A DNA stretch of 35,628 nucleotides from Candidatus Nomurabacteria bacterium RIFCSPHIGHO2_02_40_30. GTDB lineage: Bacteria; Patescibacteriota; Minisyncoccia; Phycocordibacterales; UBA9973. The stretch is taken from contig MFTV01000012.1 of NCBI GenBank assembly GCA_001785445.1, positions 1-35,628 of the forward strand, in the 5' to 3' direction. Of the stretch, positions 1 to 35,628 are shown in pieces. The position numbers and the translations under genes were made by a program. The stretch's first letter is position 1. The number at the start of each line of letters is the position of its first letter. The notes under the pieces are model-generated. The model saw only the letters and a program-made list of their open reading frames with translations, did no database searches and was not told where the DNA came from.

Positions 1-2247
1 ACCAGAAGCTAGAGTAAGGTCAGCGTTAGCGTCAATAGTGGTGCCACCCAATGTGGCGGTGCTGTCAACATTCAAAGTAGATGTGGTGGATATGGCGCCC
101 GCGCAAGCAAAGGCTCCAGAAGAATTAGTCAAAGTACAGCCGGTAGATCCAGAACCTCCGCCTAAAACCAAGTCACCAGTGGCTGTGCCGTTTAAGTTAA
201 GAGGGTCTGTACCTTTGGAATCAATGGAGAGAGCAATGTGAGTATCTCCCCCAGTAGCGGCAAGAGTGACGACTCCATCAGCCGCGGCATTGGCTAAAGT
301 AATCTCATCCACGGCTGAAGCTACAGTATCTAAAATGATAAGTTCATTGCCATTGGCATCAGCGATGAAGCCAAGATCGGCAAACTTTGGAGCGGTGAGA
401 ATTTTACCGGAGAAAGTTTCAGTACCTGCTAAAGTTGCCAGTGTGCCTGTTGTGGGAAGGGTGACATTGGTTGCTCCGGTGGTAGTTAGAGTCAGAGAGT
501 TAGCGCCAGAAGTAATGAAGGCGCCAGCCAAAGTAAGAGTGCTACCTTGCACAGAAGTTAAATTGGCCAATGTATCAATAGCTGCTTCGATAGTGGTTTC
601 AGAAGTAGCATCAAGAACATCTAGACCATTTAATGTTCCTGTATTAGTTAAGGTTAAAGTGTCAGTATTCACTACTCCTGTAGTAGTAAAATTATCTGCG
701 CCAATATTAATAGCACCGAAGTTGGTAGTAATGCTACCCGCATCCAAAGCGCCGGTGCCGATGATGGCGGTAGCCACCGCATCGTCGGTGTCCACCAAAG
801 CAGCATCTTTGCCATCAAGTCTATCAAGTTCTGCGGAAGATATAGTAGCCACACTGGTTAATATACTATTTGCTCCAATATTTATAGCATTATCAATCTC
901 AGTAGCGGAAGCGTCTATGGCGTCAACTATTCCTGAAGTAATTCCACCAGTGTTGGTAATTAAAATTGCATTGTCAACTATTGTGGAGCCGGTGCCAGAA
1001 GTATCAGCATTGTTTAAAAGAAGTATAGATTCGGTATTAACATCCGTGGTCTGGGTAGAGACGGCATTAGTTAATGTAAATAATCTTTGAGTGGTAGCCG
1101 AACCCGCATTATTATTTAGAGTGAAAGTAAAAGCGTTCAAGGCTCCGGTGGCTGTGTAATCAAAAGTTGTAGTATCCGCATCCATCGCCAAAGTTAAGTT
1201 ACCAGTTGGCACAGTCAGAGCGTTCCAAGCAGAACCAGAGCCTGCGCCACAAGCAGCGTCAGTTTTATTACAAACTTCTTTCCATGCAGGTGAAGATCCT
1301 TCAGCGATATAAAACTTCCCCGAATTCACATTATAATAAGCTGCAGCCTCCACTGCAGTCGGATTCCCTGCATCACTTTTTCTACCTAGAACTAAAAGAT
1401 CAGGTGTTGTCCCAGAATCGCCACCAATAATAATGTTGCCAGTACTTGAGCCAGCTGAACCTATTGTTAAATCTCCCGAAGAAGTGGAAAAAGTGGAAGC
1501 CGCATTTGCAGTTAAAGTAAGAGCTTGAGAAGCTCCTGCCAAAACACTAAAAGTCCCACCGGCAGGGCCAGTAATAGAAGCTACTCCGTCGGCATCAACG
1601 AATGTTAGATCTCCAACTGCTGAAATAGAAAGATTGTCTGTCGCTCCAACTATCATGCTCGTTGCTGTAGCCACACCTAAGACTGGAGTAACTAAAGTTG
1701 GAGAAGTAGCGAAGACTAAGGCGCCGGAACCAGTTTCATTAGAAATAACTCCGAGTAATTGTAAAGAAGTCGTAGCAGCAAATTGAGAAAGAGGGTTAGT
1801 AGTGAGAGCATCCCCTGCTCCGGCAGATGTCCAAGTTAAAATTCCACTTCCATCCGTTTGTAAAAATTGACTGGCTGTGCCGTCATCCGTTGGCAAAGTT
1901 AAAGTATATGTTCCAGCTGCTGATGCAGTGGTCAAAGTTACCGTTCCACTGGTAGTACCTTTTAATAAAAGCGCTCCGGTAGTGCCACTTGTAGCACCAG
2001 TAGTAATAGTCCCAGTAAAAACTGGTGAACTTTGAAGAGTAGCTACTGTCGCATCACTGTCTGGAAAAGTATAAGTCCGCGCGCTGGTGGGACCCGTTAC
2101 GGAAAAGATCCCGTCTCCAACTTCCGTAAACGGATGACCCGGGTTTGGCGTTACTGCATTTACTATTGTAACAACTGAAAAAGAAACACCCAAAAGCAAC
2201 AGTCCACTTAAAAAAATATTAAACTTATTAGAAGTGAATTTTTTCAT
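1..2247 (-). CDS. Large secreted beta-repeat (tail-fibre-like) surface protein, C-terminus beyond window
   Basis: An open frame of 749 codons runs from the ATG at 2247 to the left edge without a stop, so the C-terminus is missing. The N-terminus is a signal peptide (MKKF, about 20 hydrophobic residues, then VNA). The rest is rich in Thr, Ser, Ala, Gly, Leu and Asp and has almost no Cys. Motifs typical of phage tail-fibre shafts recur: ARTYTFPDSDATVAT near residue 50, YTLPTDDGTASQFLQTDGSG near 110, and GATNVTLPTTGTLATLAGTE further on. One less repetitive patch (Y, K, W and two Cys) lies around residues 310-345. Known for such repeats: elongated trimeric beta fibres. Inferred: a cell-surface fibre or adhesin. 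A C-terminal chaperone domain such as peptidase S74 would be expected off the edge. The start is supported by an extended -10 box 27 nt upstream. Confidence 0.85.
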   Translation of the reverse strand, partial: MKKFTSNKFNIFLSGLLLLGVSFSVVTIVNAVTPNPGHPFTEVGDGIFSVTGPTSARTYTFPDSDATVATLQSSPVFTGTITTGATSGTTGALLLKGTTSGTVTLTTASAAGTYTLTLPTDDGTASQFLQTDGSGILTWTSAGAGDALTTNPLSQFAATTSLQLLGVISNETGSGALVFATSPTLVTPVLGVATATSMIVGATDNLSISAVGDLTFVDADGVASITGPAGGTFSVLAGASQALTLTANAASTFSTSSGDLTIGSAGSSTGNIIIGGDSGTTPDLLVLGRKSDAGNPTAVEAAAYYNVNSGKFYIAEGSSPAWKEVCNKTDAACGAGSGSAWNALTVPTGNLTLAMDADTTTFDYTATGALNAFTFTLNNNAGSATTQRLFTLTNAVSTQTTDVNTESILLLNNADTSGTGSTIVDNAILITNTGGITSGIVDAIDASATEIDNAINIGANSILTSVATISSAELDRLDGKDAALVDTDDAVATAIIGTGALDAGSITTNFGAINIGADNFTTTGVVNTDTLTLTNTGTLNGLDVLDATSETTIEAAIDTLANLTSVQGSTLTLAGAFITSGANSLTLTTTGATNVTLPTTGTLATLAGTETFSGKILTAPKFADLGFIADANGNELIILDTVASAVDEITLANAAADGVVTLAATGGDTHIALSIDSKGTDPLNLNGTATGDLVLGGGSGSTGCTLTNSSGAFACAGAISTTSTLNVDSTATLGGTTIDANADLTLASG

Positions 2248-2274
2248 TAGTATTAAGGCAAAGACCGCTCATAA

Positions 2275-2283
2275 ATTATACCA
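2275..2283 (-). promoter_or_regulatory. Extended -10 promoter of the fibre-like gene
   Basis: Minus strand reads TG-G-TATAAT, a consensus extended -10 box, 27 nt before the ATG at 2247. No convincing -35 box is seen. A perfect DnaA-box-like TTATCCACA lies just upstream at 2307-2315. Confidence 0.65.
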
Positions 2284-2333
2284 TAGAAAATAAAGCCATA
2301 CCGACTTTATCCACAACTTTCACAGAGCTATTT

Positions 2334-2759
2334 TTATTGAGGTTTTTTGTCTTCTGTCGATGTTTTACTGGACGATACAGGTGGAGTTACTGCTTTTTGA
2401 TTTCCAATACTAAGTGGAGCTACTTCAATAATCTTATTCAAGACTACACTGTAAAGAATAGCTTTTTTGGCTTGAGCATAAATCAATACTTTGTCTCCTT
2501 TCTGTGCTTGCGCAAAAAATGCTTGATCCTTGAGAGTCTCAGGGTCTGAAACTGTGGCTATCGTTGGCGTCTCACCAACAGGTAGCACAACTAACTTTGA
2601 AACTTTGGCCACTAAGTCAATAATCTCTTTTTGAGCCATGGCTTGTGGATTGTTCCTCAAAACTCTTATTTGTGAATAAAAATACCCAGCCAGTATTAAT
2701 GCAACTACTGCAATTAATGGCACAATAATTTTCATAAACTTTTCCTTTAACATATTCAT
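2334..2759 (-). CDS. Small membrane-anchored extracytoplasmic protein, function unknown
   Basis: 141 aa. A single hydrophobic segment (about residues 9-29) follows a Lys-rich N-terminus, then an extracytoplasmic domain and a Ser/Thr/Pro/Lys-rich tail. The middle reads LPVGETPTIATVSDPE and then AFFAQAQKGDKVLIYAQAKK, so it is a small soluble domain with GDKVLIY and KAILY beta strands. I recognise the type as a recurrent patescibacterial hypothetical protein but know no function. The start could also be the internal Met at residue 9. It has its own promoter 18 nt beyond the end of the VIT gene, so it is probably a single-gene unit. Confidence 0.8.
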   Translation of the reverse strand: MNMLKEKFMKIIVPLIAVVALILAGYFYSQIRVLRNNPQAMAQKEIIDLVAKVSKLVVLPVGETPTIATVSDPETLKDQAFFAQAQKGDKVLIYAQAKKAILYSVVLNKIIEVAPLSIGNQKAVTPPVSSSKTSTEDKKPQ

Positions 2760-2824
2760 ATTTTTATAAATAATTAACTAATAATAAAGAGCCAGACAAA
2801 ATTTTTTATACCCTAAGTGTTATA

Positions 2825-2853
2825 ATTATATAATGAATGATTTTCGTATGCAA
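2825..2853 (-). promoter_or_regulatory. Sigma-70 type promoter of the 141-aa protein gene
   Basis: Minus strand: TTGCAT (2848-2853), 17-nt spacer, TATAAT (2825-2830). Predicted start near 2818, giving a leader of about 59 nt, longer than at most genes here. Confidence 0.7.
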
Positions 2854-2870
2854 GAAAAGCGAAGGCATTT

Positions 2871-3581
2871 TTATATTCCTACCACTCCGAAAAGTTTTCC
2901 GACACCAAAGGTTATGAGCATTGCGAGCATGCCACCAGTTACTACCCGGATTATTGCTTTAGTTTTGTTTGCCCCTCCGGCATAAGCGGAGAGCCATCCG
3001 GTCATAATAAGAGCAATCAATACTCCGGCGAATGTAGAGATAATGCGCATAGAAACACCAGAAAAAACTATAAGCAGAAGCGGTATTACCCCACCACAAA
3101 TAAATGACACGGCCGAAGCCCATGCCGCATGCCACGGATTAGTGAGATCATTCGGGTCAATACCAAGCTCGGCATCCACATGAGCGGCAAAAGCATCATG
3201 GGCTGTAAGTTCTCTAGCCACCAAATGCGCTGTTCCACTAGACAATCCTTTGTTTTTATAAATTGATGCAAGTTCTTCAAACTCTTCATCTGGAAAATTC
3301 TCGAGTTCAAGACGTTCTTTTTCAAGTAATGCTTTTTGTGTATCCCGCTGAGTACTGACCGAAACATACTCCCCGACTCCCATGGAAAGCGCTCCGGCAA
3401 AAAGCCCAGCTATCCCTGCAGTCAAGACAAAAGGGAGAGTTCCAGAAGCTCCAGCAACCCCGACGACAATGGAGGCGACAGACACAATGCCGTCGTTCGC
3501 TCCGAGGACTGCTGCCCGAAGCCAATTTAATTTTTTATTTCCTATATTTGTCTGCGACTCATAGTGAGCAAAAATACTCAT
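2871..3581 (-). CDS. VIT/CCC1-family metal ion transporter
   Basis: 236 aa, the usual length for the VIT1/CCC1 family of Fe2+/Mn2+ transporters. Residues about 20-75 hold two membrane helices with the family hallmark LGANDGIVSVASIVVG and a Gly-rich second helix (AGLFAGALSMGVGEYVSVSTQRD). Residues about 80-135 are a charged, Glu-rich cytoplasmic insert (metal-binding domain in family members). Three more helices follow to the C-terminus. Known: the family exports iron or manganese from the cytosol. Substrate here is not determined. The start at 3581 fits an extended -10 box that ends 6 nt upstream, which predicts a leaderless mRNA. Confidence 0.9.
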   Translation of the reverse strand: MSIFAHYESQTNIGNKKLNWLRAAVLGANDGIVSVASIVVGVAGASGTLPFVLTAGIAGLFAGALSMGVGEYVSVSTQRDTQKALLEKERLELENFPDEEFEELASIYKNKGLSSGTAHLVARELTAHDAFAAHVDAELGIDPNDLTNPWHAAWASAVSFICGGVIPLLLIVFSGVSMRIISTFAGVLIALIMTGWLSAYAGGANKTKAIIRVVTGGMLAMLITFGVGKLFGVVGI

Positions 3582-3587
3582 AATAAT

Positions 3588-3596
3588 ATTATAGCA
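3588..3596 (-). promoter_or_regulatory. Extended -10 promoter of the VIT gene (leaderless)
   Basis: Minus strand TG-C-TATAAT, with 6 nt between the box and the ATG at 3581. The promoter lies just downstream of the neighbouring gene's stop at 3602. Confidence 0.7.
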
Positions 3597-3601
3597 TTTT
3601 T

Positions 3602-5029
3602 TTACTCATCCAAGATCTGAAAGTCGTCTCCAGCGCTGGAGACAGCTTTTTTTCTGCGGATAAAATATACTCCCCCTGCGCTAATACCGAGAAATACAGT
3701 CATGACCGTTGTCAAAATGTAGGCACGCATTGGGTTCTCTCCTGCAGCATCATTAGCTAGAGCTGCTATTTCTAGATTTTCAATTGGCATTTCAGATGAA
3801 CTTTGATTTTCGGAAATTTTGTTTTCTACTTTATCTATGGAAGGCTTACTAATACTCTGTTTTACTGGAATAATATCAGGTAAAAAATTAAAAATAATAT
3901 TCCCCTGTGGAGTTGTTAGTTTCAAATTTCTATCAAGAACAGAGAACTGAGTGACTTTGGAAGAAATAATTAATTTATTTTTAGAATTTATTATTGTCTT
4001 TCTGGGTATAGTGAAGCTTTTTATGTCGCTCTTAAGAATCCAGTTTGAAATATCGGTATCATAATCAGCATTATTCGAAAGCTCTACGAAAAAATCTTGC
4101 TGGTCCCCTAGCCTTGATATTGAAATTTCTGCCGGCACTACTTCTATGGTCACACCATCATACGCATCCGGCACATCACCATAATTATTCAAATAGTATT
4201 CTAGGGTAACATTGTAGTCGCCTTCGTATAGATAAGTATGGGTAAACTTTCCATTAATCATGTCATTTATTTTTATCTCTCTGGAATCTCCGTCACCGAA
4301 ATTCCAGAAATATCTGCCGTAAAAAAGAGCCTCTCCAGAATGCCTCGTTGTACTTGCTTGAAATTCAACCGGAACGCCTGTGAAAACAAAATCCTTGGCC
4401 GTAATCTTTGTTTTAATTTTAGGCTCTTCTACTACCTTACTTTTGGTCTGCGTGGTAGAGAAAGAGTTATCACTGGTAGAATTTGAACTTTCAGTATTTG
4501 AAGAATTCATTGCCGTTTCATTTGCCACTCCGGGTGTCGGCGTACTCCCCTGCCAAGAACTCGATATTTTTTGCAAAGAATTTCCATCTCCAGCTCCACC
4601 CTGCCCAGATGCATAAGTCACCAAATCAATAACTTCACCATCTTGATCTAAAATTTTTAAATTGGCGCCAGTGTTGTTGAGGCTCGTGATACCAGTGTCA
4701 TACACTGTGCCGGAAAAATTTGGATGATCAGATAAAAAAGTATCTTTGTCTCCGGCAAAAATAATATAGCCACCCGCAGGAATGGTAAAATCTACTTCCC
4801 CATTTATTGTCCTATTGCCGGCGCCATCATATACTCGCCATTTTGAAGCATCTACTTGAAGGACGCTACCCGAATTGTAAACTTCAATCCACTCTCTGCT
4901 CTTACTGCTAGTAGAATCAGATCCGGAAAGATCATACATTATTTCAGTGATAGTGAGAGAAGCAAAAGCAACCTGACACGATGAAAAGAAAACAAGGGTT
5001 ATAAAAAAGAGTGCAACCTTTTTAGCCAT
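3602..5029 (-). CDS. Secreted lamin-tail / PKD-domain surface protein with C-terminal anchor
   Basis: 475 aa. Signal peptide in residues 1-23. Residues about 24-165 are a lamin-tail domain (LTITEIMYD, REWIEVYNSG, IPAGGYIIFAGD, NSLQKISSSW). A Ser/Thr/Asn-rich linker covers about 170-205. Residues about 212-305 are a PKD-like fold (YFWNFGDGDSREI, FTHTYLYEGDYNVTLEY). A second lamin-tail-like module follows (FFVELSNNADYDTDISNWIL). A hydrophobic segment near 435-457 ends with RRKK as a membrane anchor, leaving a short acidic tail inside. Inferred role: cell-surface protein, possibly for attachment; no enzyme motif is seen. It is divergent from the PfkB gene, with both promoters in the 35-bp gap. 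Confidence 0.88.
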   Translation of the reverse strand: MAKKVALFFITLVFFSSCQVAFASLTITEIMYDLSGSDSTSSKSREWIEVYNSGSVLQVDASKWRVYDGAGNRTINGEVDFTIPAGGYIIFAGDKDTFLSDHPNFSGTVYDTGITSLNNTGANLKILDQDGEVIDLVTYASGQGGAGDGNSLQKISSSWQGSTPTPGVANETAMNSSNTESSNSTSDNSFSTTQTKSKVVEEPKIKTKITAKDFVFTGVPVEFQASTTRHSGEALFYGRYFWNFGDGDSREIKINDMINGKFTHTYLYEGDYNVTLEYYLNNYGDVPDAYDGVTIEVVPAEISISRLGDQQDFFVELSNNADYDTDISNWILKSDIKSFTIPRKTIINSKNKLIISSKVTQFSVLDRNLKLTTPQGNIIFNFLPDIIPVKQSISKPSIDKVENKISENQSSSEMPIENLEIAALANDAAGENPMRAYILTTVMTVFLGISAGGVYFIRRKKAVSSAGDDFQILDE

Positions 5030-5037
5030 ATTGTTTG

Positions 5038-5043
5038 ATTATA
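5038..5043 (-). promoter_or_regulatory. -10 box of the lamin-tail protein gene
   Basis: TATAAT on the minus strand, 8 nt before the ATG at 5029. No good -35 box. The opposing promoter begins 7 bp away, so the two polymerases must compete. Confidence 0.6.
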
Positions 5044-5049
5044 TCTATA

Positions 5050-5058
5050 TGCTATGAT
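5050..5058 (+). promoter_or_regulatory. Extended -10 promoter of the PfkB kinase gene (leaderless)
   Basis: TG-C-TATGAT, with 6 nt to the ATG at 5065. This excludes the upstream in-frame start at 5035, which would lie before the promoter. Confidence 0.65.
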
Positions 5059-5064
5059 TGTAGC

Positions 5065-6072
5065 ATGGAAAAAGGAAATACTAGGATAGATTTTTTAGCA
5101 ATTGGGGACACGGCGACAGATGTTTTTATCAGACTTGAAGATGATAGTGGAGCAATTGTGAGTGGTGCGCCGGACACAGCAGAGTATCGCATCTCACTTC
5201 CCTTTGCTGCAAAAATTCCTTATCAAAGTGACACAACTATTGCAGGAGTTGGTAATGCTCCCAACGCTGCAGTGGCTGCATCTATCCTTGGTCTGAATAC
5301 AGCTTTAGTGGCTCATGTTGGTGACGACAGAGCAGGTAACGAAACGATTGAAGTACTTAAAGAACACGGAGTAGACACAAACTTTATCGCAAAAGAATTA
5401 GGTAAAAAAACAAATTACTCGTATATCCTTTGGTATAAAGAAGACAGGACAATCTTAAGACAGCATGAAAATTTTTCTTATGGTTTACCAGATATAGGAT
5501 CCCCTTCATGGGTCTACTTCAGTGCAGTCGGAGCAGGAGCTACCAAATTTTATGAAGAATTTGCTGACTATATCGAAAAAAATACTGAAGTGAATTTTGC
5601 ATTTCAACCCGGAGGTAATGAAGTTGGTTTAGGGAAAAAACTTTCTAGGTTGTATAAACGAGCAGATATCTTTTTCTGTAATGTTGAAGAAGCAGAAAAA
5701 ATTTTAGAGTTAGAAAATGTAGAAATAAAAAACCTTCTGGAAGAAATGAAAAAACTAGGACCAAAGATTGTTGTGATTACCGATGGGCCGAAAGGAGCAT
5801 ATGCCTATGATGGCTCTGATATATTGTTCATCAAACCATATCCCGACCCCAAACCTCCATATGAACGAACTGGTGCCGGAGATGCATTTTCTTCCACCAC
5901 TACGGTAGCACTTGCTCTAGGCAAAAGTTTATCTGAAGCACTACAGTGGGGGGGTATAAACTCTATGTCCGTCGTCCAAGAAATCGGCGCCCAAAGGGGC
6001 CTGCTCACTCGCGAAAAACTCGAAGAATATCTCAAAAACGCTCCTGCAGACTATAAATCTAAGAAAATATAA
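5065..6072 (+). CDS. PfkB-family carbohydrate/nucleoside kinase
   Basis: 335 aa from the ATG at 5065. The ribokinase fold is shown by the N-terminal FLAIGDTATDVFI strand, the substrate-loop region GVGNAPNAAVAASILGL followed by VAHVGDDRAGNETIEVLKEHGVDT, the VVITDGPKGAYAY strand, and the C-terminal PfkB signature ERTGAGDAFSS with the catalytic Asp and anion-hole glycines. The family phosphorylates sugars, nucleosides or fructose-6-P at a hydroxyl with ATP. The substrate cannot be read from the sequence; ribokinase, adenosine kinase-like and sugar kinase roles all fit. The neighbouring pentose-phosphate genes make a ribose or ribonucleoside substrate plausible. It ends convergent to the transketolase gene across a structured spacer. 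Confidence 0.9.
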   Translation: MEKGNTRIDFLAIGDTATDVFIRLEDDSGAIVSGAPDTAEYRISLPFAAKIPYQSDTTIAGVGNAPNAAVAASILGLNTALVAHVGDDRAGNETIEVLKEHGVDTNFIAKELGKKTNYSYILWYKEDRTILRQHENFSYGLPDIGSPSWVYFSAVGAGATKFYEEFADYIEKNTEVNFAFQPGGNEVGLGKKLSRLYKRADIFFCNVEEAEKILELENVEIKNLLEEMKKLGPKIVVITDGPKGAYAYDGSDILFIKPYPDPKPPYERTGAGDAFSSTTTVALALGKSLSEALQWGGINSMSVVQEIGAQRGLLTREKLEEYLKNAPADYKSKKI

Positions 6073-6090
6073 ACAAAAAAACTTGTCGCA

Positions 6091-6221
6091 GGCGTATCTT
6101 TTAGAAAGCCTTGCGCAGGAAATTAGAAAATAAAGGAGGTATTCCGACTATTATTTTCTTGATTGACGAGCAGTTCGCTACGCAAGCTTGCGTAGACAGA
6201 TTGCTTTATAAAAGATACGCC
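6091..6221. repeat. Multi-branched inverted-repeat element between convergent genes
   Basis: Outer arms 6091-6109 and 6203-6221 (GGCGTATCTTTTAGAAAGC and its complement) pair over 19 bp with one mismatch. Inside, AGAAAATAA (6125-6133) pairs with TTATTTTCT (6151-6159) around a loop containing AGGAGGT. An 18-bp perfect palindrome lies at 6178-6195 (CTACGCAAGCTTGCGTAG). It sits between the convergent PfkB and transketolase genes. It could act as a bidirectional terminator or be a MITE/REP-like repeat or a structured RNA. No coding potential is seen. Confidence 0.6.
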
Positions 6222-6236
6222 AAGAAAAAAGTTTTT

Positions 6237-7244
6237 CTATACCTTCCTCTTTAGCACTTTTTTCACTGCTTCTTTGATCGCCTCCTTGCCCATGCCGTAA
6301 TGTTCGACGAGCTCGTCCGGTGTGCCTGACTGACCGAATTTATTTTGCACGCCGATGAATTCTATCGGCACAGGATAATTTTGAGCTAACACTTCTGCCA
6401 CAGCAGAACCCATCCCCCCAGCTACTTGATGCTCTTCCACAGTTACAATTGCTTTGCATTCTTTCGCCAAAGCAACAATTGCATTTATATCTATTGGCTT
6501 TATGCTTGCAAGATTTAGAACTTTTGTTTTTATGCCTTCTATTTCTAATTCTTTAGCAGCAAATAATGCACGATGCACCAAACTCCCAGTAGCAATTATG
6601 CCTACTTGCGCAAGTCCCACATCCGGCATCCAATATATTTCAGCTTTGCCGATGTTAAAAGGAGTTTCTTCCGTGGTGACTATAGGTGTTTTTTCACGAG
6701 CTAAACGCAAATATGCGGGCTTGTCGGTCTGACCTCCCTGGGCAAGCGCAAGTGTCGCCTTTTTGGCTTCTACGGCATCACAAGGAGAAAGAACCTCCAT
6801 ATTCGGCATCACTCGCATTAAAGCAATATCCTCAAGCGCTTGATGCGTGCCACCGTCGGGTCCCACCGAAATTCCCGCATGACTTCCGACAATCTTTACT
6901 GGCCTGTCATTGTAAGCAATAGTCGTCCTGATTTGCTCCCAATTTCGCCCCGGAGAAAACATGGCGTAAGAGGAACAAAACGGAATTTTGCCCATCGCCG
7001 CCATTCCGGAAGCAATGGTGACTAAATTCTGTTCCGCTACACCCACTTCTATAAAACGCTCCGGAAATTTTTCAGCAAATAAATTCATCTGAGTAGACTC
7101 CGTGAGATCGGCGCACAGTGCCACGACATTTGCGTCTGCTTCCCCCGACAAAACTAGTCCCTGCCCGAAACCTTTGCGTATCGGCACTTGCTCGCAATCT
7201 TCGTTGAAAATTTTTGGATTTAATTTTAATTTTGGATTTAACAT
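6237..7244 (-). CDS. Transketolase, C-terminal subunit (pyrimidine-binding and C-terminal domains)
   Basis: 335 aa from the Met at 7244. An in-frame start at 7310 would add 22 residues encoded by a hairpin-rich spacer and looks non-coding. Split transketolases have separate N- and C-terminal subunits; this is the second. The pyrimidine-binding domain shows RKGFGQGL, CADLTEST, ERFIEVGVAEQNLVTIASG (with the catalytic Glu that activates thiamine diphosphate), FCSSYAMF and VGSHAGISVGPDGGTHQ. The C-terminal domain holds VGIIATGSLVHRAL and VTVEEHQVAGGMGSAVAE. Together with the upstream gene it moves two-carbon units between sugar phosphates. It is the last gene of the gap-rpiB-phosphatase-rpe-tkt run. 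Confidence 0.93.
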   Translation of the reverse strand: MLNPKLKLNPKIFNEDCEQVPIRKGFGQGLVLSGEADANVVALCADLTESTQMNLFAEKFPERFIEVGVAEQNLVTIASGMAAMGKIPFCSSYAMFSPGRNWEQIRTTIAYNDRPVKIVGSHAGISVGPDGGTHQALEDIALMRVMPNMEVLSPCDAVEAKKATLALAQGGQTDKPAYLRLAREKTPIVTTEETPFNIGKAEIYWMPDVGLAQVGIIATGSLVHRALFAAKELEIEGIKTKVLNLASIKPIDINAIVALAKECKAIVTVEEHQVAGGMGSAVAEVLAQNYPVPIEFIGVQNKFGQSGTPDELVEHYGMGKEAIKEAVKKVLKRKV

Positions 7245-7372
7245 ATTTTTAATAATTTTCTGAAATAAACTTTTGAAGGGGTTTCGAGGCTTACGAGCCC
7301 TAAACTTCAATATTTTTTAAGACTGACTTTTCATTGAAAAATCCGTACCGAAAAAAGTTTGATTTCAGAAAA
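7245..7372 (-). other. Spacer between transketolase subunit genes with a hairpin
   Basis: 128 bp. On the minus strand a nested dyad TTGAAG...CTTCAA with GGCT-cgta-AGCC at its tip occupies about 7273-7310. It may be an mRNA processing or stabilising element between the two subunit genes. No gene is seen. Confidence 0.35.
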
Positions 7373-8245
7373 TTACTGGTGCTCACTTTTAATTCTACCA
7401 CTTAAAGTTCGTAATTCATGCAGAGCCATTTTTGCTTCTTCCTTATTTGGCGGTTTGCCATGCCATTTGTAGTCTCGTTCAAATTCATGCACACCTTTCC
7501 CTGGTATCGTATGAGCAATTATTACCGTTGGTTTTTCATATATTGCTTGCGCTTCTTCCACTGCTTGATTGAGAGCCAAAAAATCGTGCCCAGAGACTTC
7601 CACCACGTGCCAATTAAAAGCCCGCCACTTGTCAGCTAACGACTCAAGTGGCATTACGTTTTCTGTGAAGCCATCTATTTGAATATTATTTCTATCAACT
7701 ACTGCTATCAAATTTCTTAGTTTGTTTTTACCAGCTAGCATCATTGCCTCCCAAGTATTCCCCTCATCATGCTCACCATCAGACATAAAACAATAAATAA
7801 ATCTGTCTTTGTCTTTTTTATCTATTCTGTCGGCAAGCGCCATACCTGTAGCCTGCGAGAGACCGAGGCCGAGCGGGCCGGAAGAAGTTTCCACATAAGG
7901 CAAATATTCTCGATGTGGATGCCCTTGCAAGCGAGTGCCAAACTTTCGCAAAGTCTTCAATTCTTCTAGTGGAAAATATCCTGCATGCGCCATGGTAGCA
8001 TAGAGCACCGGACAAATGTGCCCATTTGAAAGCACTAATCTATCGCGCTCTTCCCAAGCTGGATTTTTCGAATCATGTTTTAAAATGTGAAAATAAAAAA
8101 GAGTGAAAACATCTGCCATACCGAGTGGCCCGGCCGTATGCCCACTCCCCGCTTCCACCAGCATGGAAATTATACTCTGCCGAATATCATTCGCCTTTGT
8201 TTCCAACTCTTTTATTCTGCTGTCAGTTAAATTTGCACTAAGCAT
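7373..8245 (-). CDS. Transketolase, N-terminal subunit (thiamine diphosphate-binding domain)
   Basis: 290 aa from the ATG at 8245 (a TTG three codons upstream is an alternative, but it lies before the predicted transcription start). Family motifs in order: VEAGSGHTAGPLGMADVFTL, DRLVLSNGH, LQGHPHREYLPYVETSSGPL, then the ThDP motif from CFMSDGEHDEGNTWEA to DRNNIQIDG, and HTIPGKGV near the end. This is the pyrophosphate-binding half and pairs with the downstream C-terminal subunit. Split transketolases are common in archaea and in reduced bacteria. Confidence 0.93.
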   Translation of the reverse strand: MLSANLTDSRIKELETKANDIRQSIISMLVEAGSGHTAGPLGMADVFTLFYFHILKHDSKNPAWEERDRLVLSNGHICPVLYATMAHAGYFPLEELKTLRKFGTRLQGHPHREYLPYVETSSGPLGLGLSQATGMALADRIDKKDKDRFIYCFMSDGEHDEGNTWEAMMLAGKNKLRNLIAVVDRNNIQIDGFTENVMPLESLADKWRAFNWHVVEVSGHDFLALNQAVEEAQAIYEKPTVIIAHTIPGKGVHEFERDYKWHGKPPNKEEAKMALHELRTLSGRIKSEHQ

Positions 8246-8257
8246 TTTATACAAAAA

Positions 8258-8263
8258 ATTATA
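8258..8263 (-). promoter_or_regulatory. Possible internal promoter before transketolase
   Basis: TATAAT on the minus strand overlapping the rpe stop codon, 12 nt before the ATG at 8245. It could give the two transketolase genes their own transcript inside the operon. Confidence 0.4.
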
Positions 8264-8942
8264 TTTGTCTAAAGTTCTCTATTGTCCCTATTATATCATC
8301 TGTGTTGAATATCGCCGAGCCGATTACGAGGCGGTCGGCGCCGGCATCCAGAATTTCCTCTGCCGTTTCAAAATTCACTCCCCCGTCAACAGAAATTATT
8401 AAATCTGGAAACTTTTCTTTCAGAGTTTTTATATGTTCTAAACATTTCTCATCAAATTCTTCACCTTGCATCCCTTCATGGTCTATACCCATAACTTGCA
8501 CAAAATCAATATAGTTAATTAAAGGAAAAATTTTAGTAGTGACTGTGTTAGGGCTTATGGCTACGCCTATTTGAATACTATCTCTAATATAATTATCTAT
8601 TCCCTCTAAGAAATGCTGGAATTCTTCAACAATACCAACGGCCTCAAGATGAAAAATTATTCTCTTGGGTCCAAGCTTGGTGTACACATCAAAATTCTGC
8701 ACAGCGTCAGAAACCATCAAATCAAGCTCGAAATCAATATCTTCCCAAAAGGGCATACCCTCTTCCTCATTTAAAATTGCGCTAAAATGTTGGTCGTCGG
8801 GAAAAGGCCAAGTCACACTCTTTACAAAAATTCCATCGCAAATGTCTACTTGCACTACGAGTGCCACACCACGCACTAGTGCAATTTTATTTTTCAACTC
8901 TTCGTAATTTTTTGGCAAGATAGCCGGAATTATTTCATTCAT
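8259..8942 (-). CDS. rpe: Ribulose-phosphate 3-epimerase
   Basis: 227 aa, near the usual 210-230. TIM-barrel motifs: IIPAILPKNYEEL at the start, VQVDICDGIFV (metal-binding Asp), LMVSDAVQNF, IIFHLEA, IGVAISPNT, VQVMGIDHEGMQGEEF, and ISVDGGVNFETAEEILDAGADRLVIGSAIF with the phosphate-binding GG and GSAIF loops. It interconverts ribulose-5-P and xylulose-5-P. The canonical His in the first metal motif is not obvious (DICDG replaces the usual MDxMDG), so it is a divergent member. It overlaps the upstream phosphatase gene by 8 nt, suggesting coupled translation. Confidence 0.9.
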   Translation of the reverse strand: MNEIIPAILPKNYEELKNKIALVRGVALVVQVDICDGIFVKSVTWPFPDDQHFSAILNEEEGMPFWEDIDFELDLMVSDAVQNFDVYTKLGPKRIIFHLEAVGIVEEFQHFLEGIDNYIRDSIQIGVAISPNTVTTKIFPLINYIDFVQVMGIDHEGMQGEEFDEKCLEHIKTLKEKFPDLIISVDGGVNFETAEEILDAGADRLVIGSAIFNTDDIIGTIENFRQI

Positions 8943-9753
8943 GGTTTAATTTTTCTTTCTGCTTTTTAACTTCAGCAACTAGTACATCATGAAAAATTCC
9001 ATTGGAAGCGATAAAGTGATTGTCAGGAAACTTCCATGGAGATCCATCTAGGGCAGTAACTTTTCCTCCTGCTTCAAGTACCAATAATGCACCAGCGGCA
9101 AAGTCGTAAGAATTAAGCCCTAGCTGAACATCAGCCTCTAGAGCTCCTTGCGCCACATAGGCTAAATCAAGAGCTGCGCATCCAAAGTCGCGGATAGAAA
9201 CTGAATTGTGAATGGGCAAATCGTGCATTAATTCTCTGAAAAGTTTCTCATCCGAAGGTTTTTTACCTCGGGACACCGTTATCATACTGTGCACTTCTCC
9301 ATCTTTTGACACAAAAATCCTTTTGTCATTAAGATACGTCCCTTTGTTTTTTTCGGCGTAAAAAAGAGACCGAGTTGCCGGATTGTAAACTACTCCAACT
9401 CGGAGTTCACCCTTATACTCCAAGGCTATGGCTACACAAAAAAAGGGAACGCCATGCGCAAAATTTCTTGTTCCATCCAGCGGATCCACATGCCATACAT
9501 AATCACTTTCCTGCCCTGTCATCCCTGTCTCTTCGCCTAATATTGAGTGCTCGGGAAAAGCTTCAAAAATTATTTTTTTTATCATCTCTTCGGACTCTCC
9601 ATCAGCAAGAACAGAAATACTTTTATCGTGCTTCATGCTTTTAATTATGTCGGTTTCTAGATGACGCTCCAAAATTTTACCGGCTTCTAGCGCAGCTTCT
9701 AGCGCCACTTTTAATTCTTTGGATTTAACAAGATTATCTGGCATATTATCCAA
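8935..9753 (-). CDS. Inositol-monophosphatase-family phosphatase
   Basis: 272 aa. Metal-binding motifs of the IMPase/FBPase superfamily are present: ILGEETG near residue 72, WHVDPLDGTRNFAHG near 90, and NSYDFAAGALLVLEAGG near 215. The family is Mg2+-dependent and hydrolyses inositol-P, fructose-1,6-bisP or 3'-phosphoadenosine-5'-P. Its place between rpiB and rpe suggests sugar-phosphate work, for example a fructose-bisphosphatase-like role, but that is inference. It overlaps both neighbours by 8 nt. Confidence 0.9.
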   Translation of the reverse strand: MDNMPDNLVKSKELKVALEAALEAGKILERHLETDIIKSMKHDKSISVLADGESEEMIKKIIFEAFPEHSILGEETGMTGQESDYVWHVDPLDGTRNFAHGVPFFCVAIALEYKGELRVGVVYNPATRSLFYAEKNKGTYLNDKRIFVSKDGEVHSMITVSRGKKPSDEKLFRELMHDLPIHNSVSIRDFGCAALDLAYVAQGALEADVQLGLNSYDFAAGALLVLEAGGKVTALDGSPWKFPDNHFIASNGIFHDVLVAEVKKQKEKLNHE

Positions 9754-10237
9754 GTTTATTTATTCTCCTTATATGTCTTTCTTCGCCCTTAAATTCAGTT
9801 CGCAAAAAAAGTTCTATAGCGAATTTAATTTGGTCTTCAGATAAAAATCTGATCGAGAGCGAAAGTATATTCGCATCATTATGTATCCGAGTGAGTTTTA
9901 TAATTTCATATGGATCTATGCTCTGCTGTCCTTTTATATCAATAGCTTCTTTGGCGACAGCTTCTCCGTAAAATACCGCAGCGCGAACGCCGAGTGTCCT
10001 GTTGGCGCACATTGCTTCCCCTTGTCCTGAACCTGCCACAATAATCCCACGACTTTCCTTGTCTTCGGCCACAGCTTGCGCTAAAGGTTTTACAAAATCT
10101 GGATAATCATCATTTGCATCGTAATTAAATGCACCCTTATCTATGACTTCGTAACTGAGCCCAAGACCACTCAAATATGTTTTGAGTTTTTCTTTTAATT
10201 CATAGCCGACATGGTCCGAAGCAATATAGATTTTCAT
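9746..10237 (-). CDS. rpiB: Ribose-5-phosphate isomerase B
   Basis: 163 aa. RpiB/LacAB fold: MKIYIASDHVGYELKE at the N-terminus, the YDANDDYPDFVKPLAQAV segment, GIIVAGSGQGEAMCANR (anion-hole loop with the catalytic Cys replaced or shifted: GSGQGEAMCAN), GVRAAVFYG, and RIHNDANILSLSIRFLS. It interconverts ribose-5-P and ribulose-5-P. The ATG lies 1 nt after the gap stop codon and the end overlaps the phosphatase gene by 8 nt, so it belongs to one transcript. Confidence 0.92.
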   Translation of the reverse strand: MKIYIASDHVGYELKEKLKTYLSGLGLSYEVIDKGAFNYDANDDYPDFVKPLAQAVAEDKESRGIIVAGSGQGEAMCANRTLGVRAAVFYGEAVAKEAIDIKGQQSIDPYEIIKLTRIHNDANILSLSIRFLSEDQIKFAIELFLRTEFKGEERHIRRINKLG

Positions 10238-10238
10238 G

Positions 10239-11264
10239 TTACTTTATTGTATTACCTGTCTTTATTACGTGGTCTACGAGAGTATAAGTGTACCCCATTT
10301 CGTTGTCATACCAGCCCATGACTTTTACTAAATTACCATCAACGACACGAGTCATCTTCAAATCTGCGATAGAGCCATAATGGCTACCAAGAATATCGCT
10401 TGAGACAAGCTCTTCTTCAGTTGCAGAAAAAAGATTTTCCCATCTTTTTTCTTGTGAAGCTTTTTTAAGAATACTATTTACTTCTTCGGCAGTAGTATTT
10501 TTCTTGGAAATAAAAGTAATGTCCACGATAGAGCCGGCGGGAACAGGCACTCTGATGGAAATCCCGTCAAAAAGTCCGGAGAGTTTTGTAAAAGCTTTAG
10601 TCACAGCAATGGCTGCGCCAGTAGAGCTCGGCACTATATTTTGCGCCGCAGCCCTGCCTTCTCGTAAATCTTTCTTGCTTGGACCGTCCACCAATGCTTG
10701 ACTGGCAGTATAGCCATGCACAGTATTAAGTATCGCTTTTTCTATTCCCAAAGTTTCATCTAAGATAGCGATGAGTGGCGAAGCGGCGTTGGTGGTACAA
10801 GATGCATTGGAAGTAATGTCGCAAGTGCCGAATTTTTCTTCATTTACTCCAAGGAGAATTGTCTCTCCAACTACACTTCCGTCGCTACCTTTGGCGGGTG
10901 CAGTTATTACAACTTTTTTAGCGCCGGCATCCAAGTGCACTTTTGCTTTTTCGTAGCTGGTAAAAAGACCGGTAGACTCTACGACTACATCGACTCCCAA
11001 ATCTTTCCAGGGCAGTTTACTTGGATCTTTTTCTGCCAACACTTTTATTTTCTTTCCATCAATAATTACGTCTTGCCCTTCAACTTTGATGTCATGTTCC
11101 CATTTTTTGTAAACCGTATCGTATTTCAGAAGATACGCCATATTCTCCACACTGCCTAAATCATTCACTGCCACTATTTCAATCTCCGGTCTCTCCCAAG
11201 CAACTTTGAGAAAAGCTCTGCCAATTCTCCCAAAACCATTAATGCCAACTTTGATTTTCTTCAT
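10239..11264 (-). CDS. gap: Glyceraldehyde-3-phosphate dehydrogenase
   Basis: 341 aa, full length. The N-terminal Rossmann motif is KVGINGFGRIGRAF. The catalytic site is SNASCTTNAASPL (active Cys), with HGYTASQALVDGPSKKDLREGRAAAQNIVPSSTGAA after it and WYDNEMGYTYTLVDH near the C-terminus. It converts glyceraldehyde-3-P and phosphate to 1,3-bisphosphoglycerate with NAD(P)+. First gene of the sugar-phosphate operon; its product's substrate is supplied by transketolase. It is transcribed divergently from dnaE. Confidence 0.97.
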   Translation of the reverse strand: MKKIKVGINGFGRIGRAFLKVAWERPEIEIVAVNDLGSVENMAYLLKYDTVYKKWEHDIKVEGQDVIIDGKKIKVLAEKDPSKLPWKDLGVDVVVESTGLFTSYEKAKVHLDAGAKKVVITAPAKGSDGSVVGETILLGVNEEKFGTCDITSNASCTTNAASPLIAILDETLGIEKAILNTVHGYTASQALVDGPSKKDLREGRAAAQNIVPSSTGAAIAVTKAFTKLSGLFDGISIRVPVPAGSIVDITFISKKNTTAEEVNSILKKASQEKRWENLFSATEEELVSSDILGSHYGSIADLKMTRVVDGNLVKVMGWYDNEMGYTYTLVDHVIKTGNTIK

Positions 11265-11270
11265 GCCTAT

Positions 11271-11276
11271 ATTGTA
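11271..11276 (-). promoter_or_regulatory. -10 box of the gap operon (leaderless)
   Basis: Minus strand TGA-TACAAT, 6 nt before the gap ATG, with TTGTTG 17 nt upstream as a weak -35. It drives the six-gene sugar-phosphate operon. Confidence 0.6.
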
Positions 11277-11308
11277 TCAAAAAGTAATTAAAACAACAAA
11301 ACAAAATA

Positions 11309-11317
11309 TGTTATTAT
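11309..11317 (+). promoter_or_regulatory. Extended -10 promoter of dnaE (leaderless)
   Basis: TG-T-TATTAT ends 7 nt before the ATG at 11325. The upstream in-frame ATG at 11316 overlaps this box and is therefore unlikely to be the start. Confidence 0.6.
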
Positions 11318-11324
11318 GTGCAAT

Positions 11325-14300
11325 ATGTCCGACTTTATACATCTCCACACCCACTCGCACTATTCCCTACTGGACGGGCTTTCAAAGATTGAGGATTTAG
11401 TGACATTGGCAAAAAAGTTCAAAATGCCGGCGCTCGCCATCACCGACCACGGCAATATGTACGGCGCCATTGAATTTTACAAACTGGCTAAAAAAGAAGG
11501 CATCAAACCAATCATAGGCGTGGAAGCCTATATGACAGCCGGCAAACGCACTGACCGGAGCGCAGAAATCGGAGCTGGAAAAAGATACTACCACCTAACC
11601 TTGCTTGTAAAAAATCTGGAGGGTTATAAAAATTTAATAAAACTGGTGACACTTTCGAACCTCGAAGGGTTTTATTACAAACCCCGCATGGACAAAGAAA
11701 TCTTGCGAAAATATTCTGGCGGACTTATCGCCCTCTCTGGGTGCCTCGGTGGAGAACTAGCCCAGAGCATGCTAGGTGGCAACACGGAAAAGGCCGAGGA
11801 GTTGATAAGAGAATACCAAGAAATTTTCGGCAAGGAAAATTATTTTTTAGAAATACAAAATTATGGCAATGTGCAGGGTGGCCCAGAAATCCGAGAATGC
11901 CTCATCAAGTTGAGTAAAAAACTAAACATTCCTCTCGTGGCTACAGTGGACTCTCACTACCCTACAGGAGATGAGCGCAAAGCGCATGATACACTACTTT
12001 CAATTCAAACAAATTCCGACATTAAAGATGAAAATAAATTTTCTTTTGGCGACGGTGACTATTCTTTTGTAAGTGGAGAAAAAGCACAAGAGATGTTTAA
12101 AGATATTCCAGAAGCCGTAACCAATACTCTCGAAGTTGCCGCTAGTTGCAACTTGGAGCTAGAGCTTGGGTCTTGGGTTTTCCCTGATTTTAAAATTGAA
12201 AAAGGAGAAACTTACGATGAAAAGCTAAGAGAGCAAGCTTATGTGGGATTAAAAATTCTCGACATTAAAAAAACACCCGAGATTGAAGAACGTATAGCCT
12301 ATGAATTAAAAATAATTAAAGATAAAGGCTATGCTCCGTATTTCTTGGTTGTTGGAGACCTTCTAAAGTATGCAAAAGAAAACGGCATCTTGACCACTAT
12401 TCGAGGTTCAGTGGCTGGCTCGATGGTTACTTACCTTCTGGGCATTACCAACGTAGACCCTATTCAATACAAGCTACCCTTTGAGAGATTTTTAAATCCG
12501 ACTCGTCCTTCGGCGCCGGACATAGATATGGACTTCGCTGACAATAGACGAGACGAAATGATTGAATATGCAAAGAGGAAATACGGTGAAGACAAGGTAG
12601 CGCAAATAGGAACCTTCGGCACAATGATGGCGCGAGGAGCAGTGCGAGATGTGGCCCGCGCATTGGCTTATCCGTATGAAATTGGCGACAGGATTTCTAA
12701 AATGATTCCCATGGGCTCTCAAGGCATGCCCATGACCATAGACCACGCCATGGAAATAGTTCCGGAGCTTCGAGATGCTTATAAAAATGAAAAAGATACC
12801 CGTGAAATCATAGACCTCGCTAAAAAATTAGAAGGATGTGTCAGGCACATTTCCGTACATGCTGCCGGAGTTGTCATCTCCCCTTTGCCCCTTAACGAAT
12901 ACGTACCACTCCAGTATGACCCAAAGGGTGGAGATAAGAGTGAAGGTAAAATAATAACTCAATACGATATGTACAGCGTTGAGGATGCAGGTCTTTTAAA
13001 ATTTGATTTCTTGGGTATTAGAAATTTAGCAATTTTAGCAGATGCTATAAGTTTAGTTAAAAAATTCTACAACATAGATATAGACATCGAACGCATTCCA
13101 CTTGATGATAAAAAAACTTTTGAACTTTTAGCCAAAGGTCAGACTGAAGGACTTTTCCAGCTAAATGGCGACGGCATGACTAGATATTTAAAAGAATTAA
13201 AGCCGACTTCCATTCATGACATCAATGCTATGGTCGCCCTTTATCGCCCCGGACCGATGGAGTCTATTCCTGAATATATAAAGCGCAAACATAACCCACG
13301 ATTAGTAAAATACCTCGATCCTCGGATGAAAAAATTTTTGGGAGAGTCTTATGGATTAATTGTTTATCAAGACGACCTTTTATTCTGCGCCATCGAGCTT
13401 GCCGGATATAGCTGGGAAGAAGCAGACAAATTCCGCTATGCTGTCGGCAAAAAAATACCCAAGGAAATGGCCGCCCAATACGAAAAATTTACCAAAGGCA
13501 TCGTAACCAATGGACAAACTCAAGAATTCGCCGATAAACTTTGGAAACTTTTTGAACCTTTTCAAGCTTACGGATTTAATAAAGCGCATGCAGCCTCTTA
13601 TGGCAAAGTCGCCTACCAGACAGCCTACATGAAAGCAAACTACCCTATCGAATATATGGCGGCCATCCTCACAGCTGAATCCGGCGACATAGACAAAATA
13701 GCAGAAATTATTAAAGAGTGTAAAAACATGGATATTCCGGTGCTCCCGCCTAATATCAATGAAAGCTATGGGGGATTTACTTGTTTGCCAGAAGAAAAAG
13801 ATACCGAAAAAAACATACTGATAAGTGAAAAAAATAAAAGTAAAAAAATAAGATTTGGACTCTATACAATTAAAAACCTTGGCACGGATATTGCGGATGC
13901 AATCATCACCGAAAGAAAATTAAACGGTAAATTTAAGTCCATCACTGACTTCTTGGATAGAATTAAACACAAAAATTTAAATAAAAAATCCATGGAAGCC
14001 CTTATCAAGTCAGGCGCCATGGACGAATGGGGTGACCGTGGAATATTCTTAGTAAATCTAGAGGGAATGCTTGAGTATCACAATGAAACTAAAAAACAAA
14101 ATCAAAACCAAGTTTCTCTTTTTGGCGTACTCTCACAAACAGCCCCCTATTTCAAATTAAAGCCTGCTCCAAATGCAAATCAAAAAGATAAGTTGTTATG
14201 GGAAAAAGAATTATTGGGGTTATACATTTCCGGTCACCCGCTGGACCGCATTCGTCTGAAACTGGAAGGCAGAGATGTAAATATTAAAAAAATAAAAGAG

Positions 14301-14570
14301 AACAAAGACAATAAGTTTGGCAACAATACGCCGATAACCATTGCCGGAATTATAGAAAATGCTAGGCAGGTGGTAACCAAAAATAATGAACGTATGGTAT
14401 TCCTGCATATCGCCGACCTCTCCGACTCCATAGAAGCTGTATGCTTCCCATCAATTTTCAAAGAATCAGTTGATATACTAGTCCCTGAGAAATGCATCGC
14501 TATCTCTGGCAAAGTCTCTTTGCGCAAAGGCGAAAAGAGCATTATAATAGAAGGGGTGAAGGAGATTTAA
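11325..14570 (+). CDS. dnaE: DNA polymerase III alpha subunit
   Basis: 1081 aa from the ATG at 11325. Residues 1-270 are a PHP domain ([42 protein letters not shown]). The palm contains [18 protein letters not shown] with the catalytic Asp pair, followed by a long fingers region ([46 protein letters not shown]). The HhH/tail region has [21 protein letters not shown], and the C-terminal OB domain starts at [13 protein letters not shown]. It is the replicative polymerase, E. coli DnaE type but shorter. The usual GRGSAAGS motif reads IRGSVAGS. No proofreading exonuclease insert is seen in the PHP domain. Confidence 0.97.
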
Positions 14571-14599
14571 ATTTTTACTAATAACTTAAAAATAAAGAT

Positions 14600-14794
14600 A
14601 TGAAAGAACAAAGTCAAGTTGAGAAAGGTGATACGGCTCAGATTCCCTTGGATTATAGAACTGATGGAGAAGTAAGAATAAGTATCAGGGAAAAAATAGC
14701 AAAAGGTGTTCCTCTAGATAAAAGAGAAGAACAAATTCGTGACCACGACAGAGAAGAAGCCCGAGAAGACCTGAAAAATACTTACCCACACTAA
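14600..14794 (+). CDS. Small charged hypothetical protein
   Basis: 64 aa, very rich in Glu, Asp, Arg and Lys, with no hydrophobic core; probably helical or disordered. Segments such as RISIREKIAKGVPLDKREEQ suggest amphipathic helices. It starts 29 nt after dnaE on the same strand and its stop overlaps the pth stop (convergent, 4 nt). I recognise no family. Codon use and position fit a real gene, but this is not certain. Confidence 0.5.
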   Translation: MKEQSQVEKGDTAQIPLDYRTDGEVRISIREKIAKGVPLDKREEQIRDHDREEAREDLKNTYPH

Positions 14795-15318
14795 TTATAA
14801 ATACTCATTGCCTTATCTTTACCTTCGGTAAAAATCATTTCCACGGCTTCGGAAACTTTTTTTGAAAGTTTTTTAAGCGTTTCCAATTCACTTTTTTTGA
14901 ATTCGCCAAGTATAAAATTAATAACGGCTTTACCTCCTTTCGGTTTTTTCACTGCGCCTTTCGGAGTTGCGGGCGATATGCCTATCCTGATGCGCACAAA
15001 CTCTTGAGTCTTTAGAGACTTAATAACAGACTGAAGGCCGTTGTGTCCGCCGGAAGACTTATTAAAAGAAATCTTCATCTTGCCCAAGGACAAGTCAATA
15101 TCGTCGTAAATAACAATAAGATTTTCTAAATCTTTTTTTGATTTAACCAAAGGAGCTACTGCTTTCCCCGAATTGTTCATAAAATTGTCTGGAACAAGAA
15201 ATTTGATTTTTGTTTCACCCAACTTTTTTTCAACCAAGCCCAGCATAATACGCCCAGTATTATGTCTGGTATTTTCATATTCACCTCCCGGATTCCCCAA
15301 GCCGACTACAAGTTTCAT
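14791..15318 (-). CDS. pth: Peptidyl-tRNA hydrolase
   Basis: 175 aa from the ATG at 15318. The start is fixed by a consensus promoter 6 nt upstream and by the family start MKLVVGLGNPGGEYENTRHN, which holds the catalytic His region. Other motifs: FLVPDNFMNNSGKAV, VIYDDIDLSLGKMKIS, and KSSGGHNGLQSVI with the second conserved His, then FVRIRIGIS. The N-terminal GNTRHN loop and the NNSG motif match the family. It releases tRNA from stalled peptidyl-tRNA. It is divergent from lepB. Confidence 0.95.
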   Translation of the reverse strand: MKLVVGLGNPGGEYENTRHNTGRIMLGLVEKKLGETKIKFLVPDNFMNNSGKAVAPLVKSKKDLENLIVIYDDIDLSLGKMKISFNKSSGGHNGLQSVIKSLKTQEFVRIRIGISPATPKGAVKKPKGGKAVINFILGEFKKSELETLKKLSKKVSEAVEMIFTEGKDKAMSIYN

Positions 15319-15324
15319 AAATAT

Positions 15325-15354
15325 ATTATAAAGTATAAAATCACATCCTGTCAA
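15325..15354 (-). promoter_or_regulatory. Consensus promoter of pth (leaderless)
   Basis: Minus strand TTGACA (15349-15354), 18-nt spacer, TATAAT (15325-15330), then 6 nt to the ATG. The best consensus match in the window, and it fixes the start. Confidence 0.8.
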
Positions 15355-15364
15355 CAATTTTATA

Positions 15365-15373
15365 TGCTATAGT
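15365..15373 (+). promoter_or_regulatory. Extended -10 promoter of lepB (leaderless)
   Basis: TG-C-TATAGT, with 6 nt to the ATG at 15380. No clear -35; it lies back-to-back with the pth promoter. It would drive lepB-hisS-def-fmt. Confidence 0.6.
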
Positions 15374-15379
15374 AGCATT

Positions 15380-15931
15380 ATGGAAAAAGAAAAGTTCGAC
15401 TGGCGCGAATTTGTCCGCTTTGCGGCAATAACCTTAGTGATAGTTATTCCTGTAAGGATTCTGGTCGCTTCACCGTTTGTTGTTTCAGGTTCTTCTATGT
15501 ACCCTACTTTTTCCAATGGAAATTATTTAATCATCGATAAAATATCTTACAGGTTAACAGAACCAAAAAGAGATGACGTAGTTGTTTTTCGGTACCCGAA
15601 TGATACGACAAAATTTTTCATCAAGAGAATAATAGGACTTCCTTTTGAAACTATAGATATAAAAGGCAGTGTAGTTACTATAACGAGTGAAAATAAAAAA
15701 GAAGGCTTCAAGCTTGTGGAGCCTTATGTAAAAAACACCGGCAATGATAATACCCACTATGAGTTAAAAGCTGACGAATATTTTGTGATGGGTGACAATA
15801 GAACTGCCAGCTCTGATTCTAGATACTGGGGAGCAGTATCTAGAAAACTTTTAGAAGGGAAAGCGTTTTTGCGCCTGCTACCAATAAGTAAAATAGATAT
15901 ATGGCCAGGATATTATGAATATAAGGAGTAA
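15380..15931 (+). CDS. lepB: Signal peptidase I
   Basis: 183 aa. One N-terminal membrane helix (about residues 11-32), then the family boxes: VSGSSMYPTF with the nucleophile Ser, DDVVVFRYP, FFIKRIIGLPFETI with the general-base Lys, and YFVMGDNRTASSDSRYWG. It removes signal peptides at the outer face of the cytoplasmic membrane, and the window encodes likely substrates (the fibre-like and lamin-tail proteins). The short length is like Gram-positive SipS types. First gene of a plus-strand operon. Confidence 0.95.
   Translation: MEKEKFDWREFVRFAAITLVIVIPVRILVASPFVVSGSSMYPTFSNGNYLIIDKISYRLTEPKRDDVVVFRYPNDTTKFFIKRIIGLPFETIDIKGSVVTITSENKKEGFKLVEPYVKNTGNDNTHYELKADEYFVMGDNRTASSDSRYWGAVSRKLLEGKAFLRLLPISKIDIWPGYYEYKE
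15924..15928 (+). promoter_or_regulatory. Shine-Dalgarno site that sets the hisS start
   Basis: AGGAG lies 7 nt before the ATG at 15936, inside the lepB stop region. It favours 15936 over the in-frame ATG at 15915. It is one of very few clear Shine-Dalgarno sites here, and it is at an operon-internal gene. Confidence 0.65.
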
Positions 15932-15935
15932 AAAA

Positions 15936-17246
15936 ATGAAAAAAAGTATAAGTAAAAATGCGAAAAATAAAAACCAAGAGATCTCCTCCCCCAAAGGAAT
16001 GAGGGACTTGATGAACGAAGAATATTATAACTTCCAAGGATTTTTCGAAAAAGCGCAAGAGGTGGCAGTGTACTATGGTTTCAAGCCGATTGACACTCCG
16101 ATTCTGGAACATGAAAACATTTTTACCTCAAGTATTGGCGAGGGTACTGATATTGTAGACAAAGAAATGTACACGCTTAAAACCAAAGGTGGCGACCATT
16201 TGGCGCTTCGGCCGGAGCATACTGCTCCATTGGTGCGAGCTTATATTGAACATGGTATGCAGACTATGCCCCAGCCGGTAATGTTTTACCAATATGGTCC
16301 TACGTTCAGGCATGACAAACCACAACGCGGGCGATACAGACAATTTTGGCAATTTGATTTAGACTCTTTGGGAAGTGAAAAAAGTATTATGGATGCGCTT
16401 GTGATTAAGGCCTGTATGAGCATATTGGAGGAAGCGGGAGCCACAAACCTTTCCATAGATATCAATTCTATTGGCGACAAAGAATGCCGAGGAGAATACC
16501 TAAAAGAACTTACCAGTTATTACAGAAAACACCTCTCCAGCTTGCCGGCTATTGACCGCGAACGCTTAAAAACAAATCCACTTAGGATTTTAGACTCCAA
16601 AGAAGAAAAAACAAAAGAAATAAACGGGGGCGCCCCTGATTCAGTTTCTTTTTTATGTTCATCTTGTAAAAAACATTTTAAAGAGGTTTTAGAATATCTG
16701 GAAGAAATGAAAGTAGCTTACAATATAAATAAAAATTTAGTCCGCGGGCTTTCCTACTACACTAGAACTGTGTTTGAGATTATAGAAGAGAGCGGGGGAG
16801 AAGACGGCAGTCCACTCACGCTTGCCGGAGGCGGACGTTATGACTATCTGGCTCGACAAATAGGAGGCAAGAAAGATGTGCCGGCAATAGGAATATCTAT
16901 CGGAGTTGACAGAATAATCGCCTCACCTTGGTACAAAAAACTTTCCCCCCGCATCTTAAAAAAACCAAAAATTTACTTCATCCAGCTAGGTGCAGAGGCA
17001 AAGTTAAAAAGCTTGAATATCATAGAAATATTGCGTAAGGCGCACATTCCTATCGCCCAGTCACTTTCCAAAGACAGCCTCGGCAGCCAGCTAGCCATTG
17101 CCGAAAGACTGGCTATCCCCTACTCTATAATTTTCGGAGTTAAAGAAGCGCTTGATAATTCGGTAATAGTGCGAGACATGGGAAACAGGTCTCAAAATAC
17201 AGTGAAATTAAGTAAGCTTCTGGAATACTTAAAAGAGCTAAAGTAA
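15936..17246 (+). CDS. hisS: Histidyl-tRNA synthetase
   Basis: 436 aa. A basic N-terminal tail (residues 1-20) precedes the class II core: SSPKGMRDL, the TPILEHENIFTSSIGEGTDIVDKEMY segment, motif 2 region LALRPEHTAPLVRAYIEHGM and YGPTFRHDKPQRGRYRQFWQFDLDSLG, the histidine-specific VRGLSYYTRTVFEI, and motif 3 AIGISIGVDRII. The C-terminal anticodon-binding domain starts near KPKIYFIQLGAEA. The start is set by a Shine-Dalgarno site in the lepB 3' end. Second gene of the lepB-hisS-def-fmt operon. Confidence 0.96.
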   Translation: MKKSISKNAKNKNQEISSPKGMRDLMNEEYYNFQGFFEKAQEVAVYYGFKPIDTPILEHENIFTSSIGEGTDIVDKEMYTLKTKGGDHLALRPEHTAPLVRAYIEHGMQTMPQPVMFYQYGPTFRHDKPQRGRYRQFWQFDLDSLGSEKSIMDALVIKACMSILEEAGATNLSIDINSIGDKECRGEYLKELTSYYRKHLSSLPAIDRERLKTNPLRILDSKEEKTKEINGGAPDSVSFLCSSCKKHFKEVLEYLEEMKVAYNINKNLVRGLSYYTRTVFEIIEESGGEDGSPLTLAGGGRYDYLARQIGGKKDVPAIGISIGVDRIIASPWYKKLSPRILKKPKIYFIQLGAEAKLKSLNIIEILRKAHIPIAQSLSKDSLGSQLAIAERLAIPYSIIFGVKEALDNSVIVRDMGNRSQNTVKLSKLLEYLKELK

Positions 17247-17259
17247 GTTAAATGTCAGG

Positions 17260-17781
17260 ATGAAAAAAATTCTGCAACAAAAAGAAAAAGTTTTGCGCCA
17301 AATTGCTCACGAAGTGCACATTCGTGAGATTAAAACAACTAAAATAAAAAAGGTGTTGAAAGAAATGTCCGTGGCTCTAAAGAGCCAGAGTGACGGCGTA
17401 GCAATAGCCGCACCACAGATAGGATATTCATTAAGAATATTTGTTGTTTCTGGTAAAATATTTTTGGAAGATTTTGGTAAAAATGCATTAGAAAAAAAAG
17501 AGAAGCTAAAAGACCTTGTATTGATTAACCCAAAAATTTCCAAGCTGTCCCGAGAAAAAGAATGGATGCCAGAGGGCTGCCTGTCTGTCCGCCCACTATA
17601 TGGTAAAACTTTTAGGTCTAAAAAGGCCCTCATCACCGCTTACGATGAAAACGGTAAGAAGTTTACTCGTGGCGCCTCCGGCCTTTTGGCGCAAATTTTC
17701 CAGCATGAAACAGACCACTTAGATGGAATACTCTTCATCGACCACGCCAAAGACATAAAAGCAGAAGAACCTAAACCCTAG
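17260..17781 (+). CDS. def: Peptide deformylase
   Basis: 173 aa. The three metal-site motifs are GVAIAAPQIGYSLRIFVV, EGCLSVRPLYGK (metal Cys) and QIFQHETDHLDGILFIDH (two metal His and catalytic Glu). In the first motif the usual GLAAPQ is AIAAPQ. It removes the formyl group from nascent protein N-termini and is paired with fmt, which adds it, 5 nt downstream. It follows hisS by 13 nt. Confidence 0.95.
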   Translation: MKKILQQKEKVLRQIAHEVHIREIKTTKIKKVLKEMSVALKSQSDGVAIAAPQIGYSLRIFVVSGKIFLEDFGKNALEKKEKLKDLVLINPKISKLSREKEWMPEGCLSVRPLYGKTFRSKKALITAYDENGKKFTRGASGLLAQIFQHETDHLDGILFIDHAKDIKAEEPKP

Positions 17782-17786
17782 AAATT

Positions 17787-18623
17787 ATGAATTCAAAACC
17801 TAATTTTATATTCTTTGGCACACCGGACGTGGCTAGTGAAACACTAGAGATTTTAAAGCAAAATGAATTTATCCCGTCGCTTATTGTGACTTCACCTGAT
17901 GCCAGAGCAGGACGCAAAATGCTACTAACCCCCCCTGCTGTGAAAATTTGGGCAGAAGAGAATAAAATTCCATACATTCAGCCAGAAAAGTTAAATACGG
18001 AAGAGTTTAAAAATACTTTTGATTTATTTATAGTTGTTGCTTACGGCAAAATAATTCCTGAAAATATATTAAATATGCCGAAATTAGGTTCTCTGAATAT
18101 TCACTACTCGCTTCTGCCTAAATACAGAGGAGCTTCCCCTGTCGAGTCTGTTATTTTAAACGGCGATACGGAAACTGGCGTTACCATACAGAAAATGGAA
18201 TATAAAATGGATGCCGGTGATATTATTGCACAAGAAAAAATAAATATAAAAGCTGACGAAAAAGCTCCGGAGTTGCGTAAACGCTTAATAAAACTTGGCG
18301 GTGAACTTTTGGTAAAAATTTTGCCGGAATTTATTGAAGGAAAAATAAAACCAATTCCACAAAACGGAAGCCTTGCTTCCGTTTGCAAAAAAATCAAAAA
18401 AGAAGACGGATTAATAGACTTAAACGATGACGCTGTAAAAAATTACAATAAATTCCGAGCCTATGCCCACTGGCCGAGAACTTTTTTCTTCCAAAACGAC
18501 AAAAGAATAATAATCACTGACGCAGAACTTCAAAACGGAAAATTTGTAATAAAAAAAATCTTACCCGAGGGGAAAAAAGAAGTGGCTTTCGAAGAATTTA
18601 ATCTACGCCACGGCGTATATTAG
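17787..18623 (+). CDS. fmt: Methionyl-tRNA formyltransferase
   Basis: 278 aa, shorter than the ~310 aa of most members. Motifs: NFIFFGTPDVASETLEIL at the N-terminus, LFIVVAYGKIIPENILNMP, and the 10-formyl-THF site with the SLLPxYRG signature in SLNIHYSLLPKYRGASPVES, followed by ETGVTIQKMEYKMDAGDII. The C-terminal tRNA-binding domain is present but abbreviated. It formylates initiator Met-tRNA. The pairing with def fits coordinated use. Its stop overlaps the hpf stop by 4 nt (convergent). Confidence 0.95.
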   Translation: MNSKPNFIFFGTPDVASETLEILKQNEFIPSLIVTSPDARAGRKMLLTPPAVKIWAEENKIPYIQPEKLNTEEFKNTFDLFIVVAYGKIIPENILNMPKLGSLNIHYSLLPKYRGASPVESVILNGDTETGVTIQKMEYKMDAGDIIAQEKINIKADEKAPELRKRLIKLGGELLVKILPEFIEGKIKPIPQNGSLASVCKKIKKEDGLIDLNDDAVKNYNKFRAYAHWPRTFFFQNDKRIIITDAELQNGKFVIKKILPEGKKEVAFEEFNLRHGVY

Positions 18624-19018
18624 TATTTCGAAGTAAATGGATTTCTTTTGGAGAGGCCTTTGAGCATTTTCTTGACGCTCATGGCGCCACGTTTGAAAAG
18701 TGTCTGCCGGCGATCTTTATTTTTACTAATTTCCCTGAAAAGATTTTCTTTCACTTTATCTATGGCTTGGTATAGGTCTTCCTCATCAGCGCTCCCGTAA
18801 AATTCTTCTCCTTTTATATTGACTAAACAGTCTGCGTGGAAAACGCTGCCGGATTTGTGATGATTTGTATTTTTGGCAACTTCAAAAGAAACATTGACTT
18901 CGGCTCCCGTCATTTCAATTTTTGAAAACATTCTGCCTAAGTTAGTTTCTTTGCTTAAGACATAGTCTTTAATAGCAGGAGTTAGCTCCATGTTTTTACT
19001 CTGTAAATTAATTTGCAT
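18620..19018 (-). CDS. hpf: Ribosome hibernation promoting factor, short form
   Basis: 132 aa. The N-terminal HPF/YfiA fold (about residues 1-100) shows MQINLQSKNMELTPAIKDYV, the beta strands NVSFEVAK and FHADCLVNI, and DEEDLYQAIDKVKENL. The C-terminal tail is basic (RRQTLFKRGAMSVKKMLKG). The long-form dimerisation domain is absent. Members bind the 30S decoding region and silence ribosomes in stationary phase. Leaderless start predicted. Confidence 0.9.
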   Translation of the reverse strand: MQINLQSKNMELTPAIKDYVLSKETNLGRMFSKIEMTGAEVNVSFEVAKNTNHHKSGSVFHADCLVNIKGEEFYGSADEEDLYQAIDKVKENLFREISKNKDRRQTLFKRGAMSVKKMLKGLSKRNPFTSKY

Positions 19019-19024
19019 AATTTA

Positions 19025-19030
19025 ATTGTA
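19025..19030 (-). promoter_or_regulatory. Extended -10 promoter of hpf (leaderless)
   Basis: Minus strand TGA-TACAAT with 6 nt to the ATG at 19018. The box abuts the stop codon of the upstream membrane protein gene. Confidence 0.6.
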
Positions 19031-19639
19031 TCATAATTTGGGGGTGCGGGTAAATATCTTCTCAAACCATATTTGAGCTACTATAACAACAGTAACCACC
19101 AAAAGAACAAAGCCAAGGGCAACATATAAATTCTCCAGATTCTGCGCCAGATAACTAAAGCCGAGTCCGGAGATAAAACCTATGGGTAGAATAATCGCAA
19201 GTGAAAGTAAAATTGCAACTGTTTCATAATAAATAAATTTCTTAAAGGTCATGGCTGTCTTATTGACATACATCATCAAGATGACAGGAGTACCGACAAG
19301 AAATTTAGCAATAATTATTCCCACCAAATGACTTCCCCCGCTTACTCGGGTAATAGCCTCCACAATAATTGCAGTAGTAGAATTCGTGTACTTATGTGAA
19401 GCTATTTTCCCCGCGGTAGCGGTTTGGCCCAAAAGAAACCACAAAATGTTCGGGGTAAAACCTCCGGTAAAGCTCAAAATTATTACAGGTAAAACGGGAA
19501 AGACTCCTTGAGCGGCAAGAAAACCAAGACCGAAAAGAGCCAGCTCGCCCCCAAATAATGCCGCTAAAAATATACTTATATACTGAAATGACGGATACTC
19601 TACGACAAACAGACGTAACCATTCAATGGGGTGAGCCAT
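19031..19639 (-). CDS. DedA/VTT-like integral membrane protein
   Basis: 202 aa with five or six hydrophobic segments. The GGELALFGLGFLAAQGVFP stretch, the Gly-rich GGFTPNILWFLLGQTATAG segment and FLVGTPVILMMYVNKTAMTFKKF resemble the re-entrant loop and the conserved Arg/Gly/Pro region of DedA (VTT) proteins, now linked to flipping of polyprenyl- and phospholipids. Similarity is judged by pattern only; several canonical residues differ, so it is a distant member or another family of the same topology. It ends 6 nt before the hpf -10 box. Confidence 0.6.
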   Translation of the reverse strand: MAHPIEWLRLFVVEYPSFQYISIFLAALFGGELALFGLGFLAAQGVFPVLPVIILSFTGGFTPNILWFLLGQTATAGKIASHKYTNSTTAIIVEAITRVSGGSHLVGIIIAKFLVGTPVILMMYVNKTAMTFKKFIYYETVAILLSLAIILPIGFISGLGFSYLAQNLENLYVALGFVLLVVTVVIVAQIWFEKIFTRTPKL

Positions 19640-19688
19640 GTATGTATTCTAGCATTTTTTTAATATCCACTAAATCTTATTTATTGAA

Positions 19689-20717
19689 TTACTGGATGCG
19701 TTGGTCGCCCGGTGGAACGACTAGATAAGTCATCATCACCCCCGCAATACCAGCAATCACAATGTAGCCTGCCACAAGGTGAATACTCCACCATGTGCCA
19801 TTCGTTATGAGAACTGTAACAACATATGAGCTAAAGATAGCGGCAGGAACAAGGAAACCAAAAACACGAATTACGTGAGGCTTTAGAATATTGTGAAATA
19901 GTTTGTAGTAGATAATATCAACTAAGAATCCTGCAACAAAGCCGGTTGTTATAAACTGATAAAAGTCCCCGACCATAAGCACTATGGCTAATGCATTTAG
20001 TCCGAGTATAATGCTAAAACTTCCAAATGGAAATTTCCAAGACCGAATAGTAGAGAGCAGAAGCCCCATGAACATACCTGTGTATATTATGGAATTAGCA
20101 ATACCGAGTTCACGATGAAATGTCTGTTGTAATTCGCTTAAAATATTTACATCCGGCAAATTCGACATCCAAAGTGGAAGATAGAACGGATGAAAAAACT
20201 GCATCATAAATGTGAAAACCATGAAAAAAAGAGCGAAGGATATTATGACCGGAAGTTTAAGAATTCGATGCACATTTGTATCGCGATACCAGATAGCATG
20301 CAGTGGAGCGCTCGCCATCACGGCGCCACCGAAAGCAAGCGCCATATGGGTGGGGCTTAAGAGCGCGTCCACTCCAGCCTCTATGCCAAAAAGCGTATGC
20401 CAGATTAAATCCCCCATTCCACCAAGACCAAAAATCACCACACCCCCTAGAGCAAAAAAATATTCGCGAGGGAGCGCCCGCCTCCATGGATACCCGTTCC
20501 TATGATTCTTTAATAGTTCAATAAAAAGCAATCCTGAAGAAAAAATAAAACCCCCATAAAACAAAGCGTGCCATGGGGTAAAAAAAGTATCAAGTTGGTT
20601 TATATGTCCATGCGCCCACCCATCCACAAAGACCCCAGCTGTCTGCATAAAGGTAAAGAGAACGAATAACCATTCAAATCTCGGACTTACACGAGGATGC
20701 CCAATTTTCTTTTCCAT
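19689..20717 (-). CDS. Polytopic membrane protein with conserved His motifs, function unknown
   Basis: 342 aa with about eight or nine hydrophobic helices. Striking polar sites lie inside or beside helices: DGWAHGHINQLDTFFTPWHALFY near residues 32-55, GDLIWHTLFGIEAGVDALLSPTHMALAFGG near 100-130, and FFHPFYLPLW near 175. Clustered His, Trp and Asp in membrane helices suggest binding of a metal or haem, but this is inference. I recall similar proteins only as uncharacterised. It starts 9 nt after a second in-frame stop of the upstream microgene, so they may share a transcript. Confidence 0.7.
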   Translation of the reverse strand: MEKKIGHPRVSPRFEWLFVLFTFMQTAGVFVDGWAHGHINQLDTFFTPWHALFYGGFIFSSGLLFIELLKNHRNGYPWRRALPREYFFALGGVVIFGLGGMGDLIWHTLFGIEAGVDALLSPTHMALAFGGAVMASAPLHAIWYRDTNVHRILKLPVIISFALFFMVFTFMMQFFHPFYLPLWMSNLPDVNILSELQQTFHRELGIANSIIYTGMFMGLLLSTIRSWKFPFGSFSIILGLNALAIVLMVGDFYQFITTGFVAGFLVDIIYYKLFHNILKPHVIRVFGFLVPAAIFSSYVVTVLITNGTWWSIHLVAGYIVIAGIAGVMMTYLVVPPGDQRIQ

Positions 20718-20745
20718 AAAAATAATTTACTTCTTAGCTTTCTTC

Positions 20746-20793
20746 GCTAGCCCGGTAGTGAGACTTTGATAAAAGCTCTACTTCCGGGCTAGC
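20746..20793. repeat. Inverted repeat around the microgene stop codon
   Basis: Arms GCTAGCCCGG (20746-20755) and CCGGGCTAGC (20784-20793) pair perfectly over 10 bp, and part of the loop can extend the stem. On the minus strand the left arm of the hairpin encodes the last sense codons of the microgene, and its UAG stop lies just inside the stem. There is no U-tract, so it is not a standard terminator. Confidence 0.6.
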
Positions 20794-20882
20794 ATTGCTC
20801 GCTTGACTGCAAGTCTTTTTTGAGTCTTGTGGGAACGGCGAGACCTCTTTTTAGGGCTTAGTGTCGTGCTTCTTTTTGCCAT
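20778..20882 (-). CDS. 34-aa highly basic microprotein with an in-frame downstream extension
   Basis: ATG at 20882, 3 nt after the stop of the MBL-fold gene, then 34 codons to UAG. Seven Lys and seven Arg make about 41% basic residues (MAKRSTTLSPKKRSRR, ending in LARK). Charge and size resemble small ribosomal proteins or nucleic-acid-binding peptides, but I cannot match it to bL34, bL36, bTHX or bS22. The same frame continues after UAG for 16 codons (ending GLAKKAKK) to a UAA at 20727-20729, 9 nt before the next gene. That gives three possibilities: a real 34-aa gene, a 51-aa gene with a nonsense mutation, or UAG readthrough. Confidence 0.55.
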   Translation of the reverse strand: MAKRSTTLSPKKRSRRSHKTQKRLAVKRAMLARK

Positions 20883-20885
20883 ATT

Positions 20886-21647
20886 TTATTTATTATTAGA
20901 ATACCAATTAAGTTGTACGACCTCTATCGCGGGATTTTTATTGTTTACTATTTCTTTAAACTTAGCGACGTCACTGTAGCCCTCTGGTGTCCTGTAGTGG
21001 TAGGGATATACTTTTTGGGGCTTGAAATCCAATACTGCCTCGGCTGCTTCCTCTACATCCATGGTGTAAGGCAAATTCATTGCAATAAAAGCTATATCAA
21101 TATCTTGCAATGCCCGCATTTCCGGAATTCCAGCAGTGTCTCCGGAGATATAAACTCGCATACCGTCTTTTTCAATCACGTAGCCGTTGCCTCGGCCTTT
21201 AGTGTGAAATTTGAGAGATGGCCCCGGCAAATTATACATCGGGACAGCCTCTATGGAAAAACCGCTTAAATTTATTTTTTGGCTGGTTTTTTTATTGGTT
21301 CTTTCGCCATTTTTCATAACCAACAAAGTTCCGGCAACACTGCTCGGCAACTGTTCGGCCACAGCCATAGGAGATATGATAACTGTCTTTTCCTTTGCCA
21401 GAGCTTCCAGTGTCTCTATGTCTAAGTGGTCACCATGAATGTCTGTAAGTAAAATCAAATCCGGCTCCGGCTGGCCCGCAAATGCGCCCGCGCCACCGAC
21501 GGGATCAGTGTATATTATAGCCCCGCCCCATTTGAGAACCATGCTGGCGTGGGAAATAGGCTCAATGCTAACCATGTTTTCTTCTTTTCCGCTCATAGCA
21601 ATAGTAAAAATTACGCCCGCTATTATTAAAAATATTATTTTCTTCAT
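20886..21647 (-). CDS. Exported MBL-fold metal-dependent hydrolase (UlaG-like)
   Basis: 253 aa. N-terminal signal or anchor (about residues 1-19), then a metallo-beta-lactamase fold close to the UlaG-like group: ISHASMVLKWGGAIIYTDP, LLTDIHGDHLD (metal motif HxDH in the form HGDHLD), NGYVIEKDGMRVYISGDT with the bridging Asp, and VYPYHYRTPEGY with the C-terminal metal His. The group contains hydrolases of phosphodiesters and lactones; the substrate here is unknown. The signal peptide places it outside the cytoplasm. Tandem TACGTAAT-type sequences occur upstream (21650-21675). Confidence 0.88.
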   Translation of the reverse strand: MKKIIFLIIAGVIFTIAMSGKEENMVSIEPISHASMVLKWGGAIIYTDPVGGAGAFAGQPEPDLILLTDIHGDHLDIETLEALAKEKTVIISPMAVAEQLPSSVAGTLLVMKNGERTNKKTSQKINLSGFSIEAVPMYNLPGPSLKFHTKGRGNGYVIEKDGMRVYISGDTAGIPEMRALQDIDIAFIAMNLPYTMDVEEAAEAVLDFKPQKVYPYHYRTPEGYSDVAKFKEIVNNKNPAIEVVQLNWYSNNK

Positions 21648-21669
21648 TTGTAATTAATTACGTAACCTA

Positions 21670-21990
21670 TTACGTACCTATTTTAATTATAAAAACCCCT
21701 ATTACCAATGCCAAAATTATTAGAAACAGAAGCGTGTAAACGAACAATTGCACCGCATCTTTCTTGTGCCCTTCGAGGTAAAGAAGGATGGGCTTCAAGA
21801 GAACTAAAGACGCCGTAATGCAGGCAGAAATGATGAATATCATGATAAACATGGCAAAACCGAGCCAGCTCGGCTCTTGCGGTCCGAACCATTGTTCAAT
21901 ATGATTTACAATCCAAGCAAAAGCGACAGCATAGCCTGCTACACCCAAAGCATCCAAAAACGCTCTCGCTATAAGATTATCTTTACTCAT
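21670..21990 (-). CDS. Small membrane protein with three hydrophobic segments
   Basis: 106 aa from the ATG at 21990, supported by an extended -10 box 6 nt upstream. Predicted helices at about 10-32, 43-65 and 80-103. A WFGPQEPSWLG loop separates the first two. No family recognised, no catalytic motif. It is 22 nt upstream of the MBL-fold gene on the same strand and could be co-transcribed. Confidence 0.75.
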   Translation of the reverse strand: MSKDNLIARAFLDALGVAGYAVAFAWIVNHIEQWFGPQEPSWLGFAMFIMIFIISACITASLVLLKPILLYLEGHKKDAVQLFVYTLLFLIILALVIGVFIIKIGT

Positions 21991-21996
21991 GAATCT

Positions 21997-22005
21997 ATTA
22001 TAACA
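21997..22005 (-). promoter_or_regulatory. Extended -10 promoter of the 106-aa membrane protein gene (leaderless)
   Basis: Minus strand TG-T-TATAAT with 6 nt to the ATG at 21990. Confidence 0.65.
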
Positions 22006-22029
22006 TTTCAAAAATAAAAAACATAGATG

Positions 22030-22037
22030 AATTAAGG
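22030..22037 (+). repeat. Left copy of the 8-bp target-site duplication
   Basis: AATTAAGG directly abuts the left terminal inverted repeat. The identical octamer abuts the right repeat at 25482-25489. IS1595 elements make 8-bp duplications. Confidence 0.85.
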
Positions 22038-22062
22038 GGGAACTATATACATTATTACCCTA
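22038..22062 (+). repeat. Left terminal inverted repeat
   Basis: 25 bp, starts GGGAACTATATAC and ends TTACCCTA. Perfect inverse complement of 25457-25481. Confidence 0.9.
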
Positions 22063-22068
22063 ACTAAA

Positions 22069-22245
22069 TTAGTTGCTTAAAGAATCAGCAAGGCATTCTT
22101 TGCATCCTATTGTGTTATCGGCAGGAAGCGTATCTACATATTTAGTGCCTTCAATTTGCAGTTCTCTATCTGCATGTTTTTGACAGAGAAAAAGCTTTTT
22201 ATCTCCTCTTTCAATAATACATTTTGCAGGATGGTTCGGTCTCAT
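22069..22245 (-). CDS. 58-aa Cys-rich putative zinc-binding protein
   Basis: ATG at 22245, 3 nt after the stop of the preceding gene; stop at 22069-22071, 7 nt inside the left end of the transposon. Cys9, Cys21, His24 and a CKEC pair (Cys48, Cys51) could make a single zinc site or treble-clef-like knuckle (AKCIIERGDKKLFLCQKH, then GCKEC). No known family is recognised. Last gene of the transposon's minus-strand run. Confidence 0.65.
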   Translation of the reverse strand: MRPNHPAKCIIERGDKKLFLCQKHADRELQIEGTKYVDTLPADNTIGCKECLADSLSN

Positions 22246-22248
22246 TTT

Positions 22249-22473
22249 TTATAATTTATAGTCGCCTTTTACGATTCTCAACGCTATATCAGAAATTTCG
22301 GGATTAGGTTTACTATTTAAAAATTGCAAAGTAACTTCATCTTTAGTTATGTTTTTAACATCAATCAAAAGCCCAGATACGGGTGTAAAGGTTTGTATCG
22401 CAAGGTAATCTCCCTTTTTAAGAGATAGGTGTATTGGTGTGTGAGGCGCAATGTTAATTGTTTGTTTTTGCAT
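22249..22473 (-). CDS. 74-aa small beta-rich protein, unknown function
   Basis: MQKQTINIAPHTPIHLSLKK start, then alternating hydrophobic strands (DYLAIQTF, GLLIDVKNI, EVTLQFLN, IALRIVKGDYKL), which suggest a small beta fold. No recognisable domain. It starts 2 nt after the 55-aa gene's stop and ends 3 nt before the 58-aa gene's start, so translation is probably coupled through the whole cluster. Confidence 0.6.
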   Translation of the reverse strand: MQKQTINIAPHTPIHLSLKKGDYLAIQTFTPVSGLLIDVKNITKDEVTLQFLNSKPNPEISDIALRIVKGDYKL

Positions 22474-22475
22474 TT

Positions 22476-22643
22476 TTACTTAACTAGTTCGTATTTCTTG
22501 CATGGGCAAGTAATTTCACTATTACTTGCCCTACAAGCTCCGTCTCTCTCAAAAGGAGGAGGAACTTGACCATCTTCAAAAGTCTTAATTCCGTTATGCA
22601 TACTTCTGGTATGCTCACACTTACACATTTCCTCTTTTTCCAT
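22476..22643 (-). CDS. 55-aa Cys-rich putative zinc-binding protein
   Basis: ATG at 22643, stop 2 nt before the next ATG. CKCEH near the N-terminus (Cys7, Cys9, His11) and Cys37, Cys46, Cys48 (TCPCKKYE) near the C-terminus form two half sites around a Pro-rich loop. Zinc binding is inferred from spacing. No family recognised; it resembles small metal-binding peptides made by phages and archaea. Confidence 0.65.
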   Translation of the reverse strand: MEKEEMCKCEHTRSMHNGIKTFEDGQVPPPFERDGACRASNSEITCPCKKYELVK

Positions 22644-22669
22644 AGTTATTATTTTTTCTTAACCTTTAA

Positions 22670-22936
22670 TTAGGCATGAATTAGTCGCTCAATTCTCCAA
22701 GAATTGAACTTTGGAGTTGGGGTTGCGCTAATGCACGTTTCTCCATTAGCAACTGCTTGTGAGGCAAGAGTTCCACTTACAATATTATATTTTTTATCAG
22801 AATTGTCTCTAAATATGATACAAGCATTATTAGGAATTTTTTTTGCAATATCGGGATTGTGAACAATAAAATTATTAAACTTTATTGTGAATGCCAAAGT
22901 TTTTTCTGTTATTCTTTTATCTTCTACTTTTTTCAT
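22670..22936 (-). CDS. 88-aa protein, DUF5647-like
   Basis: The core FNNFIVHNPDIAKKIPNNACIIFRDNSDKKYN and the following VSGTLASQAVANGETCI resemble the DUF5647 pattern (a short helix, NPD, IPxxA, IIF, then an acidic turn and a helix ending in a valine-rich strand). This is recognition by pattern, not a search. Function of DUF5647 is unknown; it is often in small-gene clusters in archaea and candidate phyla. It overlaps the preceding gene by 20 nt. Confidence 0.55.
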   Translation of the reverse strand: MKKVEDKRITEKTLAFTIKFNNFIVHNPDIAKKIPNNACIIFRDNSDKKYNIVSGTLASQAVANGETCISATPTPKFNSWRIERLIHA

Positions 22937-23279
22937 AACTTAATTTGTAGTTACTTATAATACTACCATGGTGTTGCTTAAAATCTAAGATAAGTGCTGT
23001 TAATAAGTCGGCTGGCTTACCTTGCAGATAGATTTTTGCCTCTTTTCTACCTTGCTCGGTATAACTATATAAATGGCAATGGGGTGCAACACCAACATGA
23101 GAATTATCACATCTTTTAACATCCTGCCATCTTCCGTTTAACTTTAAGAGTAATGCTACCGAATAATGCGTAACTACGCCTTTCTTTATATTAAAGCATA
23201 CTTCAATTCTCTCGTCAATGTTAAGGGGTATTGTATATTTTTTTTCCTTTGTTTTTATTTTTTGTAATTTTTTTTTCAT
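22917..23279 (-). CDS. 120-aa protein, possibly DUF7718-like
   Basis: Starts at the ATG at 23279 (MKKKLQKIKTKEKKY). Strands IPLNIDERIEVCFNIKKG, VVTHYSVALLLKLNGRWQDVKRCDNSH and VAPHCHLYSY, then a helix ending KPADLLTALILDFKQHH. The DNSH...PHCHLY arrangement could be a catalytic or metal site. The order of strands with 'RxD...PH' recalls DUF7718-type proteins; this is weak. It overlaps the 50-aa gene upstream by 59 nt in a different frame and the next gene by 20 nt. Confidence 0.5.
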   Translation of the reverse strand: MKKKLQKIKTKEKKYTIPLNIDERIEVCFNIKKGVVTHYSVALLLKLNGRWQDVKRCDNSHVGVAPHCHLYSYTEQGRKEAKIYLQGKPADLLTALILDFKQHHGSIISNYKLSYEKSRR

Positions 23280-23373
23280 CTCTATACTTAGACCCAGCAA
23301 TAGCACCAAGCACCTCGTCAAACGAGGCGTTTATTGGCTCATGCTTTTTACTTGGTCTTCCTTTCTTTTTCAT
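23221..23373 (-). CDS. 50-aa basic protein coupled to the transposase gene
   Basis: ATG at 23373 overlaps the transposase stop as ATGA, a classic translational coupling. Sequence begins MKKKGRPSKKHEPINASFDE: an AT-hook-like GRPSKK followed by a short helix (FDEVLGAIAG) and a Lys-rich tail. It may bind DNA at the transposon ends or modulate the transposase, but that is inference. The 120-aa gene starts inside it in another frame. Confidence 0.6.
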   Translation of the reverse strand: MKKKGRPSKKHEPINASFDEVLGAIAGSKYRDEKKITKNKNKGKKIYNTP

Positions 23374-24260
23374 GCGGTTAATGTCTTATAAGACATTTTA
23401 CCATGTTTTGAAATTTTTAGTGTAGCCAAGTCAAACTTCTCGGCTAAATTATCTGCTCTGTTATTAAAGCGGAAAGCTATCTCGTCTATGTATCGCTGTA
23501 AATGCTTTTTGCTCATTGAATGATAAGTGCCGTGATAGTTTCTCTTAAACAGCGCCCAAAAGCTTTCTATTGAGTTGGTATGTATGTTGCCTTTCACATA
23601 CTGCTTTCGGCTGTGGCGGACAGAATCGTGCTTATTGTAGCCGATTTTAACAACTTTACGATAAACTCCGGCATCGTCGGTAATAATATGTGAATCTTTG
23701 CTGACATTCTTTGTCAAAGCATTTAAGACAACATGTGTCTCTCGGTTTGGTATTTGAAATGCTCGGATGTTTCCGCTTCTTTTTGTCATTCCCATAATGG
23801 CAGACTTTTTCCTAAAACCAAACCTACGAGGACTATAACCGCCAAGATAAGTTTCGTCCACCTCTACAACACCAAGCATTTTCCCTTTGCCTTGTTTCAT
23901 TGCCTCTCTAATTCGCATATCCATGTACCAAGCAGTCTTTTGGGTTACTCCAACTTGCTCGGCAAGGTAGACGGAAGAAATACCTTTTTTAGAAGTTGTT
24001 AAAAGGTAGATAGCGATAAACCATTTCTGTAAAGAAATTTTGCTTTCCCCGAAAAGCGTCCCAGTCTTAATGGTAAAATCTTGTCGGCATTTATGACATC
24101 GGTATCTTTTGCCGTCAGCAAAGCGCATTATCTTATCGTGCTTGCAATGAGGGCAGAAATCGCCCTTTGCGAAACGGACTTGTTCAAAATGCTTCCTGCA
24201 AACCTCCTCATTGTTAAAATATGCTGTGAACTCTATAATGTTTTTAAAATTTGTTTCCAT
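23370..24260 (-). CDS. IS1595-family transposase
   Basis: 296 aa. N-terminal zinc ribbon FCPHCKHDKIMRF...YRCHKCRQDFTIKTGTLF (residues about 36-75), then a helix-turn-helix region (SSVYLAEQVGVTQKTAWYM). The DDE-type ISXO2-like core has VVEVDETYLGGY (first Asp), HIITDDAGVYRKV (second Asp) and NSIESFWALFKRNYHGTYH (third position Glu or Asn as in IS1595). It catalyses cut-and-paste or replicative transposition; target duplication of 8 bp is the family norm. It is intact and bounded by intact ends, so recent mobility is plausible. Confidence 0.95.
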   Translation of the reverse strand: METNFKNIIEFTAYFNNEEVCRKHFEQVRFAKGDFCPHCKHDKIMRFADGKRYRCHKCRQDFTIKTGTLFGESKISLQKWFIAIYLLTTSKKGISSVYLAEQVGVTQKTAWYMDMRIREAMKQGKGKMLGVVEVDETYLGGYSPRRFGFRKKSAIMGMTKRSGNIRAFQIPNRETHVVLNALTKNVSKDSHIITDDAGVYRKVVKIGYNKHDSVRHSRKQYVKGNIHTNSIESFWALFKRNYHGTYHSMSKKHLQRYIDEIAFRFNNRADNLAEKFDLATLKISKHGKMSYKTLTA

Positions 24261-24313
24261 ATATATAGCTTATACTATAAAGATAGGGTCGTCAAGTGCT
24301 AAAAATTAAAACC

Positions 24314-24401
24314 TGTGGATAACTCCAAACCTAGTCCATTTTGTTTAAAGTCCATTTTAGGTAGTTGACCCGGGGTATCGTTATCCACAGAGTATGGACT
24401 T
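24314..24401. promoter_or_regulatory. Divergent regulatory region with DnaA-box-like inverted repeat
   Basis: CTGTGGATAAC (24312-24322) and GTTATCCACAG (24380-24390) form an 11-bp perfect inverted repeat; each contains the DnaA box TTATCCACA. Between them AGTCCATTTT occurs twice in direct orientation (24333-24342, 24349-24358). This lies between the transposase promoter and the DUF5343-like gene promoter. It may be an operator for both or a DnaA-responsive site. Confidence 0.5.
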
Positions 24402-24408
24402 ATAGTAT

Positions 24409-24437
24409 TTGCATTAAAAAATGTCTTATGGTAGATT
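24409..24437 (+). promoter_or_regulatory. Promoter of the DUF5343-like gene (leaderless)
   Basis: TTGCAT (24409-24414), 17-nt spacer, TG-extended TAGATT (24432-24437), then 6 nt to the ATG at 24444. Confidence 0.7.
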
Positions 24438-24443
24438 ATATCT

Positions 24444-25166
24444 ATGTTAGAAACAAGCAAAAGAACACCTCCTTACATAGGGGTCAAAAAATTAAACGAA
24501 ACGATTGACATTATGTCCCGAAAAAATTACTCGGAGGTTTCCCCGATTCTTTTTATGTCAAATGGTTTCAGTAAGATAGATGCTTTGCTGGCTATTAGCC
24601 TTTTAAAGTTTTTAGGAATTTTAGATGAGCAAGGAAATCCAAATAATGAACTCATGTCAAAACTGCGTTTGGCGGGCGACGCACGGAAAAAAGCATTTGA
24701 TGAAATTATTCGTGCTTCTTATAGCGGTTTATTTGAAACCATTGACGAACCGCAAAATCTTTCTTCGGAAGCCCTTGATAACGCATTTTTGGCCCATTAC
24801 CCTGATTTATCAAGACGAGTACTTAAAGGAGTAAAGCCGGTTTTTTTCCGCCTTTGTGAATTGGCAGGTTTGAAAGAGAAAGGCTCTGTTAGAACTCGTA
24901 ATGTTAAACCTCGTTCAGAAAGTAAAATTAAAGAGGTTTTAAAACCAAATAAAACTCTTGGTCTGAAGAAAGATGCACCACGGGGTTTTCATGAACATTC
25001 TATTGTAAGAGGTAAAATGTTCGTTATTATTCCCGAAGATATATTTATGCGTACAGGGAGAGAAGAAGAGTTAAATAAAGATTGGTTCACTGTATTAAAA
25101 TCAGCGCACGATTTTGCTGATAAATATCTGAAAAGCGAAGATACGAATGAGGACGAGCAAACATAA
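24444..25166 (+). CDS. DUF5343-like protein
   Basis: 240 aa. The N-terminus matches the DUF5343 pattern: PPYIGVKKLNETIDIM, then a serine/glycine helix (FMSNGFSKIDALLAISLLKFLGIL), LDEQGNPNN, and LSRRVLKGVKPVFFRLCELAGL. The first ~140 residues are winged-helix-like; residues 145-190 are a basic linker (KPRSESKIKEVLKPNKTLG), followed by a charged C-terminal domain with DWFTVLKSAHDFADKYLK. DUF5343 proteins have no established function but recur near phage and defence genes. Divergent from the transposase. Confidence 0.65.
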   Translation: MLETSKRTPPYIGVKKLNETIDIMSRKNYSEVSPILFMSNGFSKIDALLAISLLKFLGILDEQGNPNNELMSKLRLAGDARKKAFDEIIRASYSGLFETIDEPQNLSSEALDNAFLAHYPDLSRRVLKGVKPVFFRLCELAGLKEKGSVRTRNVKPRSESKIKEVLKPNKTLGLKKDAPRGFHEHSIVRGKMFVIIPEDIFMRTGREEELNKDWFTVLKSAHDFADKYLKSEDTNEDEQT

Positions 25167-25173
25167 AAAATAA

Positions 25174-25268
25174 AAAGAGCCTAGGGCTCTGTATATCGTC
25201 CGTCGGAGGGCTATGGATTGAACCACCACCCTAACGGGGCCAGCGATATACAGAACTCTGGGCTCTTT
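25174..25268. ncRNA. Long nested hairpin, candidate structured RNA in the transposon
   Basis: Concentric stems: AAAGAGCC/GGCTCTTT (25174-25181, 25261-25268), an 11-bp TCTGTATATCG/CGATATACAGA (25188-25198, 25244-25254), CCGT/ACGG, AGGG/CCCT and TGG/CCA near the tip. It lies 8 nt after the DUF5343 stop and 20 nt before the tRNA. It could be a stand-alone RNA, a terminator-like 3' structure, or a processing signal for the tRNA. No reading frame fits. Confidence 0.55.
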
Positions 25269-25288
25269 ACTTAGGAAGTTAGCTCTGT

Positions 25289-25374
25289 GCTGGGGTGGCG
25301 GAATTGGTAGACGCGTCTGTTTTGTAAACAGGTATCCCTCTAAAGATATGCGAGTCCGACTCTCGTCCCCAGCA
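25289..25374 (+). tRNA. Class II tRNA with Leu-type body and UGU (Thr) anticodon
   Basis: Acceptor GCTGGGG/CCCCAGC, 7 bp perfect, discriminator A73. D-arm GCG-GAATTGGTAGA-CGC is the classic Leu tRNA D-arm. Anticodon stem TCTGT/ACAGG with loop TTTGTAA gives anticodon TGT at positions 34-36. A long variable arm (TATC-loop-GATA) makes it class II. T-arm GCGAG-TCCGACT-CTCGT has C at the position that is normally U55. No 3' CCA is encoded. The body says Leu; G1-C72, C2-G71, G35 and U36 are known E. coli Thr identity elements. Amino acid assignment is therefore open. It is 83 bp from the right end of the transposon. Confidence 0.85.
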
Positions 25375-25381
25375 CTGACTT

Positions 25382-25456
25382 GACTTTCTAAACTAAATGT
25401 ATTCTAACATAAACAACATTATGTTGTCAATACTTTGTTTGTGGATAAACCAACCC
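25382..25456. other. tRNA downstream spacer with hairpin
   Basis: AACATAA and TTATGTT pair across a 6-nt loop, which could be the 3' end of the tRNA transcript. A DnaA-box-like TGTGGATAA lies at 25440-25448. Confidence 0.4.
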
Positions 25457-25481
25457 TAGGGTAATAATGTATATAGTTCCC
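25457..25481 (-). repeat. Right terminal inverted repeat
   Basis: Perfect inverse complement of the left repeat; followed by AATTAAGG. Confidence 0.9.
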
Positions 25482-25489
25482 AATTAAGG
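25482..25489 (+). repeat. Right copy of the 8-bp target-site duplication
   Basis: AATTAAGG, identical to the octamer at the left end. Confidence 0.85.
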
Positions 25490-25494
25490 ATTGT

Positions 25495-25671
25495 TTACTT
25501 CTTCCAGTCTTTTATCACCAGTCCACCGCGGATGCGCTTCACCACCACTTTCTGCTTCTCCTTCCAGCCGAGGGCGTAAAGCATATCTTTCGGCAAAGTT
25601 ACGGCAAGCGAAGTCTGCCCGACCTTGGTAATCTTTCGCACTCCCCTGTTTATAAATTTTTGTGTAGACAT
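25495..25671 (-). CDS. AbrB/SpoVT-like DNA-binding protein
   Basis: 58 aa. The swapped-hairpin AbrB pattern is VRKITKVGQTSLAVTLPKDM followed by LGWKEKQKVVVKR and VIKDWKK, a typical single-domain regulator of candidate phyla. It likely dimerises and binds DNA. A 34-bp palindromic repeat covers its -35 region, suggesting autoregulation. It starts 6 bp outside the right transposon end, so the transposon inserted just after its stop. Confidence 0.8.
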   Translation of the reverse strand: MSTQKFINRGVRKITKVGQTSLAVTLPKDMLYALGWKEKQKVVVKRIRGGLVIKDWKK

Positions 25672-25678
25672 GTTGGGA

Positions 25679-25684
25679 ATTATA
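25679..25684 (-). promoter_or_regulatory. -10 box of the AbrB-like gene (leaderless)
   Basis: TATAAT on the minus strand, 7 nt before the ATG at 25671. The palindrome in the 34-bp repeat begins 10 nt further upstream, at the -35 position. Confidence 0.65.
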
Positions 25685-25692
25685 TCAAAACC

Positions 25693-25726
25693 TATGTACG
25701 TATTACAATACGTATTAGTGTAAGTA
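25693..25726 (+). repeat. 34-bp direct repeat, copy 1, containing a palindrome
   Basis: Begins TATGTACGTATTACAATACG. The core TACGTATT-AC-AATACGTA is an 8-bp dyad with a 2-nt centre. An identical copy lies at 26566-26599. Confidence 0.85.
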
Positions 25727-25791
25727 CGCTTTGCTGGTTATTTATTGCTTATTTTGCAAAAAGTTATATTTCTCTATTTATCCACACCCCC

Positions 25792-25820
25792 TTGATTTTT
25801 TACCATTTTTGTAATACACT
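25792..25820 (+). promoter_or_regulatory. Promoter of the small RNA
   Basis: TTGATT (25792-25797), 17-nt spacer, TACACT (25815-25820). A DnaA-box-like TTATCCACA is upstream at 25778-25786. Confidence 0.6.
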
Positions 25821-25826
25821 GATAGT

Positions 25827-25916
25827 AGGCATTTGTGAGGAGTTCGCTTCTCTCGCGGTTAAAATTAAACTGCAGCCAAATGCCATCAAAGCATCCACCG
25901 AAAGGTGGATTTTTTG
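25827..25916 (+). ncRNA. Candidate small RNA with a three-way junction and terminator
   Basis: Predicted ~90-nt RNA. GGCATTTG (25828-25835) pairs with CAAATGCC (25877-25884). Inside are GAGGAG-ttcg-CTTCTC (25837-25852) and GCGGTT...AACTGC (25855-25873). It ends in an intrinsic terminator. All pieces (promoter, compact fold, terminator) fit a free-standing RNA. I do not recognise a known RNA family. It lies between the AbrB-like gene and the next minus-strand gene, in a stretch with no credible coding frame. Confidence 0.65.
25893..25916 (+). terminator. Intrinsic terminator of the small RNA
   Basis: ATCCACC-GAAA-GGTGGAT followed by a run of T. Confidence 0.8.
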
Positions 25917-25929
25917 ATTTTAGTCGTTC

Positions 25930-26418
25930 TTAATCATTTTCGGGGTCTCCACTGTGCATTACCCTGTCTCCTTTTTTATTACGCCCCCAAAAGGGAATTA
26001 TGCTCAAGAAAAATTTTTCTCCTCCGTCTATTTGCTTCACTATAACTTTTACTCGAACTTTAGATCCATGAGATTCCATAACAGCAATAAATTCATAATA
26101 ATTTGTCATTTTTAATGTTTGCTCCCAACCATTTTCTTTTTTCTTGGTACGTTCAAATTTTTGAGTGCTCCAATGACCTTGCAAAGTTTTTGACTCCTTG
26201 ATAACTTCAGAGGCAAGCTTTATGTGTCTTAAACGACTATATTGGTCAGCAATTGGACGAGTTCTATTCCAAGTTTTAAAAATTAAATGGTCCCAGCCCT
26301 TTACATTAAAATTAATTTTTTCCTTGAAATATGGACAATAAACCGACCCTATTTTATTATAGAATTCTTCGGCATCATTTTTTAATTCATTAAATTTTTC
26401 TGGTGTAAATTCCATCAT
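25930..26418 (-). CDS. 162-aa protein, possible PBECR-like nuclease
   Basis: Starts at the ATG at 26418 or 26415. A helix-rich N-terminus (FTPEKFNELKNDAEEFYNKI) is followed by YCPYFKEKINFNVKGWDHLIFK, a block of basic residues (RLRHIKLASEVIK) and two long beta strands (YYEFIAVMESHGSKVRVKVIV and EKFFLSIIPFWGR). The strand and the H, K and S/F pattern resemble PBECR (barnase-EndoU-colicin-RelE) nuclease domains seen in phage and mobile elements. This is tentative; no catalytic set is proved. Behind a leader with a terminator (26464-26504). Confidence 0.5.
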   Translation of the reverse strand: MMEFTPEKFNELKNDAEEFYNKIGSVYCPYFKEKINFNVKGWDHLIFKTWNRTRPIADQYSRLRHIKLASEVIKESKTLQGHWSTQKFERTKKKENGWEQTLKMTNYYEFIAVMESHGSKVRVKVIVKQIDGGEKFFLSIIPFWGRNKKGDRVMHSGDPEND

Positions 26419-26463
26419 AAAAAAACTGATAGTTATTTTATCATAAATTCTCGGATAGTACAT

Positions 26464-26504
26464 AGAAAGAAAAAGCCCCCGATGTAGACGAATCTACACA
26501 AGGG
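26464..26504 (-). terminator. Leader terminator (possible attenuator)
   Basis: Minus strand TGTAGA-TTCG-TCTACA, closed further by CCC/GGG, then GCTTTTTCTTT. It lies between a promoter at 26527-26554 and the 162-aa gene, so transcription may be attenuated. Confidence 0.6.
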
Positions 26505-26526
26505 TCTCCTCCATAGTGATAAATCA

Positions 26527-26554
26527 AGTGTATCACTTATCGCATATCTGTCAA
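26527..26554 (-). promoter_or_regulatory. Promoter of the leader and 162-aa gene
   Basis: Minus strand TTGACA (26549-26554), 16-nt spacer, TACACT (26527-26532). A dyad GTGATA...TATCAC (26516-26536) overlaps the -10 and may be an operator. Confidence 0.6.
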
Positions 26555-26565
26555 CCGACTCTCTT

Positions 26566-26599
26566 TATGTACGTATTACAATACGTATTAGTGTAAGTA
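26566..26599 (+). repeat. 34-bp direct repeat, copy 2
   Basis: Identical to 25693-25726, 873 bp apart. Its right end merges with a TATAAT at 26598-26603 on the plus strand. Confidence 0.85.
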
Positions 26600-26603
26600 T
26601 AAT
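26598..26603 (+). promoter_or_regulatory. Possible -10 box facing tRNA-Asn
   Basis: TATAAT with TTACAA 16 nt upstream. It would transcribe the tRNA with a ~185-nt leader. Confidence 0.4.
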
Positions 26604-26793
26604 TTGTTTTTTACTCAATTTCTGCTACTATGATAAAAGTTCTTTTGAGAATTAAATAAATTCCGGGGTAGTTGAAATACGTATAGTATTTCAAAGGCGC
26701 AGGCACGAAGGTGCCGAGTCGGGGTCGCGAGATTTTTCAGCAGAAAAATACTTGTGACCAGCGGTTCCGCTGAGCTATCTTTGGGAATAAAAT
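26604..26793 (+). other. tRNA-Asn leader region with repeats and hairpins
   Basis: No gene. AAATTCCGGGGTAG at 26658-26671 duplicates the start of the tRNA (26790-26803). A 9-bp perfect hairpin TTGAAATAC-gtata-GTATTTCAA follows, then AGGCAC-gaag-GTGCC. At 26767-26777 CCGCTGAGCTA is the exact inverse complement of tRNA positions TAGCTCAGCGG (26801-26811). Confidence 0.55.
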
Positions 26794-26868
26794 TCCGGGG
26801 TAGCTCAGCGGTAGAGCGGTCGCCTGTTAAGCGATTGGTCGTAGGTTCGATCCCTACCCCCGGAGCCA
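26794..26868 (+). tRNA. tRNA-Asn (GTT)
   Basis: Acceptor TCCGGGG/CCCCGGA, discriminator G, encoded CCA. D-arm TAGCTCAGCGGTAGAGC, anticodon loop CTGTTAA (anticodon GTT), T-arm GTAGG-TTCGATC-CCTAC. Canonical Asn. Confidence 0.95.
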
Positions 26869-28494
26869 AGTATGACGAGAAGGCACGAAAGTGCCTTTTT
26901 GTCTTTCTGTGTCTGGGTTTTCAGAGGTTCGAGCGGGGACACCAGTTGATGTCAGCGATTTTTTATTCTCGAAGATGCTCAAGAAGAAAGGATGTAGTTG
27001 TACATTGATTTTTTGGTCTTTTAATACGAGGTTCGAGCCGAGACACGCCAGGATGCTTCTCTTCGTCGCATTGTCGCCATTCTCAAACCACGCACGCGCG
27101 TAGCAGGCAAAATTAAATGTTCTTTCACTCAACTCCATCCACTGCTCAATTTCCTTACCCTTATCATTTAGCTCGCTCTCAAGGGCATTTTTGCGCTTCA
27201 AGAGCTGTTCTTTTAGGGTCTGATACTCACTCGTTGAAATGATATCACTGTTGGCATTTTGAGGAGAAGTAAATTTAAGAAGAAGCCCCTCAAGTTGATT
27301 ATCGGTAGTTTCTAACTCCTTGTGTTTTTTCTTCAAGACTACATCGTGGGCATCTGCTTCATTTACACGGACTTCGTGGAGATTCTTTATAGCCCACGCC
27401 TTGAATTTTTCCGAAATTGTAATGCCATCGAGCAACTCAATTACCTGGCGGTTCAACTCTTTGAGTTCAATAGACCGTTCCGTACAGTCAGGATTCTTCT
27501 TTCTTGTACAATGATAATACACATAAGAATGTATATTACCGTTCTTACATCGCTTTACTTTCGGCTCGGCAGTAATACTACTTTCACAACTTGCACACCG
27601 CATTAAACGTCCCGTAAAAGCCATTTCGTGGTGTCGCTTCGGTTGTGCCGCGCTTCGACGTCCAAGAACTTCTTGCACACGGTCATACTCTTCACGTGTA
27701 ATCATTGGTTCGTGTTCGCCTTTCTGCCATATCATTTTACCCGTGTCTTTATCTTTATATTCAAACCATCCGAAGTAAAAGGGATTTGTAAAAACATTCT
27801 TATATACATAACTGCGATTAAGAAACTTCCCGCCAATTTTTCTATGCTGAACCGTGGTCAAGCCCCACTCTCTAGTCATATTGATTATTTGTGGCACCGA
27901 ATAATTTCCTGTAAGCATCAAGTCCCACATTCTTCGAACTAGCGGGAAGCGTTCAGGGTCATTTTCAATTGTTTTGAACCCTTTTTCTTTTCCAGGTGTA
28001 TTACGGTATCCAATGGGCGCACCCGAAGGTCGCCAGCCCATTTTAGCTTTCATTTCAAGACCTCTTTTAACATCTCGCCCTTTCTTCGCGCTCTCGTACT
28101 GAGATTGCGACAGTGCCATTTGAAGCATCCAGATGCCTTCTGGGTTATTTTCGAAGTGATATGTTGCAAATTTCAAATCAAAAATAAAACCTTTTCTTAC
28201 TCGATATGTAATAGCGCTTGCATCAATCTCATTTCTCGAAAGACGGTCAGGGTGATAAGCGATAAGACCGTTTCGTTCTCCTTTCTCCATACGTTGCAAC
28301 ATACTTTCTAACCCAGGACGATTATATGGTTTGAATGCACTCTTTTCTTCCTCAATAAACTCAATGTTAAGACTAGGAAACATCTTATTGATTTTCTCTT
28401 TCTGGGCAGGAATAGAAAGAGCTTGCCGCTCTTGTCCTTCGGATGATTTTCTGACATACGCAAAGTATTTAATTTCCGTTTCAATTTTTTTCAT
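26854..28494 (-). CDS. Serine recombinase (large resolvase/integrase type)
   Basis: 546 aa. N-terminal resolvase domain: FAYVRKSSEGQERQALSI with the catalytic Ser of the RKS motif, then NGLIAYHPDRLSRNEIDA. The recombinase domain follows (RDVKRGLEMKAKMGWRPSGAPIGY, AFTNPFYFGWFEYK-like repeats). A zinc ribbon is at MRCASCESSITAE with CNG...YYHCTRKKNPDC. A coiled coil (about 395-455) is followed by LGSNLVLKDQKINV near the C-terminus. It catalyses integration or excision at att sites. Its last codons run over the 3' end of tRNA-Asn in antisense and through its terminator, so the original end was probably altered by integration. Confidence 0.93.
   Translation of the reverse strand: MKKIETEIKYFAYVRKSSEGQERQALSIPAQKEKINKMFPSLNIEFIEEEKSAFKPYNRPGLESMLQRMEKGERNGLIAYHPDRLSRNEIDASAITYRVRKGFIFDLKFATYHFENNPEGIWMLQMALSQSQYESAKKGRDVKRGLEMKAKMGWRPSGAPIGYRNTPGKEKGFKTIENDPERFPLVRRMWDLMLTGNYSVPQIINMTREWGLTTVQHRKIGGKFLNRSYVYKNVFTNPFYFGWFEYKDKDTGKMIWQKGEHEPMITREEYDRVQEVLGRRSAAQPKRHHEMAFTGRLMRCASCESSITAEPKVKRCKNGNIHSYVYYHCTRKKNPDCTERSIELKELNRQVIELLDGITISEKFKAWAIKNLHEVRVNEADAHDVVLKKKHKELETTDNQLEGLLLKFTSPQNANSDIISTSEYQTLKEQLLKRKNALESELNDKGKEIEQWMELSERTFNFACYARAWFENGDNATKRSILACLGSNLVLKDQKINVQLHPFFLSIFENKKSLTSTGVPARTSENPDTERQKGTFVPSRHTWLRG
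26881..26900 (+). terminator. Intrinsic terminator after tRNA-Asn
   Basis: AGGCAC-GAAA-GTGCCT then a run of T. Confidence 0.8.
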
Positions 28495-29068
28495 CGTTTT
28501 GTGATGGTTGATTATTTTTCTTTAATGAAATCACGGGTTTCCCAGTCTGTTGAAATTTATGGAATGCCTCCAAAGCTTCCTCCGCTGTATGTTCCGCACT
28601 TATCATAAAAGCCAATTTTCTAGGTTCTTTCGGCTGTGGCTCATATGTCTCTGGTGGTAGTCGTACTTGGACTTCAAACTCCTCTTCGTTGTTTTGTGAT
28701 TCCGTCCCTAACTCTCGTCTTTTCTCTATAAATTTTTTAAATTCTTCTTCCTTCTTGTAGCGCTCTATCAGTTTCGGATGAGCGTTGTAAACCGTCTCTT
28801 TACGGCTTAATTTACCAAGCTGTTCCTGTATCAAGTTTTCTTCTTTGTTTTTGAAATAAAGATGCATCCCTACGGTACCTACACCCCAAGAAAGAAGTAG
28901 AAGGTAGAGAAACCTATCAAGTTCGGTAATATCTATCTTAAGAATCAATTGCAGGAACATAGCCAGAGCTACAACGCCCAATAATCCATACCAAAGCCCC
29001 ATAGCTACAATAGTAAAAAGATACTTCACATTTCCCCAAACCTCTTTAACTGGTGATTCTTCGTTCAT
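28481..29068 (-). CDS. Two-helix membrane protein with long charged cytoplasmic tail
   Basis: 195 aa. Helices at about 15-40 and 52-70, then a highly charged helical region (KEEEFKKFIEKRRELG) and a Pro/Glu/Gln-rich tail that includes AEHTAEEALEAFHKFQQTGKPVI. No family recognised. It overlaps the recombinase start by 14 nt and is likely co-transcribed. A 16-codon frame (29072-29122, KTLESRIEKLEKGY) sits just upstream and may be a leader peptide. Confidence 0.7.
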   Translation of the reverse strand: MNEESPVKEVWGNVKYLFTIVAMGLWYGLLGVVALAMFLQLILKIDITELDRFLYLLLLSWGVGTVGMHLYFKNKEENLIQEQLGKLSRKETVYNAHPKLIERYKKEEEFKKFIEKRRELGTESQNNEEEFEVQVRLPPETYEPQPKEPRKLAFMISAEHTAEEALEAFHKFQQTGKPVISLKKNNQPSQNDEKN

Positions 29069-29125
29069 AGTTTAATATCCTTTCTCAAGTTTTTCAATTC
29101 GGCTTTCTAAAGTCTTTTTCATCGC

Positions 29126-30160
29126 TCATAGTTTTATCAATACCAACACCAGGGTTATTAGCATCAGCAACGCAATGAGCAGTAAGTAGCGTTGAAAGGC
29201 GGGCATACCTTCCATGTTAGTCTTAATTGATTTTGCTTGCACGTTTCCTATTCTAAATATAGGCGGAACATACTTTGCAGAAAATTTGAACAACACAATC
29301 AATATATTGATTAAAAACGCGAGGACTAACGTCATTATACCTATGGTTATACCCAACCAGCCAAAATTGAATCTATCAAAACCCTCTTTAAAAATTTGGA
29401 ATGTAGAAATTTCTTTTGCCCGAAGCAATTCTTGATATTTAGAGTCTTTATATGCTTGTTTTTCTTTTTCTGCGTAAGTCTCCCAGAAAATCATTTCCAC
29501 AAGGCACTTTGATTTCCTTGCGTATTCTGTGGGCTCTGTGCGCTCAGCTAAACATTTCTCATAGTCTGATTTCCTTTTGTCATACTCGATGCGAGCTTGT
29601 TCAAAACTTTTCCCAAATATTTCCTGAGCAAGTTCTTCTTCGCGCTCCTGTATTTTTGTATCAATGTTACTTTTTAGATTAGAAGCTGCGAACCAAGCGG
29701 AAACAATGCCTACCACAATCACACCAAAACAAATAAAGATAAACAATTTTGAGTATTTTTTAGCAAAGAATAATTTGAATTGCTGTGTAAATAGATTTGT
29801 CTTTGAACCATCTGTTAATTGTCGAGTGGTTCCTTTTTTCAAGCAAAGATAAATAAAGAATGGAAAGTTAACTAAAGGAATGATTGCCAATACCCACCAG
29901 CTTCTTGCAATACCTATATCTCGTACTCTGCGAATACAAATTTTGATGTATACAACAAGTCCGAAAATCAACGATGCAATGAGTACTATGGCAGGCAGGA
30001 ATAAAATTGGGCTGTCATCTCCAAAAACGAGGTAAAATAAACCCGCCACCAATAAGACGGCTAGAGGCAAGCCCCATTGTGCAGAAAAGAACGCAACCAA
30101 AAATCTACGTCGCCCAATCCTATCTTCTGTAAGCCCTAAAAATTTCCAGATGTTTTTCAT
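29126..30160 (-). CDS. DUF805-like membrane protein with coiled-coil insert
   Basis: 344 aa. The first ~110 residues match DUF805 (RIGRRRFLVAFF; KICIRRVRDIGIARSWWVLAIIPLVN; LCLKKGT). Two helices and a charged coiled coil of about residues 165-245 (EREEELAQEIFGKS; KCLAERTEP) follow, with Cys pairs at about 207 and 222. The C-terminus has two more helices (MTLVLAFLINILIVLFKFS and YLLLIALLMLITLVLVL). DUF805 function is unknown. It belongs to the accessory region. Confidence 0.75.
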   Translation of the reverse strand: MKNIWKFLGLTEDRIGRRRFLVAFFSAQWGLPLAVLLVAGLFYLVFGDDSPILFLPAIVLIASLIFGLVVYIKICIRRVRDIGIARSWWVLAIIPLVNFPFFIYLCLKKGTTRQLTDGSKTNLFTQQFKLFFAKKYSKLFIFICFGVIVVGIVSAWFAASNLKSNIDTKIQEREEELAQEIFGKSFEQARIEYDKRKSDYEKCLAERTEPTEYARKSKCLVEMIFWETYAEKEKQAYKDSKYQELLRAKEISTFQIFKEGFDRFNFGWLGITIGIMTLVLAFLINILIVLFKFSAKYVPPIFRIGNVQAKSIKTNMEGMPAFQRYLLLIALLMLITLVLVLIKL

Positions 30161-30220
30161 ACTCGTATTGATTTAGTGTACATTTTAATAATTATGCAAA
30201 ACGCGAAGCGACGCCCGCTG

Positions 30221-30293
30221 GTACCCCAACACGCTTTTCAGCGATTGGCAGCAAGGCGCCGCTTTCCGCTGAAAAACATACGTATTGGGGTAC
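30221..30293. repeat. Composite hairpin downstream of the initiator-like gene
   Basis: GTACCCCAA (30221-30229) pairs with TTGGGGTAC (30285-30293), and TTTTCAGCG (30235-30243) pairs with CGCTGAAAA (30267-30275). TTGGGGTACAA also occurs inverted at 31621-31631. The hairpin lies between the initiator-like and DUF805 genes. Confidence 0.65.
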
Positions 30294-30309
30294 AAATTCA
30301 TTATAGCAC

Positions 30310-30327
30310 CCTGACAATTCCTGACAA
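30310..30327 (+). repeat. Short tandem repeat CCTGACAA x2
   Basis: CCTGACAA at 30310-30317 and 30320-30327, period 10 bp, so both lie on one helix face. Iteron-like, but only two copies. Confidence 0.5.
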
Positions 30328-30369
30328 GTGCAAAAGTATTGAATTGTGTATATGAGTTTTTCATTGGCT

Positions 30370-31197
30370 TTATCGCAATTTCTTAATAATCCCCTGAAAG
30401 TATCTTGCGGGGTTATCCATTTTTTTTCCTTCCTGCCTATGCTCTCGGAAGATGCCCCACGCACGCTCTATAAGCCGAAATCCGTCCTTGCGTAAAACGC
30501 TTACAATTGAATTTATAAATTCATCTCCGAGTTCTGAAGCTATTTCCTTACATCGTTCTTCTTCGTGATTCGTTGGATTGAACTCTCTTACCAACGTTCC
30601 CTTAAAAGAAGACTTTAATAACGTATCGTGCTTTTTAGTGTGAGGTTCGGTATCGTGTTCGTTGTGGGAACTTCTGATTTTGTCTTCTGGAGTGTAGCTA
30701 GAAAGTTGTTTTGCTAACTTGTTTTTACCATCTTCCAACTTCTGATTTTGCTCCTCCAACTTCTGATTGGCTTCTGGTGGATTTGCTTGTGGAAAAGAAT
30801 CAATCTCTATCGGTTCTCCGTCCGCGCCTACCCATCGTTTTGGTTCGGGGAAGAACTTATCAAGCGTTTTATAGCCCATATTAGGCGTTAACCAATGATT
30901 GAGATGTATTTCAAAAGTTCCCATTTTACCCTGTCGTGGTTCAAAGAAGATATATTGCCTCTGACGGAGTTTGATAAGGTATGAGTTGATTGTGTTAATT
31001 TTCAAATCCAAGTCGGGAAAGACATCGTTGTTCAAGTCAACCAAGCTCGTAATGGCAATCCCGTATGGTGTCCCTATCGCGCGTATCCACTGGAGCAAGC
31101 GAAGCTGGTTGATATTCAATTTTCCGTTGCGATAATCCGACACAATATAGTGCGGAATCGTGTTATATGGTGGTCTTTTTTGATTTTTCATCGTCAT
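30370..31197 (-). CDS. Replication-initiator-like winged-helix protein
   Basis: 275 aa (or 273 from the second Met). N-terminal ~110 residues: LNINQLRLLQWIRAIGTPYG, TINSYLIKLRQRQYIFFEPRQGKMGTFEIHLNHW, a winged helix that would read DNA. Residues about 115-200 are polar linker, rich in Glu, Lys, Gln and Asn. The C-terminus (LIERAWGIFREHRQEGKKM, NPARYFQGIIKKL) matches the helical end of DnaD/plasmid replication proteins. Function is inferred from this pattern. With nearby repeats it may be the replication or partition gene of an integrative element. Confidence 0.6.
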   Translation of the reverse strand: MTMKNQKRPPYNTIPHYIVSDYRNGKLNINQLRLLQWIRAIGTPYGIAITSLVDLNNDVFPDLDLKINTINSYLIKLRQRQYIFFEPRQGKMGTFEIHLNHWLTPNMGYKTLDKFFPEPKRWVGADGEPIEIDSFPQANPPEANQKLEEQNQKLEDGKNKLAKQLSSYTPEDKIRSSHNEHDTEPHTKKHDTLLKSSFKGTLVREFNPTNHEEERCKEIASELGDEFINSIVSVLRKDGFRLIERAWGIFREHRQEGKKMDNPARYFQGIIKKLR

Positions 31198-31354
31198 ATT
31201 GTTTTAACCATTCGTTTTTAATGGGCTTATATGTCGCATTAAAAAGCACCAGCAAATTCACTGCCTGTTTCATAGCAAATTCGTCAGAGATTTCTTCTCC
31301 GAATTCTTCGCTCCAGATAGTCTTAAATTCTTCGAGTGCTTTTTGCGATAACAT
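31163..31354 (-). CDS. 63-aa protein of mobile-element type
   Basis: Starts at the ATG at 31354. One amphipathic helix-rich domain (LSQKALEEFKTIWSEEFGEE, EFAMKQAVNLLVLFNATYKPI). I recognise the type as small proteins of unknown function frequent in candidate-phyla accessory regions. The end overlaps the initiator-like gene by 35 nt in another frame. Preceded by a leader with a terminator. Confidence 0.6.
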   Translation of the reverse strand: MLSQKALEEFKTIWSEEFGEEISDEFAMKQAVNLLVLFNATYKPIKNEWLKQYDDEKSKKTTI

Positions 31355-31451
31355 AAAAAGTCCGCTCTTGACCTCGCAGGTTCCACTGGGATGGCGACCC
31401 ACGAAGTCAACAACGGACTTCGTCAAACCCAGTAGATTACCGCCATTAAAA

Positions 31452-31482
31452 AGCAAAAAACCGCACTATTATTTTGCGGTTC
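31452..31482 (-). terminator. Intrinsic terminator of the leader RNA
   Basis: Minus strand AACCGCA...TGCGGTT then TTTTTTGC. Readthrough would reach the 63-aa and initiator-like genes. Confidence 0.7.
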
Positions 31483-31668
31483 TTTGGTTTAAGAGAAGCT
31501 CCCATTCCAAAATCCACAAAATAAAACTGGATTCTGAAATGGTAGTTCCTCATAAGAGATACTACTGCGCGAAATTGTTTAAGAAATATCTCTAGTCTCC
31601 TCTAGAAGAGCCCCAGCGACTTGTACCCCAAACAATTTGTTGCTTTTTGCTTTAATTTTTCAAGAGCT
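31452..31668 (-). ncRNA. ~215-nt structured leader or small RNA
   Basis: Runs from a good promoter (31675-31702) to the terminator (31452-31482) without a reading frame of note. Hairpins: CCATTTCAGAATCC/GGATTTTGGAATGG (about 31502-31542), GTAGTATCTC...GAGGAACTAC (about 31541-31567), and CTC-TCTAGA-GAG near 31595-31608. It may be an attenuator or a copy-control RNA for the initiator-like gene. Further hairpin ACGAAGTC...GACTTCGT lies at 31411-31433 downstream of the terminator. Confidence 0.5.
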
Positions 31669-31674
31669 AATTTA

Positions 31675-31702
31675 ATTATAATTTATAAGAATTTCTAGTC
31701 AA
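31675..31702 (-). promoter_or_regulatory. Promoter of the leader RNA
   Basis: Minus strand TTGACT (31697-31702), 16-nt spacer, TATAAT (31675-31680). Confidence 0.7.
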
Positions 31703-31795
31703 TGAAAATTATAAGAGTATGTGTTATGCCGTGTTATTAAGAGTTATGTAAAGACAAAAACGTTATCCACAGGTAAAAATTCAGTATGACAAAAG
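31703..31795. other. Spacer between divergent promoters
   Basis: No gene. Contains GTGTTAT twice and a DnaA-box-like TTATCCACA at 31763-31771. Confidence 0.4.
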
Positions 31796-31824
31796 TTGAC
31801 CTACCCGCGCAAAAGAGATAGAAT
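31796..31824 (+). promoter_or_regulatory. Promoter of the HTH and nucleotidyltransferase genes
   Basis: TTGACC (31796-31801), 17-nt spacer, TAGAAT (31819-31824), 9 nt before the ATG at 31834. Confidence 0.7.
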
Positions 31825-31833
31825 TGAATTGAT

Positions 31834-32007
31834 ATGAAAATTTACTCTATCAAAGAGATTGCAAAAATCCTTAAATGTTCAGAGCGCCAAGTCTTTCGCT
31901 ACTTAGCTAGTGGGCAGCTCCAGGGTTCAAAGCAAGGTAAATGGAGATTTACTGACCAGGATGTAAGGGACTTTCTCAAACGTGGCAGAGATGAGTCGAA
32001 AAAATAA
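31834..32007 (+). CDS. Excisionase-like / helix-turn-helix protein
   Basis: 57 aa. Single MerR/excisionase-type HTH: YSIKEIAKILKCSERQVFRY (turn near residues 10-20), then the wing GSKQGKWRFTDQDVRDFLK. Such proteins bind DNA as regulators or act as excisionases. It precedes the 532-aa gene by 21 nt on the same strand, so it may regulate that gene or help excise the accessory region. Confidence 0.8.
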   Translation: MKIYSIKEIAKILKCSERQVFRYLASGQLQGSKQGKWRFTDQDVRDFLKRGRDESKK

Positions 32008-32028
32008 CTCTCGATAAGATAATAGCCG

Positions 32029-33627
32029 ATGGATACGCCTCTAAAAATAGAAATAAAACCGTACGCTAATAATTTTGAAAAACTAAAATCAGGCGCTCTT
32101 TTCCGTAGCATTCAAAAAGAAAATGGTGAACCAGAAAATATCGCTCTCGGTCAGATTTCAAAGGAGTTAGCGTTTCTTCAAAGACAATCGCAATACGTTA
32201 CGGAGATTGATAGGGTCTTGAAAGAATTACGTTTGACAGTGTCTCTCATAAAAGGATGCAGGATTGTGGATGTGCCCGAAGGTGTTTCGAGACAAGAACT
32301 ACTTGCGTATTATCAAGGGAACTTTCTGACGCTTGTACATCAGATGAAAGATAAAATCCTACAAATAGTGCACCTGATTACGGAGGAAGCAATCCCCGAA
32401 AAACCATCAGTCGAGAAAGATGTTTCTATTTCGGATTTACTACAAAAGAAACAAAAAGCTCTTCGAGAGATTGGTATTGAAGAAGACATAAGACAATGGG
32501 AGCAAGAAAATCCGACAAGTGGAATCGCAGTTGCTTTGAGAAAGCGAACGCACCATCATCATAGAGTAAGTGGTTTGCGATATGACAAAGATTTTTTGAA
32601 TCTAGGTTTTACTGATATTGCGACTCAACCAAGTTTTCAGGAAAATTTATCTGATTACGGTAAAGAACATATAGAAAAAATGCGCCTTGAAAGTACCGAG
32701 CGTCTTTTTTCAGGCGCACTGACAAAAACAGAAGATACCCTAAAAGCGATTGAGGGAAACATCGAACATCTTTCTGATGCATTGGTGAGTTATTTCAAAC
32801 TTCCAATATCACAAGAGGAAGCAAGAGAAATAATCACCAAACAAACCGATATGCTCGCCTCGTTTAAGGTCGTGAACCGATGCTCTATTGATAAAATCCC
32901 AGAACCGCACAAGAGTATATTGAATGACCTTGTGGCGAAAATGCGGGAGAACTACAAAGACCAAATTGTTGCTGTTTATCTCGTGGGTAGTTTAGGTCGC
33001 GGTGAATACGAAGAAGGATACTCTGATATGAATTTGTATGTTGTTCTGAATGCAGAAGACCAAGTGGGGCAGGCATTGAGAGAAGATTTTATGTTTAGTA
33101 TGAGAGTGTTTACTCAAAAACAATTCCTTTCAGATGAAAGTAAGAAATTTAGAATTATCGCTAAAGCGGACGGCATACTACTGGGTGGTACAGACCTAGT
33201 AAAAGACGAGAAGTTGCCAAAGGCGGGATTGATGTTAGCACTGACACTAAATGACGACATTATGCAAACTTTCGATAACGCGAAGAGATGGATGGAAGAA
33301 AATCCAAAAGCCACTGATATGCAGATAAGCAGAAAATCCCGCCGTCTTGCCAAACGGTTAATTGATTTTATGTATGCGGTCGCAATGTCAAACAAGCCAC
33401 AATATACTGCCAGCAGAAAAGAAAGAGTGGAGGTGATACTTCAAGCGTTCCCTGATAAGAATACTGACAAGAAAGTTATAGACACTCTTATGGGCGTGTC
33501 ACGGTATGGTGTTGGTGAATTTGCGAGTTTTGAAGCTATGATTGAAGGTTTTCGTCCTCAAGCAGAAGTGAACCTGAAAAAAATGCTGGATGTGAAAAAC
33601 CATATAGAAAAAGACGGAAAAAAATAG
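32029..33627 (+). CDS. Nucleotidyltransferase-motif protein with a possible HEPN-like N-terminal domain
   Basis: 532 aa. At residues 320-335 is the NTase motif (GSLGRGEYEEGYSDMNLYVVL), in which the second acidic residue is Asn335 (S-D-M-N), so activity may be altered. An alpha-helical C-terminal part (about 420-490, RRLAKRLIDFMYAVAMSNKP) resembles the helical domain of nucleotidyltransferases. The N-terminal ~260 residues are helical with LRKRTHHHHRVS (Arg171 to His178), which recalls the R-x(4-6)-H site of HEPN domains, but the assignment is weak. Downstream of a HTH gene. Known parallel: two-gene HEPN/MNT toxin-antitoxin systems; this could be one fused protein. Confidence 0.65.
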   Translation: MDTPLKIEIKPYANNFEKLKSGALFRSIQKENGEPENIALGQISKELAFLQRQSQYVTEIDRVLKELRLTVSLIKGCRIVDVPEGVSRQELLAYYQGNFLTLVHQMKDKILQIVHLITEEAIPEKPSVEKDVSISDLLQKKQKALREIGIEEDIRQWEQENPTSGIAVALRKRTHHHHRVSGLRYDKDFLNLGFTDIATQPSFQENLSDYGKEHIEKMRLESTERLFSGALTKTEDTLKAIEGNIEHLSDALVSYFKLPISQEEAREIITKQTDMLASFKVVNRCSIDKIPEPHKSILNDLVAKMRENYKDQIVAVYLVGSLGRGEYEEGYSDMNLYVVLNAEDQVGQALREDFMFSMRVFTQKQFLSDESKKFRIIAKADGILLGGTDLVKDEKLPKAGLMLALTLNDDIMQTFDNAKRWMEENPKATDMQISRKSRRLAKRLIDFMYAVAMSNKPQYTASRKERVEVILQAFPDKNTDKKVIDTLMGVSRYGVGEFASFEAMIEGFRPQAEVNLKKMLDVKNHIEKDGKK

Positions 33628-33740
33628 CTCAAAAACCTCCAATTATGTTAGGGTGTCCCCGCCGCCGCGCAAAAAGTCAAAAGCAAAATACCCACCACCC
33701 AATTTAGCAAATGAAGATAGGAGTGTATCCTCTTGCCATT

Positions 33741-33766
33741 ACCTGTTATGACGGAGCATAACAGGT
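33741..33766. repeat. 10-bp perfect inverted repeat
   Basis: ACCTGTTATG (33741-33750) and CATAACAGGT (33757-33766) around ACGGAG. No U-tract. Confidence 0.75.
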
Positions 33767-33816
33767 ACCACCCAGCATTGACTTATACTGTTGAGTTCTG
33801 TCCCTTATAAGTAATT

Positions 33817-33882
33817 CTAGTTAGGCACATTACGGTAATCCTGGTACATACGGTATAGAACGTATTGTATATACCTAACTAG
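33817..33882. repeat. Nested dyad, candidate recombinase att site
   Basis: CTAGTTAGG (33817-33825) and CCTAACTAG (33874-33882) flank an imperfect palindrome (33843-33875, GGTACATAC...TATACC). It lies at the 3' end of the recombinase gene, where serine-recombinase att sites often are. Confidence 0.5.
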
Positions 33883-35458
33883 TAAGTACCGTGTCAGCAG
33901 ACATTCTTGGTATAAAAACATATCCTGGGTTAGCTTGAAAATAGGTTCTAACCTGGTATACTACGCGGAGCCATTCAGAGTAGAGTCCAAAATAGGGCGC
34001 GCGCGAAGCGCGCGAGAGTGTGGCGGGAATTTCAGAATCCCAAGAATTCAAAAGGATTTCCCAAGATTTTTTTGGAGAAAATGAAAGCGTGCGAGCGGAG
34101 AGAATGGGGTTCGAGCCAATCTTTTTAAGAAAATTTTTCTTGTCCTCTAAATTTTCTTTTGAAGCGGTAATTGTGGCTTGTTTGCTATCTAAAATGAAAA
34201 GTCGCATCGGTTCGAGCCAATGATTGCCCTTTTGCTCAAAATCTTGCAATTTTTCTGATAACTCGATTTTTTGATTGAGAATTTTTTGCTTTTTTACCAC
34301 ATACTCGTCTTTCGGAATAAGTCCGTCCAAATGAGTGTCCAATAATTTTTCAATTTTGTCATTCAAATTTCCAATCTCTACTTTAAGATTTTGAGCAAAA
34401 ATATTTCCGTCTTGCCGTTCTTGCTCGCGTTCGGTTTCTAATTTCGCGAGCATTTCATCAGCCCAAGACGGTGGCAAAGAAACTTTTTGCAGGGCATCAT
34501 TTATTTGTTCAATAAGCGATTCTTCACGAATAAACTTCTGTGAACAATTTCCTCGCTTTTTTGTGCAACGATAATAATGATGTCCTTTTTGTATTTCGGA
34601 AGTAATGGCGCATCCACATTCAGCACAATTTAATAATCCCCGAAGTGTCGGTTTTGCAATATGGCGTTTCTTTGGTTGTGATTTGTTTGCCATTACTTCC
34701 GCACATTTATCAAAAAGTTTCTTTGATATCATTGGCTCGTGTTTTCCTTGGTGCAGTTCGCCATTATATTTAAAAACTCCGTAATAAAAAGAATTTGAAA
34801 TAGTATGTTGGATTAAGGAAACCGATGGGACTTTTCCGCTCTTTCCAAACAAGCCGATTGATGTTGAAGTATTTTGTAAATCTTTCATTGAGTAGTTGCC
34901 GGTTGCGTACAATTCAAAAAGTTTTTTGACGAGGCGAAACCGCTCGGCATCTTTTATAATATTGTGTTTAACTTGGTCATTTAAATATCCGAGCGGAGCC
35001 CAACCGGGCCATTCGCCTCGTCTTAACTTTTGACGCAACCCACGCTTGGTGTTTTCTGAAAGATTATCTACAAAATACTTCGATTGTCCAAAAGCGATAG
35101 AAAGCATGAATTTGCCTTGGGGCGTGGCTTCAAACCAAAATGTTGGGAATTTTAGCGCGGTTATTTTTTGAGAATCAACAAAATAAATTATTCTTCCACC
35201 GTCCACAGAATTTCTTGCCAGTCGGTCGGGATGCCACGCTAAAATTCCTTCCGCTTCGCCACGCTCCATGCGGTCGAGCATTTGATTAAAAATAGGTCTG
35301 CCGGGACATTTCGCTGTTTGTGATTCACGAAATGTTTCAGCAACAATCAAATGCTCGCATCTGGCAAATTCATTCAATTCAAATTCTTGCGCTTCAAGCG
35401 AAAGAATTTGTCGGTCATCTTCGTCTGTGGATTTGCGGATGTATAAAAAATATTTCAT
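33875..35458 (-). CDS. Serine recombinase (large resolvase/integrase type), second copy
   Basis: 527 aa from the ATG at 35458. Motifs: YFLYIRKSTDEDDRQILS with catalytic Ser, ILAWHPDRLARNSVDGG, SENTKRGLRQKLRRGEWPG, a zinc ribbon LNCAECGCAITSE with YYRCTKKRGNC, a coiled coil at about 390-460 and GSNPILSARTLSF near the C-terminus. The frame extends on through ~70 codons to 33875; the last part looks unlike family ends. A 56-codon upstream extension to 35626 would only read the 95-bp inverted repeat and is unlikely. It is distinct in sequence from the first recombinase. Confidence 0.9.
   Translation of the reverse strand: MKYFLYIRKSTDEDDRQILSLEAQEFELNEFARCEHLIVAETFRESQTAKCPGRPIFNQMLDRMERGEAEGILAWHPDRLARNSVDGGRIIYFVDSQKITALKFPTFWFEATPQGKFMLSIAFGQSKYFVDNLSENTKRGLRQKLRRGEWPGWAPLGYLNDQVKHNIIKDAERFRLVKKLFELYATGNYSMKDLQNTSTSIGLFGKSGKVPSVSLIQHTISNSFYYGVFKYNGELHQGKHEPMISKKLFDKCAEVMANKSQPKKRHIAKPTLRGLLNCAECGCAITSEIQKGHHYYRCTKKRGNCSQKFIREESLIEQINDALQKVSLPPSWADEMLAKLETEREQERQDGNIFAQNLKVEIGNLNDKIEKLLDTHLDGLIPKDEYVVKKQKILNQKIELSEKLQDFEQKGNHWLEPMRLFILDSKQATITASKENLEDKKNFLKKIGSNPILSARTLSFSPKKSWEILLNSWDSEIPATLSRASRAPYFGLYSEWLRVVYQVRTYFQANPGYVFIPRMSADTVLTS
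34018..34112 (+). repeat. 95-bp inverted repeat, left arm (inside recombinase 3' end)
   Basis: Starts GTGTGGCGGG and ends GGGGTTC. Its perfect inverse complement is at 35534-35628. It overlaps the coding part after GSNP of the second recombinase. Confidence 0.95.
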
Positions 35459-35533
35459 ATCGCTTTTGATTCTTGCAATTATCGCTTCACGATTGGCTCG
35501 CAAAATTACTATTTTGAATGTTCGGAGAACATG

Positions 35534-35628
35534 GAACCCCATTCTCTCCGCTCGCACGCTTTCATTTTCTCCAAAAAAATCTTGGGAAATCCTTTTGAAT
35601 TCTTGGGATTCTGAAATTCCCGCCACAC
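35534..35628 (-). repeat. 95-bp inverted repeat, right arm (at the window end)
   Basis: Inverse complement of 34018-34112. The sequence ends exactly at the last paired base. Confidence 0.95.

Follow-up and report, generated by a model that had tools for sequence, protein, structure and literature searches.

The window, by which we mean the whole analyzed stretch of 35,628 nucleotides, is contig C12 of the 714-kb, 97% complete genome of Candidatus Nomurabacteria bacterium RIFCSPHIGHO2_02_40_30, and it contains an IS1595-family transposon with a tRNA gene near its right end (Table 1). The claim of an earlier note on this DNA that the tRNA is transposon-borne is borne out by terminal inverted repeats (TIRs, GGGAACTATATACATTATTACCCTA) and an 8-bp target-site duplication (TSD, AATTAAGG) that bracket positions 22038-25481, the outer TIR positions being identical at 20 of 20. 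The transposase matches PF12762 (130 bits), PF12760 (38 bits) and NF033547 (190 bits, cut-off 75), as an ISXO2-like enzyme of the IS1595 family, and is followed by a small ORF with homologs in the same place in three relatives. The element is single-copy in the genome and harbors no synthetase gene, and a related transposase was absent from the sampled genomes of the same genus.

Table 1. Features of the tRNA-carrying IS1595-family element in the window.
Feature	Position	Strand	Remarks
Left target-site duplication	22030..22037		AATTAAGG
IS1595-family transposon with tRNA	22038..25481		3444 bp; TIRs and 8-bp TSD; transposase NF033547, 190 bits
Left terminal inverted repeat	22038..22062	+	GGGAACTATATACATTATTACCCTA
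Subfamily TIR pattern			GGGAACTATATAC...TACCC
Cargo ORF, DUF7718	22917..23321	-	Pfam PF24839
Small ORF after transposase	23221..23373	-	50 aa; KKHEPINASFDEVLGAIAG; read from sequence
IS1595 transposase	23370..24260	-	296 aa; Pfam PF12762/PF12760, NCBIfam NF033547
Cargo ORF, DUF5343 protein	24444..25166	+	PADLOC PDC-M34A match
Long hairpin, cargo gene-tRNA interval	25174..25268	-	z about -6; followed by T-run on antisense strand, terminator-like
Class II tRNA, Leu-type body	25289..25374	+	anticodon UGU; A73; no encoded CCA
Sigma-70-like promoter, antisense	25401..25430	-	TTGACA-18-TAGAAT, 11/12; just past tRNA 3' end
Right terminal inverted repeat	25457..25481	-	
Right target-site duplication	25482..25489		AATTAAGG

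The tRNA gene was called at 25289-25375 by ARAGORN and at 25289-25374 by Rfam model RF00005 (50.8 bits), and the interval first proposed for it was thus recovered exactly. The class II cloverleaf, the leucine-type D-arm and the loop TTTGTAA at positions 32-38, giving the anticodon UGU, are all as previously described, and the A15-U48 pair and A73 are of leucine type as well. The loop conforms to the threonine anticodon pattern of G35 and U36 with A37, and not to the leucine patterns (NAG or YAA); its U36, A37 and A38 also occur in genuine clade tRNAs of the Thr(UGU) type. In contrast, the variable region of 17 nt and A73 depart from the class I body and U73 of the threonine tRNAs of the clade, in which the discriminator base is A73 in 29 of 30 leucine, U73 in 18 of 19 threonine and G73 in 28 of 32 serine tRNAs. 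With covariance models built from clade tRNAs (17 Leu, 16 Thr and 16 Ser), the check suggested alongside the original claim placed the window tRNA with leucine, at 76.7 bits on the leucine model vs 48.8 on the serine and 28.9 on the threonine model. Genuine host leucine tRNAs score 91-101 bits on the leucine model and genuine threonine tRNAs 74-88 on the threonine model, values that are flattered by the presence of host tRNAs among the model-building sequences, while the cross-model comparison for the window tRNA is unaffected. Based on A73, A15-U48 and the model scores, a leucine rather than a threonine identity is favored.

The leucyl-tRNA synthetase (LeuRS) of E. coli depends on A73 and on pairs in the tertiary core, and not on the anticodon; among the core features required by bacterial LeuRS are A15 and the G18:U55, G19-C56 and U54:A58 pairs (PMC9976931). 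C55 breaks the G18:U55 pair in the window tRNA, and because this pair is important to leucylation by the E. coli enzyme and belongs to the core on which bacterial LeuRS depends, C55 may be a weakness for leucylation. The replacement of U55 by C had been pointed out in the earlier note; the substitution is present, but two ordinary host tRNAs, tRNA-Thr(GGU) (L007) and tRNA-Ala(GGC) (L020), have the same TCCGA T-loop, and it was rejected as a special feature.

The host tRNA set already includes normal tRNA-Thr genes with anticodons UGU, GGU and CGU and tRNA-Leu genes with GAG, UAA, UAG and CAA, so the window tRNA(UGU) is an extra gene. An origin by plain copying of a host tRNA was rejected, identity with the compared Leu, Thr and Ser tRNAs of the host being only 60-67%, although 15 nt of the anticodon arm (CTGTTTTGTAAACAG) are common to the window tRNA and host tRNA-Thr(UGU). 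An anticodon loop misread in sequencing, which would have undone the original claim, is very unlikely because UGU with A37 and A38 recurs in three other elements.

A closely related element (G103) from another family of the same order encodes a transposase 76% identical to that of the window and carries a class II UGU tRNA in the same place, within a TSD of TTTTAATT. Two further relatives come from an IMG/VR contig (L132; transposase 56% identical), with a Leu-type UGU tRNA, and from another member of the phylum (L152; TSD ACAATATT, transposase 55% identical), whose Leu-type tRNA has the anticodon AGA and, like that of the window, is preceded by a DUF5343 gene and a hairpin. When 2.9 million viral contigs were scanned, blind to transposons, for a leucine D-arm followed by an NGU loop, L068 was the one well-formed tRNA obtained. 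It is of Leu type with UGU, and the distant IS1595 element that contains it has the TSD AAAAAGTC and is located on a high-GC contig. The Leu-type tRNAs of G103, L132, L152 and L068 are all within TIR-bounded elements. Overall, in a set made up of 67 complete IS1595 elements and L132, tRNAs were found inside seven, most elements having none; two of the seven carriers, L161 (UUG) and L211 (CGC), have tRNA bodies that are not of Leu type and that by eye resemble Pro (L161:652-725) and Arg (L211:2903-2979), respectively. Candidate cargo tRNAs in L178 and L193 were rejected as they lie outside the TIRs. DUF5343 proteins adjoin the tRNA in three IS1595 elements (window 24444-25166, L152:4514-5266 and L211:1744-2490), the assignment in L152 and L211 being by sequence resemblance and the PADLOC candidate PDC-M34A being the window copy. 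In the G103 element, a stretch of ~400 nt (L121:6690-7097) that is apparently structured and has no obvious gene stands upstream of the tRNA in place of the DUF5343 gene.

A leucine D-arm with an NGU loop was found, among 397 genomes of the order, in the window tRNA only. Such pattern scans undercount because the D-arm and C33 of the G103 copy evade the pattern. Most pattern matches were rejected as tRNAs and are probably intron-split tRNA-Leu genes or chance matches; only L046, L068 and L052, the last with an 8-nt loop, fold as tRNAs. The L046 gene (L046:5449-5532, in a Woeseiaceae MAG) encodes a UGU tRNA of Leu type, is preceded by a terminator-like hairpin and is located between cas3 and a cas8e-like gene; its product is a candidate CreTA-like or addiction RNA. 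The TIR end of the subfamily was also observed on three viral contigs (L135:4261, L137:5948 and L134:9797), with no transposase or tRNA found beside it within the stretch examined.

The five Leu-type element tRNAs share 54-70% identity. Across them, 96.7% of stem cells are paired and 19 of 24 pairs have changed on both sides, values reached in none of 500 shuffles; the alignment was fitted to the leucine model, which favors that structure, and slid controls drop to 34-50% paired. Residues U8, A14, A15, G18, G19, U48, U54, C56 and A58, among others, are invariant, and the whole is what would be expected of a working tRNA. Irregularities occur as well, in the form of C33 and a mismatched acceptor pair in G103 and of U73 in L152. 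The element tRNAs combine the body of one isotype with the anticodon of another, under selection. Their cargo status and conservation are all but established, and in the explanation preferred here the tRNA is kept as a working component of this IS1595 subfamily and is not a stray passenger.

Comparison of the flanks of the tRNA revealed an antisense promoter-like sequence in the window and, at the equivalent spot 26-51 nt from the tRNA end, matches of 10-11 of 12 consensus positions in G103, L132 and L152. Promoters of at least 10/12 in this orientation, counted as consensus matches and not as transcripts, are present in 4/4 close elements vs 1/120 host tRNAs (Fisher p=5e-7), and are absent in L068 and L211. 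No obvious or comparable sense promoter adjoins the tRNA in the window, G103, L132 or L152, and sense expression of the tRNA would come about by read-through from the cargo gene. On the other side of the tRNA, the loop of the window hairpin is homologous to that of L132, and the T-run that follows the hairpin is clear in the window. An antisense RNA of ~220 nt covering the tRNA and the hairpin is likely because a promoter past the tRNA is paired with an upstream hairpin that has a T-run on the antisense strand. The hairpin was rejected as a known RNA family, nothing scoring above the gathering threshold, and as a repeated element, being single-copy in the genome. Pairing between leader and trailer that extends the acceptor stem is significant in the window and L132 and absent in the other elements.

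A leucylated tRNA of this kind would make ACA ambiguous, and carriers should therefore avoid ACA where threonine is required. In the transposases of the three close UGU carriers (window, G103 and L132), ACA is used at none of 15 family-conserved threonine sites vs 21 of 43 threonine codons elsewhere (p=4e-4), compared with 39 of 176 conserved sites vs 114 of 471 elsewhere in 40 non-carriers (p=0.6); these statistics come from few lineages, and the window and G103 transposases, at 76% identity, are not independent. ACA is the most deviant of all codons tested in the carriers (p=1.8e-4). Transposase positions encoded by ACA include 159, 183 and 280. Across 112 transposases, threonine conservation is 0.11 at the ACA sites of the carriers vs 0.51 at their other threonine codons, and when unique columns are counted it is 0.08 vs 0.43 (p=4e-4). 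Taken one carrier at a time, the differences for the window (-0.53) and G103 (-0.41) are more negative than in any of the 52 non-carriers (minimum -0.30), and that for L132 (-0.24) lies within the non-carrier range (p=0.13 alone). Among the 20 nearest homologs, leucine occurs at the ACA sites with a frequency of 0.117 vs 0.005 (permutation p=8.5e-4), the corresponding values in non-carriers being 0.027 vs 0.022. Host dnaE has no ACA bias (0.64 vs 0.65), and the DUF5343 gene, with four ACA codons only, has too few for a pattern.

A strict reassignment of ACA to leucine was rejected. Threonine is marginally best in the summed profile at the ACA sites, with leucine not among the best residues, and at codon 88, where 15 of the 20 nearest homologs have threonine, each of the three carriers uses ACA. 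The codon pattern fits an ambiguity that the transposase tolerates and not a reassignment. A matching-codon rule for every carrier, which in L161 would concern CAA, was likewise rejected; no significant signal was obtained for L152 (TCT), L068 (ACA) or L211 (GCG).

The explanation we prefer, which we judge to be evenly balanced between right and wrong, is that the mobile element carries a leucylated, ACA-reading mistranslator tRNA that is probably restrained by antisense RNA. Host LeuRS, which ignores the anticodon in bacteria, would charge the tRNA with leucine, and the product would read ACA alongside host tRNA-Thr(UGU), rendering the codon partly ambiguous between Thr and Leu in cells that bear the element. 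The transposase would adapt by keeping ACA off sites that require threonine, and the antisense promoter with the upstream hairpin terminator would give an RNA that probably holds tRNA expression low, the benefit to the element being control of transposase dosage, or addiction. The leucine body, the UGU loop and the residence on a transposon on which the original proposal of a Leu-charged ACA mistranslator was built all stand, and mistranslation of ACA itself is indicated indirectly, by the codon placement in the carrier transposases. A more specific version, in which the element maintains its own ambiguous codon, placing ACA where either Leu or Thr is tolerable under antisense control of the leucylated reader and with the transposase dependent on the tRNA, is tentative and a good deal less probable; if true, it would amount to a dosage switch for active transposase written in the genetic code.

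In the earlier note, charging by ThrRS and thus an oddly built threonine tRNA was offered as the alternative. G1-C72, C2-G71, G35 and U36, which are threonine identity elements in E. coli, are present in the window tRNA. Threonine identity in E. coli resides in the acceptor pairs and the anticodon, and position 73 is not a strong threonine determinant in most species (PMC9976931). An extra, ThrRS-charged tRNA adding ACA-decoding capacity for the element would also agree with the share of ACA among threonine codons, which is 42% (8/19) in the transposase vs 22% (67/299) in eight genes of the host within the window. However, A73 and the scores weaken this alternative, the body being of Leu type by every score and A73 standing where the threonine tRNAs of the clade have U73; G1-C72 and C2-G71 are equally normal for the leucine tRNAs of the clade, L068 has G1-U72 and G2-C71, and the host already possesses tRNA-Thr(UGU). 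Moreover, ACA avoids the conserved threonine sites, the opposite of what an extra supply predicts, and we consider the extra threonine tRNA quite improbable. More improbable still is a captured tRNA-Leu or chimera that decays as a passenger with a randomly drifted anticodon, to which the deficit in score relative to host leucine tRNAs (76.7 vs 91-101 bits), the C33 and broken acceptor pair of G103 and the many IS1595 elements that have no tRNA would lend themselves; it is strongly contradicted by the purifying selection evident from compensatory change in 19 of 24 pairs, copies 54-70% identical and invariant tertiary residues, and by the recurrence of UGU in four elements.

Somewhat unlikely, in our estimate, is a role outside translation, with the locus producing an antisense or regulatory RNA, or a sense tRNA serving in processing or mimicry, and the anticodon being incidental. 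The promoter-to-terminator unit on the antisense strand, with its strong promoter in all four close relatives and its T-run after the window hairpin, agrees with such a role, as do the want of a good sense promoter adjoining the tRNA in these elements and the variation of the anticodons (UGU, AGA, UUG in L161 and CGC in L211). The sense strand nevertheless retains the tertiary residues and a decoding-competent loop, G-U pairs outnumber A-C mismatches in the sense orientation by the small margin of seven to three, four diverged elements have retained UGU, and the ACA pattern of the transposases would be left unexplained. An addiction unit, with the mistranslating tRNA as toxin and the antisense RNA as antidote after the manner of type I systems or of the CRISPR-linked CreTA, is a refinement of the mistranslator explanation and not exclusive of it. 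The convergent arrangement of antisense promoter and terminator hairpin is in keeping with this refinement, and the unrelated tRNA of L046 occupies between its cas genes a position like that of CreTA modules (PMC8501985). Addiction has no need for codon adaptation in the transposase, however, and the missing antisense promoters of L068 and L211 also speak against it; we rate it as unlikely.

Several known systems resemble parts of the proposed mistranslator. In Streptomyces and other bacteria, the tRNA-ProX family (ProA, ProT and ProN) joins a proline body to Ala, Asn or Thr anticodons and is reported to mistranslate, according to a commentary (PMC10365949); the element tRNA is similar in combining the canonical body of one isotype with the anticodon of another, threonine anticodons included. 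It differs in having a Leu instead of a Pro body, in the absence of a synthetase gene where tRNA-ProX often has a special ProRS nearby, and in being transposon cargo with an antisense promoter, transposon cargo not being described in that commentary. The nev-tRNAs of nematodes, conserved class II tRNAs that can be charged with leucine and have the anticodons CCC (Gly) and UAU (Ile), are likewise Leu-type tRNAs with foreign anticodons, though eukaryotic, and since mistranslation by them was not detected in the C. elegans proteome (PMC4300185), caution is due for mistranslation by the element tRNA. With IS1595 insertion sequences that carry passenger genes, the element shares TIRs, an 8-bp TSD and an ISXO2-like DDE transposase, and it is set apart by a passenger that is a tRNA with a shifted anticodon; we found no description of tRNA cargo in IS1595 in the literature searched, the coverage of which is incomplete. 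In CreTA, an RNA toxin that is regulated by CRISPR targets the supply of tRNA, CreT sequestering a tRNA; it has in common with the proposed system a small RNA that acts on decoding and is restrained at the RNA level (PMC8501985). The element is unlike CreTA in that its RNA is itself a tRNA and that no Cascade is involved in the transposon.

If the preferred explanation is right, this would, going by the papers searched, be the first mistranslator tRNA to travel horizontally on a transposon, and a case in which a mobile element takes a changed decoding rule to new hosts. The consequences would extend to the control of transposition by selfish elements, to local ambiguity of the genetic code, and to the origin and persistence of anticodon-shifted tRNAs, which are usually discarded as annotation oddities.

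Other features of the window lie outside the element. A tRNA-Asn gene with encoded CCA (26794-26868) abuts a large serine recombinase gene (26854-28494), a junction that is possibly the attachment site of a second mobile element. A 48-bp direct repeat (88%), TATGTACGTATTACAATACGTATTAG..., at 25693-25740 and 26566-26613 lies between the tRNA-Asn region and an AbrB-like ORF, and its copies are perhaps operators. Lastly, a perfect inverted repeat of 95 bp (34018-34112 and 35534-35628) reaches the end of the contig and may be a repeat or an assembly edge.
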